From an uncultured Nitrospirales bacterium (lineage in GTDB: Bacteria > Nitrospirota > Nitrospiria > Nitrospirales > UBA8639): a DNA stretch of 64,000 nt. This document shows positions 1 through 64,000 of the stretch, one piece after another. The notes below the pieces were generated by a model that saw only the letters and a list, made by a program, of their open reading frames with translations, was not told the DNA's origin and searched no databases. The position numbers were made by a program, and so were the translations under genes. How positions within the stretch are numbered: position 1 is the stretch's first letter; every line of letters begins with the position of its first letter. The stretch is taken from positions 2,575,001 to 2,639,000 of the forward strand of contig OY282373.1 in the NCBI GenBank assembly GCA_958295805.1, read 5' to 3'.

Positions 1-524
1 GCCACGGCTTCATGATGCACCGGATCAAAATACGGAGGAAGCTTGACCCCAAAGGGAACAGTGAGCACGTCTTTCAGTTGGAGCAGTAACGAGCGCGAGG
101 CTTCCACGTCATAGCCGATTTGAGGCTTTCCCGGGATGTTGGGGCAGGAGAGATTGATTTCGATCAGGTCAGGCTGAACGGACGTGATGGTTTGCGCCGC
201 TTCAAGAAAATCAACAGGACTCAACCCGGCGATGCTGGCAATAATGGGCTTGCCGAATTTGCGAAGTTTCGGAATGATTTCGGCATAGGCTGGATAGCCC
301 AGATTGGGAAGCCCCATGGAATTGATGGACCCGCCGGGAAAACTGTAATACCGCGGCTCAGGATTTCCCTGCCGGAACGCCGGGGTCATGGATTTGGTGA
401 CGATCGCCCCGCTCCGTGAGCGACCCAAGGTTTCCAGTTCCTCCTGCGTCACGCACAAGGCCCCGGCCGCGTTCATCAGGCAGGTTGAAAAATGTACATC
501 GGCAATCGTGGTGGAGAGATTCAT
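1..524 (-). CDS. pyrD: Dihydroorotate dehydrogenase, class 1A, partial (3' end outside window)
   Basis: Oxidises dihydroorotate to orotate in pyrimidine synthesis. About 174 N-terminal codons are inside the window; the gene runs off the left edge. My translation of the minus strand shows the FMN-barrel features of the cytosolic, fumarate-using class 1A enzymes: NAAGALCVTQEELETL near residue 18, the flavin/substrate segment SINSMGLPN, and the substrate-loop segment NLSCPNIPGKPQ. The ATG at 524 is the only usable start because an in-frame TAG lies 42 bases upstream. It is divergent from comF. The family call is firm. The electron acceptor is inferred from similarity to class 1A enzymes such as the Lactococcus one. 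Confidence 0.93.
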   Translation of the reverse strand, partial: MNLSTTIADVHFSTCLMNAAGALCVTQEELETLGRSRSGAIVTKSMTPAFRQGNPEPRYYSFPGGSINSMGLPNLGYPAYAEIIPKLRKFGKPIIASIAGLSPVDFLEAAQTITSVQPDLIEINLSCPNIPGKPQIGYDVEASRSLLLQLKDVLTVPFGVKLPPYFDPVHHEAV

Positions 525-662
525 GGATGGGCTGACTTTTTTCTCGTGGGGCCTGGTCGGATACTATCTTACCCTTCCTGAACCGTTCAACATGAGGAGC
601 CGCTTGATCTTGACAGTGGTTTTCACATTGCCTGGATTTTTTCTCAACTCTACCTCGACGCC

Positions 663-1394
663 ATGACGACATCCGGATTGTTCCGCTGTCTTCTACACAC
701 TATTTTCCCCACGAATTGTGCCACGTGTAGTGATTTTCTCTGGGATGATCCGATTCCATTTTTTTGTCGACGCTGTTGGAGTCAGATTTCTCCCATTCCT
801 TCGCCGGTCTGCCCCCGGTGTGCTCGCCCGTTTGCTTCGTCGTCTGCACTTTCCCACAGTCCCAACCATGAGTGCGGAAAATGTCGAAGACGCTCGCCCT
901 CCTACAATCACGCACGGACGCCTTATGCCTACCAATCGCCCCTCAAGGAGGCCATTGTGCTCTTGAAGCACAAGGGAAAGACCCAATTGGCGCCGTTACT
1001 GGCTCAACTGATGGCGCAAACGGGTCCCCCCGTCGTGATCATTGATGCAATTGTTGCCGTTCCCTTGCACCCCACTCGTCTCCGAAAACGAGAATTTAAT
1101 CAATCCCTGCTGCTCGCTCGCTCTCTCGGCAAACGTTGGAACCTTCCCGTATTGACCAACGTTCTCCTCCGCACAAAATTGACCCCACCGCAAACGTCCT
1201 TGAGCCGACGAGCGCGTTTGACCAATCTTCGAAAATGCTTTGCGGTGAAGAGGCCGGACGTGATTGAGGGAAAAAACATCTTGGTCGTCGACGACGTGTT
1301 TACAACCGGAACCACGGTCAACGAATGCGCCAAAACCCTGCGAAAAGCCGGAGCTCAGTCCGTCCACGTTCAAACCCTGGCCAGAACGGTCTGA
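663..1394 (+). CDS. comF: ComF-family phosphoribosyltransferase-like protein
   Basis: 243-residue cytoplasmic protein with the two ComF parts. The N-terminus is a double zinc-ribbon (CATCSDFLW, then CRRCW, CPRC and HECGKCRRR). The C-terminus is a type I phosphoribosyltransferase fold with the PRPP-binding motif ILVVDDVFTTGTTV near residue 205. ComF proteins support transformation (DNA uptake and single-strand processing) in several bacteria, but many non-competent species keep the gene, so the role here is open. No strong ribosome site precedes the ATG. It is the last apparently ancestral gene before the accessory island; the next gene, a RelA/SpoT protein, is convergent and ends 13 bases away. 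Confidence 0.92.
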   Translation: MTTSGLFRCLLHTIFPTNCATCSDFLWDDPIPFFCRRCWSQISPIPSPVCPRCARPFASSSALSHSPNHECGKCRRRSPSYNHARTPYAYQSPLKEAIVLLKHKGKTQLAPLLAQLMAQTGPPVVIIDAIVAVPLHPTRLRKREFNQSLLLARSLGKRWNLPVLTNVLLRTKLTPPQTSLSRRARLTNLRKCFAVKRPDVIEGKNILVVDDVFTTGTTVNECAKTLRKAGAQSVHVQTLARTV

Positions 1395-1407
1395 GGAGGA
1401 TATGGAA

Positions 1408-2325
1408 TTATACCGGTGGGATCCAAGATTGTGGTGGATAACGTATGCCGAAAAAAGTGGGATGGGTTAGTTTGAGAATATCTTGAACACTTTTTTCTTC
1501 CGTCTTCGACATTCCTGCCAGCAAAAGGGTGTTATCGCGGGATTTTGTGGAGAGCATTTCCCAATACATCAACTGGTCGACGGCACTTTGATAGTCTCGT
1601 TGAAAAAAATAGCACTCGGCATCATGCCCTTCCCGGCGCAAAACAACGGCAAGATTGTATGTATCGGTAAGTCTCGGTAAATCTTTTTGAATTTCGCTCG
1701 GGTATTTTTCTTCCCATTCCCTGATTTGCTCCGAACGCGAAGAGAGTTCTCGCTTGGTTTCGGAATTGGCGACTCCTTCTTTTGCCCGTTCTCCAAAGGA
1801 TTCCGAATATATTGCCCACATATGTTGATAATACGTGCGTACCTGGACTTCAAAAGAAACTCGCAGAAATTTATCGCTTTGTGGAAATTCTTGTGAGAAT
1901 TCAAAGATATGATGGATGGCACGGTAGCCGGTATTCCGTGGTTCACGGATATAGTTTTTTGTTCTTTTGTGGTTTGACACGGATTCCATGCGAGAGGAAA
2001 GTGCCACCGCATCGGAAACGCTCTGGCAAATTATTCGCAACCCGATAATGTCATCAACTTGACTCAAATTCGTGGTGCTACGCTCAATCTTGCGTTGGAT
2101 ACTTGGAATCCGTTTCAAACGAACGCTGAGCGCGGAATGATTTGGCAGTCGAGCATTGGCGACGATGCCTAAACTGGTCTTCATGCACATTAGCCGAAAT
2201 AACCGAAAGCACTGGAGGTCTTCTAATACTTTCGGCGTTTCAGAAAAGTGGCACAACCTTTCTCCCAGTCGATCAATCCAGCTTCTTGATGAAAGTGTTT
2301 CGGCACAACTCAACGGCAATTCCAT
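1408..2325 (-). CDS. RelA/SpoT-domain alarmone synthetase-like protein (no hydrolase domain)
   Basis: 305-residue protein with a single (p)ppGpp-synthetase fold and no HD hydrolase or TGS domain. Visible motifs are SVRLKRIPSIQRKI (67-80), the metal-site motif DDIIGLRI (91-98), KNYIREPRNTGYRAIH (123-138, with Asn where KDYI is usual) and EVQVRT (159-164) followed by a conserved Trp170. These are the residues expected of an active synthetase. About 120 residues follow the domain and match nothing I recognise. I chose ATG 2325 (GGGAG nine bases upstream) over TTG 2343. It lies 8 bases after the DGQHR gene, so the two are probably co-translated. Stand-alone synthetases of this kind include toxSAS/CapRel-type toxins that modify nucleotides or tRNA. 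Whether this one is toxic or regulatory cannot be read from sequence. Confidence 0.85.
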   Translation of the reverse strand: MELPLSCAETLSSRSWIDRLGERLCHFSETPKVLEDLQCFRLFRLMCMKTSLGIVANARLPNHSALSVRLKRIPSIQRKIERSTTNLSQVDDIIGLRIICQSVSDAVALSSRMESVSNHKRTKNYIREPRNTGYRAIHHIFEFSQEFPQSDKFLRVSFEVQVRTYYQHMWAIYSESFGERAKEGVANSETKRELSSRSEQIREWEEKYPSEIQKDLPRLTDTYNLAVVLRREGHDAECYFFQRDYQSAVDQLMYWEMLSTKSRDNTLLLAGMSKTEEKSVQDILKLTHPTFFGIRYPPQSWIPPV

Positions 2326-2333
2326 TGCGCGGT

Positions 2334-3929
2334 TTACTCCCAAGGGGTCGGCAAACCCACTCTATCCAAACGGACGACCTTGCCCTTCAAGTTGAATGCT
2401 TTCCAGTCTTCTTCGTCGCCATCTCTCGATACGACACGGGCCAAAGCAAATTTCTCCCTTAACTCGTTTTGCTCTTCTTCGGTGTGAGTTCCGTCCAAAA
2501 GATGTACCAGCAACTTGGCACATAGAGTTTTATATGCTTCTTTCCTACGCATTACTTCATTGTCAGGATCAACTAAAACCCCAAACCAAGGTGCTTTTTT
2601 ATCACATAGTTTTAATTGCCCGGCTTTCTCCTGTCTTGCCAGTTTGTCAGCGACTCTCTTAATGTCATATTCCCGCTCACTTTCCAATTGCCCTATCGCT
2701 CTGGCAAGCGCCTCCTGCGCCACGGGACGAAAGAGCATATTGTCCTCACCATCTTTTTGTCGCATACGGCCAATTTCCTCGCCGCCAGCGCCGTTAATTA
2801 TCGCTTGATGCGAAGGCAATTCACTCAGAGCATCAAAATAAGACTTCAGTTTTTTGGTTCCCGAGCCAAGTTCTTCTTCGTCCGGACGAATTTTCATCTC
2901 CTTGTCCTGCTTCCATTTTCCATAAACTTCCAGTTGGCCAAGGTATTCTTGTGCAACGGACACCACCGTTTTCATCGTCGTGTAACAAGGCGAAGATTCG
3001 GGCAATTGTCCTCCTTTCATCCGTACATGTCCTTTAAGCAAACGATGTGTTGATGCAACACGTCTTGCTACAATAGCAAAACCGTCGTCTTCATCTAATT
3101 GCGCCAGTTCGCCTTTTTCCAACCGTTTCGCGTTTTGATTGACATGCACAAATATACTGCGCAGTCGTTGAAGCGCTTCCTCTGCGGTTTCGCCTTTCAA
3201 AATGGCGGGAATAATTTCAATGCCTATCTTTTCTGACATTCTGGACTGAATTTTTTGGGTGTTGATACCTTGCTCTAACAACTCGTCAGTACTTTCGAAC
3301 TTATTCCTTGGCTCGTTCTTGATGGTTCGCGCATGAAGTTTTCCCTCCTTCAGTAAAGTATGAAGACCCTGAATTGCCATAAGGCGGTGCTGACCGTCGA
3401 GAGCGTAGAAAAGAGTCGTTTCACCCGTACCTAGTTCAAAGTAAGCGCCTGCAGAGTCCAAAGACCGTTCTTCAATACTGCTTCGCGTGGCTCGACCATC
3501 CACCCCCCATTCATCAGCGTCAGGGGTATGTACCCAATCCTGGTGGGCGACAACTAGAATCGGTGGGAATTTGTGGTGATCGCGTTTTACCAAATACATC
3601 GTCATCGGAAATTGGCGACGCCAGTCTGGTTCACGTTGCCGGATTTCCGAAGCAGTTTCTTCGTCGATTTGCACTTTATTCGTATCGGGATCGAACTTAC
3701 CCTTAAAAACAGGCAATTCTCTGGCGTAACTCACTTTTTGTGCCACCCATTCTAGAGTGACGGATGTGATATAAGAGACCGTAGTGCCCATCTCTGCCTT
3801 AAGTGCAAGGATGTGCCCCTGCTTCTGACGCTGACGGTCAAGTAAGATGTTGAGCGCCCGACGGTCCCTCTGTTCGGCTTTCGGCACATCTTCGAGCATG
3901 TCTTCGATGGATTTGTCGGCATTGTCCAT
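2334..3929 (-). CDS. Large DGQHR-domain (DndB-like) protein
   Basis: 531-residue protein carrying the DGQHR signature (ALDGQHRL, residues 176-183) and the second conserved block of the family, SIFVHVNQNAKRLEKGE (about 258-273). DndB, the transcriptional repressor of phosphorothioation operons, and DpdB of the 7-deazaguanine system share this domain. This protein is far longer than the 360-residue DndB encoded on the other strand, with an extra charged C-terminal region of about 250 residues. Start ATG 3929 is supported by AAGGAG seven bases upstream and by the 14-base gap after the GIY-YIG gene; a longer frame to 4040 would overlap that gene. A DNA-binding or regulatory role is inferred, not shown. 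Confidence 0.85.
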   Translation of the reverse strand: MDNADKSIEDMLEDVPKAEQRDRRALNILLDRQRQKQGHILALKAEMGTTVSYITSVTLEWVAQKVSYARELPVFKGKFDPDTNKVQIDEETASEIRQREPDWRRQFPMTMYLVKRDHHKFPPILVVAHQDWVHTPDADEWGVDGRATRSSIEERSLDSAGAYFELGTGETTLFYALDGQHRLMAIQGLHTLLKEGKLHARTIKNEPRNKFESTDELLEQGINTQKIQSRMSEKIGIEIIPAILKGETAEEALQRLRSIFVHVNQNAKRLEKGELAQLDEDDGFAIVARRVASTHRLLKGHVRMKGGQLPESSPCYTTMKTVVSVAQEYLGQLEVYGKWKQDKEMKIRPDEEELGSGTKKLKSYFDALSELPSHQAIINGAGGEEIGRMRQKDGEDNMLFRPVAQEALARAIGQLESEREYDIKRVADKLARQEKAGQLKLCDKKAPWFGVLVDPDNEVMRRKEAYKTLCAKLLVHLLDGTHTEEEQNELREKFALARVVSRDGDEEDWKAFNLKGKVVRLDRVGLPTPWE

Positions 3930-3943
3930 GTTTCCATCTCCTT

Positions 3944-4270
3944 TTATTTCCGGTTGAACTGCGGCAACAGACTCCGAATCAATGCGCGCTCCAATCGCGT
4001 CCGTTCCCGTCCAGTATCTACATCGGTTGTATACCAGCACTTGGCGCGAGAAAAATTATTACGTAAGTATTTGCGTAGCGGTTCGTTCATTTCCTTTTCT
4101 GGTGTGTGTTCGTTCATTCTCCGCCGCAAATTCGCGGTTTGACCCACATAAACATAGAAGCGGGCGATTTCCAATCCGTGTATTTTCTCTTCATGCCCGA
4201 TGGCATAAAGCCCTGGCAACGCTGGCAAGTGGGAATTTGATGATGACAAATGCTTCATCCTCCAGCGCAT
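3944..4270 (-). CDS. GIY-YIG domain nuclease
   Basis: 108-residue single-domain GIY-YIG protein: GLY at residues 20-22, YVG at 41-43, the following Arg-rich segment ANLRRRMNEH, and a conserved Glu94 in TRLERALI that would bind the metal. Such domains cut DNA in homing endonucleases, UvrC and some restriction enzymes. It has no attached DNA-binding domain, so specificity would have to come from a partner; the DGQHR protein 14 bases downstream is the obvious candidate. ATG 4270 was chosen; TTG 4288 and ATG 4258 are alternatives. It is the first gene of the leftward three-gene operon facing dndB. Confidence 0.82.
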   Translation of the reverse strand: MRWRMKHLSSSNSHLPALPGLYAIGHEEKIHGLEIARFYVYVGQTANLRRRMNEHTPEKEMNEPLRKYLRNNFSRAKCWYTTDVDTGRERTRLERALIRSLLPQFNRK

Positions 4271-4462
4271 TTTATTCAACCCTATCAATCTACATATCTT
4301 TCGGCACTACAAATAAATCACGTTGCCACTGGAGGTGAGTTTTATACGATTGAACTTGTCCTGTCATTGTTTTTAATAAAAATTCATGTTTGCATTCTAT
4401 TTGACAAACAAGCATTTTTTTAGATTACTCGGTCTCGAAGGTAAGAGGTTAAAGGAGTATTC
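4271..4462. promoter_or_regulatory. Divergent promoter region between the GIY-YIG operon and dndBCDE
   Basis: 192 AT-rich bases separate the two divergent operons. Rightward, TTGAAC (4350-4355) with TAATAA (4374-4379, spacer 18) is a plausible dnd promoter, and a perfect TTGACA at 4401-4406 has only weak -10 matches after it. Leftward, the complement shows TATAAA at about 4341-4346. DndB proteins are known to repress their own operon from this position, so both operons could be under one or both DGQHR proteins. I found no clean inverted repeat to name as the operator. Confidence 0.5.
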
Positions 4463-5545
4463 GTGCCAATCAATTTCGGCTATTCTTTTCCGGCAATATG
4501 CGGGATTCAGGCAAATCGGGAATATTATGTTTCCATGTGCCCACTTCGACTGATCCCTAAAATTTTCCTCTTTAACGAGGAAGAAATGGCGCCAGAATTA
4601 CGGGTTCAGCGGCGTCTGAATCGCTCACGTCTACCAAAACTCGCACGCTATATAACCGGCAACAGGGAGAACTATGTATTTTCTGCCACTACCGCGTCCG
4701 TCGACGGCCAGATTGAGTTTAAGCCGTTTGAGAAGGAGGGAGATGGTAGGCGAGTCGGTTTGCTGCACATTCCGATGGAAGCGCGATTTATCATTAACGA
4801 CGGACAACATCGTCGTGCGGCGATTGAAATGGCAATCAGTGAGCGTCCCGAAATCGGAGACGAATCCATCGCGGTAGTGCTTTTTCTTGACCCAGGTCTG
4901 GAACGTTGCCAACAGATGTTTGCTGATTTGAATCGCTATGCGATTCGTCCCTCTACTTCTCTCGGAATTCTCTACGATCATCGCGACACGATGTCGCTTC
5001 TCTCCAAGCGTCTGATCGGACGTTCTGGGATTTTTCGCGATTTGGTGGAACCGGAAAAAACCACCCTGTCGGCTCGCTCCCGTCGTTTGTTTACGCTCAG
5101 TGCTATTTATCACGCTACGCAGGAACTTTTGTCCGGAAGATGCGAACCATCGGAAAAATTGGTAGAGATTGCCGGAGAATTTTGGGAAGTCGTGGCGAAG
5201 CAAATAAAAGAATGGCAACAAGTGCGGAACGGTAAAATCACAGCAGGCGAAATTCGGCAAGACTATATTCATTCACATGCAGTTGCGCTACAGGCGCTCG
5301 GACGTGTTGGGAATGACTTACTGATGCTCTACCCTGGCGACTGGAAGAGACGACTGCATGCGATTGCTAAAATGGATTGGCGGCGAACGAATTCCACCTT
5401 GTGGGAGGGGCGTGCGATGACCGGCGGACGTGTCTCTAAAGGGCAACAAAATATCACGCTGACCGCCAACGCCATTAAGAAACAGTTGGGGCTACCGCTT
5501 TCGCCCGAGGAAGAACGCTTGGAAAATTTGATCAGGAGGGGGTGA
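4463..5545 (+). CDS. dndB: DndB, DNA phosphorothioation-dependent regulator
   Basis: 360-residue DGQHR-family protein with the motif INDGQHRRAAIE (residues 111-122) and the second family block MFADLNRYAIRPSTSLGILYD (152-172). Size and position at the head of dndCDE fit DndB, which in studied hosts represses dnd transcription and tunes modification density. It starts with GTG at 4463, five bases after AAAGGAG. Its TGA overlaps the ATG of dndC by one base, so the genes are translationally coupled. Confidence in the assignment rests on the motif plus operon context. Confidence 0.93.
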   Translation: MPINFGYSFPAICGIQANREYYVSMCPLRLIPKIFLFNEEEMAPELRVQRRLNRSRLPKLARYITGNRENYVFSATTASVDGQIEFKPFEKEGDGRRVGLLHIPMEARFIINDGQHRRAAIEMAISERPEIGDESIAVVLFLDPGLERCQQMFADLNRYAIRPSTSLGILYDHRDTMSLLSKRLIGRSGIFRDLVEPEKTTLSARSRRLFTLSAIYHATQELLSGRCEPSEKLVEIAGEFWEVVAKQIKEWQQVRNGKITAGEIRQDYIHSHAVALQALGRVGNDLLMLYPGDWKRRLHAIAKMDWRRTNSTLWEGRAMTGGRVSKGQQNITLTANAIKKQLGLPLSPEEERLENLIRRG

Positions 5546-7035
5546 TGGGAAAAACACGGAGGATTCAACAGTCGGTATTTGAGGGACGTGGATTTGAACC
5601 CGTTCTTGCAACTGCCGTGGAAGAGGCAGCAGAGTTATATCTCTCCGACCAAGTTCCCTGGGTTGTCGGGTACAGCGGTGGCAAGGATTCGACTGCGACG
5701 CTGGAAATTGTCTGGTTGGCGCTACAAAAAATCGGAGCGGATCGGGCAAAAAAACCCGTGCATGTCATCAGCACTGACACGTTGGTGGAAAATCCGATTG
5801 TTGCCGCATGGGTTGGAAACTCTCTGGAACGAATGCGGGAACGTGCTGAAGCCGATGGCCTGCCGATTTCATCACACCGCCTGACACCGAAGATTGAGGA
5901 TAGTTTCTGGGTCAATCTCATCGGACGCGGCTATCCTGCGCCACGGCACAAATTCCGCTGGTGCACCGAACGCTTAAAAATCGACCCGGCACACACGTTT
6001 ATCTCAGCAACGGTTGACCGGTACGGCGAAGTGATTTTGGTTCTCGGCACCCGCAAAGCCGAAAGTGCAGCGCGGGCTCAGTCGATGACGCGGCACGAAA
6101 AGCACCGCATCCGTGACCGTCTGAGTCCAAATGCGAGTTTACCCAATTCGTCCATCTACACACCGATAGAAGATTGGACGAACGACGATGTGTGGTTGTT
6201 TTTGATAGATCAACCAAATCCATGGGGCGGGAACAACATGGAATTGTTTCAAATGTATCGTGGCGCCTCGCCGGACGGTGAATGCCCGCTAGTTGTTGAC
6301 ACCGACACACCAAGCTGCGGCGATAGCCGCTTCGGATGCTGGGTCTGCACTCTAGTGGAAAAAGACAAATCCATGCAGGCAATGATTCAGAACGATGAAG
6401 AAAAATCCTGGATGGCACCACTTCTGGCAATCCGCGACGAAATTGATTTTCGTAATATGCCTGAAGGTGGCGACCGACATTTACGTGATTTTCGCCGTAT
6501 GAACGGGAAAATACAGATGTTTCACGACCGTACGATTCCCGGCCCTTACACTCGGGAAACGCGAGAACGGCTGTTGGATAAGATATTGAGAACCGAGAGA
6601 CTGATTCGAAGAACCGGTCCCACCATCGTGCATGACATGAATCTCATCCAAATGGAAGAGTTAGAGGAAATCCGGCGAATTTGGATCATGGACAAGCACG
6701 AAATTGAAGACCGACTGCCAACCATCTACAAGGAAGCAACCGGTGAGGATTATCCGGGAATGAAATGTTTTGATGATGCTACCGTGCTAGGGCGAGACGA
6801 ATTGGATGTACTGGCGTCTCTATGCGGGGACAGCGGGAGACTTCATTACCAAATGTTGCGGGAATTGCTTGCCATAGAGCAGCAACAACATTCCGCGTTA
6901 CGGCGTGGCGGCATTTTCAAAAAGTTGGAGAGGGCTATTGAACGTAACTTCTACGACGATGAACAAGACGCCGTGAAGTGGGCTCAAGCGCGCAACCAAA
7001 TCCAACGTCACGAATCCCCTGGTCTCAGACCATAG
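5545..7035 (+). CDS. dndC: DndC, PAPS-reductase-family phosphorothioation enzyme
   Basis: 496-residue ATP-pyrophosphatase of the PAPS reductase family. DndC activates the DNA backbone with ATP during replacement of a non-bridging oxygen by sulfur and carries a 4Fe-4S cluster. The PP-loop YSGGKDSTAT is at residues 43-52. Candidate cluster cysteines are Cys140 (RWCTERLK) and Cys247, 258, 265 and 268 (the last three in SCGDSRFGCWVC). Length matches the family. ATG 5545 follows AGGAGG; GTG 5542 is an alternative. The sulfur would have to come from a cysteine desulfurase (DndA or IscS); none is encoded in the window. Confidence 0.95.
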   Translation: MGKTRRIQQSVFEGRGFEPVLATAVEEAAELYLSDQVPWVVGYSGGKDSTATLEIVWLALQKIGADRAKKPVHVISTDTLVENPIVAAWVGNSLERMRERAEADGLPISSHRLTPKIEDSFWVNLIGRGYPAPRHKFRWCTERLKIDPAHTFISATVDRYGEVILVLGTRKAESAARAQSMTRHEKHRIRDRLSPNASLPNSSIYTPIEDWTNDDVWLFLIDQPNPWGGNNMELFQMYRGASPDGECPLVVDTDTPSCGDSRFGCWVCTLVEKDKSMQAMIQNDEEKSWMAPLLAIRDEIDFRNMPEGGDRHLRDFRRMNGKIQMFHDRTIPGPYTRETRERLLDKILRTERLIRRTGPTIVHDMNLIQMEELEEIRRIWIMDKHEIEDRLPTIYKEATGEDYPGMKCFDDATVLGRDELDVLASLCGDSGRLHYQMLRELLAIEQQQHSALRRGGIFKKLERAIERNFYDDEQDAVKWAQARNQIQRHESPGLRP

Positions 7036-7047
7036 GGTTAAAAAAGG

Positions 7048-9027
7048 ATGATTCTTGACAGAATCGTTCTTCACGACTTCGGCGTCTATGCCGGACGTCA
7101 GGAAGTTGAACTCGCTCCGCCTTCCGCAAAGCAACCAGTCGTTTTGTTTGGTGGGCTCAACGGCACCGGCAAAACAACACTGCTGGAAGCCATCCAATTG
7201 TGTCTGTTTGGTTCTTTGGCCCAAATCGCCAACCCTGGCGGCTATCATGATTCTTTACGTTGTCGAATCAGCAGTTCACGCTGGCGACAGGCATCGGTGA
7301 CAGTCGTTTTTCGTCATTTTTCGAGTGGAATTGAGAATCGCTACAGGGTTTGCCGGACTTGGAAAATCGTCAGCGGCAACGTTCGGGAAAACTTAGAAGT
7401 CACCAGAAACCGTGTGCGCGATTTAACCGCTGAGAAAAACTGGGAGCAACACATTCAGGGCATCATGCCGCCAAGCATCGCCCACTTATTTTTCTTTGAC
7501 AGCGAACGGATTGAGTCCTACGCCTCACCAGAGAGTTCCGCGGATTTGGTCGGTGCAGCGATTCGCAATCTGTTAGGCCTAAATGTCGTCGAGCGATTGG
7601 AAACCGACCTGCGGATTTTAGAACGTCGGCGGGGCCAAGAGCGTTTATCGCAAAACAGTCGGAAGGAAGTGGAAGGCGTTGAGAGTGAATTGGAAAAAGT
7701 GCGGGGACGGATCATATTCCTGAAAGAAGAAAAAGCTGCGTTGCGTTCACGCAAGTTGGATCCGGCGAAGCGTGAGTTTGCCCGGGCTAATGAAAAATAC
7801 CAACGCGAAGGCGGAGAACTATACGACCGCCGAGAGAAAATTGGAGATGATTTGCAAGCTAGAGAGTTGGCATTCGCCGCGTGTCAGAAACGATTGATTG
7901 AATTGGCGGAAGGTGATTTGCCAATCGCGTTGGCGGAAGATTCATTGCACTCGATCATGCGCCGTGATGTGGAAGAGGAAACCATTCGAATCGCCCGCGC
8001 TTGCGTGGAAGTACTTGATAAACGCGATACCGCATTAGTTTCCCATATGCGTGCGATAGGGGCAGCATCGTCAATCGTAGCCGATGTGGAAAAATTCTGC
8101 CGCGAAGACACGATGCGCCGCACTGAACTTTCAGGGCAAGAAACCGTTTTAAATATGGACCCGGAAGATCGAATCGCTTTGCGGGAATTGGTCGGTGGCG
8201 GAATAGATGGTGTCCGCACCGTTGCTACGTCGGCACTGGCGCAATACCGGCGTCTCGCACAAGAGGTAGAGACCGCGCGCTTGGAATGGTCAGCGATCCC
8301 ACTAGAAGATTCGATCAAAGAAACACTCGCCGCGCGTGATGCGCTACGCGAGCAAGTTGCACAGTTGGAAAAGGAATACGCCGAAATCAATTCGGATATT
8401 GCGGCACTAGAACGGGAGGAGTCACGTCGCGTGGCTGATTTGGAATCACTGCTCACGATCAACGCCGAATCACGTTTGCGCGATGAGGAGACACGGCGGT
8501 TTCTCTTTCATTCGTCAAAAGCACGGGACACGCTCGCTCAATTCCGTGCCGACGTCGTGCGTCGCCAAGTAAACCGGATCGGTCAGCTCGTTCTTGAGAG
8601 TTATCAATCCATGCTGCACAAAGAGCGTTTGGTTTCTAGTATCTCCATTCATTCGGAAAATTTTTCGGTTACGCTCTATGACAACAAGCGACGCGAATTC
8701 CCCCCCGAGAGTTTATCTGCTGGGGAGCGCCAGTTGCTGGGGATTTCTTTGCTCTGGGGAATGGCCAAAGCGTCGGGGCGGGCTCTGCCGGTGGCAGTAG
8801 ATACACCACTGGGGCGACTGGATCGCGAGCACCGCCGACGGCTGATGGAGCGATATTACCCACATGCGAGCCATCAAGTTTTGCTGTTTTCCACTGATGA
8901 AGAAATTACCGGCGAATATCTGCACCAAATCGCACCCTATGTCGGACGTTGCTATCGCCTGGAATTTGACGGTGACCTAGGTGCGACGCATGTTGTAGAT
9001 GGCTACTTGGAGACGATGGATGATTGA
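7048..9027 (+). CDS. dndD: DndD, SMC/Rad50-like ATPase of the Dnd complex
   Basis: 659-residue ABC-type ATPase with split heads and a long coiled coil. Walker A is GGLNGTGKTT (35-44), the ABC signature LSAGERQLLG (556-565) and Walker B LPVAVDTPLG (580-589). The heptad-rich middle spans about 200-490. In Dnd systems DndD works with DndC and DndE in sulfur insertion and is thought to provide ATP-driven remodelling of DNA. It begins 12 bases after dndC, and its last 8 bases overlap dndE. All catalytic motifs are intact. Confidence 0.95.
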   Translation: MILDRIVLHDFGVYAGRQEVELAPPSAKQPVVLFGGLNGTGKTTLLEAIQLCLFGSLAQIANPGGYHDSLRCRISSSRWRQASVTVVFRHFSSGIENRYRVCRTWKIVSGNVRENLEVTRNRVRDLTAEKNWEQHIQGIMPPSIAHLFFFDSERIESYASPESSADLVGAAIRNLLGLNVVERLETDLRILERRRGQERLSQNSRKEVEGVESELEKVRGRIIFLKEEKAALRSRKLDPAKREFARANEKYQREGGELYDRREKIGDDLQARELAFAACQKRLIELAEGDLPIALAEDSLHSIMRRDVEEETIRIARACVEVLDKRDTALVSHMRAIGAASSIVADVEKFCREDTMRRTELSGQETVLNMDPEDRIALRELVGGGIDGVRTVATSALAQYRRLAQEVETARLEWSAIPLEDSIKETLAARDALREQVAQLEKEYAEINSDIAALEREESRRVADLESLLTINAESRLRDEETRRFLFHSSKARDTLAQFRADVVRRQVNRIGQLVLESYQSMLHKERLVSSISIHSENFSVTLYDNKRREFPPESLSAGERQLLGISLLWGMAKASGRALPVAVDTPLGRLDREHRRRLMERYYPHASHQVLLFSTDEEITGEYLHQIAPYVGRCYRLEFDGDLGATHVVDGYLETMDD

Positions 9028-9451
9028 TCACATACGACTACCCGCGGAAACCCGCGACCGGCTGATTCTGTTGAAACGGCGAACTGGCATCCGCCAGTGG
9101 AATGTCCTGTGTCGATGGGCATTTTGCCTATCGCTTGCCGAAGAGAAACCACCGCCGATGAGCGATGTGCGCGCTGACAGCAATGTGGAAATGACTTGGT
9201 CCACCTTCGCCAGACGGCGCGATGGCATATTGACAGCGTTACTCAAAGCACGCTGTCTTCGCGACGGCATGGACGTCAGCGATGATACCCTCGCCATCGC
9301 CCTACGCGCCCATTTGCGCCGCGGCGTGTCTTACCTCACGACTAAAAAGATACAAAGCATTGCCGACCTCTTATCACTGGCACTCAGGACGGACGTGGAA
9401 AATGTCAAAAAGCGAAGACGTTTACGAACCCACCAGCAAAAATCTGACTGA
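9020..9451 (+). CDS. dndE: DndE, DNA-binding component of the Dnd complex
   Basis: 143-residue protein, last gene of the operon. DndE is a small, mostly helical protein that oligomerises and binds DNA in the DndCDE complex. The family pattern is visible in IRLPAETRDRLILLKRRTGI at the N-terminus and the helical RAHLRRGVSYL segment. Start ATG 9020 gives an 8-base overlap with dndD; a frame open further upstream lies inside dndD and is unlikely. The C-terminus is a basic tail (KKRRRLRTHQQK) suited to DNA contact. The next gene is convergent, 54 bases away. Confidence 0.9.
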   Translation: MIDHIRLPAETRDRLILLKRRTGIRQWNVLCRWAFCLSLAEEKPPPMSDVRADSNVEMTWSTFARRRDGILTALLKARCLRDGMDVSDDTLAIALRAHLRRGVSYLTTKKIQSIADLLSLALRTDVENVKKRRRLRTHQQKSD

Positions 9452-9505
9452 GTTCAAACCTTGGTCAGAACGGTGTAAGTGAGACGATTCTGACTGAAGG
9501 TTTCT

Positions 9506-10726
9506 TCAATTGTCCGGTTTGCCTTTTTGGGCCACGTTGATGGCCTGCAACAGGAAATAAATTCTGTGCATGTGCGTGGGGAAGCGATACACGCCGCGCT
9601 CTCCGTCCTTGATGGGCGCAATCCCTCCAAGCTTCATCATTCGTCTCAGAAAATTATCCAGCGATTTTCTTTCCGTTGGCGTGAACGTTTCCAAAGACAG
9701 TAATTCCTTTCTGGAAAACTTAATATCAAGATTTCCTTCATTCTTCGCTATTTTCCCTAGAATAGAACGGTATTTCCTACTTTGCAGTGCCTGAATGACT
9801 TCTTTTTCTATGAAACGTGTCCCAACGGAATACGCCGCCTCAACAATGCCCTGAATACAATCATCTCCATCTATGGTATTGTCTTTCGCTCTCCGCCAGA
9901 CTGAATCTCCAATCTCATGGGCAAGGACTGGAAGACCGCCGGAGTATTCGGCAAGAAATTTTACGTTGCTTTTCCCTATGCCGATGTTGCGCTTGCTGAA
10001 GGCATTCTGAAAAAATCTCTCACTTTCTGATTGCTCCCATGGTCTAATGGATATCAGAGGCCTGAAAATTCTTCCTACTGACGGATTGCTTTCCCTCATC
10101 TTATCCAGACGTTCTTCCAGCCCGACAAAAATAAGACACACCGGAACGTCCGTCCTGCTTGTTGCAACGCTGTCCATCATGCTTTTCAGCCAATGGGCAA
10201 AACGAGGGTTGTCCGCCAATCCATTGATGTCGTCAAGAATCAGGAAGAGAACGTTTCTGTCATTGCCGGCTTTTTCGATGATTCGGCCGAGTGACGTGGT
10301 AAAGTTGTTTGTCGTTGCCATCAACTCTTTATCAGACATATCAAGCTGTATCTCAACCCCGAAAAGACCGATTTGTTTGACTCTCTCCCCGAACAGGCTC
10401 AGCAGGTTTTTCCCCCATGACTTGCTTTGATTGTCTTTCAGCAGGCTCAAATGGGTCTCTCGAACCATGTCCTCCAACTTGCGAACGCCGCCCAGGTGGA
10501 CATGAGCGGAGAGTGCGTGTTCGTCTCGTTCGGCCAGAAAACTGACAAATGACGCAAGGGAACTTTTGCCCATGCCCCGCTCTCCGGCAATCCAACCGAT
10601 CTGCAAAGAGCCTCTCGCTGCTTTGCGAACCGTCGAGAGAAGGTCCTCAATCTGGCTTTTCCTGCCTGTAAAGAAATCCGCGTTGACGGGCTGGTTTGGC
10701 GTGAAAGGGCTGTATTCCGGATTCAT
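9506..10726 (-). CDS. ORC/Cdc6-like AAA ATPase
   Basis: 406-residue P-loop ATPase. It begins with PFTPNQPVNADFFTGRKSQIEDLL, the lead-in typical of STAND/ORC-type ATPases. Walker A is GERGMGKSS (48-56) and Walker B VLFLILDD (159-166). A sensor-like segment (LIFVGLEERL) and a C-terminal region that looks like a winged helix (about 310-395) follow. Such ATPases occur in many defence and mobile-element contexts but also as orphan genes, and no substrate can be named. Start ATG 10726 is preferred to an upstream GTG at 10768. It is convergent with dndE, so it is not part of that operon, but it lies between dnd and the mraZ border. Confidence 0.75.
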   Translation of the reverse strand: MNPEYSPFTPNQPVNADFFTGRKSQIEDLLSTVRKAARGSLQIGWIAGERGMGKSSLASFVSFLAERDEHALSAHVHLGGVRKLEDMVRETHLSLLKDNQSKSWGKNLLSLFGERVKQIGLFGVEIQLDMSDKELMATTNNFTTSLGRIIEKAGNDRNVLFLILDDINGLADNPRFAHWLKSMMDSVATSRTDVPVCLIFVGLEERLDKMRESNPSVGRIFRPLISIRPWEQSESERFFQNAFSKRNIGIGKSNVKFLAEYSGGLPVLAHEIGDSVWRRAKDNTIDGDDCIQGIVEAAYSVGTRFIEKEVIQALQSRKYRSILGKIAKNEGNLDIKFSRKELLSLETFTPTERKSLDNFLRRMMKLGGIAPIKDGERGVYRFPTHMHRIYFLLQAINVAQKGKPDN

Positions 10727-10799
10727 CGTGAAATCTCTGGGAACAGGGGAACTAAAGAGAAGGCACAATATACATAAACAGAGGACTGTCAGACAATTC

Positions 10800-10828
10800 T
10801 TGACATTCTAGATGGTTTTCTCTAGTCT
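10800..10828 (+). promoter_or_regulatory. Probable sigma-70 promoter of mraZ
   Basis: A perfect -35 TTGACA (10800-10805) is followed after 17 bases by TAGTCT (10823-10828), a weak -10. This would start transcription about 60 bases before mraZ. The region also separates mraZ from the divergent ATPase. I do not see a clear row of the short G-rich repeats that MraZ binds in other bacteria. Confidence 0.5.
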
Positions 10829-10891
10829 AAAACACTGAGGTTTCCGAGATATGCCGTGCCCACGGATGTTTTGACCCAGACGGAGTACACC

Positions 10892-11332
10892 ATGTTTGCC
10901 GGTCAATATCACTGTAAACTGGACGAAAAAGGACGATTCATCCTTCCGACTCCCATTCGGGAGCAATTGGCGTCAGAGGGAGAACGGATGATTTTCGTCA
11001 AAGGGCAAGATCTTCCTCTGTCGGCGTACTCGATTCAAGAATGGGAAAAAGTCCTGGGACGCGCCAAAGACGCGTTCGACGAAGATCAAAGCCGGCTGTT
11101 CATGCACTTCGTCGCGTCTGAAGCCGCCTCTTCTGAAATCGACAAAACCGGCAGAATCCTGATTCCCGGCCGGTTGAGAAAAGTGATCCCGCTTGATGAA
11201 GACCTGGAAATCGTCCTGGTCGGGATGTACCACCGCTTGGAAATCTGGAATCCTTCCGACTGGCGTCGCTACCTCCTGAAACACGACGACCGGCTTGAAG
11301 AAAATCTCGGGACCATGCACAACCTTCTCTAG
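10892..11332 (+). CDS. mraZ: MraZ, SpoVT/AbrB-type transcriptional regulator
   Basis: 146-residue protein with two AbrB-like DNA-binding halves. The first carries FAGQYHCKLDEKGRFILPTP (residues 2-21), the second SSEIDKTGRILIPGRLRK (about 86-103), both matching the MraZ DxxGR pattern. MraZ normally heads the division and cell-wall cluster directly before rsmH. Here the next genes are a RusA-like resolvase and a HEAT-repeat protein, so it is an orphan copy or the cluster has been split. ATG 10892 is preceded by GGAG; the frame is open 12 codons further upstream. Confidence 0.92.
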   Translation: MFAGQYHCKLDEKGRFILPTPIREQLASEGERMIFVKGQDLPLSAYSIQEWEKVLGRAKDAFDEDQSRLFMHFVASEAASSEIDKTGRILIPGRLRKVIPLDEDLEIVLVGMYHRLEIWNPSDWRRYLLKHDDRLEENLGTMHNLL

Positions 11333-11584
11333 TCCGAAGAAACTTTTTCAACGCGAGACGAATCCGACCCCGTGTCTTTCTCCGCCCGCCCTGTACGCCT
11401 TCCTCAACGGTTTTTCAAGAATCTTCGCGTGAAGGGCGACACGTCCGCGTTCACCGACGGCTCCGTAAGGCGAAAGCCGCACCCTTCAACGATCACGGCT
11501 CCTGATTCCGATTCGAAACCACCAAGGACCTTGAAGTCCCAACCACGAGCAACCGACGTATCCTTCCAGGACACGTCTGCATCC

Positions 11585-12031
11585 ATGACCAAGAACACCC
11601 TGTTCCTTACCCTTCCTCTTCCACCCAGCATCAACAAGCAATATGCCACGGTCAATGGACGGCGAGTCTTGTCGGCAACGGGGCGGTGCTATAAACAGAC
11701 GATCGGGCAATTCGTGATGACGACGTTGGCCGCCCACTCCTCTCAGGGGCGCGCCTTTCTCCACGCAGCCCACGACCATTATCTGTCCCTGACCATTCAC
11801 TTTTACTTTTCGACCTTATTGCGGCGCGACCTTGACGGCGGACTGAAAATCGCGCAAGACGCCTTGTGTGAAGCCATGCGCCTCAACGACAATCGCATTC
11901 TTGAACTCCACCTGTATAAATCCTTCGATCGAGACCATCCTCGACTCGAGTGCGCCCTGACGCTGACGACCCCCCACCGCCCTTCACGTCGCACACGCTC
12001 CGCCGCTCCTGTGTCCCCTCCCTTGCGTTGA
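11585..12031 (+). CDS. RusA-family Holliday junction resolvase
   Basis: 148-residue protein of the RusA endonuclease family, which cuts Holliday junctions symmetrically. The family lead PLPPSINKQY (11-20) is present. The acidic site is visible as RRDLDGGLKIAQDAL with Asp82, Asp84 and Lys88, plus Asp102 in RLNDNRI; the spacing matches Asp70/Asp72/Lys76/Asp91 of the E. coli enzyme. RusA genes are commonly of phage origin. The frame is open for another 71 codons upstream to 11372, but that stretch is low-complexity and unlike RusA, so ATG 11585 is preferred although its ribosome site is weak. Confidence 0.85.
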   Translation: MTKNTLFLTLPLPPSINKQYATVNGRRVLSATGRCYKQTIGQFVMTTLAAHSSQGRAFLHAAHDHYLSLTIHFYFSTLLRRDLDGGLKIAQDALCEAMRLNDNRILELHLYKSFDRDHPRLECALTLTTPHRPSRRTRSAAPVSPPLR

Positions 12032-12117
12032 GTATCTTTTCCTTGGTATTCAGAGCACGGATTTCAACCGGCACGGGACCATCCCGTCCGACCGTCCGAA
12101 GGGAACGCGAACCTGCC

Positions 12118-13206
12118 ATGTGGATGATCGTATCTTGGATATCGTGGGTCATCAGCCTCCTGCTCATCGGCGGCATTGCTGAAGAAGGCTCCGCCCGTCA
12201 CGTCATCCTCAATGCCCAACAGAAAGACCGGCTTGAACGCGCGGAGAAGATTTTTGTCAGTGCGCTCGCCCTCACGGAAAAAGGATTAGTCGATGCAACC
12301 GGCATACGGAAAGCGGCAGCGGAGCAACTGTCTTCCATCGGATTTTCGGTCACGTCGGTCAAAACCGACGCGCATGACGTGACGCTGAAAGTAAAATGTG
12401 AAGAGCGAAAAACGTGGAAGGGCGTCAAGAAGACCGACGGCAACGTTGATCGACCGGGGGCTCCTTCTCGCGTGTGGAAGGGACCGGCCTGTCAATTTAC
12501 CTATTTCCTGGACGACCAGGAAGGTCCCTGGCAGTATGAAGTGCGCACGACGTTTGAACATGCGTGGGAGGCGGCGCGAGCCGCGGGAGCAAAGGATTCC
12601 GGACAATTCGCGTTACGGCAGTTAAGCCAAAGCATCCAGAACAGTTCGTTTACCCTTGATCTTGCAGCCGAATGGCACCAGGCTCATCGGCTTTCTTTTC
12701 TGCTGACCGACTCCGAGACCGATACGGCAACCAAACTCAACGTTCTCTCGCTTGCCGGTCGCGTACCGGGTGACGTGATGCTCCACGCCCTGCAAACCGT
12801 CATGACCCAGCCTGACTTGGCTCTGCCCGCCACCGTGGCCTTGGGGTACATGGGCGAACCCGCGGTGCCGACGCTTATGCGCATCTTATCCGATGCGGCC
12901 GCGGCCGTGGCAATGAAAGCCGCCGCGGCAGAAGCGTTGGGCGAAATCGGGTCCCAGAGCGGAAACGTCCACGTCGTGCCACCGCTCCTGGCCATGATGC
13001 AATCCTCGGAGGTTCATCTTCAGGTTCAGACGGAAATCGTGAAAACGCTTGGGAAAATTCCCGATCAACGGTCAGTTGAGCCCCTTCAACAACTTGGGCT
13101 CAAGGCGTGGACGTCTCGCTCAGATGATCCGCAAATGCAACGACTCCGAGAAGCCGTGGACTGGAGCCTCTGGCAAATCAACCCCAGTGCCCACACCGAG
13201 GACTAA
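12118..13206 (+). CDS. Exported HEAT-repeat protein
   Basis: 362-residue protein with an N-terminal hydrophobic stretch (VSWISWVISLLLIGGIAEEG, residues 5-24) that looks like a signal peptide or anchor, so it probably acts in the periplasm. The C-terminal half contains HEAT-type helical repeats: LALPATVALGYMGEPAVPTLMRIL, then MKAAAAEALGEIGS, then VQTEIVKTLGKIPDQRSVEPL. These are protein-interaction scaffolds. The middle region (about 40-190) is not recognised. The start could also be the Met two codons later. The gene ends four bases before the convergent tRNA-Arg gene. Confidence 0.75.
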   Translation: MWMIVSWISWVISLLLIGGIAEEGSARHVILNAQQKDRLERAEKIFVSALALTEKGLVDATGIRKAAAEQLSSIGFSVTSVKTDAHDVTLKVKCEERKTWKGVKKTDGNVDRPGAPSRVWKGPACQFTYFLDDQEGPWQYEVRTTFEHAWEAARAAGAKDSGQFALRQLSQSIQNSSFTLDLAAEWHQAHRLSFLLTDSETDTATKLNVLSLAGRVPGDVMLHALQTVMTQPDLALPATVALGYMGEPAVPTLMRILSDAAAAVAMKAAAAEALGEIGSQSGNVHVVPPLLAMMQSSEVHLQVQTEIVKTLGKIPDQRSVEPLQQLGLKAWTSRSDDPQMQRLREAVDWSLWQINPSAHTED

Positions 13207-13210
13207 GATA

Positions 13211-13286
13211 TGGCGCGCCCGAGAGGAGTCGAACCTCTAACCTCTTGATCCGTAGTCAAGTGCTCTATCCATTGAGCTACGGGCGC
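13211..13286 (-). tRNA. tRNA-Arg (anticodon ACG)
   Basis: 76 bases including an encoded CCA. On the minus strand the 7-bp acceptor stem (GCGCCCG/CGGGCGC), D-arm, anticodon stem CTTGA/TCAAG with loop CTACGGA, and T-arm AGAGG/CCTCT with TTCGACT loop are all intact. ACG is the A34-to-inosine type that reads CGU/C/A. The first 50 bases of the tRNA (in its own 5'-to-3' direction) are also the last codons of miaB. Confidence 0.97.
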
Positions 13287-14679
13287 GAGCATTCACGGGG
13301 AACACCGGGGTGCCGAAGAGCGTGGAGGCCGAGGCATCGTCAACCTTGATCGTGACCCGATCTCCGAGCGTCAGCGGAAGCGCGGCTTTGTCCCAGACCA
13401 CGGTCACGTTCCGTTCGGTGTGCCCCATCCATTGGTCGGAGGATTTTTTCGCGTTGCCTTCCACCAGCACCTCGACTTCCGTTCCCATCAACTCCCGATT
13501 TTTTCCGGCGGAAATCCCTCGCTGGAGTTCGACCAGGCGAGTGACCCGCTCCGATTTGACGGCCTCGGCAACGTCATCCGGAAATTTCCGATAGGCAATG
13601 GTGTTCTTTCGCTCCGAGTATTTGAAGACGTAGGCCGATTGAAAGTCAACTTCCCGTACCAGTTCATACGTGTCAAGAAACTCCGCGTCGGTCTCGGTAC
13701 AAAAGCCCGCGATGATATCGGTGCTGAGTGCCACGTCTCCCCGTCTCCGAATCTCATTGACCAAGGTTCGATAGTCGTTCCGCGTATACGACCGCCCCAT
13801 CAGGTCAAGAATCCGGTCGTTTCCCGACTGAAGGGGGAGGTGAACGTGGCGACACACGTGCGGGTGATGCGCCACCACGTCCAAGAGGGTCGGAGGAAAG
13901 TCCTTGGGGTGCGGGGAGGTGAATCGCACCCGTTCGATTCCAGGAACGTCGGCAACCTCAGTCAGAAGCTTGGCAAAATCGGCGTCGTGACTCCGGTACG
14001 AGTTGACGTTCTGTCCCAGAAGCGTGACTTGCTTGTATCCTTGGCCCACGAGGGCGTGTGTTTCTTCTACAATGCTTTGGACGGAACGAGAGCGTTCTCT
14101 TCCCCGCGTATAGGGCACCACGCAAAAACTGCAAAAATTATCACATCCCCGCATGATCGCAATCCATGCGTTGACTCCGGGCTTGCGCTCCGGAAGAATC
14201 GATTCGTAGGTTTCGTATTCCGACAAATCCACGGCCATTGCCCGTTCCCGACGGTCCAGGGCATTGGTCAACAGGTCCGGGAGCTGCCGATAGGAATCCG
14301 GCCCCATGAGCACGTCAATAACGGGGTGCGCCTCCATTAATTCTTTTTTGAGATTTTGGGCCATACACCCCAAGACGCCAATCACCACGGGGCGTTCTTG
14401 CTTTCTTGCCTTCCACTCGGCCAAATGGCTGTAGACTCGCGTATGCGCGTGTTCTCGAATTGCGCACGTATTCATCAACACCACGTCCGCTTGATCCTGA
14501 TCCGGCGTCAAGACGAACCCGCGGTCCTGTAGCAGCGAACACACCAATTCCGTGTCATACTCATTCATCTGACAGCCGAACGTCTGGATATAGACGCGAT
14601 ACGGGACGTCAGGGTCTCTCGATGGACGTGGCTTCCCGACGGACAGAAGACGGGCTTCACTCTTCCGGATTACGGACAT
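13237..14679 (-). CDS. miaB: MiaB, tRNA ms2i6A methylthiotransferase
   Basis: 480-residue radical SAM enzyme adding the methylthio group to i6A37 in tRNAs that read U-starting codons. Domains in order: UPF0004 domain with the three auxiliary-cluster cysteines (QTFGCQMNEYD, MNTCAIRE, LGCMAQ), radical SAM core with CDNFCSFC (CxxxCxxC), and a C-terminal TRAM domain. ATG 14679 overlaps mtaB by 10 bases; GTG 14691 is an alternative. The last 17 codons lie wholly or partly inside the tRNA-Arg gene, and the stop is in the tRNA variable region, so the C-terminus is unlike other MiaB proteins. Confidence 0.95.
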   Translation of the reverse strand: MSVIRKSEARLLSVGKPRPSRDPDVPYRVYIQTFGCQMNEYDTELVCSLLQDRGFVLTPDQDQADVVLMNTCAIREHAHTRVYSHLAEWKARKQERPVVIGVLGCMAQNLKKELMEAHPVIDVLMGPDSYRQLPDLLTNALDRRERAMAVDLSEYETYESILPERKPGVNAWIAIMRGCDNFCSFCVVPYTRGRERSRSVQSIVEETHALVGQGYKQVTLLGQNVNSYRSHDADFAKLLTEVADVPGIERVRFTSPHPKDFPPTLLDVVAHHPHVCRHVHLPLQSGNDRILDLMGRSYTRNDYRTLVNEIRRRGDVALSTDIIAGFCTETDAEFLDTYELVREVDFQSAYVFKYSERKNTIAYRKFPDDVAEAVKSERVTRLVELQRGISAGKNRELMGTEVEVLVEGNAKKSSDQWMGHTERNVTVVWDKAALPLTLGDRVTIKVDDASASTLFGTPVFPVNARARSSMDRALDYGSRG

Positions 14680-16055
14680 GCCGTTGACCACGCTCTTTCT
14701 TGTTCGGAATACCGCATAACGGGAATGGGGACGTTCTTCGGCCGTTGCCGGGTTTCATCCACCAGTTTTCCCAAGACCACGTGTTCCATGACTCCGGTCA
14801 GTCTGACCTTCCTGATTTGATTCGTTAATGAGCCGGCATGGGCGACGCCCACGCGAAGAAAATTGTCCGTCACCCCGGTCCATAATCCATTCTTGCCGAC
14901 GGCTTCAAACAGCACGTCGCATTCCTGATCGAGAAACCGTTGAGAAAACTGCATTCGTTTAGTTCGAGAGAGCCGTGAGAGCAGGCGGCTTCGCGTCGAA
15001 ATCACGGAATGCGGCACGGGATTTCCCGCACGAGCAGCGGACGTTCCCGGTCGAGAAGAATAACGAAAGACGTGGGCATAGGCCACGGGCAGGTCTTCGA
15101 TGACTCGATGGGTCGCGGAAAATTGACGATCCGTTTCTCCAGGAAATCCGACGAGCACGTCGGTGCCCACGCAGACGTCGGGAACCGTTTGTACCGCACG
15201 TTCCACCCACGACGTATAGTCGCTCACGGTGTACCGGCGATTCATCGCCGCGAGTACGTCATCATGCCCACTCTGCAACGGCACGTGCAGAAATCGACAC
15301 AACTTGTCGGAGGTGCGCATGTAGTCAAGGAGTGCGTCGGGAATGGTCGTCGGCTCGATTGACGAAATGCGGATTCGCGCCAATCCCGGGACGGCTTCCA
15401 ACCGTTGAATCAATTCAAGCAGCCCCACGGGGCCGTGCTTAAATCGCCCGATGTTCACGCCGGTCAACACCAGTTCCCGATGTCCCCGTTCCACGAGCCG
15501 TTCAGCTTCTCGAACGGCGTCATCGATCTTTCGACTGCGTTCGCGCCCCCTGGCGAACGGAATCAGACAAAAGGAACACATGAAATTGCAACCGTCCTGG
15601 ATTTTCAAGTTAGCTCGGGTCGTGGCATAGTCTCCCACTCCCTCTTGCACAAAATCCTCTCTGGCCATGGTTCTCGAATGCCGTACCTGAGCCGCCGATT
15701 GTTTCGCCAAGTGCGGCATTTCTTCCAAATAGTCCGGCAACGTCATTTTATATTGGTTCCCCAACACAAGATCCACACCGGGAATGTTCTGCAACGTCTT
15801 CATTCCCGTCTGGGCATAGCATCCCGTGACCGCCACAAACGCATTCGGCGATTGGCGCAACGTCCGCCGAATGACCCGTCGACAATCGGCTTCGGCGTTC
15901 TCCGTCACAGTGCAGGTGTTCAAGACCAGCAAATCAATCGGCTCGCCGCATTCGACCTTCTGGTAGCCCCGTTCCATTAAACGGTCGGTCAGGACTGCGG
16001 TCTCGGATTGATTGAGACGGCATCCGACGGTGTAGAGTGCGACTTTTTTCTTCAT
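14670..16055 (-). CDS. mtaB: MtaB, tRNA t6A37 methylthiotransferase
   Basis: 461-residue relative of MiaB that makes ms2t6A37 in tRNAs reading A-starting codons. The N-terminus KKKVALYTVGCRLNQSE is diagnostic of the MtaB branch. The radical SAM motif is CNFMCSFC, and the auxiliary cysteines are in VGCRLNQ, LNTCTVTE and VTGCYAQ. Start ATG 16055 has GAGGA at proper distance; a longer open frame upstream lacks support. It is co-transcribed with miaB (overlap 10 bases), so two tRNA position-37 methylthiolases share one operon with a tRNA gene at its end. Confidence 0.93.
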   Translation of the reverse strand: MKKKVALYTVGCRLNQSETAVLTDRLMERGYQKVECGEPIDLLVLNTCTVTENAEADCRRVIRRTLRQSPNAFVAVTGCYAQTGMKTLQNIPGVDLVLGNQYKMTLPDYLEEMPHLAKQSAAQVRHSRTMAREDFVQEGVGDYATTRANLKIQDGCNFMCSFCLIPFARGRERSRKIDDAVREAERLVERGHRELVLTGVNIGRFKHGPVGLLELIQRLEAVPGLARIRISSIEPTTIPDALLDYMRTSDKLCRFLHVPLQSGHDDVLAAMNRRYTVSDYTSWVERAVQTVPDVCVGTDVLVGFPGETDRQFSATHRVIEDLPVAYAHVFRYSSRPGTSAARAGNPVPHSVISTRSRLLSRLSRTKRMQFSQRFLDQECDVLFEAVGKNGLWTGVTDNFLRVGVAHAGSLTNQIRKVRLTGVMEHVVLGKLVDETRQRPKNVPIPVMRYSEQERAWSTACP

Positions 16056-16245
16056 GAATTTCCTCAACGAGGAACGTATTATAGAGAACCCGTCCGCACA
16101 AGGACAACGGTCCCGGCACCACGACCACCACGTATTTGGGGACATTCAGAAAAAATTGCCGAACAGCCCCATATAAGAGTAGAATAGATGGGATTGACGA
16201 CGGGACATCGTCGGTTGATGCTCGCTTCTTCAAGGGGGGTGCCAC

Positions 16246-16656
16246 GTGAACCATCTTTTCCCTGCGACGCCAGTCCTCCTTTCGGTGTTTCTTAGTTTTC
16301 TCCTTCCCCCCGTCAGTTGGTCGCAACCTTACCTGCCCATTGAACCGGATGAAGAAACCAGACTCGAAGAAATTTATGACCATGAGACGCGCATGGTGCT
16401 GTTTCTGTATTCCCTTGAAGGGACGGGAGAAATCGACTACGTGGTCGGGCGCAAGGTATGGGAACACCAACGAAGCGTCTTCGGGAACCCCGTGTACTAT
16501 CATGAAGCCTATCCGCTGTTTTACTGGTGGAACCACACGATGTGGAACGACCCTGAACAGGACGGAGTGAACGGCAACGAACTCGTGTATCAGGAAGACG
16601 TTGATTTTGACGTCAGCCGCTATAAACCCTGCTTGTTTAACGGACAACCTTGCTGA
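16246..16656 (+). CDS. Secreted protein of unknown function
   Basis: 136 residues starting at GTG 16246, preceded by a strong G-rich ribosome site (AAGGGGGG). The N-terminus is a clear signal peptide (hydrophobic PATPVLLSVFLSFLLPPVSWS, cleavage near WSQP). The mature part is acidic and aromatic (YWWNHTMWNDPEQDG, DVDFDVSRYKP) with a conserved-looking C-terminal Cys pair that could form a disulfide. I recognise no family. It is divergent from mtaB and 38 bases before the potassium transporter gene, with which it may be co-transcribed. Confidence 0.7.
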   Translation: MNHLFPATPVLLSVFLSFLLPPVSWSQPYLPIEPDEETRLEEIYDHETRMVLFLYSLEGTGEIDYVVGRKVWEHQRSVFGNPVYYHEAYPLFYWWNHTMWNDPEQDGVNGNELVYQEDVDFDVSRYKPCLFNGQPC

Positions 16657-16694
16657 GACGCAGGCACCGTTGACCAGTCTATCCCGCCTGCCTT

Positions 16695-18104
16695 ATGCCA
16701 GTTCCTGAACGGTCCAAAACGGCTCACCCCTCTTTTCTGCATTGGCTGCCGGCCGGCCGATTGTTGCGCGGTCGATTGTTGCCCGGCCAAATCGTGGCCT
16801 TGGCCGCCTCCGCCCTGATCCTCATCGGAGCCGCGTTTCTCATGCTCCCGTTCGCCACCCCGGAGGGAGTGGAATTACGGTTTCTCGACGCCGTGTTTAC
16901 GGCGACTTCGGCCGTCTGCGTGACCGGGTTGATCGTGATGGACACCCCTCATGAATTCACCACCTTCGGGCAATTGATCATTTTATGGCTCATTCAAATC
17001 GGTGGATTGGGGTACGCCTTGCTGGCGACGTTCATTCTTCTGGCCTTGGGGCATCGGATCGGCTTACGAGACCGGATGATGCTGGCCGAAACCTTAAGCA
17101 CGTTCGACATGGCGGGTTCGATTCGCTACGTCAAAATCGTGGCGATCGCCACCGTGGCGTTGGAGGGCCTGGGGTGTCTGTTTCTCTCCTTGCGCTTTTC
17201 CCAGGACTTGCCGTGGGGGGAAGCCTTCTACTCAGGGTTGTTCCATTCCATTTCCGCGTTTAACAACGCTGGATTTTCGTTGTTCTCCGACAGCCTGATT
17301 TCTTATCAAACCGACGCGTCCATCAACGTGATCGTGACGATCCTGGTCATCTCGGGAAGCATTGGATTTCTGGTCTTTCAAGACGCGTGGGACAATATCA
17401 AGGGCCGACGCTTCCGCTTTCAGACCCATACGAAACTGGTGGTCGTGGTCACGCTGCTCCTTCTGGCGTCGGGCACCCTCGGCATCACCATCCTTGAATG
17501 GAATAATTCAGCCACGTTTCAACCCTTGAGTCTCGGCGAACGGCTGGTCGTCGCGCACTTCCAGGCAATGTCCCGGACCGCCGGGTTTACGACCATTGAT
17601 CTCAGCACCATGAACGACGCCACCTTGTATTTTCTGTTGCTCTTGATGACCATCGGCGGATCCCCCGGCAGCATGTCGGGCGGCATCAAGACGACGACGT
17701 TTGCCATTATCTGGTTGACGATCTGGGCCGTGCTTCGACGCCGACGCGACGTCGAGGTGTTTCACAGGAAAATATCAAAAGAACTGGTGATCCGAGCGTT
17801 TTGTCTCTGTATTCTGGCCTTTACGGCCATCACGCTGTTTACCTTGGCCCTTGCGTTTACCGAAGAACGCCCCTTTTTAAGCATCATGTTCGAAGTCACG
17901 TCAGCCATGGGCATCGTCGGCATGTCCCTCGGGGACGGAGACGGACGAAGCTTCTCAGCTCTTCTGACCGACTTTGGCAAGGTGGTGATTATCGTCTCCA
18001 TGCTTCTTGGTCGTTTCGGGCCGCTCCTCATTGGGCTGTTTGCCATTCAGACGACGGTCCCGCCGCGATATCGGTATCCGGAATCTCGAATCATGATCGG
18101 ATAG
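16695..18104 (+). CDS. TrkH/KtrB-family potassium channel subunit
   Basis: 469-residue polytopic inner-membrane protein of the Trk/Ktr/HKT superfamily, which moves potassium through a pore made of four M1-P-M2 repeats. The four filter segments are visible in order: TSAVCVTGL, SAFNNAGFSL, MSRTAGFTTI and TSAMGIVGMSLG, each with the filter glycine. Length and the short N-terminus are nearer KtrB than TrkH. The regulatory partner (KtrA/TrkA) is not in the window. Confidence 0.92.
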   Translation: MPVPERSKTAHPSFLHWLPAGRLLRGRLLPGQIVALAASALILIGAAFLMLPFATPEGVELRFLDAVFTATSAVCVTGLIVMDTPHEFTTFGQLIILWLIQIGGLGYALLATFILLALGHRIGLRDRMMLAETLSTFDMAGSIRYVKIVAIATVALEGLGCLFLSLRFSQDLPWGEAFYSGLFHSISAFNNAGFSLFSDSLISYQTDASINVIVTILVISGSIGFLVFQDAWDNIKGRRFRFQTHTKLVVVVTLLLLASGTLGITILEWNNSATFQPLSLGERLVVAHFQAMSRTAGFTTIDLSTMNDATLYFLLLLMTIGGSPGSMSGGIKTTTFAIIWLTIWAVLRRRRDVEVFHRKISKELVIRAFCLCILAFTAITLFTLALAFTEERPFLSIMFEVTSAMGIVGMSLGDGDGRSFSALLTDFGKVVIIVSMLLGRFGPLLIGLFAIQTTVPPRYRYPESRIMIG

Positions 18105-18134
18105 ATCCTGGACGATCTCGTCGTCCTTCCCCTC

Positions 18135-18425
18135 TTACCTGGCCCGTCTCTGAAGGATCAGCACGAACGCCATTAACGTGGGCAACGGAGCAATCAGAAA
18201 GGGAGGCAACCAGACCCACACGTTTTTGCCACGTACCCGCGCTTGGTCGAACATCCAGACGAATACCCACGTCAACATGAATCCATAGTTGAGCGCCAAC
18301 CAGTGCGTCGTGCGGACGGCGAGCACGCTGCTGCTTTCCCCCGTCGCGGTGACCCACAACACCGCTTCCAAGACGCCAAACACCGCCAATAACGTGACGA
18401 CAACCCGCTTACTCCATACGTACAT
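18135..18425 (-). CDS. Small membrane protein of unknown function
   Basis: 96 residues with three hydrophobic segments (VVVTLLAVFGVLEAVLWV, THWLALNYGFMLTWVFVWMF and WLPPFLIAPLPTLMAFVLIL) separated by short charged loops, the last flanked by Lys/Arg. It looks like a small inner-membrane protein. No family recognised. It is convergent with the potassium transporter gene, 30 bases away. The start ATG 18425 has no strong ribosome site, so the call rests on the regular membrane topology. Confidence 0.55.
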   Translation of the reverse strand: MYVWSKRVVVTLLAVFGVLEAVLWVTATGESSSVLAVRTTHWLALNYGFMLTWVFVWMFDQARVRGKNVWVWLPPFLIAPLPTLMAFVLILQRRAR

Positions 18426-18575
18426 GATTCACCACCTTGTTTAGGACTCCACAACACACGTTGACCAGTCGGGATGGATCGCACCTGCTCCTCAGTCGGG
18501 GAAGTAGAATAGAACGAATATCGTCAAAAATCGAGAGCGGCAAGAAGAATTTTTCTGACCGGCACACCCCCTCGC

Positions 18576-18584
18576 TGTGGATGA
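18576..18584 (-). promoter_or_regulatory. DnaA-box-like site (one mismatch)
   Basis: On the minus strand it reads TCATCCACA, one mismatch from the consensus TTATNCACA. It is 32 bases from a perfect box, about three helical turns, and about 350 bases upstream of nrdJ. Confidence 0.4.
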
Positions 18585-18607
18585 ATATTGTCTCCCTCTT
18601 TCTGGCA

Positions 18608-18616
18608 TGTGGATAA
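18608..18616 (-). promoter_or_regulatory. DnaA box (perfect match to TTATCCACA)
   Basis: On the minus strand the nine bases are TTATCCACA, the strongest DnaA box in E. coli. DnaA controls the ribonucleotide reductase operon nrdAB in E. coli, so a box upstream of nrdJ is meaningful, but one perfect 9-mer can arise by chance. Confidence 0.5.
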
Positions 18617-18706
18617 GACAAGAAACCGTGCTGCAACCCCTTGAATCCATATGATTTTTGTTGTGCAGAGGCTATCCACTGCTATCCCCAATTTGAGGGC
18701 AAAACC

Positions 18707-18750
18707 ACAATATTTAGTATTGACAATTCTTTGTTTCATCTATAGATTGT
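18707..18750 (+). promoter_or_regulatory. Probable nrdJ promoter with two NrdR-box-like palindromes
   Basis: A perfect -35 TTGACA lies at 18720-18725 with TAGATT at 18743-18748 (spacer 17). ACAATATTTAGTATTG (18707-18722) overlaps the -35, and TTCATCTATAGATTGT (18735-18750) overlaps the -10. Both resemble the NrdR box ACACTATATATAGTGT. Their centres are 28 bases apart, a little less than the usual spacing of about 31, so the NrdR call is tentative. Confidence 0.45.
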
Positions 18751-18933
18751 GCCCCCTTACCAATTTACTCGCTAGAGACGCTGGCATGGCGGTTCTTCTC
18801 TCCAGGTTGTGGTTCATCACGAAATTTCCCCCTCCCCAGGCCAGCGGGCTACGGAAAAGAAATCCGTTCAATTCAACGGTTGGACCTTCACGCCTCCGAC
18901 CACTTGGATGACCGACTGACAAGGAGAATCGCC

Positions 18934-21900
18934 GTGAACATTGACCGCCGTTTTACGCGAGCCGGAGAAAGTCCGTACACACACATTCCTTTTTCTACGC
19001 GGTCTTCGGAAATCAGAAATCCGGACGGCTCCATCGTTTTCCAGCTTGAAGACGTTCAGGCCCCCGATCAATGGTCCCAACTGGCCGTGGACATTCTGGC
19101 GCAAAAATATTTCCGAAAAGCCGGAATATCCCAACGTGACGCCAACGGAGAGCCCGTCAAAGACGAGCACGGAAACCCCATCGTCGGTGGCGAGCGAGAC
19201 GCCCGGCAAGTGTTTCATCGACTGGCCGGGTGCTGGACTCAGTGGGGCAAGACCCACGGATATTTTGATACGGACCAGGACTCTCAAGCCTTTTACGATG
19301 AACTGTGTTTTATGCTGGCCAAACAAATGGCCGCACCCAATTCGCCTCAGTGGTTCAACACGGGCCTCCACTATGCCTATGACATCAACGGCCCGTCTCA
19401 AGGTCATTACTTCGTCGCCCCGCACACCAACGCGCTCAACCGCGCCAAGAACGCCTACGAACGCCCCCAGGTTCACGCCTGTTTCATTCAATCCGTTGCC
19501 GACGACCTGGTGAACGAGGGGGGCATTATGGATTTGTGGGTCCGGGAAGCCCGATTGTTCAAATACGGGTCAGGGACCGGCACCAACTTTTCCAAGCTCC
19601 GGGGAGAAAACGAACCGTTATCTGGGGGAGGCAAATCATCCGGGCTGATGTCTTTCCTCCGGATCGGAGACCGTGCCGCGGGCGCCATCAAGTCAGGTGG
19701 CACCACTCGACGGGCCGCCAAAATGGTCTGCCTCGATCTGGATCATCCTGACGTTGAAGCGTTTATCGATTGGAAAGTGATTGAAGAACAGAAAGTCGCG
19801 GCCATGGTCACCGGATCCAAAATATGCGCTCAACAGTTGAATGCCGTCTTGCGCGCCTGTCATCGAAACCGCACCGACGGGACTGAGACGGTTGACGTTG
19901 ATCCCGACCGCAACCCCGAACTCAACGAGGCCATTCGGTCGGCTCGTCAATGCGGCGTTCCCGATTCCTACATTCATCGCATGTTTGCCTATGCCGAAGA
20001 AGGCTACACGCATTTTATGTTCCATGAATATGACACGAACTGGGACAGCAAAGCCTATCAAACGATTTCCGGACAGAACTCCAACAACAGCATTCGCATC
20101 CCCCATGGCTTTTTCGAGGCGTTACAAGAAGATGGAGAGTGGCAACTGACCCGCCGAACGGACGGCGTCGTGACCAAATCCATCAGAGCCAAAGACTTAT
20201 GGGACCGGATCTGTTGGGCGGCCTGGACGTGCGCCGACCCCGGCCTTCAATACGATACCACGATCAATGAATGGCATACGTGCCCGGAAGACGGTCGCAT
20301 TCGTGCGTCCAATCCTTGCAGCGAATACATGTTCCTGGATGATACCGCGTGTAATCTGGCGTCTTTAAATTTAGGAGCCTTTCTCTCGCCGGACGGCGAG
20401 TTCGATATCGACGCGTATCGACACGCCATCCGTCTGTGGACCATTGTCTTGGAAATCAGCGTGTTAATGGCCGGCTTCCCAAGCAAACCCGTTGCCGAGA
20501 AAAGTTTTACCTTTCGAACCTTGGGGTTGGGATATGCCAACCTCGGGTCGCTCCTCATGAAACAGGGTATTCCCTATGATTCTCCCAAGGCGCTGGCCAC
20601 GTGTGGAGCCCTGAGCGCTATCCTGACCGGCGAAGCCTATGCCACCTCCGCAGAAATGGCGGCAGCCCTGGGGCCCTTCCCCGGATTTGAAAAAAACCGC
20701 GACCACATGCTGCGGGTTATGCGGAATCACCGAAGGGCCACGCGAGGGCACAACCGTGACCCGTATGAAGGCTTGACGATTCCGCCCAAGGGCATTGACC
20801 AGGCCCAGGCCCATCCCGCGCTGTTGCAGGCGGCCCAAGAAACCTGGGATCGGGTCGTGGAATTAGGCGAAGCACACGGATTCAGAAACGCCCAAGCCAC
20901 GGTGATTGCCCCGACCGGCACCATTGGATTGCTCATGGACTGCGATACCACGGGGATCGAACCTGATTTTGCCCTGATTAAATTCAAGAAACTCGCGGGA
21001 GGCGGCTACTTCAAGATTATCAACCAAAGCCTGCCGCCGGCGTTAAAGAAGTTGGGATATTCCCAGGAACAGATTCACGACATAATTACCTATGCCACGG
21101 GAACCCGTACGCTGAAACACGCGCCGTTCGTGAATCATGAATCGCTACGGACCAAAGGGTTTACCCCGGAAGTGCTTGATCGCCTGGAATCGACGCTGGA
21201 TGGGGTCTTTGAAATTCAATTCGCCTTTAACAAGTGGACGTTGGGTGAGGATTTTTGTCGAGACACGCTTGACTTCTCCGACACCCAACTCAATAACCCT
21301 TCCTTTGACATGCTCAACGCCTTGGGCTTCACCAAGGAAGAAATTCTCGCGGCAAATGATTTCTGTTGCGGCACCATGACGGTCGAAGGCGCGCCCCACC
21401 TGAAAGCCGATCACCTCCCGATTTTCGATTGTGCCAACCGGTGCGGACGGATCGGGAAACGCTCGATTTCCACGCAGGCTCATATCCGGATGATGGCGGC
21501 TGCCCAACCGTTTATCAGCGGAGCCATCAGCAAGACCATCAATATGCCCGCGGATTCCACTGTTCAGGACGTAAAAGAAGCGTACATGATGGGGTGGCAG
21601 CACATGCTCAAAGCCGTGGCGTTGTATCGCGACGGCTCCAAACTCAGCCAACCCTTGAAGGCCTCCATCGACCTCTCGGAAAAAGCAGCATCAAGCGAGG
21701 CGATCCTGAAGGTGGCGCAACAAGTGTCGGAACGGGTGATGGTTCGGTATCTGGCCAAACGCCGCCCTCTTCCCTCACGACGAGGAGGATACACACAAAA
21801 GGCCGTGATCGGCGGCCACAAAATCTACCTCAGGACCGGCGAATATGATGACGGAACCCTTGGGGAAATCTTTCTTGACATGCACAAGGAGGGCGCCGCG

Positions 21901-22467
21901 TTTCGTAGCCTGATGAATTGTTTTGCGATTGCCATTTCGCTAGGCCTTCAACACGGCGTGCCTCTTGAAGAATTCGTTGAGGCCTTCCTGTTTACGCGCT
22001 TTGAACCGAATGGGCCGGTCAATCTCAACGATCGCATTAAAATGTCGACGTCCATCATCGACTATATCTTTCGCGAACTCGCCATTACCTATCTCGGCAA
22101 GACCGAACTCGCCCAGGTGAACCCGGATGACCTGCGAGGGGATTCAGTCACACACAACCCCGAATGCACGGATGATGAGCCGGCCGATCCTCGAACCATC
22201 ACCACGGCCAATATCAGTCCAAAGATGTTTCCTGCCCGGCAAGGAACGCCACACGACGCCACCCACCGGAATGGTCACGGCAATGGAACGATCTCAGGCA
22301 ACCTGAAGATGCAGCGGGAAACGCTGACTTCGACCACGAAGATGGACATTGTGTACCAGAAGGGCTTTGAGGGCGACCCCTGTCCCAATTGCAAACAGTT
22401 TAAATTAGTCCGCAACGGGATGTGTCTGGTCTGCAGAAACTGCGGTGAAACGACGGGGTGTTCGTAA
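18934..22467 (+). CDS. nrdJ: Vitamin B12-dependent ribonucleotide reductase (class II)
   Basis: 1177-residue adenosylcobalamin-dependent reductase making deoxyribonucleotides. Visible features: the first active-site Cys in [16 protein letters not shown], the glycine-rich [16 protein letters not shown] and [13 protein letters not shown], the catalytic-loop [20 protein letters not shown], and [16 protein letters not shown]. The C-terminus is a four-Cys zinc-ribbon-like tail (CPNCKQ and [14 protein letters not shown]) that also supplies the redox-shuttling cysteines. Start GTG 18934 is preferred because AAGGAG stands seven bases upstream. No class I or III enzyme is in the window. Confidence 0.96.
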
Positions 22468-22475
22468 AGGAGATA

Positions 22476-22658
22476 ATGATGGGAACGAAAACAACATCAA
22501 CAGCTTGTCCATATCCCGATTGCAGAAAACCGATCGGAATAAAGACTTCCCTTTTTTCAAACTTCTCTTCCCGAAAATACCCTGAACAATGTCCTCATTG
22601 TGACAGGAAACTCTCGACACCTGATAATGGATTCAATCCCCTCACACTAGAAAGGTAA
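22476..22658 (+). CDS. Small zinc-ribbon-like protein downstream of nrdJ
   Basis: 60 residues starting at ATG 22476 (or the adjacent ATG 22479), with AAAGGAG a few bases upstream and only 8 bases after nrdJ. Two Cys pairs, CPYPDC and CPHC, about 35 residues apart, suggest a single bound zinc. The sequence between them (RKPIGIKTSLFSNFSSRKYP) is basic and could bind nucleic acid or protein. No family recognised. Its excellent ribosome site and position argue that it is translated together with NrdJ. Confidence 0.65.
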   Translation: MMGTKTTSTACPYPDCRKPIGIKTSLFSNFSSRKYPEQCPHCDRKLSTPDNGFNPLTLER

Positions 22659-22668
22659 CTAAAAACGT

Positions 22669-23571
22669 CTATTCTTTTTTCACGTCCATCACACAGCGAA
22701 ACCCGATGGTCAAATCATTGGCATCAATGGGAAAGTCCGGTTCAGCACTTCGTCGGGCCGTCACTCTCAGCCATTTCGGGGGATCTTCCCACGACCCACC
22801 TCGATAGACTTTTCGTCCTCCTTCTTCTGGACCAGGTGGATTTTTCTCCGGGCTCTCTTCGTAATACGTTCGATCGTACCAATCCGCCACCCATTCCGAA
22901 GCATTCCCCGCCATGTGGTATAACCCATAGGGACTCTTTGTCCCGTGCTTCAATCCATGACGAATGCTCATCCCCGTGACCCCGCTCGTCACCGGTGCCA
23001 GCGTCACCGCGTAGCTGACCCATCCCGTTGTTCCGAAGTTGTACCTGGCTATATCAACAAATGGCTGCATGTGCCCCCAGGGATAGCGACGCTCATCTGT
23101 CCCTCGAGCAGCTTTTTCCCATTCCGCTTCGGTCGGCAGTCGCTTGCCCGCCCATTCACAATACGTTTTCGCACTGTCCCACGCCATGCCCACGGCCGGA
23201 CGGTCCTTTGCTGATTCCACGGCCGCAAAATCGTCCCACAGGGGCGGCAACTCATGATTCGTCTCATCAAGAAATTTCTGGTACCGTTCCATGACGACTT
23301 CGAATTGGTCGATGTAGTAACTGTCCAGCCACACCGTGTGTTCGGGACGTTCATTTCTCGACCCATCATTGGCGCCCATCAGAAATTCCCCTTCCGGGAT
23401 CTTGATCATCGGAGCCCCGTCTTTCCCTTCAATCATTTCAAATTGGGATTCGATGGGAGGTTCGGATGACTCATACGTCCATTCAGCCGCCACCGGTTGC
23501 CATCCCAGGATCATTCCCATTGTAATCACGACAAAGGGCATCCACACTCCACGTCTTCTTTCCACGTGCAT
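22669..23571 (-). CDS. Exported FGE/SUMF1-type (formylglycine-generating enzyme-like) protein
   Basis: 300-residue protein with an N-terminal signal peptide (GVWMPFVVITMGMILGWQPVAAE) followed by a full FGE-sulfatase domain: KIPEGEFLMGAND, RPEHTVWLDSYYIDQFEV, KRLPTEAEWEKAARG, MAGNASEWVADWYD and VYRGGSWEDPP. Many members are not true oxidases of sulfatase cysteines but binding or maturation proteins. The paired active-site cysteines of aerobic FGE are not evident here, so a non-catalytic or different role is likely. ATG 23571 has GGAGG upstream. No sulfatase gene is nearby. Confidence 0.85.
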   Translation of the reverse strand: MHVERRRGVWMPFVVITMGMILGWQPVAAEWTYESSEPPIESQFEMIEGKDGAPMIKIPEGEFLMGANDGSRNERPEHTVWLDSYYIDQFEVVMERYQKFLDETNHELPPLWDDFAAVESAKDRPAVGMAWDSAKTYCEWAGKRLPTEAEWEKAARGTDERRYPWGHMQPFVDIARYNFGTTGWVSYAVTLAPVTSGVTGMSIRHGLKHGTKSPYGLYHMAGNASEWVADWYDRTYYEESPEKNPPGPEEGGRKVYRGGSWEDPPKWLRVTARRSAEPDFPIDANDLTIGFRCVMDVKKE

Positions 23572-23758
23572 GGTCATCCTCCATCCCCGATTCGACGTTG
23601 AGACATCGTTGCCTTCGGTTCGCGTTTGCAGGTCCGGACCCTCACGGTCTACCCGCTCAGGGCTGCCTCCATTGTACAAAGTGACATTGGGGATCACAAC
23701 CGAGCCGGACTTTCCTGCATCATGTTTCCTGATTCCAGTTGTACCGGCGAGATTGTTC

Positions 23759-23794
23759 CCAAAAAAAGAGCCGCTGACGCACGGTTCAGCGGCT
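23759..23794 (-). terminator. Rho-independent terminator after tRNA-Glu
   Basis: On the minus strand a stem AGCCGCTGA / TCAGCGGCT with an 8-base loop is followed by a run of T residues. It starts 11 bases after the 3' end of tRNA-Glu and would end the rnpB/tRNA transcript. Confidence 0.85.
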
Positions 23795-23804
23795 ATCCTT
23801 ATGG

Positions 23805-23882
23805 TGGCGTCCCCAACGGGATTTGAACCCGTGTTGCCGGCTTGAAAGGCCGGCGTCCTAGGCCTGGCTAGACGATGGGGAC
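23805..23882 (-). tRNA. tRNA-Glu (anticodon TTC)
   Basis: 78 bases with encoded CCA. The acceptor stem begins GTCCCCA and the anticodon arm is CCGGC/GCCGG around loop CTTTCAA, giving TTC. The T-arm contains GGTTCAAATCC. It lies downstream of rnpB on the same strand and is followed by a strong terminator. Confidence 0.97.
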
Positions 23883-24042
23883 ACGCATCAGTTCAACGGG
23901 AAGGGAAATGGTAACAGAGGGGTCAGACTGAGTCAAACGTCACAAGCAAATGCACGTCTTCATCGGCTGCACGGTCATCACCCAGCAGAGCGGAAACCAT
24001 GCGTTCGACCATTTGACGGTCAAGCCCATCCAAGAAAAACAG

Positions 24043-24498
24043 GGAGGGAGTGGGGCGATAAGCCGGATTCTGTTCCGTGAGGAATAATCCCACGGCGGTG
24101 ACCATGTCTCTTGAGCGGATGTTACCATACGCTTCCAGCGACCTACCCGAGAACCTTGGTCGGGCCAACCTTTCCCGAACCTCACCGAATCATCCGCACA
24201 AGGAGGCACTTTCTGTGGGAGACTGATCAGGCCGTTCGGGGCGTCCTCCTATTTGGTCTTGCTCCGGGTGATGCTTACCCTGCCGTTCACGTCGCCATGA
24301 ACGCGGTGGGCTCTTACTCCACCTTTTCACCCTTACCCCAACCGAATCGCTTCCGTTGAGGCGGTTTGTTTTCTGCGGCGCTCATGTCGGATTGCTCCGC
24401 CTGGGCGTTACCCAGCACCCTGCCCTCTGGAGTCCGGACTTTCCTCTCACCGGCGAGCCTCATGCCCGGCAAGCGGCCACCTGCCCTACTCCCTACCC
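24043..24498 (-). ncRNA. rnpB: RNase P RNA, bacterial type A
   Basis: Catalytic RNA that matures tRNA 5' ends. On the minus strand the 5' conserved core GAGGAAAGTCCGGACTCC lies at 24446-24429 and the 3' core ACAGAATCCGGCTTAT at 24073-24058. The ends pair as P1 (GGGAGT near 24495 with ACTCCC near 24046), so I set the limits from that helix. The length of about 455 bases is somewhat above the usual 350-400, allowing for an uncertain 5' end. It lies between a zinc-ribbon protein gene and tRNA-Glu. Confidence 0.93.
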
Positions 24499-24613
24499 GG
24501 GAAAAATGATACGCGGCGGTCGTCCTGGAAGCAAGGGATTTGATGAAAAAGGGAACGCCTAGTCGGAGCCGCCTATCGATCAATACGTTCTGACGTGATA
24601 CGTTCTTGAGCAC

Positions 24614-25342
24614 TCAAGAACTCAGGGCTTCTTTCAGGCTTTCTTCATCATACAAAATGCGATGGCAATAGGGACAGGTCAACAGTTGATCGGCCCGTTT
24701 CACGCTCGCGACTAATTGCGGTGGAATTTGCAGTTGGCACCCTTGACAGATTCCGCCCGAGACGGGAGCAATCACCACGAGTTTCAAAGACAATTTGAGT
24801 GTTGAGTAGCGGTCGTAAGCTCGCTTCTCCAACGAAGGGAACAGGATGTTCTTTTGTTGATCAACCTGGGTGGCGTCGTGAGTCAGTTTCGCGGATAACG
24901 ATTCGATTTCAGCCCGTTCTTTCTCTAAGACGTGGGTCATCTCTTGAAGGTGTTTTTGAACTCCGTCCAATTCTCGCTGTTTTTCTTCCGCTCGCTCCAT
25001 AGCCATGAGGACTTTTTCTTCCAAGGCGTCCTTTTTCTTGTTCGCCAGTTCGATTTCAAATAAATGGGCTTGATATTCTCTATTCGTTTTTACCTCGTTC
25101 AGCCGTTCCCGCATTTTGTGAACGTGGCTTTCATGCACGTTCAAGTCCTGTTCGCTGCTCCGCCGTTCCGCCGCAATGGTACTCAGGGAGGCTTGAAGTT
25201 CTTTCTCGCGTTTCTGAGCTTGTTCAACCGAGAATTCGGCAGCCTGAAGGCGTTCAGGAATCTGTTTTCGCTGTTCCTCCAAATCGTGGAGTTTCAGATC
25301 AAGCTGTTGCAGTTGCACCAGGAGTGAAAGTTGAGAGTTCAA
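24614..25342 (-). CDS. Coiled-coil protein with C4 zinc ribbon (CT398-like)
   Basis: 242 residues: a long antiparallel coiled coil (about 1-180, rich in Glu, Lys, Gln and Leu heptads), then a C-terminal zinc ribbon, ICQGCQLQIPP and LLTCPYCHRILY. This matches the widespread zf-RING_7/CT398 family of unknown biochemical function, thought to bind nucleic acid or act in secretion-related complexes. The start is TTG 25342 with GAGGA five bases upstream. It is the protein gene nearest rnpB and probably shares its transcript. Confidence 0.85.
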   Translation of the reverse strand: MNSQLSLLVQLQQLDLKLHDLEEQRKQIPERLQAAEFSVEQAQKREKELQASLSTIAAERRSSEQDLNVHESHVHKMRERLNEVKTNREYQAHLFEIELANKKKDALEEKVLMAMERAEEKQRELDGVQKHLQEMTHVLEKERAEIESLSAKLTHDATQVDQQKNILFPSLEKRAYDRYSTLKLSLKLVVIAPVSGGICQGCQLQIPPQLVASVKRADQLLTCPYCHRILYDEESLKEALSS

Positions 25343-25426
25343 GCATTCCTCTGAAGGTTAGCAATCAACGGAGAATTCACCATCACACCTTACCGAATCT
25401 CACGCAGACGTATCAAAAGCGAAAAG

Positions 25427-25503
25427 TGGTGGGCCCACCAGGACTTGAACCTGGGACCAACTGATTATGAGTCAGCCGCTCTGACCAACTGAGCTATGGG
25501 CCC
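25427..25503 (-). tRNA. tRNA with CAT anticodon, probably tRNA-Ile2 (lysidine type)
   Basis: 77 bases with encoded CCA. The loop CTCATAA gives anticodon CAT. The acceptor GGGCCCA carries C4-G69 and C5-G68, the pairs that TilS uses to choose tRNA-Ile2 over elongator tRNA-Met, so I favour Ile2 read as AUA after lysidine modification. Elongator Met remains possible. It is located between rpoD and the zinc-ribbon gene. Confidence 0.9.
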
Positions 25504-25595
25504 GAGCAGGGATTCCCAAAACCCGTCGTTGGTCCCGCGGGGCGACGAGTTTTTGAACGCCTGATCATCACGTGCCATCCATTATTGTATGAAGA

Positions 25596-27392
25596 TTAAA
25601 AGCCCTCTGCAAAGCTTCGGAGTTTTTTGCTTCGGGTCGGATGCCGAAGTTTGCGTAAGGCCTTGGCTTCAATCTGCCGAATCCGCTCCCGCGTCACGCT
25701 GAAGTCCTGCCCCACCTCCTCCAACGTATGATCCGTCGCCTCCCCGATCCCAAACCGTTTCCGCAGCACCTTCTCTTCCCGCGACGTCAGCGACTCCAAC
25801 GACGTCGCTATATGCCGCTGCAAGTCATACCGCACCGCCGCCTCCAACGGCGACACCGCCTTCTTGTCCTCGATAAAGTCCCCTAAATGACTGTCTTCTT
25901 CTTCCCCAATCGGCGTCTCCAGCGAGATCGGCTCCTTCGCTATCTTCAAAATCTTCCGCACCTTCTCTAACGGCATCTCCATCCGCTCCCCGATCTCTTC
26001 CGGCGTCGGCTCCCGCCCCAACTGTTGCACCAAATGCCGCGACGTCCGCACCAGCTTGTTGATCGCTTCGATCATGTGCACCGGAATCCGTATCGTCCGC
26101 GCCTGATCCGCAATCGCCCGCGTGATCGCTTGCCGAATCCACCACGTCGCATACGTGCTGAATTTATACCCCCGCTGGTATTCAAACTTGTCCACCGCCT
26201 TCATTAACCCGATGTTCCCTTCCTGAATCAGGTCTAAAAACTGTAACCCCCGATTCGTGTATTTCTTCGCGATACTCACCACCAACCGCAAGTTCGCTTC
26301 GATCAACTCCGCTTTGCCCCGCTTCATCTTCTCTTCCGCCCCCTCCACGCCCCCCAACGCCCGCTTGAATTCCTCCGTCGGCAACCCCGTCCGCCCCGCC
26401 ACCGCCTTCAGCGTCGCCGCCGCCTGACTCGCCCGCAGCACCGCCCCCACCGTCCCCTCACTCAGCCCCGCCCCGGCTCCCGCCTGCTCCCGCCTCATCT
26501 GCCGCAACACCTTCACGCCCCCCGGCCACGGCGCCCCCACTCGCCGACAACACGCCCGCAACACCCCCTCCGCCTTCCGCACTTGCCGCCCCTCCGCCTT
26601 GATCTCCGCCAACACCTCCCCCCAGACCCCCGGCTGCAACTTCAGCGCCTCCCACCGCGCCACCAAGTGCCCTTGCACCTGCTCCACCTGCTTCGCCATC
26701 CGCCCCTGCTCCCCCACCCCCGCTTGCCGCCGCTTGACATACAGCCCCGTCAGCCGCTGGCTTAACCGCCGCACCTTCCCCAATTCTCCCAGCGTCTGCC
26801 GCAGTAACTCGCTCTCATCCTCCTCCAGCCCGCCCGCCCGCTCCACGTCCTCCTCGTCGCTCGGCTCATGCACCAACTCCCGCACCCGCACCGCCCCGCT
26901 CTTCAGCCCCGCCCGCCACGCCTCCAGCCGCGCCAGCGTCAGCGGCAGCCCCACCATCGCCCTCACCAACTCCGCTTTCCCTTCCTCGATCTTCTTCGCT
27001 AACTCGATCTCCCCTTCCCTGCTGAGTAATGACACGGCCCCCATTTCTCGTAAATAAAGACGAACGGGGTCATCCGTTCGATTCAAGTCTCCCGGGGTGA
27101 GATCAATTTCTCGCCCTCTTCCTTCAGCCGGATCTTCTTGTTCCTCGGTTTTACGGGAATCCGAAGGTGATTCCGTTGGCGTTTGGGAAAGAGGGGCAAT
27201 CTTTGACCGATCCATCTTTTCACCGCGATTGAGATCGGCTTGACGACTAGGCTTGCGTAACTTCCCGCGTCGTTTGCCGGAGAGAGGAGCCTTGTTTGAC
27301 GCGGGTCGCACATTTTTCATCTCAACCCGTTTGCGCTTGGTTTTTCCCACCTGTGCGAGGTTTTTTGTTCTGGAGGCCGTAGTTTTTCCCAT
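25596..27392 (-). CDS. rpoD: RNA polymerase primary sigma factor RpoD
   Basis: 598-residue group 1 sigma-70. Region 1.2 ([26 protein letters not shown]) is followed by a long non-conserved insert. Region 2 contains [37 protein letters not shown] and the -10 reading [15 protein letters not shown]. Region 3 follows, and region 4.2 has [18 protein letters not shown]. The N-terminus is basic. The central part, roughly 25.69-27.02 kb, is strikingly rich in G-ending codons on the coding strand, unlike both ends of the gene and its neighbours. It starts 8 bases after dnaG, the normal macromolecular-synthesis arrangement. Confidence 0.97.
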
Positions 27393-27400
27393 AAGGACTC

Positions 27401-29239
27401 CTATCGTGAGCCTGGAGTGGAGGTCGCCAACCCTGCTTTTCTTTCACGCAACGTTTCGATTTCGGAATTCAGACGAGTCACGTCGTCAATCCGTTGTTCT
27501 CGTTCGGCCATTCGAAGTTGAGCAATCAGTTCATCGAGGCAGGTCCTCACGTTTCTTTGTTCCAATGCCCGTAAACAACCCTGAACGTACTCATTCTGAT
27601 CGTCAAAATGCGCGTCAGACGCGGCCAATTCCGCGACCACGTCCCGGCTGTCGTCGTGGATGCTGATTTCAGCAAGAAATTCCGCCACGTCAAGGCAGCC
27701 TTCAGCATTAAGACATCGCAAGCCCACCTCGACGATCCGGCGATAAGACGGAGAACGAAAATCTTGCGGCCGCAGGGCAGCGAGATGTTCCGGGGGCAAT
27801 TTCCCTTGAACCAGTAAAGAGACGATTGCACGTTCCTCTCGAAATTGCCGTTCTTCGTTACGACGGGCGCGAGTGGGAGGCGGTCCGGATACTGGGCCGC
27901 GGGACGACGTGCCTTGGTGACGCTTGCTCAGCATGGGATAGCGATCAAGCAGAAGTTCTTGACGGACGCCAAGTCGTTCGGCGACGCGCTGGATCTGTTC
28001 AAGTTGTTCAATCGGGTTTGAGACTTTAGCCAAAATTCTGAGGATGTCGTCGACTCGCCGAGTCCGCTCTTCAATCGTTGCATGAGTTGCGCCCTCCAGA
28101 CTCTGCGTGACGGCAAACTCCAACAACGTCACGGCGTGCGTTTGCAACGCCACAAAACCCTCCGCGCCATGAGTCCGCACGTAGGAATCGGGATCGTGAC
28201 CTTGGGGCATGACAACGACCTCAACCGTCAGGCCACTGTTGCGAAACACGTCCAGTGCGCGCAAAACCGCACTGGTTCCCGCTGTATCCCCGTCAAACGT
28301 CAGCACCACCGTGTCCACAAATCGCCGTAGCAACTTGGCATGATCGGAAGTGAGAGCGGTGCCCAAGGGAGCGACGGCCTGACGAATGCCGGCCTGATGC
28401 AGTGCCAGCACGTCAAAATATCCCTCAACCAGAATCAAGGATTTGAGCTTCGTTGCACGGGCCTTGTGCAATCCGTATAACGAACGGCCCTTCTGAAAGA
28501 GCGGCGTCTCCGGAGAGTTGAGGTATTTGGGGGTGCCGTCTTGAAACACTCGGCCGCCGAACGCCGTGACGTTTTCTCGAAGATCAAGGATAGGGATCAT
28601 GATCCGATCTCGGAAACGATCATAAAACCGTCCGGATTTCGAGGCACGGTGAGTCTCTTTTGCAACCACGAGGCCCGAGGCTTCCAGGTCGGAAGCGGCG
28701 GCTCCTTGTCCGGTCAAATAGGTTGTCAGCCCATCCCAGGAAGACGGGGCATATCCAATTCCGAACTCTTCCAGGGTTGTCGATTCCAACCCTCGTGTTG
28801 TCAGGTAGGCCAAGGCCGAGCGGCCTTTCGAAGGATCACGAAGATTGTTCTGAAACCACGTGTTGGCCAATGTATGCAGTTCGATCAATCGTTTGCGTTG
28901 ACCCACTTGAGAGGGAGAGCCGGCATTGGCCATCTGAGGCAGCGGAATTCCTGCCTGCTCGGCCAGTTCTCTGACCATCTCCATGAACCCGAATCCTTCC
29001 TTCCGCATCAGGAAGGTAAAGACGTCGCCTCCGACCCCACAGCCGAAACAATAGAACATCTGCAGGGTGGGGTTCACAGTAAACGAAGGAGTCTTTTCCT
29101 CGTGAAAAGGACAAAGGCCCCAAAACTTTTGTCCCTTTTTGGACAAAGTAACGTATCGGGACACGACGTCCAGAATGTCAACGGAGTCACGGATTTTTTG
29201 AAGGGTTGACGGTGGGATTTCCGCTCGGGCCGTTGTCAA
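27401..29239 (-). CDS. dnaG: DNA primase DnaG
   Basis: 612-residue primase making RNA primers for replication. The CHC2 zinc finger is near residues 43-66 ([11 protein letters not shown] then [11 protein letters not shown]). The catalytic core and TOPRIM domain show [17 protein letters not shown] and [12 protein letters not shown]-terminal helicase-binding region follows. The start is TTG 29239 with GGAG eight bases upstream. It leads the dnaG-rpoD pair and lies downstream of hisIE after a 126-base AT-rich gap that probably holds its promoter. Confidence 0.96.
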
Positions 29240-29365
29240 GACTCTTCTCCGAAGCCTTCGTCACAACCTCTTTCAGAAGAGCTGAATTTCACAACTTATT
29301 GTAAAATAAAGTATTTTCTTGAAAAATAGCAAGGACACTCAAACAAGTCAAACCAGCAGGAACTA

Positions 29366-30076
29366 TCACGCCTTCTCCAGCGGATGAGGTTCTTTTGATG
29401 GGGTCCGCACGCCTGATTGACCGAATCGTTTGCCAAGTTCCTGCTGAACGGCCGTGAACGGAATGTCGCAATACCCCAATGCCACGATGGTATGAAACAG
29501 CAAATCCGCCACTTCATTGATGATTTCTTCTCGATTTTCATTTCTCACGGCTAAGAGGACTTCACCGGCTTCCTCCACGATTTTTTTGAGAATTCGGTCG
29601 GAACCGCCCTTCAACAGGGACGAGACATACGACTGTTCCGGCGAATGATGCTTCCGGTGCAGAACCATCTCATACAATCGGTCAACAATTCCTCCGTTCG
29701 CCTCGCCACTTGCCTGATCCGCCATCGTGCCTGCTGTCGTCACTTCCGTAAAAAAACACGTTCGCGCTCCCGTATGACAGGTCGGCCCCATGGGTTCGGC
29801 TTTAATCAACAGGGTATCCCCGTCGCAATCAAGAAACACGCGTTGACACAGAAGATAATTTCCGGAGGTTTCTCCTTTTTTCCAGAGTCGATTGCGGGAA
29901 CGACTCCAGAAGTGTACGAACCCGGTTTGAAGCGTCTGATCCAGTGATTGCTGATTCATGAATCCAACCATCAGCACGGCACCATCACGCCAATCCTGGA
30001 CAATCGCGGGCACCAGTCCCTGGTCATCAAACTGAACCTTGCAATCCGTTCGGCTCAGCGTTCGTTCAGGTTCCAT
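29366..30076 (-). CDS. hisI: Bifunctional HisIE (phosphoribosyl-AMP cyclohydrolase / phosphoribosyl-ATP pyrophosphatase)
   Basis: 236-residue fusion doing steps 2 and 3 of histidine synthesis. The N-terminal HisI half has MVGFMNQQSL, the substrate segment LWKKGETSGN, the metal-binding DCDGDTLLI and CHTGARTCFF. The C-terminal HisE half is helical with KKIVEEAGEVLLAV and NEVADLLFHTIVAL. ATG 30076 is chosen from comparison with HisIE lengths; ATG 30106 would add ten residues, and neither has a good ribosome site. It is the last gene of the his run. Confidence 0.94.
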   Translation of the reverse strand: MEPERTLSRTDCKVQFDDQGLVPAIVQDWRDGAVLMVGFMNQQSLDQTLQTGFVHFWSRSRNRLWKKGETSGNYLLCQRVFLDCDGDTLLIKAEPMGPTCHTGARTCFFTEVTTAGTMADQASGEANGGIVDRLYEMVLHRKHHSPEQSYVSSLLKGGSDRILKKIVEEAGEVLLAVRNENREEIINEVADLLFHTIVALGYCDIPFTAVQQELGKRFGQSGVRTPSKEPHPLEKA

Positions 30077-30127
30077 AGTCAGACGTTCAGTGGACGGCGA
30101 ACACATACGGGCTACGCCGCTTTGTCG

Positions 30128-30934
30128 TCAATCCTCACGGTTTGTGAATGATTCACCAACCCCCGTCACGTTCCTCACGGGAAGCCCTCGATTGTGGAGA
30201 TAGGCTTTGGCTTCACCGATACTATACGTGTGATAATGGAAGATAGAAGCCGCCAGGACGGCATCAGCCTTTCCCGTTCCCAAGGCCTCATAGAGATGAT
30301 CCAAGGTTCCGGCACCGCCGGAAGCAATGACGGGAATGGTGACGGCTTCGGAAACGGCCTGCGTCAAAGCCAGATCATACCCGTCTCGTGTGCCGTCTTG
30401 ATCCATTGAAGTCAACAGGATTTCACCAGCCCCTTTCCGTTCCATGCGTTGCGCCCAGACCACGGCGTCCAACCCCGCCGGGTTTCGACCTCCGTGGGTG
30501 AAAATTTCCCATGAGCCTGGTCCATGAGAGGAGACCCGTTTTGCATCAATCGCCACCACGATACATTGAGAGCCGAACCGCCGTGCGGCGTCCGTCACAA
30601 ATTCCGGATTGTTGACCGCGGCCGTATTGATGCTCACTTTATCTGCTCCAGCATTCAGCAACTGTCGAATATCCTCAATGGTGCGAACGCCCCCACCGAC
30701 CGTGAGCGGCATAAACACGTTTTCCGCGGTCCGAGACACCACGTCCAAAAGGATTCCTCGATTTTCATGAGAGGCGGTAATGTCTAAAAAACACAGTTCA
30801 TCCGCACCGGCGCGGTCATAGATCGTCGCGACCTCAACGGGATCCCCGGCGTCGCGAAGATTCACAAAGCCGACGCCTTTGACCACGCGACCGTTCTTCA
30901 CGTCCAGACAGGGAATGAGCCGTTTGGTCAACAT
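30128..30934 (-). CDS. hisF: HisF, imidazole glycerol phosphate synthase cyclase subunit
   Basis: 268-residue TIM barrel that, with HisH, makes imidazole glycerol phosphate and AICAR. The N-terminus [22 protein letters not shown] contains the catalytic Asp of CLDV, the phosphate-binding [11 protein letters not shown] is mid-protein, and [10 protein letters not shown] with [10 protein letters not shown] carries the second catalytic Asp. It starts 16 bases after hisA. Both catalytic aspartates are present. Confidence 0.96.
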
Positions 30935-30950
30935 GCGCGGCTCATTCGCT

Positions 30951-31673
30951 TCACGCGCGGGCCTCCGCCAAGGCAGTGGGAAGGTCCAACGTGCCTTCGT
31001 AGAGAGCCTTACCGATAATGACCCCTGTAATCTTTTGACCCAACCGCTTAATGGCGCGAACGTCCTCCACGCGCGTGACCCCCCCGGAGGCGATCAGAGG
31101 AACGGGAGAAGCCTGAATCGCCTCCCGCAGCGCTCCAAGGTTGGGCCCCTGCAACATGCCGTCACGGCTGATCTCCGTAAAGACGACGCCGGCAACGGGG
31201 TAGGCCTTCAAGGAGGCAAACACGGAATCCGGCGTCAAGTCGGACAGATTCGTCCATCCGTGCAAGGCGACTTTTCCTTCTTTGACGTCGATCCCGATGA
31301 AAATTTTATCCGGAAACTGCGCGCATGCAGCCGCCAGACACGCAGCATTTTCCATGGCAGCCGTTCCCAACACCACATGACTGACGCCTTGATCGACGTA
31401 GGCTTTGACGGTGTCCAATGACCGGATGCCGCCGCCTACTTGAATCGGGATGGAGACGGCCTTCGCTATCGCACGGACGTGATTCATGTTTTCCGGCGTT
31501 CCATTGACCGCGCCGTTGAGATCAATGACGTGCAACCGCGAGGCACCTAATTGTTCCCATTGTCTCGCCACGGCAGCGGGGTCTCGAGAATAGGCCGTCT
31601 CTTGATTCATGTCGCCTTGCCTGAGGCGAACGCACCGTCCCTCTTTTAGATCAATTGCCGGGATGACCATCAT
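30951..31673 (-). CDS. hisA: HisA, ProFAR isomerase
   Basis: 240-residue TIM barrel, paralogue of HisF, catalysing the ring-opening isomerisation of ProFAR to PRFAR. The first catalytic Asp is in [15 protein letters not shown], the phosphate-binding [13 protein letters not shown] follows, and TEISRDGML holds the second Asp. Two adjacent ATG codons are possible starts. An 81-base gap and a lipoprotein gene separate it from hisH. Confidence 0.96.
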
Positions 31674-31754
31674 GGGAACAGTCCTCTTTGGGCGACGGTC
31701 ATGGAGGTGAACGAGTGAATCCGTTGAGAGAGAAGAAAGGCCGATGCGCGCTCG

Positions 31755-32498
31755 TTAATGTTTTCCCAGGGGCAATCGCTCCAGCACGCGAATCACGCCG
31801 GACCTGGCCAATTCCTCAGCCGTGACAAATTTTCCGCCTCGTTTGACAAAGCCGGTGAAATCGTCGGTCAGTGGTTTCTGTTCTTCGAAATAATCTCCCG
31901 CCCACAACACGCGTCCGTCCTGAGCATTCAGCAGCCGGAGTTCAAAACCGACGGCGGCCGGAATGGCTCCGAACTTCGTGCCTTTCCGTTCACGATACAC
32001 TCGAATCATTCCTTCCATGACGGCATCCACCGCCAATCGTTGGCCTAACAACTGACGAACCGCTTGCGGGTCCTGTGAACGTACCGCGTCGTCCTGGCGA
32101 CTCAGGATTTGCGAAACCGTTTCCGGCGGGATGGTCCGCACGTGAGGATTGAGGTTTAACTGGGAATACACCATATGCTGAACCATGCCTGGAACGGAAT
32201 CCGGAACGGAAACCTTGGTGGCATGTGATCTGAGGGGAACGGGTGAAGCCGGAGCCCTCAACGATTGGCGAATCTCAGAATTGTCCAGGTCCGGCGGTGG
32301 AATCTGGCCTAACGTCTGATAGACATCCCGTGATCCCGGCAACGCGCGAAACGGAGCAATCGCCACCGTCGTAATGGTTCGAGGCGCAAACTCAGGATGC
32401 GATCGAATCGTGACGGTTTCCGGAGCACAGGCCACGCACCACGCACACAGCAGCAACGAAAGCATCGCACAACGCGGCCGCGTTCGGCGTTGGTCCAT
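31755..32498 (-). CDS. Putative lipoprotein inside the his operon
   Basis: 247 residues with a lipobox-like signal (MLSLLLCAWCVACAPE), so probably attached to the outer membrane. The mature part begins TVAIAPFRALPGSRDVYQTLGQ and later has LAVDAVMEGMIRVYRERKGTKFGA and GFELRLLNAQDGRVLWAG. This layout resembles the GNA1162/LpoB-like group of periplasmic lipoproteins, in which a protein carries an active- or oxidant-sensing fold, but I cannot assign it. ATG 32498 has AGGGA upstream. It is transcribed between hisH and hisA, an unusual position. Confidence 0.78.
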   Translation of the reverse strand: MDQRRTRPRCAMLSLLLCAWCVACAPETVTIRSHPEFAPRTITTVAIAPFRALPGSRDVYQTLGQIPPPDLDNSEIRQSLRAPASPVPLRSHATKVSVPDSVPGMVQHMVYSQLNLNPHVRTIPPETVSQILSRQDDAVRSQDPQAVRQLLGQRLAVDAVMEGMIRVYRERKGTKFGAIPAAVGFELRLLNAQDGRVLWAGDYFEEQKPLTDDFTGFVKRGGKFVTAEELARSGVIRVLERLPLGKH

Positions 32499-32524
32499 GG
32501 TCTCATCCCTGGTTGAGAAAACCA

Positions 32525-33145
32525 TCAATTCCACGACCCGAAATTTTTGAGCAGTTGAAGCCCCACCCTCTGACTTTTCTCCGGATGAAATTGACACGCA
32601 AAGACGTTCTCCCTGATGACGCTCGACACAAACGGACGCCCATACGGTGTTTCCGTACAGATCACGTCCGACTCATCAGTCTCCACGTAATACGAATGGA
32701 CGAAATACACGTAGGGATCGGAGTCCAAGCCTTCGAAGAACGGCGCGTTCCGTTTGATCCGGATCGTGTTCCATCCCATGTGAGGCACTTTCAGCGACGA
32801 CGCAGGGACCAACTCCGAAGGAAACCGTTTGACTTTCCCTCTAAAGACGTTCAACCCCGGGTGGACGCCGAACTCTTCACTCTCGGAAAACAGGACCTGC
32901 ATGCCGACACAAATGCCTAAAAACGGCTTCCCCTGCTCAATGGTCCGATGAATCGGATCAATCAAACCAAACCGCCGAAGATTGTTCACGCAGTCGCCAA
33001 AGGCTCCGACGCCCGGAAGCACCACGTGGGTGGCTTGCGCAATCAGCGATGGATCCCTGGTGACCACCGCGTGATGTCCCACGGTTTCAAAACCCTTTTG
33101 GACGCTACGCAGGTTTCCTCTTTCATAATCAATAATGGCGATCAC
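32525..33145 (-). CDS. hisH: HisH, glutamine amidotransferase subunit of IGP synthase
   Basis: 206-residue class I glutaminase feeding ammonia to HisF. The N-terminus is VIAIIDYERGNLRSVQKGFE. The nucleophile Cys is in KPFLGICVGMQVLF, and the His and Glu are in FACQFHPEKSQ. Start GTG 33145 has GGAGGAG just upstream; a TTG fifteen bases further upstream overlaps that ribosome site and is not used. All three triad residues are present. Confidence 0.96.
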   Translation of the reverse strand: MIAIIDYERGNLRSVQKGFETVGHHAVVTRDPSLIAQATHVVLPGVGAFGDCVNNLRRFGLIDPIHRTIEQGKPFLGICVGMQVLFSESEEFGVHPGLNVFRGKVKRFPSELVPASSLKVPHMGWNTIRIKRNAPFFEGLDSDPYVYFVHSYYVETDESDVICTETPYGRPFVSSVIRENVFACQFHPEKSQRVGLQLLKNFGSWN

Positions 33146-33193
33146 GACGCTCCTCCTCAACAGTGATCCGGGCCGATCAATCCGTGTGCGTGA

Positions 33194-33799
33194 CTATGAA
33201 AGGGACCCCTTGGTGGAAAGAATCCCCGTCACGCGTTCGTCCTCACGGGTCGCTTGATCGAGGGCCTTGGCAAAGGCTTTGAACACGGCCTCAATCATAT
33301 GGTGCGGGTTCCGTCCATAGTGAACGTTGACGTGAAGATTCAACCCGCCTTGACTCACCAGAGCTTGGAAAAAATCTTCAAACAGTCCAAGATCAAATCC
33401 TTTCACCTCCCGATGCGTGAAGGTCACGTGATAGACGAGAAACGGACGTCCGCTGAGGTCAACCACGACTTCCGCCAACGTTTCATCAAGTGGGACCGAG
33501 GCCCACCCAAAGCGACGAATCCCGGCTTTGTCGCCGAGTGCTTCCTTGAGAGCCGTCCCCAACACGATGCCGATATCTTCTATCGTATGATGATCGTCAA
33601 TATGGGTATCGCCGCTGGCGTCGATCACCAGATCAAAAAACCCATGTCGCGCAAAGGAGTCCAGCATGTGATCCACAAACGGAATGGGCGTGACGATCTG
33701 GCGTTGACCCGTCCCATCCAGACCCAATTGCAGACGGATGGAGGTTTCGGAAGTCGAGCGATCCACTTCGGCCCACCGTGGTTTTCTGGAAACGTTCAT
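33194..33799 (-). CDS. hisB: HisB, imidazoleglycerol-phosphate dehydratase
   Basis: 201-residue monofunctional dehydratase (no attached phosphatase). Mn-binding His motifs are visible: DHMLDSFARHGFFDL, DTHIDDHHTIEDIG and the C-terminal NPHHMIEAVFKAFAKAL. It overlaps hisD by 3 bases. The histidinol-phosphate phosphatase and HisC aminotransferase are not in this window. Confidence 0.96.
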   Translation of the reverse strand: MNVSRKPRWAEVDRSTSETSIRLQLGLDGTGQRQIVTPIPFVDHMLDSFARHGFFDLVIDASGDTHIDDHHTIEDIGIVLGTALKEALGDKAGIRRFGWASVPLDETLAEVVVDLSGRPFLVYHVTFTHREVKGFDLGLFEDFFQALVSQGGLNLHVNVHYGRNPHHMIEAVFKAFAKALDQATREDERVTGILSTKGSLS

Positions 33800-35079
33800 G
33801 ACGTCCGACTTTCTATGGAACGAGCGTGGGCTTGCAACCCCTCGATTCCCGCCAACCGTGAGACGTAGGGAGCCACGACCTTCAGTTGCCGTTTGTTATA
33901 GGCCACGACGTTGCTTCGTTTAATATAGTCGTCCACCGACAACGCCGAGAAAAATCGTGCGGACCCTCCGGTCGGCAACACGTGATTGGGACCGGCCACG
34001 TAATCCGCCACCGCCGGCGGCGTATATCTCCCCAGGAAAATCGCACCGGCGTTCCGTATTTTTTTGACGTGATCGAACGGTCGCGGCAGCAGGACTTCTA
34101 AATGCTCAGGCGCAACGGCATTGGCCACGTCGAAGGCTTCTTGCAGAGTCGAGACGAGAAAAATTGTCGCATAGCGGTCAACGGCACGAGCGGCGATGCG
34201 CTGACGAGTCAGTTGAGGTAATTGAACGCGAATTTCCCGCGCAACCTTTTTCGCAAACGAGGCCGAGGTCGTCACCACGTAGACCCGCGCTTCTTCATCG
34301 TGTTCAGCCTCACACAGCAGATCGGCGGCACAATGCACGGGATTCGCGGACGCATCCGCGATAATCAACAGCTCGCTTGGTCCGGCAATCATGTCAATAT
34401 CCACGACTCCATACACCACCCGTTTGGCCGCGGCCACGTACATGTTGCCCGGACCCACGATCTTATCCGCCCGGGGAATCTGCTTGGTTCCATAGGCCAA
34501 CGCTCCGATCGCATGGACGCCTCCGATCCGGTACACGTCATCAACGCCGGCAATATCCGCCGCGACCAACAACGAGGGATCAACGTCCCCGGACGTCGTC
34601 GGACTGCACATGATCACGCGTTGCACGCCGGCGACCTTGGCGGGAACGGCGTTCATCAACACCGTGGAGGGATACAACGCTTTTCCACCGGGCACGTACA
34701 ACCCGACGACGTTCAAGGGAGTGATGAGTTGACCAAGTTTGACGCCGTTCTCTTCACTCACCCAGCTCGACACCCGCTGTTTGTGATGAAACGCGCGAAT
34801 GCGACGAGCCGCAAATTTGAGGGCTTGCAGATTCTTTGGTGACACGTCGGCATAAGCCTGCCGAATTTCTCTCGACGAGACGCGAAATTGTTTCGGCGAC
34901 AAGGAAAGCCCGTCGAATTTCTTGACGTATCGAGCGACGGCGGCGTCGCCGTTCCGTTCGACGTCCCGCACAATACTCTTCACGCCCTCTTCGATTTTCG
35001 CCGTCTGAGGCGCAGCGCGATCGCAGACGTCCGCCAACGCCTTGCGAAAACGTTTATCGTGTGACGAGATAATCTTCAT
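33796..35079 (-). CDS. hisD: HisD, histidinol dehydrogenase
   Basis: 427-residue zinc enzyme making histidine from histidinol with two NAD. Family signatures: GLYVPGGKALYPSTVLMNAVPAKVAG, CSPTTSGDVDPSLLVAADIAG, the catalytic VAPEHLEVL, and ADYVAGPNHVLPTGGSARFFSALSV containing zinc ligands. It is downstream of hisG with a 99-base gap and overlaps hisB. Confidence 0.97.
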   Translation of the reverse strand: MKIISSHDKRFRKALADVCDRAAPQTAKIEEGVKSIVRDVERNGDAAVARYVKKFDGLSLSPKQFRVSSREIRQAYADVSPKNLQALKFAARRIRAFHHKQRVSSWVSEENGVKLGQLITPLNVVGLYVPGGKALYPSTVLMNAVPAKVAGVQRVIMCSPTTSGDVDPSLLVAADIAGVDDVYRIGGVHAIGALAYGTKQIPRADKIVGPGNMYVAAAKRVVYGVVDIDMIAGPSELLIIADASANPVHCAADLLCEAEHDEEARVYVVTTSASFAKKVAREIRVQLPQLTRQRIAARAVDRYATIFLVSTLQEAFDVANAVAPEHLEVLLPRPFDHVKKIRNAGAIFLGRYTPPAVADYVAGPNHVLPTGGSARFFSALSVDDYIKRSNVVAYNKRQLKVVAPYVSRLAGIEGLQAHARSIESRTS

Positions 35080-35178
35080 GAGCGTAGCCGCCGTTCGTGA
35101 ACCATCCAGTTGAGGCCTCTCGCGGTCTACCAGTGTAGCACATCGCGGACGGCATCCAGCACGGCCCAGGTCACAATC

Positions 35179-35829
35179 TCAGGCACGGACCGTCTTGGGA
35201 CGACTCTTGCGGAGTCGGTGAATCATAGTCGTCATCGCCTGATGTTTCATTTTCAAACTCGCGCGATTAACAATCAAGCGCGCCGTCGATTCAGCAATGG
35301 TTTCCGTTTCCCGCAGATTATTGGCTTTGAGCGTCTGTCCGCTCGAAACCAGATCCACGACCCTGTCCGCTAAACCCACGACCGGTGCCAGCTCGACCGA
35401 ACCATAGAGTTTGATAATTTCCACCGGAGTGCCCTGCTGGTTAAAATACCATTCCGTGAGGTTGGGATACTTCGTGGCGACTCGGAGTTTTGAAGATAAG
35501 CGCGGCCGTTGATCCGCGCCTCGTAAGGCCGCCACGGCAATCCGACACCAGCCGATACGGAGATCCAAGGGTTCATGCACGTCCAACTCCTGCTCTAATA
35601 ATACATCCTTTCCCGCGACGCCGACGTCGGCTGCCCCATATTCAACGTAGGTGGGGACGTCCACCGGTCGGACGATCAGAAAAGACAGTCCGGCCTCCGG
35701 CACCTCAAAAACCAGCTTGCGATCATCAAGCGACAGATCGGAACTCAGATAGCCTGCGTTCCGAAACAGGACCAGGGTCGGATTTAAGAGCTTGCCCTTG
35801 GACAGGGCAATGGTCACCGGTTCACTCAT
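35179..35829 (-). CDS. hisG: HisG, ATP phosphoribosyltransferase, short form
   Basis: 216-residue first enzyme of histidine synthesis, starting EPVTIALSKGKLLNPTLVLFRNAGY. It lacks the C-terminal ACT-like regulatory domain of the 300-residue long form. Short HisG enzymes work as a hetero-octamer with HisZ, a paralogue of histidyl-tRNA synthetase, which must lie elsewhere. PRPP motif region AELAPVVGLADRVVDLVSSGQTL (with minor variation) is near 150. It overlaps murA by 4 bases. Confidence 0.95.
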   Translation of the reverse strand: MSEPVTIALSKGKLLNPTLVLFRNAGYLSSDLSLDDRKLVFEVPEAGLSFLIVRPVDVPTYVEYGAADVGVAGKDVLLEQELDVHEPLDLRIGWCRIAVAALRGADQRPRLSSKLRVATKYPNLTEWYFNQQGTPVEIIKLYGSVELAPVVGLADRVVDLVSSGQTLKANNLRETETIAESTARLIVNRASLKMKHQAMTTMIHRLRKSRPKTVRA

Positions 35830-37085
35830 GACGGGCCCGTCTCTCGACGAACCACGGCACCCAATGCTTGCAGTTTATCCTCGATTCGTTCATATCCACG
35901 GTCCAAGTGATAGATTCTGGAAATCTGCGTGTCTCCCTCAGCCGCCAACGCGGCCAGAAGAAGACCGGCACTGGCGCGTAAATCAGAAGCCATAACCGGC
36001 GCGCCCGTCAAGTGGTCCAATCCTTTCACAACGGCACGGTGCCCATCAACCGTAATCGCCGCCCCCATGCGTTGCAGTTCCGAGACGTGAAGAAATCGCC
36101 CTTCAAACACCGTTTCGGTCATGACGCCGGTTCCTTCGGTCAGACACAGCAAGGCCATCATTTGCGCCTGCAAATCCGTGGGAAACCCCGGATAGGGAGA
36201 CGTATGTACGTCTACGGCTTGTAACCGACGTGGCGCCGTGATGGTGATCGAGCCGGCCGTCTCCGAAACGTCCGCACCGCACTCACGAAGTTTCGCGAGC
36301 ACGACGGCCAAATGCGCCGGCACGCAACGCTCCACTTCCACCCGCCCGCCGGTCATCGCACCAGCGACTAAATACGTGCCGGTTTCAATTCGATCAGGCA
36401 TGACCTCGTGCTCGGCTCCGTGTAACGCCGAGACGCCTTCGACGACCAGACGACCGGAGCCGGCTCCTTCAATCTTCGCCCCGCGTTTGCTCAAGAAGGC
36501 GGCCAGATCGATGATTTCGGGTTCCATGGCCGCATTGTTGATGACCGTCGTTCCGTGCGCGAGGCTGGCTGCCATCAATAAATTTTCGGTTCCCGTCACC
36601 GTGGGAAACTCTAAATCAATACGCTGCCCTCTCAACCGCGTCGCTTGCGCGCGGATGTATCCATGATCGACGGATACGGTGGCGCCCAACTTTCGCAATC
36701 CATCCAGATGCAGGTTGACCGGCCTCGGCCCAATCGCACAGCCGCCCGGGAGAGAAACAACGGCTTCTCCAAATCGAGCCAACAGCGGACCTAAGACCAG
36801 GACGGAGGCCCTCATGGTTTTGACCAGATCATACGGAGCATCGAACGATTGCACGGAGGTCGCATCAATAACCACGCGGCTTCCGTCCCGTTTCACGGAG
36901 ACTCCCAGTAAACTGATCAGCGTCGTCATCGTGGCAACGTCTCTCACTTGGGGAAGGTTCGAAATCGCACATTCTCCCTCCCCCAGCAACGTCGCGGCTA
37001 AAATGGGAAGCGCGGCATTCTTCGCGCCGGCGGCCGTGACGCGCCCTTCCAGACGTTGTCCTCCTGTAATGGCCAAACGATCCAT
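35826..37085 (-). CDS. murA: MurA, UDP-N-acetylglucosamine enolpyruvyl transferase
   Basis: 419-residue enzyme of the first committed peptidoglycan step, transferring enolpyruvate from PEP. The N-terminus LAITGGQRLEGRVTAAGAKNAALPILAATLL holds the conserved Lys-Asn. The active-site loop reads SLPGGCAIGPRPVNLHL, with the fosfomycin-reactive Cys present, so it should be fosfomycin-sensitive by this criterion. The C-terminus has the expected FEGRFLHVSELQRMGA. It is transcribed with hisG and prmC. Confidence 0.97.
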   Translation of the reverse strand: MDRLAITGGQRLEGRVTAAGAKNAALPILAATLLGEGECAISNLPQVRDVATMTTLISLLGVSVKRDGSRVVIDATSVQSFDAPYDLVKTMRASVLVLGPLLARFGEAVVSLPGGCAIGPRPVNLHLDGLRKLGATVSVDHGYIRAQATRLRGQRIDLEFPTVTGTENLLMAASLAHGTTVINNAAMEPEIIDLAAFLSKRGAKIEGAGSGRLVVEGVSALHGAEHEVMPDRIETGTYLVAGAMTGGRVEVERCVPAHLAVVLAKLRECGADVSETAGSITITAPRRLQAVDVHTSPYPGFPTDLQAQMMALLCLTEGTGVMTETVFEGRFLHVSELQRMGAAITVDGHRAVVKGLDHLTGAPVMASDLRASAGLLLAALAAEGDTQISRIYHLDRGYERIEDKLQALGAVVRRETGPS

Positions 37086-37090
37086 CGCCG

Positions 37091-38029
37091 TCAGATTCGC
37101 TCCAGGCGGATCACGCGGTCGATCCCCGCCTGATCGGGTCGAATGGATTTGATGGAAAACTCTTTGCGGCAGCGCACGCGGTTTCCGACGTCCATGGACT
37201 GGCCTGCTCCCATCTCCATAATCAACAGCCCGCCCGGGTGCAACAAGGCGGGGCTTTCCATAAGCAGGCGATCGTAAAATTTCAAACCACGCCGTCCACC
37301 ATCAAGAGCCAGACGAGGCTCAAAGGCTCGCACCTCGCGGGGAAGGAGATCGAATTGATCGGATGGAATATAGGGGGGATTCGAAACAATCACGGATACG
37401 GTCCCGGCTAAACCGTGATCGTACAACGGTTCGAGGCCGTCTCCTTGGAAAAACGTGATCCGGTCGGCCACGCCGTGACGTCGGGCATTCTCCTTCGCCA
37501 GACAAAGAGCCGCAGGGCTGCAATCCGTGGCATAGACGGAAACGCCCGGACATTCCAAAGCCAAAGACACGGCCAGGCATCCGGACCCCGTTCCCACGTC
37601 CACCACGTGACAGCGATCCACGGAAAAGGGGGAAGCCACAACGTCGTCAACGATCAACTCCGATTCACGTCTTGGAATCAAGACGCTGGAGTTCACCATC
37701 AACGCCCGACCTCGAAAGAACTGCGTACCCACAATATATTGAAGTGGTTCGCCGGAGGCGCGGCGACGAAACATCGCGTCCACTCGTTCCCACTCTTCCG
37801 GCGGCACCCGGGTTTCCGGGTCAGCATACACCTTGAGCCGCGAAATCCCCAGGGCAGTTTCCAACAGCCAGAACGCTTCATTTTTTGCATTGGCCACCTT
37901 GGCGTCCTGCAGGTGAGTCACGCCAGCGTAATAGACAGAAAGGACGGTATCGGGCTCACGATGACGCATGAAGACGTCCAACGTGCCGGAAGCCGGCTCC
38001 ATTGGCCACGTCTGCTTATCGGATGCCAT
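37091..38029 (-). CDS. prmC: PrmC, release-factor glutamine methyltransferase
   Basis: 312-residue SAM methyltransferase that methylates the GGQ glutamine of release factors. An N-terminal helical domain is followed by [15 protein letters not shown] and [12 protein letters not shown]. The SAM-binding [17 protein letters not shown] and the catalytic NPPYIPS motif are both present. It lies immediately after prfA, its substrate, and overlaps it by 14 bases or more. GTG 38038 has a better-placed GGAG and is an equally good start. Confidence 0.95.
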
Positions 38030-39131
38030 TCGCCGCACCGTTCTCCCCCGCCCCGGCCTCTTTCAACGCCTTGACCAATTCCTGGAGTTCTCCGTTCAGA
38101 ATGGCGTCCAGTTTGTGCAAACTCAGGCCTATCCGATGATCGGTCAGGCGATTTTGAGGATAATTATAGGTACGAATTTTTTCACTGCGCTCGCCGGTGC
38201 CTACTTGAGAGCGACGGTGTTCGGCAATGGAGACTTCTTGTTTTTCGCGTTCAGCCTCGGCAATGCGAGTTCGCAGGGTTCGCATGGCTTTTTCTCGATT
38301 CTTTAATTGTGACCGCTCATCCTGACACGTCACCACTACGCCGGTGGGAAGGTGGGTCAGCCGGACGGCCGAGTACGTGGTGTTGACGCTCTGGCCTCCG
38401 GCGCCGGATGAACAAAACGTGTCAACGCGCAGATCTTTCGGATCAATGCGCACGTCGACTTCTTCGACTTCAGGCATCACCGCCACCGTGGCGGTCGACG
38501 TGTGAATGCGTCCGCTCGCCTCGGTGGTCGGCACTCGCTGAACCCGGTGGACGCCGCTTTCATACCGAAAGGCTCCGAACGCTCCTTTGCCTTCAACCAG
38601 AAAAATCGCTTCCTTGATCCCGCCGATGCCGGTTTCGTTGACGTCGATCATCTGCACCCGCAGCCCCTGTTTCTCCGCGTACCGCGCGTACATGCGTACC
38701 AGTTCACCGGCGAAAAGCCCGGCTTCTTCGCCACCGGTGCCGGCTCGGATTTCGATGAACGAATTTTTGTCGTCCTCGGCGTTTTCCGGGTACAAGAGTG
38801 CCAGCGCGCGCGCCTCAACCCCCTGCCGCTTCTCGTGCAGGCCGGTCAACTCCGCCGCCGCCAGGGATCGGAGTTCTGCATCCATTTGCGGGTCGTTGAG
38901 CATGGATTCCGTGTTGACGATTTCCTGAAGCAGACGCTGATGATCTGAAAACAGTTGACTGGCTTCTTCGATTTCCGTCCGTTCTTTGTTGAGCGCCATC
39001 ATCACGGACGGCTGACGCAGCACCGTCGGATCAGCCAATTGGTGCGTCAAATCGGCGTGACGATGCGCGACGGCTTCCCATTGGGCAAGCCATCCTTCAC
39101 GTTGGCGGTTATCCATCGCGTCACTAGACAT
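38016..39131 (-). CDS. prfA: Peptide chain release factor 1
   Basis: 371-residue RF1, which ends translation at UAA and UAG. The catalytic loop [20 protein letters not shown] carries GGQ. The codon-recognition region and the conserved C-terminus ([22 protein letters not shown]) are intact. The N-terminal coiled region starts [22 protein letters not shown], a little longer than E. coli RF1. It starts at ATG 39131 after GAGGG. It is followed directly by its methylase prmC. Confidence 0.96.
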
Positions 39132-39209
39132 GGGACGACCCTCGAGACCAGAGAGAAACAGGAGGCCGGAGAAAATTGAAGAGCGCGAGATTGCGGCTGA
39201 CCGGAGAGG

Positions 39210-39419
39210 CTAGGCTTTGGCTTTTTTAGCGTACTTTTTCTTGAATCGTTCCACTCGTCCTTCGGTATCAACGATCTTCTGCGTCCCCGTAAAGAAGGGA
39301 TGACAGGCGGAACAAATATCGACCTTGATATCGCCCACCGTCGAACGCGTGTGGAACTTCATGCCGCAGGCGCAACTCACGGTCGCCTCGGAGTAGTCAG
39401 GATGAATGCCGGCTTTCAT
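39210..39419 (-). CDS. rpmE: Ribosomal protein L31, zinc-binding type
   Basis: 69-residue L31 with all four zinc cysteines of the C+ form (VSCACG and [12 protein letters not shown]). The start [13 protein letters not shown] and basic tail [11 protein letters not shown] are typical. AAAGGAG precedes the ATG. C+ L31 is often swapped for a zinc-free paralogue under zinc shortage; no such copy is in this window. It lies between rho and prfA. Confidence 0.97.
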
Positions 39420-39510
39420 GTACGAGTTCTCCTTTACAGAACGGTCGAACGATGTTTTTCAAGCGTCACGTGTATCATGAAAGACCTGAGGTTGGCAAAG
39501 GAGGGCATAA

Positions 39511-40761
39511 TCAGCGATTCATTGACTGCAAAAACTCTTGGTTGTTCTTGGTGCCGGCGATTTTATCCATAAGAAATTCCATGGCGTCCATCGTGCCCAA
39601 GGGACTCAACACTTTTCGCAACACCCACATTTTGTTCAAACGATCCCGATCCACCAGAAGCTCTTCTTTACGAGTCCCGGATTGACTGATATCAATGGCC
39701 GGGAAAATCCGCTTGTCCGCCAACCGACGCTCCAGATGGACTTCCATGTTGCCCGTGCCTTTAAATTCTTCAAAAATCACGTCATCCATGCGGCTTCCGG
39801 TATCCACCAAGGCCGTGGCCAGGATGGTGAGGCTGCCGCCGTTCTCAATGTTCCGAGCCGACCCAAAAAACCGCTTGGGCCGTTGCAAGGCGTTGGAATC
39901 CAATCCACCGGAGAGGACCTTTCCACTGGGCGGGGCAATCGTATTATAGGCCCGAGCCAACCGGGTGATACTGTCAAGCAAAATCACCACGTCCCGTTTA
40001 TGCTCAACCAACCGCTTCGCCTTTTCCATCACGATCTCGGCGACCTGGGCATGCCGCTGGGCCGGTTCATCAAACGTGGAACTGATTACTTCAGCACTTT
40101 TGACCTGCCGCTGCCAATCCGTCACTTCTTCCGGGCGCTCATCAATCAACAGGATAATCAGCAAAATCTCCGGATGATTGTGCAAGATGGCACGGGCAAT
40201 GGCTTGAAGCAGCATGGTTTTCCCCGTCCGCGGAGCAGCCACGATGAGCCCGCGTTGCCCCCTGCCAATGGGCGTGGTCAATTCCATGACCCGCGTGCAG
40301 TACTCCTCCTGGTCGAACTCGATCTCAATGTGTTGGTCGGGATAGAGCGGGGTCAGGTTGTCGAACAGAATTTTATCCCGCTGAATTTCCGGTTCGTCGT
40401 AATTAATTTTTTCGACTTTTAATAAGGCGAAATACCGCTCTCCGTCTTTGGGCGGTCGAATCTGGCCGGAGATAATGTCTCCCGTTCGGAGGCCGAATCG
40501 TCGGATTTGTGAAGGCGAGATATAAATATCATCGGGGCCGGGTAAATAATTTGAATCCGGCGCACGCAAAAACCCAAAGCCATCGGACAGGGTTTCCAGA
40601 ACGCCTTCTCCAAAAATGACTCCGTTCTTCTCGGATTGTCCTTGCAAGATGGCAAAGATCAGTTCTTGTTTCCTCAGGTTTGCGGCTCCTTCGATCTTTA
40701 AGGAACGAGCCAGATCCGAAAGGTCCCCAATAGATTTTTGTTTTAACTCGGCGAGATACAT
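39511..40761 (-). CDS. rho: Transcription termination factor Rho
   Basis: 416-residue hexameric RNA helicase. The N-terminal helical domain ([21 protein letters not shown]) and the cold-shock-like RNA-binding domain ([35 protein letters not shown]) are followed by the ATPase core: Walker [17 protein letters not shown], Walker B and Q-loop ([17 protein letters not shown]), and R-loop GTGNMEVHL. It lacks the extra acidic insert found in some phyla. A strong promoter about 520 bases upstream suggests a long leader. Confidence 0.97.
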
Positions 40762-41475
40762 ATCTTTCTCCTACGGTGGGTCATGGCGTGACCGGGAGGA
40801 TTTGACCGTCCGGTCACGAGTATCACAAGTGAATGCTGAAACGTCATACCATCACCTCTTCCTCTTCATGGTTATCTTCGTTCGTCGTCCATTCCCTTGC
40901 ACCCGATACCTTGAAACCGTTCATCGAACGACAACGGGAATCCGGCGTTGACCGGATTTCCGGGACGGTCCTCGGCATGATCACGTGATGAACGGCAGTG
41001 ACTGGCGTTGCTGAGTGCCGACGGATTCGACGTTCAAACCCTTCACGCGGAAACGTGATGAATACGCGACAGAAGACGCGTATCACGCTCGTTTACTGAG
41101 GATGACTTCATTTCACAAAAAAGAACCCGATGTATGACACAACGAATGAACAATGTTTTTGGATCAATACGTGTTGGCGTTTGGTTGCGTAATAACCGGA
41201 CTGACAACGTCTGGACTTGAAAAAGTTGCGTGGGAAAGAAGTAACTGCCTCTTCAACGTGGAGGGTATACGACACTCTCTATACCATGAACGTGCGTATT
41301 GTCAAGAGTCCTTTTGAAGATTCCGTGACCGAACGTTCGCCCGGAGAGTGTCGCCACTGCAACGATGAACGTCCCATCTCCATGAGTTTGCGATGCCAAT
41401 GGCAATGTGATACATGAAAGGGACGCAGGAAACGCGCATCGTTCACGACTCAAACGAATCACGCCCCGATCGACA
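40762..41475. other. Long non-coding region: rho leader and shared upstream region
   Basis: 714 bases without a gene I can support. A strong leftward promoter (41278-41305) would give rho an untranslated leader of about 510 bases. Short open frames on either strand here (for example 40844-41086 leftward) have no ribosome site and no protein-like composition. The leader contains several runs of pyrimidine-rich sequence on the sense strand, a possible place for Rho autoregulation. Confidence 0.55.
41278..41305 (-). promoter_or_regulatory. Strong leftward sigma-70 promoter, probably for rho
   Basis: On the minus strand a perfect TTGACA (41305-41300) is followed after 16 bases by TATAGA (41283-41278). 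The expected start is near 41270, about 510 bases before the rho ATG. The alternative is a small RNA starting here. Confidence 0.6.
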
Positions 41476-41901
41476 ATGGCCAGGTACGAAGAACACGAAG
41501 AACCATTCTCCCACGGCCGCATCTTCTCTCTTTCCGAGGCGACGGAACTGATACCGCACCTCGTCACTCACCTGACCAAAGTCAAAAAAGGCAAAACGAT
41601 TCTGGTTCACACCAAAGAAGAAATTAAAAAAGCCAGCGCCAACGCCAACTATGGTGGAGGAAGCATTGAAGGTCCTCGATACATCAAAGCCCTTGAAGAG
41701 ATTCATGAGAGCCTCAAAAACATTCATGAAATGGGAGTGATTGTGAAGGATCTGGAAATGGGCTTATGCGATTTTCCCTATCTGATGGAAGAGCGCGTCG
41801 TCTATCTGTGCTGGAAGCTCGGCGAAGAACGCATCGAATGGTGGCATGAAATCCATGACGGGTACCAAGGCAGACGGACCTTGGCCAAAGGAACGAGCTA
41901 A
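41476..41901 (+). CDS. DUF2203-family protein
   Basis: 141 residues with the family layout: FSLSEATELIPHLVTHLTKVKKGK at the N-terminus, a helical middle (YIKALEEIHESLKNIHEMGVIVKDLEMGLCDFPYL) and the end VVYLCWKLGEERIEWWHEIHDGYQGRR. DUF2203 proteins are small, cytoplasmic and of unknown function. The helical hairpin plus a GEERIEWWHEIHDG tail has been linked only by context to other stress genes. ATG 41476 is chosen by alignment to the family; there is no good ribosome site. The yciI gene starts 10 bases later, so the two form an operon. Confidence 0.8.
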   Translation: MARYEEHEEPFSHGRIFSLSEATELIPHLVTHLTKVKKGKTILVHTKEEIKKASANANYGGGSIEGPRYIKALEEIHESLKNIHEMGVIVKDLEMGLCDFPYLMEERVVYLCWKLGEERIEWWHEIHDGYQGRRTLAKGTS

Positions 41902-41911
41902 CGTCGGAGCC

Positions 41912-42196
41912 ATGAAATACGTCATTATTGGATGGGACGGACCTGAGGGCCAGAGTAAGCGCCCACTGTATCGGCCGGCTCACCTTCAACACCTTGAACG
42001 CGTCCGGAATCAGGGGCAGTTGGTCTGCGCCGGACCCTTCAGTGATAAAGCCGGGAGTCTGGTCATCATTGAAGCGCAAACCATGGAGGAGGCAGAAACG
42101 ATCGCCAATGGCGACCCCTATTTAACCCACGGAGTGTTTGAACGAGTCGAAGTCCATCCTTTTCGCCAAGTGTTGCCCCACCAGGAAGCCGAATAA
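41912..42196 (+). CDS. YciI-family protein
   Basis: 94-residue ferredoxin-like alpha/beta barrel protein: KYVIIGWDGPEG at the start, RPAHLQHLERVRNQGQLVCAGPF with the conserved His of the family, and DPYLTHGVFERVEVHPFRQVL at the end. YciI proteins have a probable active-site His-Asp pair but no defined physiological reaction. GGAG precedes the ATG. It is co-transcribed with the DUF2203 gene and convergent with the EVE gene. Confidence 0.85.
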   Translation: MKYVIIGWDGPEGQSKRPLYRPAHLQHLERVRNQGQLVCAGPFSDKAGSLVIIEAQTMEEAETIANGDPYLTHGVFERVEVHPFRQVLPHQEAE

Positions 42197-42219
42197 CCCC
42201 ATCTCCAAACGGTCGCCGT

Positions 42220-42690
42220 TCAATCTCGTGATTGAGACAACCGGAGAATGCACTTCCACTCTTTCTCCCGAACCGGTTGAACGGAGAGGCGAGAACCTTT
42301 TCGAAGCAACTCCATGGTTTCCAGCCCTTTCACCCCTCTGAGGCGTGCCAACGAGAGCGGCGCCGGCAGAATCGTCTTCAATCGAACGTCAACCATCACC
42401 CACCGCGGGTTCTGTTTCGAACTGTTTTCATCGAAATATTTGTGTCGAGCTTCCCAGGCAAAATGATCGGGGTACGCAGCCTTCACGACCTCGACGATGC
42501 CGACGATGGCCGGCGGATCGGCCTGGCTATGATAAAAAAAGGCGAAATCGCCGACGGCCATGGCTTGCAGAAAGTTCCGCGCCTGGTAATTTCTCACGCC
42601 TTCCCAGCAGGTGGTCTTATCTGGTGAACGTGCCAAATCATCAATGGAAAACGCTGACGGCTCTGATTTGATCAACCAATAATTCGGCAT
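42220..42690 (-). CDS. EVE-domain protein
   Basis: 156-residue single EVE domain, a PUA-like fold that recognises modified bases in DNA or RNA. The family motifs are PNYWLIKSEPSAFSIDDL at the start, TTCWEGVRNYQARNFLQAM, and VGDFAFFYHSQADPPAIVGIVEVVKAAYPD. EVE proteins occur in restriction systems that read modified DNA, but this stand-alone type (THYN1-like) is common on chromosomes. ATG 42690 follows AAGGAG at a slightly long distance. Confidence 0.92.
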   Translation of the reverse strand: MPNYWLIKSEPSAFSIDDLARSPDKTTCWEGVRNYQARNFLQAMAVGDFAFFYHSQADPPAIVGIVEVVKAAYPDHFAWEARHKYFDENSSKQNPRWVMVDVRLKTILPAPLSLARLRGVKGLETMELLRKGSRLSVQPVREKEWKCILRLSQSRD

Positions 42691-43043
42691 CCCGCGTGCT
42701 CCTTTCCTCAAACCAACGCGCCCGTCCTGAGCGAGGCGCGCGTTGCCGCCATCCTGAACCTTTCGACGAACTCAGGGCAAGGGTTCAGCCGAGCCTGGAG
42801 TTAAAAAGAAAAGCAGATCCTTCGCTTCGCTCGGGATGACAGGGGAGAGGAGATGAGAAGGGGCAGAATAGAGCAAGGGGACAGGAGATGCCAGGGGACA
42901 AGATATCCCCAAGGGAGAGGAGATGACAGGGGAGAGTACCCAACGGAACGACGTTCGTAAACGACGTTCGTAAAATTTTTCTACGCTTGTCGAATTTCCC
43001 TGAAAAATGCTATGTCCCCATGGATAGGCGCAGGAATCATCGC
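42691..43043. other. Intergenic region with dispersed repeat and short direct repeats
   Basis: 353 bases. It contains a copy of a dispersed element (42814-42842), a purine-rich stretch with repeated GGGAGAGGAGATGA-like units (about 42838-42930), and a tandem pair of ACGACGTTCGTAAA (about 42951-42976) just before the membrane protein gene. No gene was seen. Confidence 0.5.
42814..42842. repeat. Copy 1 of dispersed intergenic element
   Basis: Matches AGATYCTTCGCTTCGCTC, ending in a GATGACA-like tail. Related copies are at 50873-50908 and 55648-55677. The core is a small imperfect hairpin (TTCGCTTCGCTC). Confidence 0.6.
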
Positions 43044-43496
43044 ATGGACGCAATTCAGACGTTATATGACGGCCTCATCGGCATGGTCTCGCAAGAGGGC
43101 CTGATCGCCGTGACGATCATCTCAGCCCTGATGTTTGTCGGAACCATTTTGCTGATTCCCGTGATTGTGGTCCGTCTGCCCGCTAATTATTTTCTTCATG
43201 ACGACGAACGCGTGTGGCTAGCCGAGTACCATCCAGTGCTGCGTCACGTCGGCGTGGTCGTCAAAAACGGGGTCGGCCTCGTGTTTCTCCTGGCCGGTAT
43301 CGCGATGCTGGTCCTCCCCGGACAAGGATTACTCACCATGGTGATCGGCATATCCTTACTCAATTTTCCCGGGAAACGACAAATCGAACGTCGGCTCTTC
43401 ACGCAACCCATGGTCCTCCAAGCCATGAATGCCATTCGACGCAAGTTCGACAAACCTCCGTTTGTCCTGCCTCCGGCATCAATGGGAACGCCCTGA
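43044..43496 (+). CDS. Small membrane protein, PGPGW-like
   Basis: 150 residues with two long hydrophobic segments, LIAVTIISALMFVGTILLIPVIVVRLP and VGVVVKNGVGLVFLLAGIAMLVLPG, followed by GQGLLTMVIGISLLNFPGKRQIERRL. The LPGQGLLT turn resembles the PGPG turn of the PGPGW (TMEM-like) transmembrane family; function unknown. ATG 43044 has AGGA upstream; ATG 43020 is also open. It lies 71 bases before cstA. Confidence 0.75.
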   Translation: MDAIQTLYDGLIGMVSQEGLIAVTIISALMFVGTILLIPVIVVRLPANYFLHDDERVWLAEYHPVLRHVGVVVKNGVGLVFLLAGIAMLVLPGQGLLTMVIGISLLNFPGKRQIERRLFTQPMVLQAMNAIRRKFDKPPFVLPPASMGTP

Positions 43497-43567
43497 GCAT
43501 CCGCCGTCGGCGGCATGCCCGATCAAACGCTTGACGTCAATCGAGAAGCCCCGCCGGCAAAGCAAAC

Positions 43568-45520
43568 ATGCAAACGTTCATGACCATGGTGTGGGTGCTC
43601 CTTTCAATCGTCTGCGCGGTCTCATTCGGATTTGTGACCGGCTTGATAAACCCTGAGGAAAAAGTCAACGGGCTGTGGTTGGTGACCGCGGCCGGATGCT
43701 TTTACGTGCTGGCGTATCGATTCTACGGACAATTTCTGAGCCGGCGCGTCATGCAATTAGACGATCAACGGCAAACGCCCGCCGTTCGACTTCAGGACGG
43801 CACCAATTATTATTCGGCCAATAAATACGTGCTGTTCGGACACCATTTCGCCGCCATTGCCGGAGCCGGTCCCTTATTAGGCCCGGTGTTGGCCGCGCAA
43901 TTCGGGTTTTTGCCCGGGTTTCTGTGGATCGTAATCGGGGCGGTGGTCGCAGGAGCCGTCCAGGATTTTGTGATCCTCGTCGGATCGCTGCGTCGCAACG
44001 GTCGCTCCCTGCCGGAAATCGCGCGCGCGGAAATTGGATGGGTGACGGGCACCGCCACGGCCGTCGCCGTGCTCTTTATCGTCATTGTCGCTTTAGCAGG
44101 CCTCGGGCTTGCCGTCGTCAACGCCTTGGTGGACAACCCCTGGGGCACGTTTACGATTGCCATGACCATTCCGATTGCCTTGTTCATGGGGTGGTATCAT
44201 CATGACGTTCGACCCGGGCGCGTAGGAGAAATGTCCCTCATCGGCATCCTGCTGCTTTTTCTGTCCGTCGGACTGGGCAACGTCGTGGCCCATTCAGACG
44301 CGGCGATCTGGTTCACCTATGACCGGACCACCCTCGTCTGGCTGTTGGCCGGATATGGATTGCTTGCGTCGGTGTTGCCGATGTGGATGTTGCTGGTTCC
44401 CCGGGATTACCTCTCGACCTTCATGAAACTCGGGGTCATCGGGTTGCTGGCGATCGGCGTGGTCATCCTGGCTCCCGACGTCCACATGCCGAGAATCACC
44501 GGATTTATTGACGGGGGAGGTCCGATTATCCCCGGGCCCATCTTTCCCTTTCTGTTTATCACCATCGCGTGCGGGGCCATTTCAGGGTTTCACTCCCTGG
44601 TCTCCTCGGGAACCACGCCGAAAATGATTGCCCGTGAATCTCAAGCCATGGTGGGCTATGGCGCCATGCTGTTGGAGAGTTTCGTAGGAGTGGTCGCCCT
44701 CATCTCGGCGGCGCTGCTCATCCCAGGCGATTTTTTTGCCATCAATACCCGCTTATCGGCAGAGGCACTGGCCGCCATGGGATTCCCCGTGGAACACGTT
44801 CATGAACTCTCTCGACTCGTCGGCGTTGACGTGTCCGGGCGACCGGGAGGAGCGGTCTCCCTGGCCGTGGGCATGGCCTGGATTTTTTCCGCACTGCCGG
44901 GCATGGCCGGATTCATGGCCTATTGGTATCAATTTGCGCTCCTGTTTGAAGCCCTCTTTATCTTGACCACCATTGACGCGGGAACGCGGGTGGCGCGATA
45001 TCTGCTGCAAGAAATGGGAGGGCGCTTTTATGCGCCGCTTCGTCACATCAACTGGATGCCCGGCGTCCTGGTCTGTAGCGCGCTGGTGGTCGGGGCGTGG
45101 GGATTTTTAATCGAAACCGGCACGATTTCAACGATCTGGCCCATGTTCGGCGCAGCCAATCAATTATTGGGGACCTTAGCGTTGTGTATCGGCACGACGC
45201 TGCTGATCAAAATGGGAAAAGCCCGATTCCTCTGGGTCACGGCGGTTCCGATGGCGTTCGTGGGCATCATTACCTTAACGGGATGCTACGAACTGTGGTG
45301 GATCTTTTTAGAGAAGGCACACGCGGCAACGGACTTCGTGGTACTCGTGACCATGTCGCTCAACGCGGCGTTGGTGGGGGTGGTTGCGGTCCTGGCATTG
45401 ATTGTCCTGACCGAAAGCATGATGAAATGGTACGGATACCTTGTTTTGAAGCAGCCGTACATCAGCACGGAAATTGTGGATGAGGAAGGCATTCAGATCC
45501 CGGCAGGAAAGTGTTGTTAA
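43568..45520 (+). CDS. cstA: Carbon starvation protein CstA (peptide/pyruvate transporter)
   Basis: 650-residue inner-membrane protein with about 16-18 hydrophobic segments. The N-terminal CstA signature is visible in NYYSANKYVLFGHHFAAIAGAGPLLGPVLAAQFGFLPG, followed by AISGFHSLVSSGTTPKMI. CstA-type proteins import peptides or pyruvate during carbon limitation. In E. coli it is under CRP control; no CRP site was recognised here. It ends 84 bases before yajQ. Confidence 0.95.
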   Translation: MQTFMTMVWVLLSIVCAVSFGFVTGLINPEEKVNGLWLVTAAGCFYVLAYRFYGQFLSRRVMQLDDQRQTPAVRLQDGTNYYSANKYVLFGHHFAAIAGAGPLLGPVLAAQFGFLPGFLWIVIGAVVAGAVQDFVILVGSLRRNGRSLPEIARAEIGWVTGTATAVAVLFIVIVALAGLGLAVVNALVDNPWGTFTIAMTIPIALFMGWYHHDVRPGRVGEMSLIGILLLFLSVGLGNVVAHSDAAIWFTYDRTTLVWLLAGYGLLASVLPMWMLLVPRDYLSTFMKLGVIGLLAIGVVILAPDVHMPRITGFIDGGGPIIPGPIFPFLFITIACGAISGFHSLVSSGTTPKMIARESQAMVGYGAMLLESFVGVVALISAALLIPGDFFAINTRLSAEALAAMGFPVEHVHELSRLVGVDVSGRPGGAVSLAVGMAWIFSALPGMAGFMAYWYQFALLFEALFILTTIDAGTRVARYLLQEMGGRFYAPLRHINWMPGVLVCSALVVGAWGFLIETGTISTIWPMFGAANQLLGTLALCIGTTLLIKMGKARFLWVTAVPMAFVGIITLTGCYELWWIFLEKAHAATDFVVLVTMSLNAALVGVVAVLALIVLTESMMKWYGYLVLKQPYISTEIVDEEGIQIPAGKCC

Positions 45521-45604
45521 TGCGGCGCGGCGACATGCCTGCTCGGGCACGGGACACGCACGGTGCCGGCCGTGTGCCGCGTCAGGCATGAAGGAGGAGG
45601 AATA

Positions 45605-46102
45605 ATGGCGGAGACATACTCATTTGACGTCACGTCCACGGTCGACGTGCAGGAAGTCCGAAACGCGGTGAATCAAGTCATGAAGGAAATCGGCCAACGC
45701 TTTGACTTCAAAGGATCCAAATCCGAAGTCATCTTCAAGGATGCCGACGCCATGATAGAAGTAGCGGCAGACGACGAGTTTAAGCTTAAGGCCGTCCTTG
45801 ACATCCTCAAGGGGAAATGCGTGAAACGGAGCGTGTCGTTAAAAGCCCTCACCTACGGCAAAGTCGAGCAGGCCTTGGGGGGAACCGTCCGGCAAACCAT
45901 TACCGTGCAAAACGGTATCGTGGACGAAAAAGCCAAAGCCATCGTGAAGACAATCAAGGAGAAAAAATTCAAAGCTCAAGCACACATTCAAGGCGATCAC
46001 GTCCGCGTGCAGAGCAAAAACAAGGATGAACTGCAAGCCGTCATTGGATTTCTCAAACAACGGGACTTCGGCATCGATTTGCAGTTCGTCAATTATCGCT
46101 AG
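45605..46102 (+). CDS. YajQ-family cyclic-di-GMP-binding protein
   Basis: 165-residue two-domain ferredoxin-like protein: [39 protein letters not shown] at the N-terminus and [36 protein letters not shown]-like second half. Some YajQ proteins bind c-di-GMP and transcription factors. ATG 45605 is set by GGAGGAATA. Its 3' end overlaps the convergent lipoprotein gene by 14 bases. Confidence 0.94.
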
Positions 46103-46880
46103 GCGCCGCGACGGTCCGAAGTACTTCAGGCCACGCGGCTTTCAAACGCATCACCGCCTGATTCACGGCGTCATGACCGGCGACCGCTCGCATGACGTCA
46201 TGAGCGTCTTCTTCCTTCTCGGGATACACAGGGGGATCTTCCAGGTTTCGTCGCACCACCGGGTACACGTTGGACTCAAGGGGCATGTCCAGCCGGTCCA
46301 ACGAAGCCCAGGCATAGCCGTTCACGCGGACCAACACGTGTCCGGTGAGCACGTTGACCAACGCCAATTCGGCAAGTGCCAGGTTTTCCGCCCGATACCC
46401 TGACAGTAATCCACGTCCGATGGCTCCCGGGGAAGACCCTCGCCAGGGAAATCGTTCCGGCACCTCAATTTCGGTACTCGACAGAATGGCCATGATGAGG
46501 TAATCGACCTGATGCTCTTTTCCCCATTGAAGAGGCATAGCGAAATTCGATCTCAAGGTTGCCGGATTCGGGGCACGCGTAATCCTGACCACTTCAATGG
46601 GAACGGAATGTATCAATTGACTCTGCACGTGTTCGGTCAGCGCGGCAAAGGAAGCTTCTGAAAGTTTCGGAGCAGAATCCGGAGCCCCCGTATCATTGAG
46701 CACCCAAAGGCCGGCTGTTATCGGGCCTTCCCGGATTTCCCCAACGGGGGAAACGCGGGTCTCTTGTATCTGCTGAGGACTCAGATACACATCGAGACGG
46801 GCTTGCGGCCATCCATCCGTACAACCGACCGCACACACAAGCACCAGCCCCCCCGTCATAACCAGTCCAAACGGTCTCAT
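46089..46880 (-). CDS. Putative lipoprotein
   Basis: 263 residues with a lipobox ([17 protein letters not shown]). The mature domain has [52 protein letters not shown], and [37 protein letters not shown]. These segments resemble the second lipoprotein in the his operon in overall layout (a periplasmic activity plus description of a gene product in TolB-N-like fold), but the identity is too low to call by eye. ATG 46880 has AAGGAGG. It is divergent from the pseudo-caspase lipoprotein. Confidence 0.8.
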
Positions 46881-47088
46881 CGTTGGCCTCCTTTGACAAT
46901 CCCGTGTCAACCGCTTCGCCGAAGCCGCACAAGAGAGAGGGAACAACACTCTATTTTTTCACATTTGATCCGCACAAGATAGCGGCAGCGACCCCCCCCC
47001 CGGCCTGCCCCAAGCCTCAAAGCGAAGACTGTGTCGGCTCAAAATCGAGTCAGTTGCACCAGGAATGACCATGCGGTAAGTTACGGGC

Positions 47089-49011
47089 ATGGATGGAGTC
47101 AGAAACACTCTCCGGTTCGGAGTCCTCGTCATCGTTGTCCTCCTGAGCGTAAGCGGGTGCGGAAAATTCAGTATGCCGGACATCAGTATGCCCGATATCA
47201 GTTGGCCGGACATCAGCATGCCGAGGCTTGGATTCGGTGAAGAAGAACAGCCGAATCCCACGCTCCCCGTGTCCGTGGTCTATGCGTTTGACTCCAGCGT
47301 GACAGAGGCCACGTTGGAAGTGAACGCCTGCGGACTCCCCTACACCATCCAGAGCGGGGAACTCATCCCCCAAGCGTTCATGCAAGTGGGACACGAACAG
47401 TTTCAATCCGTCACGGCGTATGCAGGAACGGGACAAGCCGTCCAGGCATCACAAACCGCCGACGTCACGGTGCAGATCCAACTCGTGAAGCAATCCTTTC
47501 AATCCGCAACGAGCATGGCCGACGAAGAAAACGCCATCGCGTTCGTCGATCTGCAACTGCAAGCCGTGTACCTTGACGCCAATGGAAACGCATTAGCACG
47601 ACAACCGTTGAATTACAACGAACAAGTGAGCATCTGGACCCCGGCCCTGACCGGCCAATCCGTCTCCTGCACAACGGGGCGATACGATGACCTCATCGTC
47701 AGCGCCGCCATTCAACTCGCCGGACAAATGGCGAGCATCGTACCGGAATTACTCAACCAACCGGTTCCGCAACAACAGACGGCCCAAGCCGTGACTCCTC
47801 GCCAACCCCGAACCGCGGTTCGCCAATCTCAACCATCTTCGCGGCCGGCAGGCTCCACGCTGAATTCGCAGCCGGTACGGCCCACGTTGAAATTCCGCAC
47901 CATGCTGAAAGATGAAAACAACAATCTCGTGCTCGACGCCGGAGAAGTGATCTCGTTGCACGTTGAGATCACGAATACCGGCCAAACCCTTTTGGAGGGC
48001 GTGACCATTGATCTGACGGGGACCCCCGCGGTCGTGAAGGCATTCACCACTATCACCCCCATTCCCGTTTCCGTCGGCTCGTGTCAACCGGGCGAGACAA
48101 AAACCACTGAGATTCGAGGGAAAATGCCGGTCGCGGTGCCGACGCAAAACGGCGAACTGACGGTGTCGGTGAATCCCGGAGACGGATCAGCCGTCGGCTC
48201 TCACAGAATTCTTGCAACCCTTCAACCGGGAAGCGGGCACTCAACGCCACGTGCCGACGTCGGGAGGATGTCCCCCGTCCCCGGACTCAAGAAAGCGGGA
48301 AAAAAAACCGACTATTTCGCCGTTCTGGTCGGCATGGATCAGTATCGCGACACGTGGCCCGGCGCCTACCGGACCAGACGGGGCCAAGTAGCGGCTTTGA
48401 CGCAGACGCTTCAAACGACCGGATTGTTTACGGATCAAACCATTCGAATCCTGGAAGGCTCCCGAGCGACCCGAACGGATATCGAAGAAACCCTGCTCAC
48501 GTGGAGCCGGCGACGATTAGGACAAGACGGCGTGCTCATCTTCTATTTTTCAGGACAAGCCCTGAATCACCCCGAGACAGGGGAAGTGTATCTGGTGCCC
48601 TTTGAGGGCTCCCCGAACGCCACGGCCGCACGCCTGATTTCCTTGCGTGCGCTTCAACGCATTCTGGCCGAACTCGACAACCGGTTAACCCTGCTGATCC
48701 TTGACGCACCCGTGACGCCGTTGCGCGTGACCGGCGGCACCGGATTCGACGAAGCTGCGCCGACTCAATGGACCACGGGACTTCCCCAATCCGATCACAA
48801 TGGAACCCAGGTGATCCAGATTCGCAAAATCCGCAGACGTGAAACAGGCGATCGAGCCGCCGTTCTGGCCGGACTCTTCGGGCGGGCGGATGCCGATGAC
48901 AACGGCACGATCACGGTCGGAGAATTCCTGAACGACGTCAGTGCCACGACCGAGATCACCCCCATGCTCCCCGCCACCGCCCCTGAAGCCAGTATCCCCC
49001 TTTCACAATAG
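47089..49011 (+). CDS. Lipoprotein with inactive caspase-like domain and EF-hand
   Basis: 640 residues. A lipobox (VIVVLLSVSGCGKF) is followed by a short MPDIS/WPDIS repeat (about 28-44). Then come a beta-rich region, a CARDB-like domain (GEVISLHVEITNTGQTLLEGVTI) and a caspase-type fold (DYFAVLVGMDQYRD to about 560). In caspases the catalytic His and Cys stand in SGHG and DAC. Here they are SGQA (Gln490) and DAP (Pro541), so the fold is probably catalytically dead. A canonical EF-hand loop, DADDNGTITVGEF (601-613), follows near the end. It could be a calcium-responsive scaffold in the envelope. The family call is mine from motif order. Confidence 0.8.
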   Translation: MDGVRNTLRFGVLVIVVLLSVSGCGKFSMPDISMPDISWPDISMPRLGFGEEEQPNPTLPVSVVYAFDSSVTEATLEVNACGLPYTIQSGELIPQAFMQVGHEQFQSVTAYAGTGQAVQASQTADVTVQIQLVKQSFQSATSMADEENAIAFVDLQLQAVYLDANGNALARQPLNYNEQVSIWTPALTGQSVSCTTGRYDDLIVSAAIQLAGQMASIVPELLNQPVPQQQTAQAVTPRQPRTAVRQSQPSSRPAGSTLNSQPVRPTLKFRTMLKDENNNLVLDAGEVISLHVEITNTGQTLLEGVTIDLTGTPAVVKAFTTITPIPVSVGSCQPGETKTTEIRGKMPVAVPTQNGELTVSVNPGDGSAVGSHRILATLQPGSGHSTPRADVGRMSPVPGLKKAGKKTDYFAVLVGMDQYRDTWPGAYRTRRGQVAALTQTLQTTGLFTDQTIRILEGSRATRTDIEETLLTWSRRRLGQDGVLIFYFSGQALNHPETGEVYLVPFEGSPNATAARLISLRALQRILAELDNRLTLLILDAPVTPLRVTGGTGFDEAAPTQWTTGLPQSDHNGTQVIQIRKIRRRETGDRAAVLAGLFGRADADDNGTITVGEFLNDVSATTEITPMLPATAPEASIPLSQ

Positions 49012-49035
49012 CCTGGTTTTAGTCCATGGTCTAAT

Positions 49036-49073
49036 CACTAATAGTCGACTACATTTCAATTAGTGTGTATAAT
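49036..49073 (+). promoter_or_regulatory. Candidate hicAB promoter and operator
   Basis: TATAAT (49068-49073) preceded by TCGACT (49045-49050) at 17 bases. The -35 lies in a perfect palindrome TAGTCGACTA (49042-49051), and a wider inverted repeat CACTAAT (49036-49042) / ATTAGTG (49059-49065) brackets the spacer. HicB has a C-terminal ribbon-helix-helix region that would bind such a site. Confidence 0.6.
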
Positions 49074-49080
49074 GCGCATA

Positions 49081-49275
49081 ATGAAGAGCATCGACATCAT
49101 TCGGAAACTGAAGCAGGATGGCTGGGTACTGCGGAACATGCGGGGGAGCCACCACCAGTTCACTCACCCCAAGAAGCCCGGACGGGTGACGGTCAAGCAT
49201 CCAGCCAAGGATATTCCGATGGGGACGTTGCGCAACATTTATCGACAAGCCCAATGGACATGGGAGGACCGCTGA
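49081..49275 (+). CDS. hicA: HicA-type mRNA interferase toxin
   Basis: 64-residue dsRBD-like toxin with the family pattern SIDIIRKLKQDGWVLRNMRGSHHQFTHP, where the His in GSHHQF is the catalytic residue, and VTVKHPAKDIPMGTLRNIYRQ at the end. HicA cleaves mRNAs and is neutralised by HicB. The stop overlaps the hicB ATG by one base, the usual toxin-first order. ATG 49081 is taken as start; ATG 49072 is inside the -10. Confidence 0.92.
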   Translation: MKSIDIIRKLKQDGWVLRNMRGSHHQFTHPKKPGRVTVKHPAKDIPMGTLRNIYRQAQWTWEDR

Positions 49276-49685
49276 TGCGATTTTCAGTCGTGATTCACAA
49301 AGACGAGAAGAGCGGGTACGGGGTCACCGTACCGGATCTTCCCGGCTGCTTTTCTGCCGGGGATACGCTCGAAGAGGCCATCGAATCCGTTGACGAAGCT
49401 ATTGCCTGTCATCTCGAAGGCTTACTGATGGACGGTGAACCGATCCCTGAGCAACTCCCGCTTGAAACACACCAAACCAGCGAAAGCTATCAGGACGGGA
49501 CCTGGGCACTCGCCAACGTCGACGTTTCAAAGCTGACAAGCCGGGCCAAGCGGGTCAACATTACAGTGCCGGCGCGCGTGCTGACAATCGTGGATGAGGC
49601 TGCGGCCCGAGAAGGAGAAACCCGGTCCGGGCTGCTCACCCGAGCCGCGTTGAGCTACGTGGAACGGAAATCGATGAAACCGTGA
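49275..49685 (+). CDS. hicB: HicB-type antitoxin
   Basis: 136 residues. The N-terminal partially degraded RNase H-like domain has FSVVIHKDEKSGYGVTVPDLPGCFSAGDTLEEA, which matches the HicB core. The C-terminal KRVNITVPARVLTIVDEAAAREGETRSGLLTRAALSYV is a ribbon-helix-helix DNA-binding domain, so it should both neutralise HicA and repress its operon. It forms the second cistron of hicAB. Confidence 0.93.
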   Translation: MRFSVVIHKDEKSGYGVTVPDLPGCFSAGDTLEEAIESVDEAIACHLEGLLMDGEPIPEQLPLETHQTSESYQDGTWALANVDVSKLTSRAKRVNITVPARVLTIVDEAAAREGETRSGLLTRAALSYVERKSMKP

Positions 49686-49738
49686 ATCATGGCGACTGCC
49701 AAAAGCAATCGTCATAAATGGACGATGGCTGTCATTCT

Positions 49739-50327
49739 GAGCTGCCTGGACCGCCCGCCGCCTGGAACAGGCGCCATGAGATGGCGCCCTACAATGCTAT
49801 AATTCTACAACTGTAGGGCAGCAGCTCATGCTGCCTGGACCGCCCGCCGCCTGAGAAGAGGCGCCATGAGATGACGCCCTACAATGCTGCGATCCTCCAA
49901 CTGTAGGGCAGCAGCTCATGCTGCCTGGACCGCCCGCCACCTGAGAAGAGGCGCCATGAGATGACGCCCTACAATGCTGCGATCCTCCAACTGTAGGGCA
50001 GCAGCTCATGCTGCCTGGAACGGCCGTCGCCTGGAAGAGACGCCATGAGATGGCGCCCTACGATGCTGCGATCCTCCAACTGTAGGGCAGCAGCTCATGC
50101 TGCCTGGACCGCCCGCCACCTGGAAGAGACGCCATGAGATGGCGCCCTACGATTCTATGATTCTCCAACTGTAGGGCAGCAGCTCATGCTGCCTGGAACG
50201 GCCGTCGCCTGGGAAGAGGCGCCATGAGATGACGCCCTACGATGCTGCGATCTTACTGTAGGGCAGCATCTCATGCTGCCTGGACCGCCCGCCACCTGGG
50301 AAGAGGCGCCATGAGATGGCGCCCTAC
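49739..50327. repeat. REP/BIME array A, about seven paired units
   Basis: About seven units of about 90 bases. Each holds two facing palindromes: one with stem CAGCA/TGCTG, and one with stem GGCGCCAT/ATGGCGCC around a GAG loop, each with GTAGGG (or CCCTAC) at its foot. Units start near 49771, 49861, 49951, 50040, 50130, 50219 and 50306. GTAG at the hairpin foot is the recognition mark of REP elements used by RAYT enzymes, and a RAYT gene lies at 58097. Confidence 0.9.
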
Positions 50328-50360
50328 GGTGCTGGGATGGGAGGCACATTTTGATGGGGT

Positions 50361-50398
50361 AAAAAAATCCCCGCTGAGGGGTGAGCCGCAGCGGGGAT
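50361..50398 (-). terminator. Rho-independent terminator T1
   Basis: On the minus strand the stem ATCCCCGCTG / CAGCGGGGAT is followed by TTTTTT. It ends the first coiled-coil gene. The same stem, with a different loop, recurs at 51623 and 52559. Confidence 0.9.
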
Positions 50399-50425
50399 GG
50401 GGGTGATCGTGAACGTCAAGCCGGT

Positions 50426-50767
50426 TTAGTTCCGATTTTCATAAGCTGCCATACGGGTTTCCAGCGACACCAGTCGTTCCCGGACGTGGACGGTCAAATC
50501 GACTCTCTCGTCCAGTCTCCGAAATTCCGACAGCATTTCGTTACGAAGTGAAGAAATTCTGTCGTCAAGTTTGGCGCCGTATGCTTCTATCTTGTCATCA
50601 AATTTGGCACCCTGGGCGTCGATTTTTTCATCCAGTCTGGTGCTTTGCAGATCAATTTTTTCCTCCAGTCGTTTGATTTCAATCTGAAGGCCTTTCACTT
50701 CGGATTTGATTTCACGAAGTTCGGGGACTATGAGTTCCTGGATTACCTGTTTGACGTCAACGGCCAT
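50426..50767 (-). CDS. Coiled-coil protein, copy 1
   Basis: 113 residues, nearly all heptad-like: VDVKQVIQELIVPELREIKSEVKGLQIEIKRLEEKID and several LDEKIDAQGAKFDDKI-type repeats, ending VDLTVHVRERLVSLETRMAAYENRN. It looks like a small self-associating coiled coil. ATG 50767 is shared by both copies and follows AAAGAG; the frame stays open to 50782. A second copy, shorter by about 22 residues, is at 51687. Function unknown. Confidence 0.72.
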   Translation of the reverse strand: MAVDVKQVIQELIVPELREIKSEVKGLQIEIKRLEEKIDLQSTRLDEKIDAQGAKFDDKIEAYGAKLDDRISSLRNEMLSEFRRLDERVDLTVHVRERLVSLETRMAAYENRN

Positions 50768-50782
50768 AAGCTCTTTTATCAT

Positions 50783-51065
50783 ACTTATAAAAATGTCTGC
50801 AATCTCCCGGCATCTGCGGCAGGGGCGAAGTGAAGAATCTGTTTGTTGAGGAAACGGGCTTGTTTGTATGGAGAGAGATTCTTCGCCTTCGGCTCAGAAT
50901 GACAGAGGAGGGGATCAATGACAGAAGAGGGGTTCAACAGAGGAAGGGTTCAACGGAGGAAGAGTTCAACAGAGGCGGGATTCATGATTGGCCGAATTCG
51001 ACGTAACGGGAAGCGCCAAACTTGTAAACATTTCTGCAAGCTTATGGCGCCGGCGATGGGGATTG
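50783..51065. other. Intergenic region between coiled-coil copy 1 and the small gene pair
   Basis: 283 bases holding the dispersed repeat and a degenerate purine-rich tandem repeat (GAGGAAGGGTTCAAC-like units, 50925-50975). No gene seen. Confidence 0.5.
50873..50908. repeat. Copy 2 of dispersed intergenic element
   Basis: Related to the copies at 42814 and 55648, here with TTCGCCTTCGGCTC in the core. It is followed by three GGTTCAAC/AGTTCAAC-spaced purine repeats to about 50975. Confidence 0.6.
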
Positions 51066-51323
51066 TCACGTGGCTTCAATATGGATACGTGCGGAATAGC
51101 CTAATCGCTGGAGCAATTGTTCGCAATCATCCCAAGTCAGGCCGAATGCTCGGACGTCAGCGATTCCCAATTTAGCCACAACGTCACGAATGTCGCTGAA
51201 ATGGTTATGGTCAAATTCACCTTCCATGAGGGCGGTTTCCGCCCACGTCACGAGATTGGACAGCGAACACTCCTGGTGCAAATAGGAGGTGAGCTTATCA
51301 ACAACGGTCTGTCGAGTAATCAT
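51066..51323 (-). CDS. Small protein of unknown function, second of a coupled pair
   Basis: 85 residues: ITRQTVVDKLTSYLHQECSLSNLVTWAETALMEGEFD, then DIRDVVAKLGIADVRAFGLTWDDCEQLLQRLGYSARIHI. It is alpha-helical and acidic, with no membrane segment. The ATG overlaps the stop of the upstream gene by four bases (ATGA), so translation is coupled. I recall similar helical proteins in other environmental bacteria but cannot name a family. A partner-binding or antitoxin-like role would be speculation. Confidence 0.68.
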   Translation of the reverse strand: MITRQTVVDKLTSYLHQECSLSNLVTWAETALMEGEFDHNHFSDIRDVVAKLGIADVRAFGLTWDDCEQLLQRLGYSARIHIEAT

Positions 51324-51571
51324 TTCCTTCCTTCTCCGACCTTTTGATGACCATAATCAATGGGATATTTGTAATGGATTTCAACGAGTGTTCCCATTGC
51401 ATCGTATATTTCCTGATAAAATCGCACGGTGACTTCATCTGCGTCAACCTCTTTCACGTAGCGAGCGGTCCAACCTTGCCGACCCTCAACGTTGAGCCAA
51501 TATGTTCTTCCTCCGCCATCGCGAATTTCCCAGTTTGAGAACTTTCGCTCATTTTGTTCCCGGGTACTCAC
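51320..51571 (-). CDS. Small protein of unknown function, first of a coupled pair
   Basis: 83 residues starting at GTG 51571: STREQNERKFSNWEIRDGGGRTYWLNVEGRQGWTARYVKEVDADEVTVRFYQEIYDAMGTLVEIHYKYPIDYGHQKV. It is predicted beta-rich with several aromatic residues, basic at the C-terminus. Paired with the acidic helical protein encoded next, it has the size and overlap of a toxin-antitoxin or protein-immunity pair, but nothing in the sequence proves it. Confidence 0.65.
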   Translation of the reverse strand: MSTREQNERKFSNWEIRDGGGRTYWLNVEGRQGWTARYVKEVDADEVTVRFYQEIYDAMGTLVEIHYKYPIDYGHQKVGEGRK

Positions 51572-51622
51572 TTCACATGCTCACGGACAGATGCTGCAGC
51601 GACGGAATCAGAAGGGCCACGT

Positions 51623-51659
51623 AAAAAATCCCCGCTGAGGGGTGAGACTCAGCGGGGAT
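51623..51659 (-). terminator. Rho-independent terminator T2
   Basis: Same stem as T1 and T3 (ATCCCCGCTG / CAGCGGGGAT on the minus strand followed by TTTTTT), with a changed loop (AGTCTCACCCCT in place of CGGCTCACCCCT). It ends the second coiled-coil gene. Confidence 0.88.
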
Positions 51660-51686
51660 GGGGGTGATCGTGAACGTCACGTCGAT

Positions 51687-51962
51687 TTAGTTCCGATTTT
51701 CGTAAGCTGCCATAGGGGGTTTCAGCGACACCAGTCGTTCCCGGACGTGGACGGTCAAATCGACTCTCTCGTCCAGTCTCCGAAATTCTGACAGCATTTC
51801 GTTACGAAATGACGAGAGTTTGTCGTCAAACCTAGCACCTTGGGCGTCGATTTTCTCATCCAGCCGTTTGATTTCAATCTGAAGGCCTTTCACTTCGGAT
51901 TTGATTTCACGAAGTTCGGGGACTATGAGTTCCTGGATTACCTGTTTGACGTCAACGGCCAT
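51687..51962 (-). CDS. Coiled-coil protein, copy 2
   Basis: 91 residues, paralogue of the gene at 50426. Residues VDVKQVIQELIVPELREIKSEVKGLQIEIKRL are identical, one coiled repeat of about 22 residues is missing, and the end has SLKPPMAAYENRN where copy 1 has SLETRMAAYENRN. The two prolines would break the last helix, so this copy may be decaying. An upstream open frame reaches back into the REP array but is unlikely to be coding. Confidence 0.68.
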   Translation of the reverse strand: MAVDVKQVIQELIVPELREIKSEVKGLQIEIKRLDEKIDAQGARFDDKLSSFRNEMLSEFRRLDERVDLTVHVRERLVSLKPPMAAYENRN

Positions 51963-52009
51963 AAGCTCTTTTATCACGCTTATAGAAACTTCTGCAACGT
52001 CATGACACC

Positions 52010-52515
52010 GACGGTGGGGCAGCAGACGGCAAAAGGGAAGAGGCGTCATGAGATGACGCCCTACGATGCTGCGATCTTACAACTGTAGGGCAGCATCTCA
52101 TGCTGCCTGGACCGCCCGCCGCCTGGGAACAGGCGCCATGAGATGGCGCCCTACGATGCTGCGATCTTACAACTGTAGGGCAGCATCTCATGCGGCCTGG
52201 AATGGCTGCCGCTTGGGAAGAGGCGTCATGAGATGACGCCCTACGATGCTCTGATTCTACGACTGTAGGGCAGCGGCTTATGCTGTCTGGAATGGCCGCC
52301 GCCTGGAAGAGGCGCCATGAGATGGCGCCCTACGATGCTCTGATTCTACGACTGTAGGGCAGCGGCTTATGCTGCCTGGACCGGCTGCCGTTTGGAAGAA
52401 GAGGCGCCATGAGATGGCGCCCTACGATGCTGCGATCTTACAACTGTAGGGCAGCATCTCATGCTGCCTGGAACGGCCACCGCATGGGAAGAGGCGCTAT
52501 GAGATGGCGCCCTAC
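52010..52515. repeat. REP/BIME array B, about eleven palindromes
   Basis: Alternating palindromes of the same two kinds as array A, with stems GGCGTCAT/ATGACGCC, GGCGCCAT/ATGGCGCC and CAGCAT/ATGCTG, and again GTAGGG feet. Two units have GGCTTATGCT in place of ATCTCATGCT and look degraded. The end of this array and the end of array A share the flank ACATTTTGATGGGGT just before a terminator. Confidence 0.88.
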
Positions 52516-52558
52516 GGCAGGTTGTTCGGGAGGGATGGGAGGGACATTTTGATGGGGT

Positions 52559-52596
52559 AAAAAAATCCCCGCTGAGGGGTGAGCCTCAGCGGGGAT
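52559..52596 (-). terminator. Rho-independent terminator T3 (porin gene)
   Basis: On the minus strand ATCCCCGCTG / CAGCGGGGAT followed by TTTTTTT, 37 bases after the porin stop codon. It is almost identical to T1, including the flanking bases downstream of the T run. Confidence 0.9.
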
Positions 52597-52633
52597 GGGA
52601 GGGAGGATTGATTCCTCCTTGGGGGAGATACTC

Positions 52634-54196
52634 TTAGAAGTTCACCCACAGTTGGGTGTAGCCCCAGGTTTGTTTGGAAGCGTCCCCACCGACCTGCATA
52701 TCGACGAAGTCACCCGGGAAAAAGACACCGCCACCGATTTGCCAACCGACATGGTTGCCCGGGGTGAAGAAATGCGTGTAGACCACATCAATTTCTTTGC
52801 CTATATCCTTTTCCGTATTTACGACTGTATTTCCGTTCGCGTCCACTGAATATGGATTCCCCTGAGGAGCAATAGCTTGGTTAGCACCATACCAAGCGTC
52901 AGTTGCTTCCTTGCGAGAGAAGAAATGTCCAGTCACTTCCAAGTGGCTGTCCTTGTTCGGCCGCAACTGAAGCCCCGCGGAATAGTGATTCATGTTTTTC
53001 CAGGACATGCGGTCCATGTACCCGAAGTGAATGTGGTTGGTGGGATACAATTGATCAAAACCTCCCCACTTATTATTATTATTGTCTTTTAGACCAGAAG
53101 CCGTGTTGTATTCCACACCCAGACGAGGCTGCATAGGCACCGGCAGGGTCACACCCGCATCAATATGGAAGGCATAAGCTGAGATATCCATGAACCGGCC
53201 CCGTGGAACAGTCAGACCGAACAAACTCTCAACCGCATTAATTTCGTTATCCGTAAGCCCTATTTTCCCGAATTGGTAGTAGCCTTCAACCGTGGCATCC
53301 AAGCGAGCACCGCCCAGAGGCATCTTCTTGACTGCCCGACCGCCGATGGTGTGCCGGGATTGCTCAGAGGGTCGAGGGCCAAGCGACCCACTGGTAGGAT
53401 GACCCGTCCCACTGCTATGCCAGATGTAGGTGGGCTCCAGTACCAGGCCCATCACTTTCATGGGGAGCCGGACATACACCACATCAGCATCGTCAGTAGC
53501 TTTGGTTCCACCGCATCCCCCTGAGGTCACAGAGCTACAGTTCATCTCATCTGTCCGCAACCAACCGATTTGGAAGTTGGCCATTTTGTTGATCTTGTAG
53601 TTGGCGGTCAGGCCGTCGTGGGACCATCCGACGTTGTTCCAGTCGAAATGTCCGAACATGCGATGGTTGCCCCATACCACCAACTGCCGTCCGGCTTTCA
53701 CGGTCAGGTTCGGCACCATGAAGTTCCGAACCAACATGAAGGCCTGCCGGGCGAAGACATTCGCATCGGTGCTATTGGCGTCAAGCCCGTCAGCACGCCC
53801 CCAATTCTTGGAGTGCTGCGCTTGGAAGAAGAACGTCACGTCCGGCGAAACGGAATAGTTGAAGCCTAAGCGGGTCCATTGCTGGACGAAAAACGTATTG
53901 GCCTTATTTGCTGTTCCGTTGGGCCTCATTGCGCCAAAGTTGTTGTTATTTCTGAATTCCGGCCGGACGCGAAGGTCGCCGGAAATGGTCAATTTACTGA
54001 TGTCGAAGAGTTTGCTTTTGGGTGGATCGAACTTGTGATACGGAATGAGATCCGGAATCGCACGCGGCACTGCCGGTACGGCCGAATTCTTACCCGTCGC
54101 CGGCGTGGTTTTCTCGGCCAACGCCGGAGCGGCCGTCATCGTTGCGAGCAGGGCCGCTGTCGTGGTCCATTTGATTGTCGCTGTTAATCCTTTCAT
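52634..54196 (-). CDS. Outer-membrane beta-barrel, alginate-export (AlgE-like) family
   Basis: 520-residue exported porin. The signal peptide is KGLTATIKWTTTAALLATMTAAPALAEK. The mature part starts with a Pro-rich segment, then alternating beta strands: FDISKLTISGDLRVRPEFRNNNNF, TRLGFNYSVSPDVTFFFQAQHSKNWG, LVVWGNHRMFGHFDWNNVGWSHDGL. It ends in Phe, as outer-membrane barrels do. Family members are major outer-membrane proteins in Nitrospira-type bacteria; substrate unknown. ATG 54196 follows AGGAGGAG. The long AT-rich leader and the strong terminator suggest heavy expression. Confidence 0.88.
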   Translation of the reverse strand: MKGLTATIKWTTTAALLATMTAAPALAEKTTPATGKNSAVPAVPRAIPDLIPYHKFDPPKSKLFDISKLTISGDLRVRPEFRNNNNFGAMRPNGTANKANTFFVQQWTRLGFNYSVSPDVTFFFQAQHSKNWGRADGLDANSTDANVFARQAFMLVRNFMVPNLTVKAGRQLVVWGNHRMFGHFDWNNVGWSHDGLTANYKINKMANFQIGWLRTDEMNCSSVTSGGCGGTKATDDADVVYVRLPMKVMGLVLEPTYIWHSSGTGHPTSGSLGPRPSEQSRHTIGGRAVKKMPLGGARLDATVEGYYQFGKIGLTDNEINAVESLFGLTVPRGRFMDISAYAFHIDAGVTLPVPMQPRLGVEYNTASGLKDNNNNKWGGFDQLYPTNHIHFGYMDRMSWKNMNHYSAGLQLRPNKDSHLEVTGHFFSRKEATDAWYGANQAIAPQGNPYSVDANGNTVVNTEKDIGKEIDVVYTHFFTPGNHVGWQIGGGVFFPGDFVDMQVGGDASKQTWGYTQLWVNF

Positions 54197-54807
54197 AGTA
54201 CTCCTCCTGTAGATGATTCCCCCTGAGCCAGCTCCTTTGCTGTCTCCATCAATATTCGCTATTCCTTACTTCTTCCGTGTCCCTTTTGTCAGAAGCGGGA
54301 CATGACACTTCGTCAGAAAAATCTTTTTGTCTCTATCTCAACAAAAGAAAAACGCCATGCGATGGCGCCGTTCCTGCACTTCCCAAAAATTTTTCTGATA
54401 TGTTCCCACCTCCTTTTTTAGATTGAGTTGCCTCAAAGTTTTTTGGTTTTCGTTCTTCTTTATGAAGGCTATTTTTCATCACTCGTGAAAATATAAATGC
54501 GAAGTTTATGCCAAAACCATTCTAAATTGCAAGAGGTTGGATTTATTGTTTTTTTTTGTCACTGCCTGCCGTTTTGCTCGTCATGACCGTCGAAGATCGT
54601 GTGAAAAATACATCGTTTCGATTATGGAGTGATGAATTTTCGGTACGGTGGCTTTTCACTGTGGATACGATTGCGACCTTTTACTGTGCGGCTACGACTA
54701 CAACCGGCTCTACGACTTGCTACGACCGGCGGCATGAGATGCCGCCCTACAATCTGTCACGACCGGCGGCATGAGGTGCTGCCCTACGGTTTGCGGCATG
54801 AGCAGGT
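54197..54807. other. Intergenic region upstream of the porin gene
   Basis: 611 bases. The AT-rich part (54240-54560) probably holds the porin promoter, and a TGTCCC/GGGACA hairpin at 54278-54302 lies in its leader. REP relics occur at 54354-54370 (CGCCAT/ATGGCG) and two REP palindromes at 54727-54786 (GGCGGCAT/ATGCCGCC and a decayed one). No gene seen. Confidence 0.5.
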
Positions 54808-55101
54808 TTACGTGGGTTTTGAGTTTTCGTTGATGCTGGTGGTGGCTGATTCTCCGGCTCCTTTGATGGTGGCTTCTGCTTCTTTCATGGATGACTCGAA
54901 GTCTTGCTCCACCATTTTCACTTCTTGTTGAATCATGTTGATCTCGGGTTCTACTTGTTGTCTCAAGTCATCCGCGGTTTCTTTGAACCCTTTGACGGCT
55001 TTTCCCACTTGCTTGCCGATTTCCGGCAATTCTTTCGGTCCGAACAGGAGAAAGGCGATGACGAGAATAATCAGGATTTCCATTGCGCCGAGGCCAAACA
55101 T
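54808..55101 (-). CDS. tatA: TatA-family protein, copy 1
   Basis: 97-residue Sec-independent export component: an N-terminal membrane helix (AMEILIILVIAFLLFGPKELPEIGKQ) with the FGP-x-x-LPE hinge, an amphipathic helix (VGKAVKGFKETADDLRQQV), and an acidic, Glu-rich tail (PEINMIQQEVKMVEQDFESS) that is longer than in E. coli TatA. TatA/TatE/TatB cannot be told apart safely; the extended acidic tail leans toward TatB. It is 31 bases after the second tatA. No tatC in the window. Confidence 0.92.
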   Translation of the reverse strand: MFGLGAMEILIILVIAFLLFGPKELPEIGKQVGKAVKGFKETADDLRQQVEPEINMIQQEVKMVEQDFESSMKEAEATIKGAGESATTSINENSKPT

Positions 55102-55132
55102 TGTTTGTCTCCGTCTCTCCGTCTCGACGAGG

Positions 55133-55459
55133 TCAGGCCTGCCGGGGTTCTTGCGCTTGCGGTTCGGGTTGCGCCTGGGGCGTCGGCTGTTGCACCGGTT
55201 GCCCGGCCGGCGGCGGCGCGACCGGTTGCGCGGTCATCGGCTCGTTGATCTGGCCAGGTGGCGGCGGCGTTCCGGCCCCCACGTTCGCGTCTTCTTGGGG
55301 CGTCACGTCCATGGCCTCCGGCTCGTTGATGGATTTTTTGAATCCTTTGATGGCTTTTCCCAGACCTTCTCCGAGCTGGGGGATTTTTCCGGCCCCGAAA
55401 ATAATGAGGACGATAAACAGGATGAGGAGTAATTCCATCCACCCGAAGGAACCAATCAT
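55133..55459 (-). CDS. tatA: TatA-family protein, copy 2
   Basis: 108-residue paralogue of the next gene: [38 protein letters not shown] with the [10 protein letters not shown] hinge typical of TatA. The tail is low-complexity and rich in Pro, Gln and Ala ([12 protein letters not shown] then [18 protein letters not shown]). GAGGG precedes the ATG. Two tatA-type genes in tandem is a common arrangement in this phylum. Confidence 0.92.
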
Positions 55460-55647
55460 GCTTTGACCCTCATGAAAAGGTAATATTCCGGTCCTGAAGC
55501 CATACGGCCTCCGACCACGTTGCGGCAGTGTAACAGGACGTTATCAAGAAATCTAGTAAAAATTGGTTGCCACGCCACGTTGCTCCGACCGTATGGCCGT
55601 TCTGAGATTGCTGAAGGGAAGGGGGGTGATTGGGCATGAGACGCATG

Positions 55648-55677
55648 AGATTCTTCGCTTCGCTCAGAATGACAGAG
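55648..55677. repeat. Copy 3 of dispersed intergenic element
   Basis: AGATTCTTCGCTTCGCTCAG continuing into AATGACAGAG. It is nearly identical to the complement of the TGTCATTCTGAGCGAAGCGA-type element often seen between genes in unrelated bacteria. Confidence 0.65.
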
Positions 55678-55700
55678 GGGGGACAGGATGATAGGACAGT

Positions 55701-55795
55701 GGCCGGTGGTCGGTGACCCGTGGCCGGTGACCTGTGGCTGGTGACCTGTGGTCGGTGACCCGTGGCCGGTGACCTGTGACCCGTGGCTGGTGGCA
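55701..55795. repeat. 14-bp minisatellite
   Basis: About six imperfect copies of GGTGACCYGTGGYY in tandem, with truncated copies at both ends. Variants differ only by C/T changes. No promoter or protein-coding sense is evident. Confidence 0.8.
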
Positions 55796-55858
55796 TGGGA
55801 TGGCGTAACTCCAGATTTTTTGTATTCAGGCATAGGATGATGCAGTTTCGACGTGTTG

Positions 55859-57286
55859 TTATGCGGCGGCTATGTGGAAATGGAAATAATCCACGGGCTG
55901 CGGTGGGGCGGTCAACGCGGCGTGTATGGTGCGTCGGTCGTATCCGAACGTTTCCAGTTGGTCCGCGACGTTCATGATTTCTTGTTCGGTCACGTAGGCC
56001 ACTGTATCCGGCACCCCGTGCCGGTTGAGTCCCGCGAGCAGCCGTTGTAACTCCCGTCGTGCGTCATCAGGCGTCCCGGGATCAATCGGAAATTCCAGCG
56101 TCCGTTCATAGGGACTGGTGTACCCGCCGGCATTCAGCACGGCCATCGTGTTCAGAATTAATTGATCGACTTTCCATGGTTCACCCTCCGGCACGTTGGG
56201 ATGGGAGGCGAGCACGTCCATCAGGCTCATGACCTTGGCCCCCAGATTTCGTCCGATGAATTCTTTTTGCGGCTCGACCGAGACCCGTCGCGCGCCAACT
56301 TGTTTCGCCACCTCTTCCAACAGCGCCACGTTGACCATGAAACTCCATTGCCCGCCCAGCACGGTGTAGCAGGGTTTTTCGGGATCATTCAGGACGGCTT
56401 CATCCGCGGTGCCCGCGTCAAAGCTGCTGAAGCCCAGGGCGTCGGGCGCCATCAGCCGCTGCGCTTCTTTGAGGGACGACGCGGCTCCGACGTTGGCGGG
56501 GATGAGGACTTCTTCATCAACGCGGTGCAGAACATCGGTGATGAGTCGGCGAAAAGGAAGTTCCTTGGCTTCAATGGGGTGATATTCCCGCTCCCACACG
56601 ATGTCGTCCAGGAACTCCGGCAATGGCTTGAGGTTCGCGACGTCGGCTTTATTGAAGTGTTGCACCAACCCGGCCCAATCGGGAAAGTCGTTGAGTCTGG
56701 TTTCTTTCAAGTTCGGGCGGAGGTGTTCTTCTTGCACCTCTCCGGCTTTTCGCAGCACGAGTTTAGTCGGCAACTCGCTCCACAATTCATTGCACAGAAT
56801 TCGATCGACTGATCCATCGGTGAAGCGTTCTAATTCCTTGACGGTGGCGTGCATGAACTGGACGCGATCGTGATGGTTGGCCAAGTCCGCGTTCGCCTTG
56901 GCGCTTTCGAGCACCGTTTCTGAGGCATCCATGAGCAGGTACGTCAGGCGCGGATAGAGCACCGCGTCATGATCCAGGGCCTTCACCCGATCCAGAAAGC
57001 ACGCGGCTAAGTTTCCATTGCCCCCACCCCATTCCATAATGGTGAGCGGTACGTCCGCGTTCTCAGGTTTGGCGTTGTGGCGCCGGAGGGCCCGTTGGAC
57101 GTAATCCGTTGCCAACGCATACCCTAAGCGATAATCCGCCGCGGCAAAGGTTTGATAGAGTTCCCGGACGCGTTGCCCTCGCAGACCATAGAACAGGGTA
57201 TTCATATGCTGCTGCCAGACGTCAACCGGCGCAAATTCGCCTAATACTTGCGGTAACGCTTCTTCCTGTTCCTCAACGTGAGCCAC
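55859..57286 (-). CDS. MidA-like SAM-dependent methyltransferase
   Basis: 475-residue protein of the MidA/NDUFAF7-type class I methyltransferase group: the SAM-binding motif TIMEWGGGNGNLAACFLDRV (about 82-101), the acidic motif II near LLMDAS, and the family-specific DRILCNELWSELPTKLVLR. MidA proteins methylate arginine of a complex I subunit in eukaryotes; the bacterial substrate is unknown. GTG 57286 with GGAGG four bases upstream is preferred over TTG 57325. Confidence 0.82.
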   Translation of the reverse strand: MAHVEEQEEALPQVLGEFAPVDVWQQHMNTLFYGLRGQRVRELYQTFAAADYRLGYALATDYVQRALRRHNAKPENADVPLTIMEWGGGNGNLAACFLDRVKALDHDAVLYPRLTYLLMDASETVLESAKANADLANHHDRVQFMHATVKELERFTDGSVDRILCNELWSELPTKLVLRKAGEVQEEHLRPNLKETRLNDFPDWAGLVQHFNKADVANLKPLPEFLDDIVWEREYHPIEAKELPFRRLITDVLHRVDEEVLIPANVGAASSLKEAQRLMAPDALGFSSFDAGTADEAVLNDPEKPCYTVLGGQWSFMVNVALLEEVAKQVGARRVSVEPQKEFIGRNLGAKVMSLMDVLASHPNVPEGEPWKVDQLILNTMAVLNAGGYTSPYERTLEFPIDPGTPDDARRELQRLLAGLNRHGVPDTVAYVTEQEIMNVADQLETFGYDRRTIHAALTAPPQPVDYFHFHIAAA

Positions 57287-57325
57287 CTTACCTCCATCCC
57301 TCGTTATGCTATCCAGAGTTTCCAA

Positions 57326-58070
57326 GGCCGCATGAGATGCGGCCCTACATTTGTAGAATCGTAGGGCGCCATCTCATGGCGCCTGGGTTCCGGGTCTACC
57401 AACAATGATACCCGGTTCAGATGACACAAAGGGAGCGGATTTTAACAAAGGCATTTTGTGCCTCGCAAGGAACGTCTGTGCCTGGTATAGTTTTCAAGGC
57501 CGCATGAGATGCGGCCCTACATTTGCGGAATCATAGAATCGTAGGGTGCCATCTCAGGGCGCCTGGGTTCCAAGGCCGCATGAGATGCGGCCCTGCATTT
57601 GTAGAATCGTAGAACCGTAGGGTGCCATCTCATGGCACCTGGGTTCCAAGGCCGCATGAGAGGCGGCCCTACATTTGTAAAATCATAGAATCGTAGGGCG
57701 CCATCTCAGGGCACCTGGGTTCCGGGTCTACCGACAATGACACCCGGTTCAGATGACACAAAGGGAGTTTTCAAGGCCGCATGAGATGCGGCCCTACATT
57801 TGTAGAATCGTAGAATTGTAGGGTGCCATCTCAGGGCACCTGGGTTCCGAGGCAGTATGAGATACGGCACCTACATTTGTAGTTCCGAGGCCGCATGAGA
57901 TGCGGCCCTACATTTGCGGAATCATAGAATCGTAGGGTGCCATCTCATGGCACCTGGGTTCCAAGTTCCAAGGCCGCATGAGATGCGGCCCTACATTTGC
58001 AGAATCGTAGAATTGTAGGGTGCCATCTCAGGGCGCCTGGGTTCCGAGGCCGCATGAGAGGCGGCCCTAC
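57326..58070. repeat. REP/BIME array C next to the RAYT gene, about sixteen palindromes
   Basis: Roughly eight pairs of palindromes: GGCCGCAT/ATGCGGCC around GAG, and GGTGCCAT or GGCGCCAT/ATGGCACC around CTC, each with GTAGGG/CCCTAC feet. Between them are AGAATCGTAGAA-type spacers and GGTTCC links. Two 45-base segments (from 57389 and 57720) look like copies of the 5' end of the RAYT gene. It directly abuts the RAYT ORF. Confidence 0.9.
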
Positions 58071-58096
58071 ATTTGTAGGTTTCCGAGGCTACAACA

Positions 58097-58573
58097 ATGA
58101 CGACTGGCTCAGATGGTTTGGACAAACGCTTCCGATTTCGACATCGACAACGCCTTCGATTACGTCACTATGATTACCGGGAAAACGGGTACTATTTTGT
58201 GACCATTTGTACGAAGAATAGAACGCCATGGTTTGCAACCTCTAAAGCCAAAGGCCTTGTTCAACAAAAAATGGAACAAATTCCTCAATTTTTCTCCGGG
58301 GTCTCAATCGATCAGGCCGTGGTGATGCCGAATCACCTGCACGTCATTTTTGTTTTTCAATCGTCGAATACATCGCTTGGTCAGGTCATTCAGGTATTTA
58401 AGTCGTGGGTAACGCGGGCATGGGGAGTGGGTCATTCTATATGGCAGTCCAATTATTATGATCACGTCATTCGAAATGAAGTCGCCCTCAATAAGATTCG
58501 CCGGTACATTGTGAATAACCCCATTGTTGACCGGATAGATTGCGAGCAGTTTTATGACGTGTTACGAAATTAA
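58097..58573 (+). CDS. REP-associated tyrosine transposase (RAYT)
   Basis: 158-residue Y1/HUH-family protein: basic N-terminus RFRHRQRLRLRHYDYRENGYYFVTICT, the metal-binding HUH motif MPNHLHVIF, and the catalytic-Tyr region IWQSNYYDHVIRNEVALNKIRRYIVNNP. In E. coli such enzymes bind REP hairpins with the foot GTAG and nick next to it. The surrounding GTAGGG-foot palindromes are therefore its likely target. ATG 58097 is the start. It is intact and may still be active. Confidence 0.93.
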   Translation: MTTGSDGLDKRFRFRHRQRLRLRHYDYRENGYYFVTICTKNRTPWFATSKAKGLVQQKMEQIPQFFSGVSIDQAVVMPNHLHVIFVFQSSNTSLGQVIQVFKSWVTRAWGVGHSIWQSNYYDHVIRNEVALNKIRRYIVNNPIVDRIDCEQFYDVLRN

Positions 58574-58581
58574 CCCGTCGT

Positions 58582-58830
58582 GCCACATCTCATGAAATTA
58601 ACCCGTCGGGCCACATCTCATGAAATTAATCCGTAGGGCCGCATCTCATGCGGCCTGGAGAAGGCGCGATAAGGTATGTCTCTGCTTCTCTGGAGGGAGG
58701 CACCATGAGATGGTGCCGCTACGGCAGAGTTTGGTTAAAATATAAATCGACGTGGCTGCGGGAAGAATGATCAAATTGGTGGGAGGAAGGCGCCATGAGA
58801 TGGCGCCGCTACGGCAGAGTTTCGCTCATT
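58582..58830. repeat. REP elements downstream of the RAYT gene
   Basis: Three near-repeats CCACATCTCATGAAATTAA (58582-58650, stems mostly lost), one intact palindrome GGCCGCAT/ATGCGGCC type (58630-58655), then two copies of a longer unit, CACCATGAGATGGTG and CGCCATGAGATGGCG, each followed by CCGCTACGGCAGAGTTT. The two units start near 58697 and 58782, about 85 bases apart. Confidence 0.8.
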
Positions 58831-59432
58831 TGTACGGTGTTTTGTTCTTCCTGTGCCTTTCGAGTCAGGTGTTGGCCCAGGGGGGGCCGGCTCCTTTTGG
58901 GCCTAACGAGTCTCAGCACGGTTTTTCGCAGTTCGATACGATCCCTCCGAATCCGGAGGAAACGGTTCCCGATCCCCTGGACTACTATAAGACGCCGAAC
59001 TCTGATTCGGCTGGTTCTCTCGACGCCACTCCCGGCGGGCTTTTTTTGCACGTGACGTTGGCTGAAGACTTTGAAGAGGCGTTACAGTTTCGGCGCGGCA
59101 ACCTCTATCGCCCGATCCATCCAACGGACGAATTCTCTCCCGATACCTTGGCCGTACACGTCGTCTTTCGCGTGTTTAAGCACTATAGCTCGTATCACGT
59201 GATCGGACGTCTCTTTCCTGAACAAGTGCCCGGTTTATCCGGTGACCGCTTCTTCGATGAAGATACGGCCTCTCTCGCACCGGAAGATGAGAGCGGATAC
59301 CTCAAGTTTTTCGCGCCGTTTGAAGACGGCTGGATTCCGGGACGCTACCGCATCGACATTTTCGTAGGATTTGAAGCTAACGACGTCACCCGCATGGGCA
59401 CGTTGCACTTCACGGTGACTCCGAACGCCTGA
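58800..59432 (+). CDS. Secreted protein of unknown function with REP-derived start
   Basis: 210 residues: APLRQSFAHLYGVLFFLCLSSQVLAQGG is a signal peptide with cleavage near VLAQ. The mature part has DTIPPNPEETVPDPLDYYKTPNSD, a central FRVFKHYSSYHVIGRLFPEQVPG and a beta-like end RYRIDIFVGFEANDVTRMGTLHFTVTPN. Family unknown. The ATG at 58800 lies inside a REP palindrome (GCGCCATGAGATGGCGC). An in-frame ATG at 58767 is an alternative start and would give 16 extra residues. Confidence 0.7.
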   Translation: MAPLRQSFAHLYGVLFFLCLSSQVLAQGGPAPFGPNESQHGFSQFDTIPPNPEETVPDPLDYYKTPNSDSAGSLDATPGGLFLHVTLAEDFEEALQFRRGNLYRPIHPTDEFSPDTLAVHVVFRVFKHYSSYHVIGRLFPEQVPGLSGDRFFDEDTASLAPEDESGYLKFFAPFEDGWIPGRYRIDIFVGFEANDVTRMGTLHFTVTPNA

Positions 59433-59483
59433 ACGGGGAGCGGGCCGCGTTCGAGTCTGACATTCGTTTCTTGGAGCAACGGC

Positions 59484-60062
59484 TTATCTTTTTCTATTGC
59501 GTTGTTTTTCCTTTTTCCTGCGGTTTTTCTTTTTCTTCAATTCATCAGTTGACGCCGTTCTCGAAATACCCTTGGGCTTGGTTTTATTGATCTCTCTTAC
59601 AAAGTCAATTTCTTCAATGGATGGGACACGAAAACTAAAAATCGTTCGGCCGTTACAATTTGAAATTGCCATATCACCGTGTCGGATCACGTCCATCCCA
59701 ATGAGCACGTCGGCCTGACTGATTTCAGCTTCCGTAACTCTCAGTGTTCCAATGCCCACTTGGTTCGGCAAAATAATGTTAATGAGGTACGTCGAGACTT
59801 CCCGTTGGCCATGCACACCCGACACGATAGCTCTCCCGGTCGGTTGCAATCCGAGGTCTGTCACAATTTGATGAGTAATGCAGGTGTTGGTCGCTCCCGT
59901 GTCCCAAAGAGCCTTATATCGCACTCGTTGTGGGGACGACTCCGTTTTGACGACAGGGTCAAACGCTTCGCTCACCCAGACATCGTTCACTAACGCCTGA
60001 AGGTATTCACGTCCATACGTGGTAAAAGCTAAGGCTGCTTTGTTGCGGTATTTCGCGCTCAA
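59484..60062 (-). CDS. Retropepsin-like aspartic protease
   Basis: 192 residues with the retropepsin signature ALWDTGATNTCIT (catalytic Asp-Thr-Gly) near residues 51-63 and the family's second segment ADVLIGMDVIRHGDMAI. It has only one DTG, so it would act as a dimer. The C-terminus is a long basic tail (DELKKKKNRRKKEKQRNRKR). The start is TTG 60062, six bases after the preceding stop. It forms an operon with the small protein upstream; the substrate is unknown. Confidence 0.8.
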   Translation of the reverse strand: MSAKYRNKAALAFTTYGREYLQALVNDVWVSEAFDPVVKTESSPQRVRYKALWDTGATNTCITHQIVTDLGLQPTGRAIVSGVHGQREVSTYLINIILPNQVGIGTLRVTEAEISQADVLIGMDVIRHGDMAISNCNGRTIFSFRVPSIEEIDFVREINKTKPKGISRTASTDELKKKKNRRKKEKQRNRKR

Positions 60063-60068
60063 TGCACG

Positions 60069-60317
60069 CTATTGAACCGTGACGCGAGAATGGAAAGTTT
60101 GCGTGTAACTCTCTTTCCCGGGCAGGCAATGCTGAATGAGAAACGTCCCGACGGGACGGGAGGCTTTTGCGGAAAGATAGGCTTCGAGTTCCGTCTCGTG
60201 GTCACTGACGACCTTTTCCCCTACAATGACAAGGTATTTTCCCTTGTAGCGACGGACCAAGGCCTTCTGATTCATTCGGTAGTAGGTGAATTCACGATGA
60301 AGGGCCATGTCATACAT
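60069..60317 (-). CDS. DUF5678-like small protein
   Basis: 82 residues: KALVRRYKGKYLVIVGEKVVSDHETELEAYLSAKASRPVGTFLIQHCLPGKESYTQTFHSRV. The pattern YKGKYxxIVGExVV...D resembles DUF5678, small proteins that often precede retropepsin-like proteases. That pairing is the best support for the call. ATG 60317 or 60308 are possible starts. Confidence 0.6.
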   Translation of the reverse strand: MYDMALHREFTYYRMNQKALVRRYKGKYLVIVGEKVVSDHETELEAYLSAKASRPVGTFLIQHCLPGKESYTQTFHSRVTVQ

Positions 60318-60504
60318 GTTAGAGATTTGTTGATTCTTGAGTCAAGACAAGGTGATTGAGTAGAATGCCCGTTGAGCGTCGTGACAACCTTGAATGCGGC
60401 TTGAACCGGGCGCGGGGCGATCGCGTAAGCGACAGACCGTTCCGAAACGATCATTGTCCTTGACATCCTGCACTAACGCTGAACTCACCGGCCAACACAC
60501 GCTT

Positions 60505-61278
60505 ATGACGCATGACCGCCACCCTTGGCTCTCCGTCGTGATTCCCATCAAAGATGAGCGCGACAACCTCCAGCCTTTGACCAATCAACTCACCAAGGTG
60601 TTGGGAACCCTCGAACAATCGCAACGCGCTCCGTTTGAAATCGTGTACGTGGATGACGGGAGCACTGATGGGAGTTCGGCCATCCTTGATGAGATCAGCC
60701 GACACGTGCCGGAGGTGCGTTGCCTGCACTTTGATCGAAACCACGGGCAAACCGCGGCCTTTGACGCGGGGTTTCGCCACGCCAAGGGCGACTTGATTGC
60801 CACGTTGGACGGCGATCTGCAATACGATCCCGGAGACATCACGACACTGCTGCCGTTGATCGCGGACTACGACCTGGTGTGCGGACGCCGTCAGAAACGG
60901 CTGGACAACGTTCTTCGACGGCTCTCATCACGCGTCGCCTACCTGGTTCGCCACGCCGTCATTCGCGACGGCGTTCACGATACCGGATGCTCCTTCAAGC
61001 TGTTTCGGCGGACGGTCATTGAACGCATGGCTCTCTTTCACAACATGCACCGGTTTTTCCCTGCCCTTGCCAAGATGCACGGGTTTTCCGTCACGGAAGT
61101 TCCGGTTCACCATTTCCCGCGTGCCCATGGGTCTTCCAAATACGGCATCGGCAATCGCCTCATTGCGGGATTGTACGATCTCTTCGCGGTCAGATGGATG
61201 CAACGACGCTGCTTTCGCTACACTATCGTTGATGAGCAGATTGAGGCTTCCGACTTCCCGTCACAGAACCCGAAGTGA
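60505..61278 (+). CDS. GT2-family glycosyltransferase (dolichol/undecaprenyl-phosphate mannose synthase-like)
   Basis: 257 residues: LSVVIPIKDERDNLQPL at the start, nucleotide-binding VDDGSTDGSSAI, the DxD-type DGDLQYDPGDI, then GCSFKLFRR and the family motif FPRAHGSSKYG. These make a soluble DPM1-like enzyme that transfers a sugar to a polyprenyl phosphate. No membrane helices are at the C-terminus. ATG 60505 is chosen because the upstream 37 codons lack family sequence. It heads a three-gene glycolipid operon. Confidence 0.88.
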   Translation: MTHDRHPWLSVVIPIKDERDNLQPLTNQLTKVLGTLEQSQRAPFEIVYVDDGSTDGSSAILDEISRHVPEVRCLHFDRNHGQTAAFDAGFRHAKGDLIATLDGDLQYDPGDITTLLPLIADYDLVCGRRQKRLDNVLRRLSSRVAYLVRHAVIRDGVHDTGCSFKLFRRTVIERMALFHNMHRFFPALAKMHGFSVTEVPVHHFPRAHGSSKYGIGNRLIAGLYDLFAVRWMQRRCFRYTIVDEQIEASDFPSQNPK

Positions 61279-61324
61279 ATCACTCCGACCTTTTCGCCCG
61301 CCTGGCTGACCCTTGGGATTCGTG

Positions 61325-61648
61325 ATGAGCGAACTCCTGTCCGACGTGAGCGCCTACATCGCCAATCTGACGCTGGTGGAGAGCGTCTGGTTGGGCATCG
61401 GCTTTTTCGGACAAAGCCTGTTTTTTTCTCGTTGGATCATTCAATGGATCGCGTCGGAACGACGCGCCGAAAGTCAAATGCCCCTTGCGTTCTGGTACAT
61501 GAGCCTGGCCGGGGGACTCATTGTGTTGTCGTATGCCGTTTATCGCCGAGACCCGGTGTTTATTGCCGGCCAAGGCATCGGCACCTTCGTGTATCTTCGT
61601 AACCTGATGCTGATCCACGCCAAACGAAAGCAACCGACTCGTGGCTGA
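61325..61648 (+). CDS. Small membrane protein, LpxB N-terminal-like (LABN) domain
   Basis: 107 residues with three hydrophobic segments: SVWLGIGFFGQSLFFSRWIIQWIASE, MPLAFWYMSLAGGLIVLSYAVYRRDPVF, and IAGQGIGTFVYLRNLMLI. This matches the small membrane domain found fused to LpxB in some bacteria, often encoded alone next to lipid A modification genes. The overlap of 8 bases with the next gene supports co-translation. ATG 61325 is chosen. Confidence 0.85.
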   Translation: MSELLSDVSAYIANLTLVESVWLGIGFFGQSLFFSRWIIQWIASERRAESQMPLAFWYMSLAGGLIVLSYAVYRRDPVFIAGQGIGTFVYLRNLMLIHAKRKQPTRG

Positions 61649-63368
61649 TTCGTCCGTCTCCCCGGCAGTCCCCTCCCCTCCGTTTTCCACGCGACTCTTC
61701 TCTCTTTTGTTCTTGCTCATTGTGGGGTCTCTCCTGCTGGTGGTCGGGCTTGGGGACGTGGGACTCACCGACCGCGACGAAGGCAGCAACGCTGAAGCCG
61801 CCCGAGAAATGCTCGAAACCGGTGATTGGATCTCGCCGACCCTGAATTATGAGCCGCGCTACGCCAAACCCGCCTTGGTGTATTGGGTCATCAGCGGCAC
61901 CTATGCCCTGTTCGGCGTGAATGAATTCACGGCTCGGTTGCCGTCCGCACTCTTTGGACTCGGGCTGCTCGTCGTCCACTATCTCTTTCTGTCTCGCGTG
62001 CTTGGGTCGACCGTCGCATTGTGTGGTTCACTCATGCTCCTGCTGAACGTGGAATTCGTCGGCATTCATCGCATGGTGTTGACCGACCCGGCGTTGGTCT
62101 TTTTTACCACCTCGGCCACCTACGGCTTTTGGATGGGCTTTCACGGGCGGGGCCGCGATCGTCGTTGGTTATGGCTGTTCTACGTCGGCATGGCACTCGC
62201 TACGTTGACCAAGGGACCGGTCGGTCTGCTCATTCCTCTGCTGGCCGTCGTTCCCTATCTTACACTGACCCGTCAGTGGTCCTCGTACTTCGCCACGGGA
62301 ATGCCCGTCCTCGGCTGGTCCGCGTGCGTTCTCCTTGCCGCACCCTGGTACGTGGCCATGTTTGCCATCCACGGCGCGGACTACGTCGCTGCCGCACAAG
62401 CCAATACCGCCGGACGATTTGCTCATCCCATGGAAGGACACGGGGGAACGATCCTGTTCTATTTCCCGATTCTCCTGGTGGGATTTTTCCCCTGGAGTGG
62501 ATTACTTCCCGTGGCCGTGTTTCACAGGCTGAAGGAGTGGAAACGATTCCGAACCGGCGAGAAGGACGCGCGTGGAGAACACGGGCTGTTGCTCTTTTGC
62601 GCGTTGTGGGTCACGAGCATTTTTGTCTTTTTCACCATCTCCGCCACGCGGCTTCCTCATTATATTCTGCCGCTTTATCCACCGGCCGCCCTGTTGGTGG
62701 CCGTGCTCTGGTCTCGTTTTCTCACGAACGCCGCGTCCTCGGGACTGACCGTCTCGACTCGCGTCGTTCTGTTCACCGGCTACCTTCTGAGCCTTGTTCT
62801 GGTTTCGGTCCCGGCACTCTATGAAACATTTCGGCACACCATCGCCGAGCAATTTCCCGCCGCGGAAAAGATCGACGTCGGGGCGACTCCAGTCGCGTTG
62901 GGAGTCGTCGCGTTTCTGGGTGTGATCATTTTTCGTCACGTGGTCCGGAAGGAAGACCGGCGGCATCAGGCTTTTGGAGTTCTGTCCGGCATGATGGGGA
63001 TATTTCTTCTCATCATGATCTTATTTGCCTTACCGCGGTTCGGAAAATTTTTCATCAATCCGCCTCAGGAATTGGCGACGATCGCCGGGGTCAATCTTGG
63101 ACCAGGGGACAGGCTCATTCACTTCGGACGAAAACTGCCGTCGCTGTCGTTCTACGCGAAGCGAAAGGTTCATTTCATCAATCCCGGTGAAGACGAAAAA
63201 TTTTTCCCGCACGTCAACGCGGACGGTCGCTTGATGGTGATTCTTTCGTCCCGTCTTCACGAGCGTCTGCCGGACCCGGTCGCGTCCTTCCCTCCGATTC
63301 TGCAACGGTACGGCTTTCTTCTCTTGTCGAGTGACCCACCCGGTGTTTTCAAGAAGGACCGTGGTTAG
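61641..63368 (+). CDS. GT39-family glycosyltransferase (ArnT-like)
   Basis: 575-residue membrane enzyme that moves a sugar from a polyprenyl phosphate. The N-terminus has the GT39 pattern VGLTDRDEGSNAEAAREML with the catalytic Asp/Glu region and NYEPRYAKPALVYWV. Many hydrophobic segments follow, then a soluble C-terminal domain. Together with the DPM1-like gene it should modify an envelope glycolipid, perhaps lipid A with a pentose. The start is GTG 61641. Confidence 0.9.
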   Translation: MADSSVSPAVPSPPFSTRLFSLLFLLIVGSLLLVVGLGDVGLTDRDEGSNAEAAREMLETGDWISPTLNYEPRYAKPALVYWVISGTYALFGVNEFTARLPSALFGLGLLVVHYLFLSRVLGSTVALCGSLMLLLNVEFVGIHRMVLTDPALVFFTTSATYGFWMGFHGRGRDRRWLWLFYVGMALATLTKGPVGLLIPLLAVVPYLTLTRQWSSYFATGMPVLGWSACVLLAAPWYVAMFAIHGADYVAAAQANTAGRFAHPMEGHGGTILFYFPILLVGFFPWSGLLPVAVFHRLKEWKRFRTGEKDARGEHGLLLFCALWVTSIFVFFTISATRLPHYILPLYPPAALLVAVLWSRFLTNAASSGLTVSTRVVLFTGYLLSLVLVSVPALYETFRHTIAEQFPAAEKIDVGATPVALGVVAFLGVIIFRHVVRKEDRRHQAFGVLSGMMGIFLLIMILFALPRFGKFFINPPQELATIAGVNLGPGDRLIHFGRKLPSLSFYAKRKVHFINPGEDEKFFPHVNADGRLMVILSSRLHERLPDPVASFPPILQRYGFLLLSSDPPGVFKKDRG

Positions 63369-63381
63369 AGCCGGGACCACG

Positions 63382-64000
63382 TCACGGTGGGAAGCTGTAG
63401 ATCATCACCGCAATGATGACCAACAGACTTGCCACTACCACAGACGGGAGGGTTTGCAGCACGGCCTGCACGAGGTTCACCCGCCACTCTCGCAGGGGAC
63501 GCGCCCACACGTAACCAATCAGGAACCCCAACAACGCTCCCCCAAGCACGTCAGTGGGAAAGTGGGAACCTCGAATGACCCGACTCACGCCGACGAAAAA
63601 GGCTGCGCCGTACCACATCCACGCGCCTTTCGGAAAATAGCGAGCCAGCACCGCAGCGACCGCCATCGAGGCCGCGGCGTGCCCGGAAGGAAACGCATCA
63701 AGCCCCGTTTGCCAGGAAGGGCCATAGTCGAAAGCCTGCTGATGCGTGAATCGGGGGCGGGGACGGCCGATAAGATGCTTGAGCATTTGCACGGCAATCC
63801 CCGCCATCGCATGCGCGACAACCCCGTCGATTCCCGACCGTTGATACGCCTTGTTCTTCCAGATCGCTCCGACGCCCCACAATCCTACGCACAGAACGAT
63901 CAGCGTGAGTCCATCCCCCAACCGATTGCCGAGCGTTCCCAGACCTTCCATGAACGAGGAATGGAGGGACCGAATGACGAGAATGGTCTGAAAGTCTACT
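63382..64000 (-). CDS. PAP2-family membrane phosphatase, 5' end outside window
   Basis: Membrane phosphatase with the three PAP2 motifs: KHLIGRPRP, FPSGHAA and SRVIRGSHFPTDVLGG. The frame is open to the right edge, and codons upstream of the ATG at 63951 (reading VDFQTILVIRSLHSSF) look like family sequence, so the real start is probably beyond 64000. It likely removes phosphate from undecaprenyl pyrophosphate or a lipid A precursor, which suits the neighbouring glycolipid genes. Confidence 0.88.
   Translation of the reverse strand, partial: VDFQTILVIRSLHSSFMEGLGTLGNRLGDGLTLIVLCVGLWGVGAIWKNKAYQRSGIDGVVAHAMAGIAVQMLKHLIGRPRPRFTHQQAFDYGPSWQTGLDAFPSGHAAASMAVAAVLARYFPKGAWMWYGAAFFVGVSRVIRGSHFPTDVLGGALLGFLIGYVWARPLREWRVNLVQAVLQTLPSVVVASLLVIIAVMIYSFPP

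Follow-up and report, generated by a model that had tools for sequence, protein, structure and literature searches.

A dyad-less caspase fold with an EF-hand loop in a lipoprotein family of the Nitrospirales

Pseudo-orthocaspases account for 858 of 9,994 bacterial orthocaspases and occur mostly in Alphaproteobacteria and Cyanobacteria (PMC6426788), while dyad conservation in the Nitrospirae stood at 57% in a survey of 2012 (PMC3501461). The cyanobacterial pseudo-orthocaspases are mostly YS or YN variants without other recognised domains (PMC8283722); one of them is SyOC, the knockout of which leads to a higher tolerance of oxidative stress (PMC7889975). The original prediction for the protein described here, that prokaryotic pseudo-caspases are not a described class, is thus contradicted by the literature (PMC6426788, PMC3501461, PMC7889975). 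A search of an open-access library yielded no description of this lipoprotein architecture or family. What is new here is that pseudo-caspase lipoproteins form a single order-wide clade, with intact Ig-caspase lipoproteins of other Nitrospirota as its sister group.

The window, i.e., the whole stretch of 64,000 nt under analysis, belongs to a genome that consists of a single contig of 2.9 Mb; the gene of interest and its features are listed in Table 1. Relatives of the encoded protein were present in 55 of the 59 genomes searched; the named ones are metagenome assemblies of Nitrospirales (Nitrospirota), and Nitrospira moscoviensis is one of the more distant. Searching genome contigs with the single sequence gave no matches. 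The wide alignment offered no conserved segment to serve as a query; a closer alignment worked. A plasmid search gave no match, querying the PDB with the sequence of the protein alone returned weak and uninformative matches only, and scans for promoters and terminators of the gene provided nothing to build on. An AlphaFold2 model generated from 49 orthologues (mean pLDDT 82) has three domains that are predicted well and is of low confidence in the linkers at residues 25–54, 226–264 and 383–403. As predicted, the protein is an envelope lipoprotein: its signal peptide carries a lipobox Cys (VSG-C24), relatives likewise have a signal peptide with a lipobox, and Cys24 is conserved in at least 90% of them. 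It is probably located on the outer-membrane side because Cys24 is not followed by Asp, a sorting rule derived from E. coli.

Table 1. Features of the pseudo-caspase lipoprotein gene and its divergent neighbour (positions in the window).
Feature	Position	Strand	Basis or remark
Divergent neighbour, lipoprotein of uncharacterised family	46089..46880	(-)	Gene-order conservation, 67 loci
Pseudo-caspase lipoprotein ORF	47089..49011	(+)	640 aa, stop included
Signal peptide and lipobox V-S-G-C24 (acylated Cys)	47089..47160	(+)	Sequence; relatives likewise
N-domain, aa 55-225, LptE/PqiC/PelC/FlgT-like fold	47251..47763	(+)	Separate model and fold matches
Ig-like beta-sandwich, aa 265-382 (CARDB/DUF7507/NEW3 type)	47881..48234	(+)	Pfam sub-threshold, model, relatives
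EF-like loop D275-E286 (DENNNLVLDAGE), start of Ig-like domain	47911..47946	(+)	Conservation in family
Pseudo-caspase domain, aa 404-640	48298..49008	(+)	Z 17.1 to MALT1; caspase_w_EACC1
SGQA, aa 488-491, Gln490 at catalytic His position	48550..48561	(+)	Sequence, alignment to homologues
DAP, aa 539-541, Pro541 at catalytic Cys position	48703..48711	(+)	Sequence, alignment to homologues
Canonical EF-hand loop DADDNGTITVGE, aa 601-612	48889..48924	(+)	Clade conservation; intact homologues too

The caspase-type fold originally read from the sequence was recovered by structure prediction, which yields a full caspase fold for the C-terminal domain. Its best structural match is the MALT1 paracaspase (3v55; 188 residues aligned at 2.7 Å), closely followed by metacaspases, caspases and legumains; the alignment with MALT1 spans the whole domain to residue 640, p10 not being delimited within it. 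The NCBIfam model caspase_w_EACC1 (NF047832) matches residues 411–540 (E 4.4e-8; 32.9 bits against a curated cut-off of 140) as well as 42 of the 49 orthologues, and Peptidase_C14 is matched by 24 of 49 relatives. The window's own protein is not detected at all in a PF00656 search, so that plain Pfam annotation would miss the pseudo-caspase.

The replacement of the catalytic residues also proved correct. In place of the His-Gly and Cys of an active C14 peptidase, the protein has Gln490-Ala491 and Pro541; it thus combines a p20 caspase-like domain with a substituted His-Cys dyad, as pseudo-orthocaspases do. A misaligned active site was considered and rejected: homologues within the order whose motifs read SGHG and LDSCFSG, and other relatives with intact YYAGHG and LDSCFSG, carry their His and Cys in the very columns occupied by Gln490 and Pro541, and the substitution is real. 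The catalytic His is retained by some members of the clade, none of which is in the window's genus.

The dead lipoproteins are separate from intact homologues in a first tree. In a wider tree including intact homologues of the phylum, they constitute one Nitrospirales-wide clade (support 100/99), joined at 98/88 by a sister group that holds the intact lipoproteins L182:8188-10014 and L183:16054-18405 from other Nitrospirota families. Rooting was at midpoint, and the direction of change depends on taking the intact state as the ancestral one. The simplest history suggested by these sequences would start from an active Ig-caspase lipoprotein that lost its Cys a single time, in the common ancestor of the Nitrospirales members, while the N-domain was exchanged and the His position altered repeatedly. 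One dead caspase lineage is common to a whole bacterial order, with its intact sisters identified. At the loci L182 and L183, several caspase genes lie side by side; many of their products are lipoproteins, and most have an intact dyad. The genome G055 (Nitrospiraceae) has 14 Peptidase_C14 matches, including several lipoproteins, some with ankyrin repeats; most have an intact dyad and an EF loop, and three occur in tandem (L064:3101-8079).

The canonical EF-hand loop originally placed at residues 601–613 does exist, with a span of 12 residues (601–612), but the proposal that it had been added to the caspase fold was not sustained. The loop fits the 12-residue pattern D-x-[DN]-x-[DN]-G-x-[IV]-x3-E, and the domain profile matches calmodulin-type EF-hands in the PDB; the Pfam model EF-hand_5 scores 11.2 bits, under its cut-off of 25.9. 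A loop of this type was found in 84 of 90 domains versus 0.45% of shuffled domains. Within the dead clade, D601 (71/72), G606 (67/71) and E612 (71/72) rank 6th, 14th and 7th in conservation amongst 223 positions, the two catalytic positions ranking 81st and 168th. The intact homologues of the order have D601 in seven and E612 in all of eight cases, the caspase domain of intact L182:8188-10014 carries such a loop (DKNGNGTIELGE), and a minority of the other intact caspases of the phylum have one at the equal position. The EF loop therefore predates the loss of the dyad, and the calcium loop survived longer than the active site. Calcium bound there may be structural, which is a simpler reading than the possible calcium gating. 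In genome G002 of the window's genus, the EF loop of the otherwise conserved protein is degenerate (L024:604-3651; AGAGDRRDVTVGD).

For the middle domain, predicted to be CARDB-like, the model does give a beta-sandwich of the Ig-like/CARDB-like kind, the name CARDB being only approximate: its score is 10.7 bits against a Pfam cut-off of 22.7, it is weakly matched by 14 of 49 relatives, and the DUF7507 match is likewise under the cut-off. The loop with EF spacing at the start of this domain is nearly invariant (D275 in 77/77, N277 in 75/77, N279 in 74/77 and E286 in 77/78).

We favour, with some reserve, the interpretation of the protein as a periplasmic lipoprotein, probably of the outer membrane, in which the dead caspase fold serves as a non-cleaving binding, scaffold or adaptor module. 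This interpretation builds on the lipobox, the predicted folds, the dead site with its retained EF loop, the single origin of the clade and the selection on the caspase domain. The N-domain would attach to a complex in the outer membrane, the Ig-like domain would act as a spacer for the module, and the pseudo-caspase would bind its protein or peptide ligand but not cleave it, whilst calcium at both loops would stabilise the fold in a structural rather than a switching role.

It is rather unlikely that the caspase domain is instead a dispensable, disappearing leftover in a protein where the N-domain and the Ig-like domain do the work. Orthologues of about 355–400 aa that keep the latter two domains and have no caspase domain do occur, in one family subgroup and at two Nitrospiraceae loci; the two Nitrospira genes (L133:5872-6942 and L134:5845-6996) end after the Ig-like domain in their normal context beside HtrA, not at contig ends. 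Such natural deletions, which represent at least two domain losses, mean that the protein does not need the module in every lineage. Within the window's own family, moreover, Gln433 stands where the pocket had its alpha-1 Asp (D in 50 of 73), and the HGLFTY motif seen in relatives has disappeared; this erosion fits a relict and leaves it uncertain whether a ligand would bind in the former substrate cleft. Against a relict, however, stands the purifying selection on the caspase domain, for which dN/dS in close pairs is mostly about 0.07–0.35 (0.50 in one pair). It is, furthermore, conserved equally with the other domains (identity to the window protein in the near group: 53% for the caspase domain, 55% for the N-domain and 52% for the Ig-like domain, with 14–33% for the linkers), and the EF loop and the core of the fold are kept order-wide.

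The N-domain leads to another, still more doubtful explanation, in which the protein belongs to an assembly at the outer membrane like those of LptE, PqiC, PelC or FlgT, involved in lipid or polysaccharide transport or ring support, and carries the pseudo-caspase as an added structural part. Modelled alone (pLDDT 85, pTM 0.83), this domain is best matched by the LptE-type lipoprotein 2r76 (Z 10.9, 129 residues, 3.5 Å), followed by FlgT (3w1e, Z 10.8), PelC (5t11, Z 10.0) and PqiC (8q2d, Z 9.9). Such tied Z values (about 10–11) show a common fold, not a function. No LptE, PqiC or PelC match was found for the N-domain in Pfam or in a profile search of the PDB, and a library of viral structures gave only weak CsgG- and protease-like matches. 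The residues Cys81 and Cys194 of the N-domain, invariant across the family, form a probable disulphide. The fold, the lipobox and the retention of the N-domain where the caspase domain is lost all suit such an assembly; on the other hand, no conserved transport genes were found adjoining the lipoprotein gene, and a likeness of fold at 5–16% identity does not establish a function. Membership in an assembly is, in any case, compatible with a scaffold role for the pseudo-caspase rather than exclusive of it.

The neighbouring lipoprotein gene (46089-46880, minus strand), the product of which has no Pfam match, lies directly upstream and divergent in 24 of the 67 loci and at most five genes away in 41 of them; it is a conserved partner in gene order, which alone is no proof of interaction. 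Some relatives (L072, L098) have two tandem copies of it. In Nitrospiraceae, a gene for an HtrA-type protease (Trypsin_2 and PDZ) is nearby in 18 loci and directly upstream in 11. Some Nitrospira encode, convergent to the lipoprotein gene, a second, separate pseudo-caspase of 468 aa with TPR repeats, in which the His is kept and the Cys changed to Pro (GHAG ... LDAPV; L043:6677-8080, L046:3029-4432, L048:6160-7563 and L120:7877-9280). In the window, the gene directly downstream (49065-49685, plus strand) specifies a HicB-like antitoxin (Pfam HicB_lk_antitox, E 1.6e-45), and two closely similar coiled-coil ORFs (118 and 120 aa) are located on the minus strand at 50426-50782 and 51687-52049.

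A dead caspase may also regulate an active one in trans, in the way that cFLIP is a decoy for caspase-8. Some relatives do encode intact caspases, and in some Nitrospira a caspase-fold gene is a convergent neighbour; nevertheless, such a decoy is very improbable here, as 12 of the 14 genomes of the window's genus have no Peptidase_C14 match. For the window's own single-contig genome, we rejected it: no second caspase-fold gene was found there, hence no active caspase is served in trans. The least credible reading, an active enzyme with unusual residues at 490 and 541, could invoke the mostly polar residues at position 490 (Q, H, N, R), but position 541 varies without pattern (P, M, S, T, A, K and others) and is Cys in no member of the lipoprotein clade.

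Returning to the binding or scaffold module, a bolder form of it is also conceivable, albeit improbable as it stands: in the Nitrospirales ancestor, an active envelope caspase would have been converted into a non-cleaving, calcium-dependent docking module on an LptE/PqiC-like platform, making the protein a calcium-responsive outer-membrane pseudo-protease adaptor. Were this true, a pseudo-caspase of the bacterial periplasm would have a defined role. The clade offers a clean system for studying what a caspase fold does once it no longer cuts, and the nitrite-oxidising Nitrospira belong to the group.

The intact Ig-caspase lipoproteins of the sister group (L182, L183) share with the dead clade the lipobox, the Ig-like domain with its EF-like loop and the caspase domain; they differ by the intact YYAGHG and LDSCFSG motifs and another N-terminal region, and the caspase domain of L183 has no canonical EF loop. 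Among families, NF047832 (EACC1-associated caspase) matches the caspase domain of the window's protein best, although this domain is without the catalytic dyad. MALT1 paracaspase, the closest solved caspase fold, likewise has an Ig domain beside its caspase domain, but it is active and eukaryotic, with 16% identity. The N-domain has its fold in common with LptE, PqiC, PelC and the middle domain of FlgT, most of which are also lipoproteins; unlike these, from which it differs by its low identity (5–16%) and the absence of a Pfam match, it is fused to Ig-like and caspase-like domains. The described pseudo-orthocaspases (PMC6426788), with SyOC (PMC7889975), are alike in being bacterial caspase folds with substituted His and Cys, in clades that suggest a retained function, whereas the proteins reported here are set apart by Q/P-type substitutions, by their lipoprotein nature, by the LptE-like and Ig-like domains, by two EF-type loops and by their occurrence in the Nitrospirales.

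Follow-up and report, generated by a model that had tools for sequence, protein, structure and literature searches.

REP palindromes are said to act on translation near stop codons, in work by Liang, Rudd and Deutscher from 2015. The hairpin described here resembles those REPs in that a hairpin near translated sequence may impede ribosomes, and it differs from them in covering a potential start codon. The closest described cases are GTAG-tagged REPs that lie inside open reading frames (ORFs), including at their NH2 termini, and REPs whose ends supply TAG stop codons (PMC3733652). The authors of that study caution that many of the N-terminal cases may be leaders with a start further downstream, and the words "start codon" occur nowhere in its main text (0 occurrences). 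Our search of the literature, which was partial in its coverage, returned no REP-supplied start codon. A second related system is formed by the Rickettsia palindromic elements (RPE), which are about 150 bp long, carry a conserved peptide and are in frame in host proteins (PMC10969869).

The locus analyzed here lies in a window of 64,000 nucleotides, by which we mean the whole stretch of DNA analyzed, from the single-contig 2.9-Mb genome of an uncultured Nitrospira-type bacterium that we label G000 among 14 genomes of the genus. With the REPs of PMC3733652 it shares a GTAG-tagged palindrome, a link with a RAYT gene, an overlap with the N-terminal end of an ORF and residues that would be encoded by the REP. 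It differs from those cases in that the displaced promoter block is known, as are orthologues lacking a REP at the junction, and in that within the signal peptide no ATG is found downstream of the REP, only TTG. With the RPE it has in common that a palindromic mobile repeat would be translated in frame within a host protein; the unit, however, is 41 bp and not about 150 bp with a conserved peptide. In four relatives (G004, G005, G006, and G010) the gene is intact, lacks this palindrome at the junction and has no REP beside its start, which is the comparison with REP-less relatives that an earlier sequence-only reading of this DNA had proposed. REPs at the N termini of ORFs are already published, and the present case is a good single example.

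Results

The secreted-protein gene and its surroundings

The gene of interest encodes a protein with relatives in 55 of the 59 genomes searched, including all 14 of the genus. The best four matches from other species (G010, G007, G004, and G006) have about 72 to 73% identity to it. The mature region of 176 residues is intact. Neither a Pfam nor an NCBIfam family was matched by the protein, and its predicted structure (mean pLDDT of 77) consists of eight strands and a single helix, the latter at the signal peptide. A fold search with this model gave generic beta-sandwich matches only, with a carbohydrate-binding module as the highest target-normalized TM-score (0.62) among the matches listed, and we draw no function from it. 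A divergently oriented methyltransferase gene adjoins the orthologue in 12 of the 13 other genomes of the genus, the locus of the remaining one (G009) being cut by a contig end, and a glycosyltransferase gene is present on the other side. Between the glycosyltransferase gene and the secreted-protein gene there is an ORF for a retropepsin-like aspartyl protease (PF13975; 59484 to 60062, minus strand) that has no match in the remaining loci retrieved for the orthologues. In the tree, G000 is placed outside a clade of G007 and every other genome of the genus, with 91% support. Rfam gave no match in the region from 57300 to 59000. The features of the locus are collected in Table 1.

Table 1. Features at the junction of the REP and the secreted-protein gene, in window coordinates
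Feature	Position	Strand	Remarks
Conserved promoter-like block	57435..57491		Between divergent methyltransferase and secreted-protein genes; 13-genome alignment
REP array downstream of the promoter-like block	57498..58066		Both REP orientations; hairpin scan
RAYT (REP-associated tyrosine transposase) gene, 158 aa	58097..58573	+	PF01797, NF047646
Upstream copy of the 41-bp REP unit	58692..58732	+	38/41 identical to the copy at the gene
Secreted-protein gene	58767..59432	+	Signal peptide, then predicted Ig-like beta-sandwich domain
ATG, most likely start	58767..58769	+	In frame; model 2.7; open reading frame after the stop at 58743
REP unit fused to the gene, 41 bp	58782..58822	+	GGAGG flank, palindrome 58789-58807, CTAC, tail GGCAGAGTTT
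ATG inside REP, out of frame	58795..58797	+	Opens 86-codon ORF; model 7.8
ATG inside REP stem, start proposed earlier	58800..58802	+	In frame; model 11.5; unpaired probability 0.25, 0.05, 0.00

The REP family, its RAYT gene and the duplicated unit

The palindrome at the gene, GGCGCCAT-GAG-ATGGCGCC, has an 8-bp stem and a GAG loop, with a predicted folding energy of -13.1 kcal/mol, and the same hairpin is present in the centroid fold. The stem is directly followed by GCTAC, and CTAC reads GTAG on the minus strand, the end of a GTAG-type REP. The hairpin is a member of a real REP family and not a product of chance, because the pattern CATGAGATGNNGNN{0,3}CTAC matches 127 sites in the genome, compared to 0 for the reversed control pattern, and because the motif is found in 12 of the 14 genomes of the genus (0 to 32 copies per genome outside G000). 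Hairpins of this kind number 35 in the window, 22 on the plus strand and 13 on the minus strand. The REP is linked to the RAYT gene, the product of which matches the Y1 transposase domain PF01797 (E value of 2.5e-7; 31.3 bits, with a cutoff of 23) and the REP_Tyr_transpos equivalog of NCBIfam, NF047646 (87.3 bits, with a cutoff of 80). RAYT matches occur in 7 of the 14 genomes of the genus, and in the other genomes none is at the secreted-protein locus. Elsewhere in the window, two REP arrays (49775 to 50318 and 52047 to 52506) have a period of about 90 bases and both orientations, and are BIME-like.

It had been claimed that the ATG at 58800 lies inside CGCCATGAGATGGCG and that the first codons from it read MAPLRQSF; both are as described, and this ATG shares its frame with an ORF that ends at 59432. 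The tail after the palindrome had been called the usual tail of this REP, with another copy 85 bases upstream. A second copy does exist upstream, at a spacing of 90 bases, but the tail cannot be called usual, because GCTACGGCAGAGTTT occurs in exactly two places in the genome, both of them in 41-bp units, and the other REPs have varied sequence after CTAC. The tail CTACGGCAGAGTTT is part of the 41-bp unit that is present twice, and two of the three differences between the copies make up one compensated stem pair, A-T to G-C. Judged from the sequence, the pair of tails reflects a local duplication of the whole unit beside the RAYT gene. The borders of the unit are not sharp. Judged by eye, removal of just the 41 matching bases would shift the frame and removal of 42 would preserve it.

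Candidate start codons

The frame of the gene is open from ATG 58767 through the REP. We scored the in-frame candidates with our own simplified implementation of the thermodynamic scheme of Salis, in which a lower score is better. The best scores were those of ATG 58767 and TTG 58776 (2.8), followed by TTG 58842 (4.2), TTG 58830 (6.4), and GTG 58779 (9.9), with GTG 58752 (13.3), GTG 58869 (15.2), and TTG 58872 (16.5) behind ATG 58800. In this rough model ATG 58767 is ahead of ATG 58800 by about 9 kcal/mol, and ATG 58800 is among the worse candidates because the stem buries it. The native starts of the relatives score from -1.9 to 13.0, with two that received no score, so the model is an unreliable predictor of starts in these bacteria and only its ranking was used, weakly. 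The predicted burial of ATG 58800 in the stem is firmer than this ranking. The predicted folds leave ATG 58767 mostly paired as well (unpaired probability of 0.00 to 0.13). We accordingly rank initiation upstream of the REP first, the ATG of the REP second and initiation downstream third. From either ATG 58767 or ATG 58800, the REP unit would encode at least the residues MAPLRQS of the protein.

The statement that the hairpin covers the start codon holds to the extent that the stem does bury ATG 58800, but there it would be an obstacle, and it lowers the rank of this codon. The hairpin would sequester the start only if ATG 58800 is the start. A second ATG in the palindrome, at 58795, had been overlooked. 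The out-of-frame ORF that it opens (58795 to 59055) has a better-spaced GGAGG and could serve as a decoy.

Among the 13 other genomes, 10 have signal peptides that begin with a clear ATG (MHI, MRI, MQI, or MKL), and these native starts mostly have no good Shine-Dalgarno sequence. A near ATG is absent in G002, G007, and G009. In G007 (L003/L032) there is no in-frame ATG, GTG, or TTG near the signal peptide, and the closest ATG in this frame lies 249 nt ahead of the HGF anchor, within repeat sequence. The REP junctions of G000 and G007 (CTAC-R-GCAG...GCTCATTTG) look alike by eye; we do not rely on a shared ancestry of the two, as the tree separates them.

The promoter-like block and the leader across the genus

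The promoter-like block ends in an extended -10-like site, TGGTATAGT (57483 to 57491), that faces the secreted-protein gene, and GCCTGCTATAGT has a single match with one mismatch, at 57480. The minus strand of the block carries TTGCGA-18-TAAAAT. Across the genus the end of the block reads CTGCTATAGT, again extended -10-like and readable in 13 of the 14 genomes, and the form in G000 is CCTGGTATAGT, ending at 57491. Between the block and the gene, G000 carries 1.3 kb of REP array and RAYT, and the distance from the -10-like site to ATG 58767 is 1,275 nt. A promoter scan recognized no promoter just upstream of 58767. The distance to the nearest native-type ATG is 10 nt in G004, 36 nt in G005, 87 nt in G011, 88 nt in G001, and 98 nt in G008, and it is longer in G003 (196 nt), G012 (610 nt), G006 (623 nt), G010 (626 nt), and G013 (664 nt); in G007 and G002 no ATG is present where one would be expected.

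What fills the leaders was identified by eye from the aligned loci. REPs or REP halves are found in G001, G003, G007, G011, G012, and G013. Toxin-antitoxin genes are found in G006, G010, and G013, and an antitoxin gene alone in G012; in the three relatives with the pair it lies between the conserved block and the gene (L033, L031, and L012). The pair of G010, the only one on which Pfam was run, matches PF09720 and PF05016 (L033, 2439 to 2950). Another palindrome is present in the leaders of G005 and G012. This palindrome, TAGGGAACAACGATCGTTGTTCCCTA, directly follows the -10-like site (L034 and L036), and in G012 it is present twice, each time with a CTGCTATAGT. Altogether, 10 of 13 leaders, that of G000 included, contain an identifiable element (9 of the 12 other readable genomes). 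The leader of G004 has no element, and by eye those of G002 and G008 have nothing that could be named.

REPs at other genes of the genus

A sample of 80 loci with 117 REPs was taken from the matches listed, which are not all matches, in G000, G001, G011, G005, and G003. To call genes in it we used a simple score of codon usage, derived from 26 ORFs of the window, so that distances are approximate. Gene starts within 100 nt of a REP lie on the CTAC side in 14 cases and on the other side in 8, without a clear bias. For 25 REPs a gene start lies on the CTAC side at a distance of up to 150 nt; 8 of these REPs contain an open ATG in frame with it, compared to 6.0 expected, and a general capture of REP ATGs as starts is rejected for this sample. 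Two individual candidates also fell away. One is at a gene that we take, from the look of its sequence, to be gpsA (L041), to which homologues align only from query residues 6 to 11, residue 11 being the native ATG. The other is at a gene that is presumably a peptidase gene, named in the same way (L064), where the native ATG is likely to be downstream of the REP, judged from sequence alone.

Two of the 117 REPs are inside predicted genes. One of them, in G001, lies in the reading frame (RHEMAQLQ) of another exported-protein ORF (L118), just after its signal peptide. As a predicted ORF, this is a second example in the genus of an in-frame REP at the N-terminal side of an exported-protein gene. 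This protein (homologues L119 to L131) has 514 to 534 codons in 9 of the 14 genomes and a shorter frame of 195 to 251 codons in G000, G001, G009, G011, and G013. The part lost in several species is presumably a Kelch-like middle. Near the junction there is a REP in G001 and another repeat in G009.

Discussion

The explanation that we prefer, with a probability of about 0.5, is that the REP unit is now part of the 5' coding sequence of the secreted-protein gene and that initiation most likely occurs at ATG 58767. RAYT-driven spread together with local duplication would have placed the 41-bp unit at the gene, where the last of the two units overlaps the reading frame of the signal peptide. The ribosome would start at ATG 58767 and read through the REP, and the signal peptide would gain a REP-encoded n-region (MIKLVGGRRHEMAPLRQS, then FAHLYGVLFFLCLSSQVLAQ) that may be tolerated and removed by signal peptidase. 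The hairpin would then be a passenger that brakes modestly if at all. Of the earlier proposal that a REP was captured as a translation start, the fusion of a REP to the 5' end of a conserved gene, in the N-terminal frame, stands; the supply of the start codon is unsupported, as ATG 58767 scores better. Among the genomes searched, no close relative has the same fusion or an empty site.

It is possible, if doubtful, that the REP does supply the start codon at ATG 58800, where the hairpin might also slow initiation. The frame is open from this codon and the resulting signal peptide of 27 residues (MAPLRQSFAHLYGVLFFLCLSSQVLAQ) would be normal. In G001, G011, and G013, too, the native ATG is preceded by an in-frame ATG that derives from a REP, a plausible stepping stone. 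The poor rank of the buried codon speaks against such a start, as does the lack of an excess of in-frame REP ATGs before genes. The Shine-Dalgarno evidence points both ways: ATG 58800 is preceded by GGAGG at a distance of 13 nt and by a weaker GGAAGG at 9 nt, but the best-spaced GGAGG favors the out-of-frame ATG 58795. We consider it quite unlikely that the REP is an untranslated leader and that translation begins at TTG 58830 or TTG 58842. Both codons outscore ATG 58800, and published N-terminal REPs of predicted ORFs are often leaders with the true start downstream (PMC3733652), but these starts have no good Shine-Dalgarno sequence, the likely cleavage site would follow after 17 or 13 residues, the n-region would have no basic residue, and their products would be unlike the clear beginnings (MRI, MHI, MQI, or MKL) of the relatives. 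A silenced gene, with the 1.3 kb inserted between promoter and gene and a good start site lost, would fit the displaced promoter-like block and the result of the promoter scan near the gene. This is highly improbable, as the mature region is intact, the protein is 72 to 73% identical to its best four relatives, leaders of 610 to 664 nt precede intact genes in G006, G010, G012, and G013, and the RAYT gene, in the same orientation as the secreted-protein gene, could share the promoter with it.

A broader idea, which we regard as unlikely to hold as a whole, is that mobile elements (RAYT-REP, toxin-antitoxin pairs, and other palindromes) land recurrently in the leader between the promoter-like block and the signal-peptide gene and would gain transcription there. 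REP ATGs in the leader might then be spare starts that allow the loss of the ancestral start, as in G000, so that REPs would create N termini stepwise. The more general lead from this work is that a single stretch, between one promoter and its gene, has repeatedly received unrelated elements. Annotators should not take for granted that an ATG within a REP is the start. The locus offers a clean natural case, which can be compared with 13 related species, in which a noncoding mobile palindrome joins the 5' coding end of a gene, and it suggests a way for mobile DNA to be taken up into signal peptides, given their tolerance of change.
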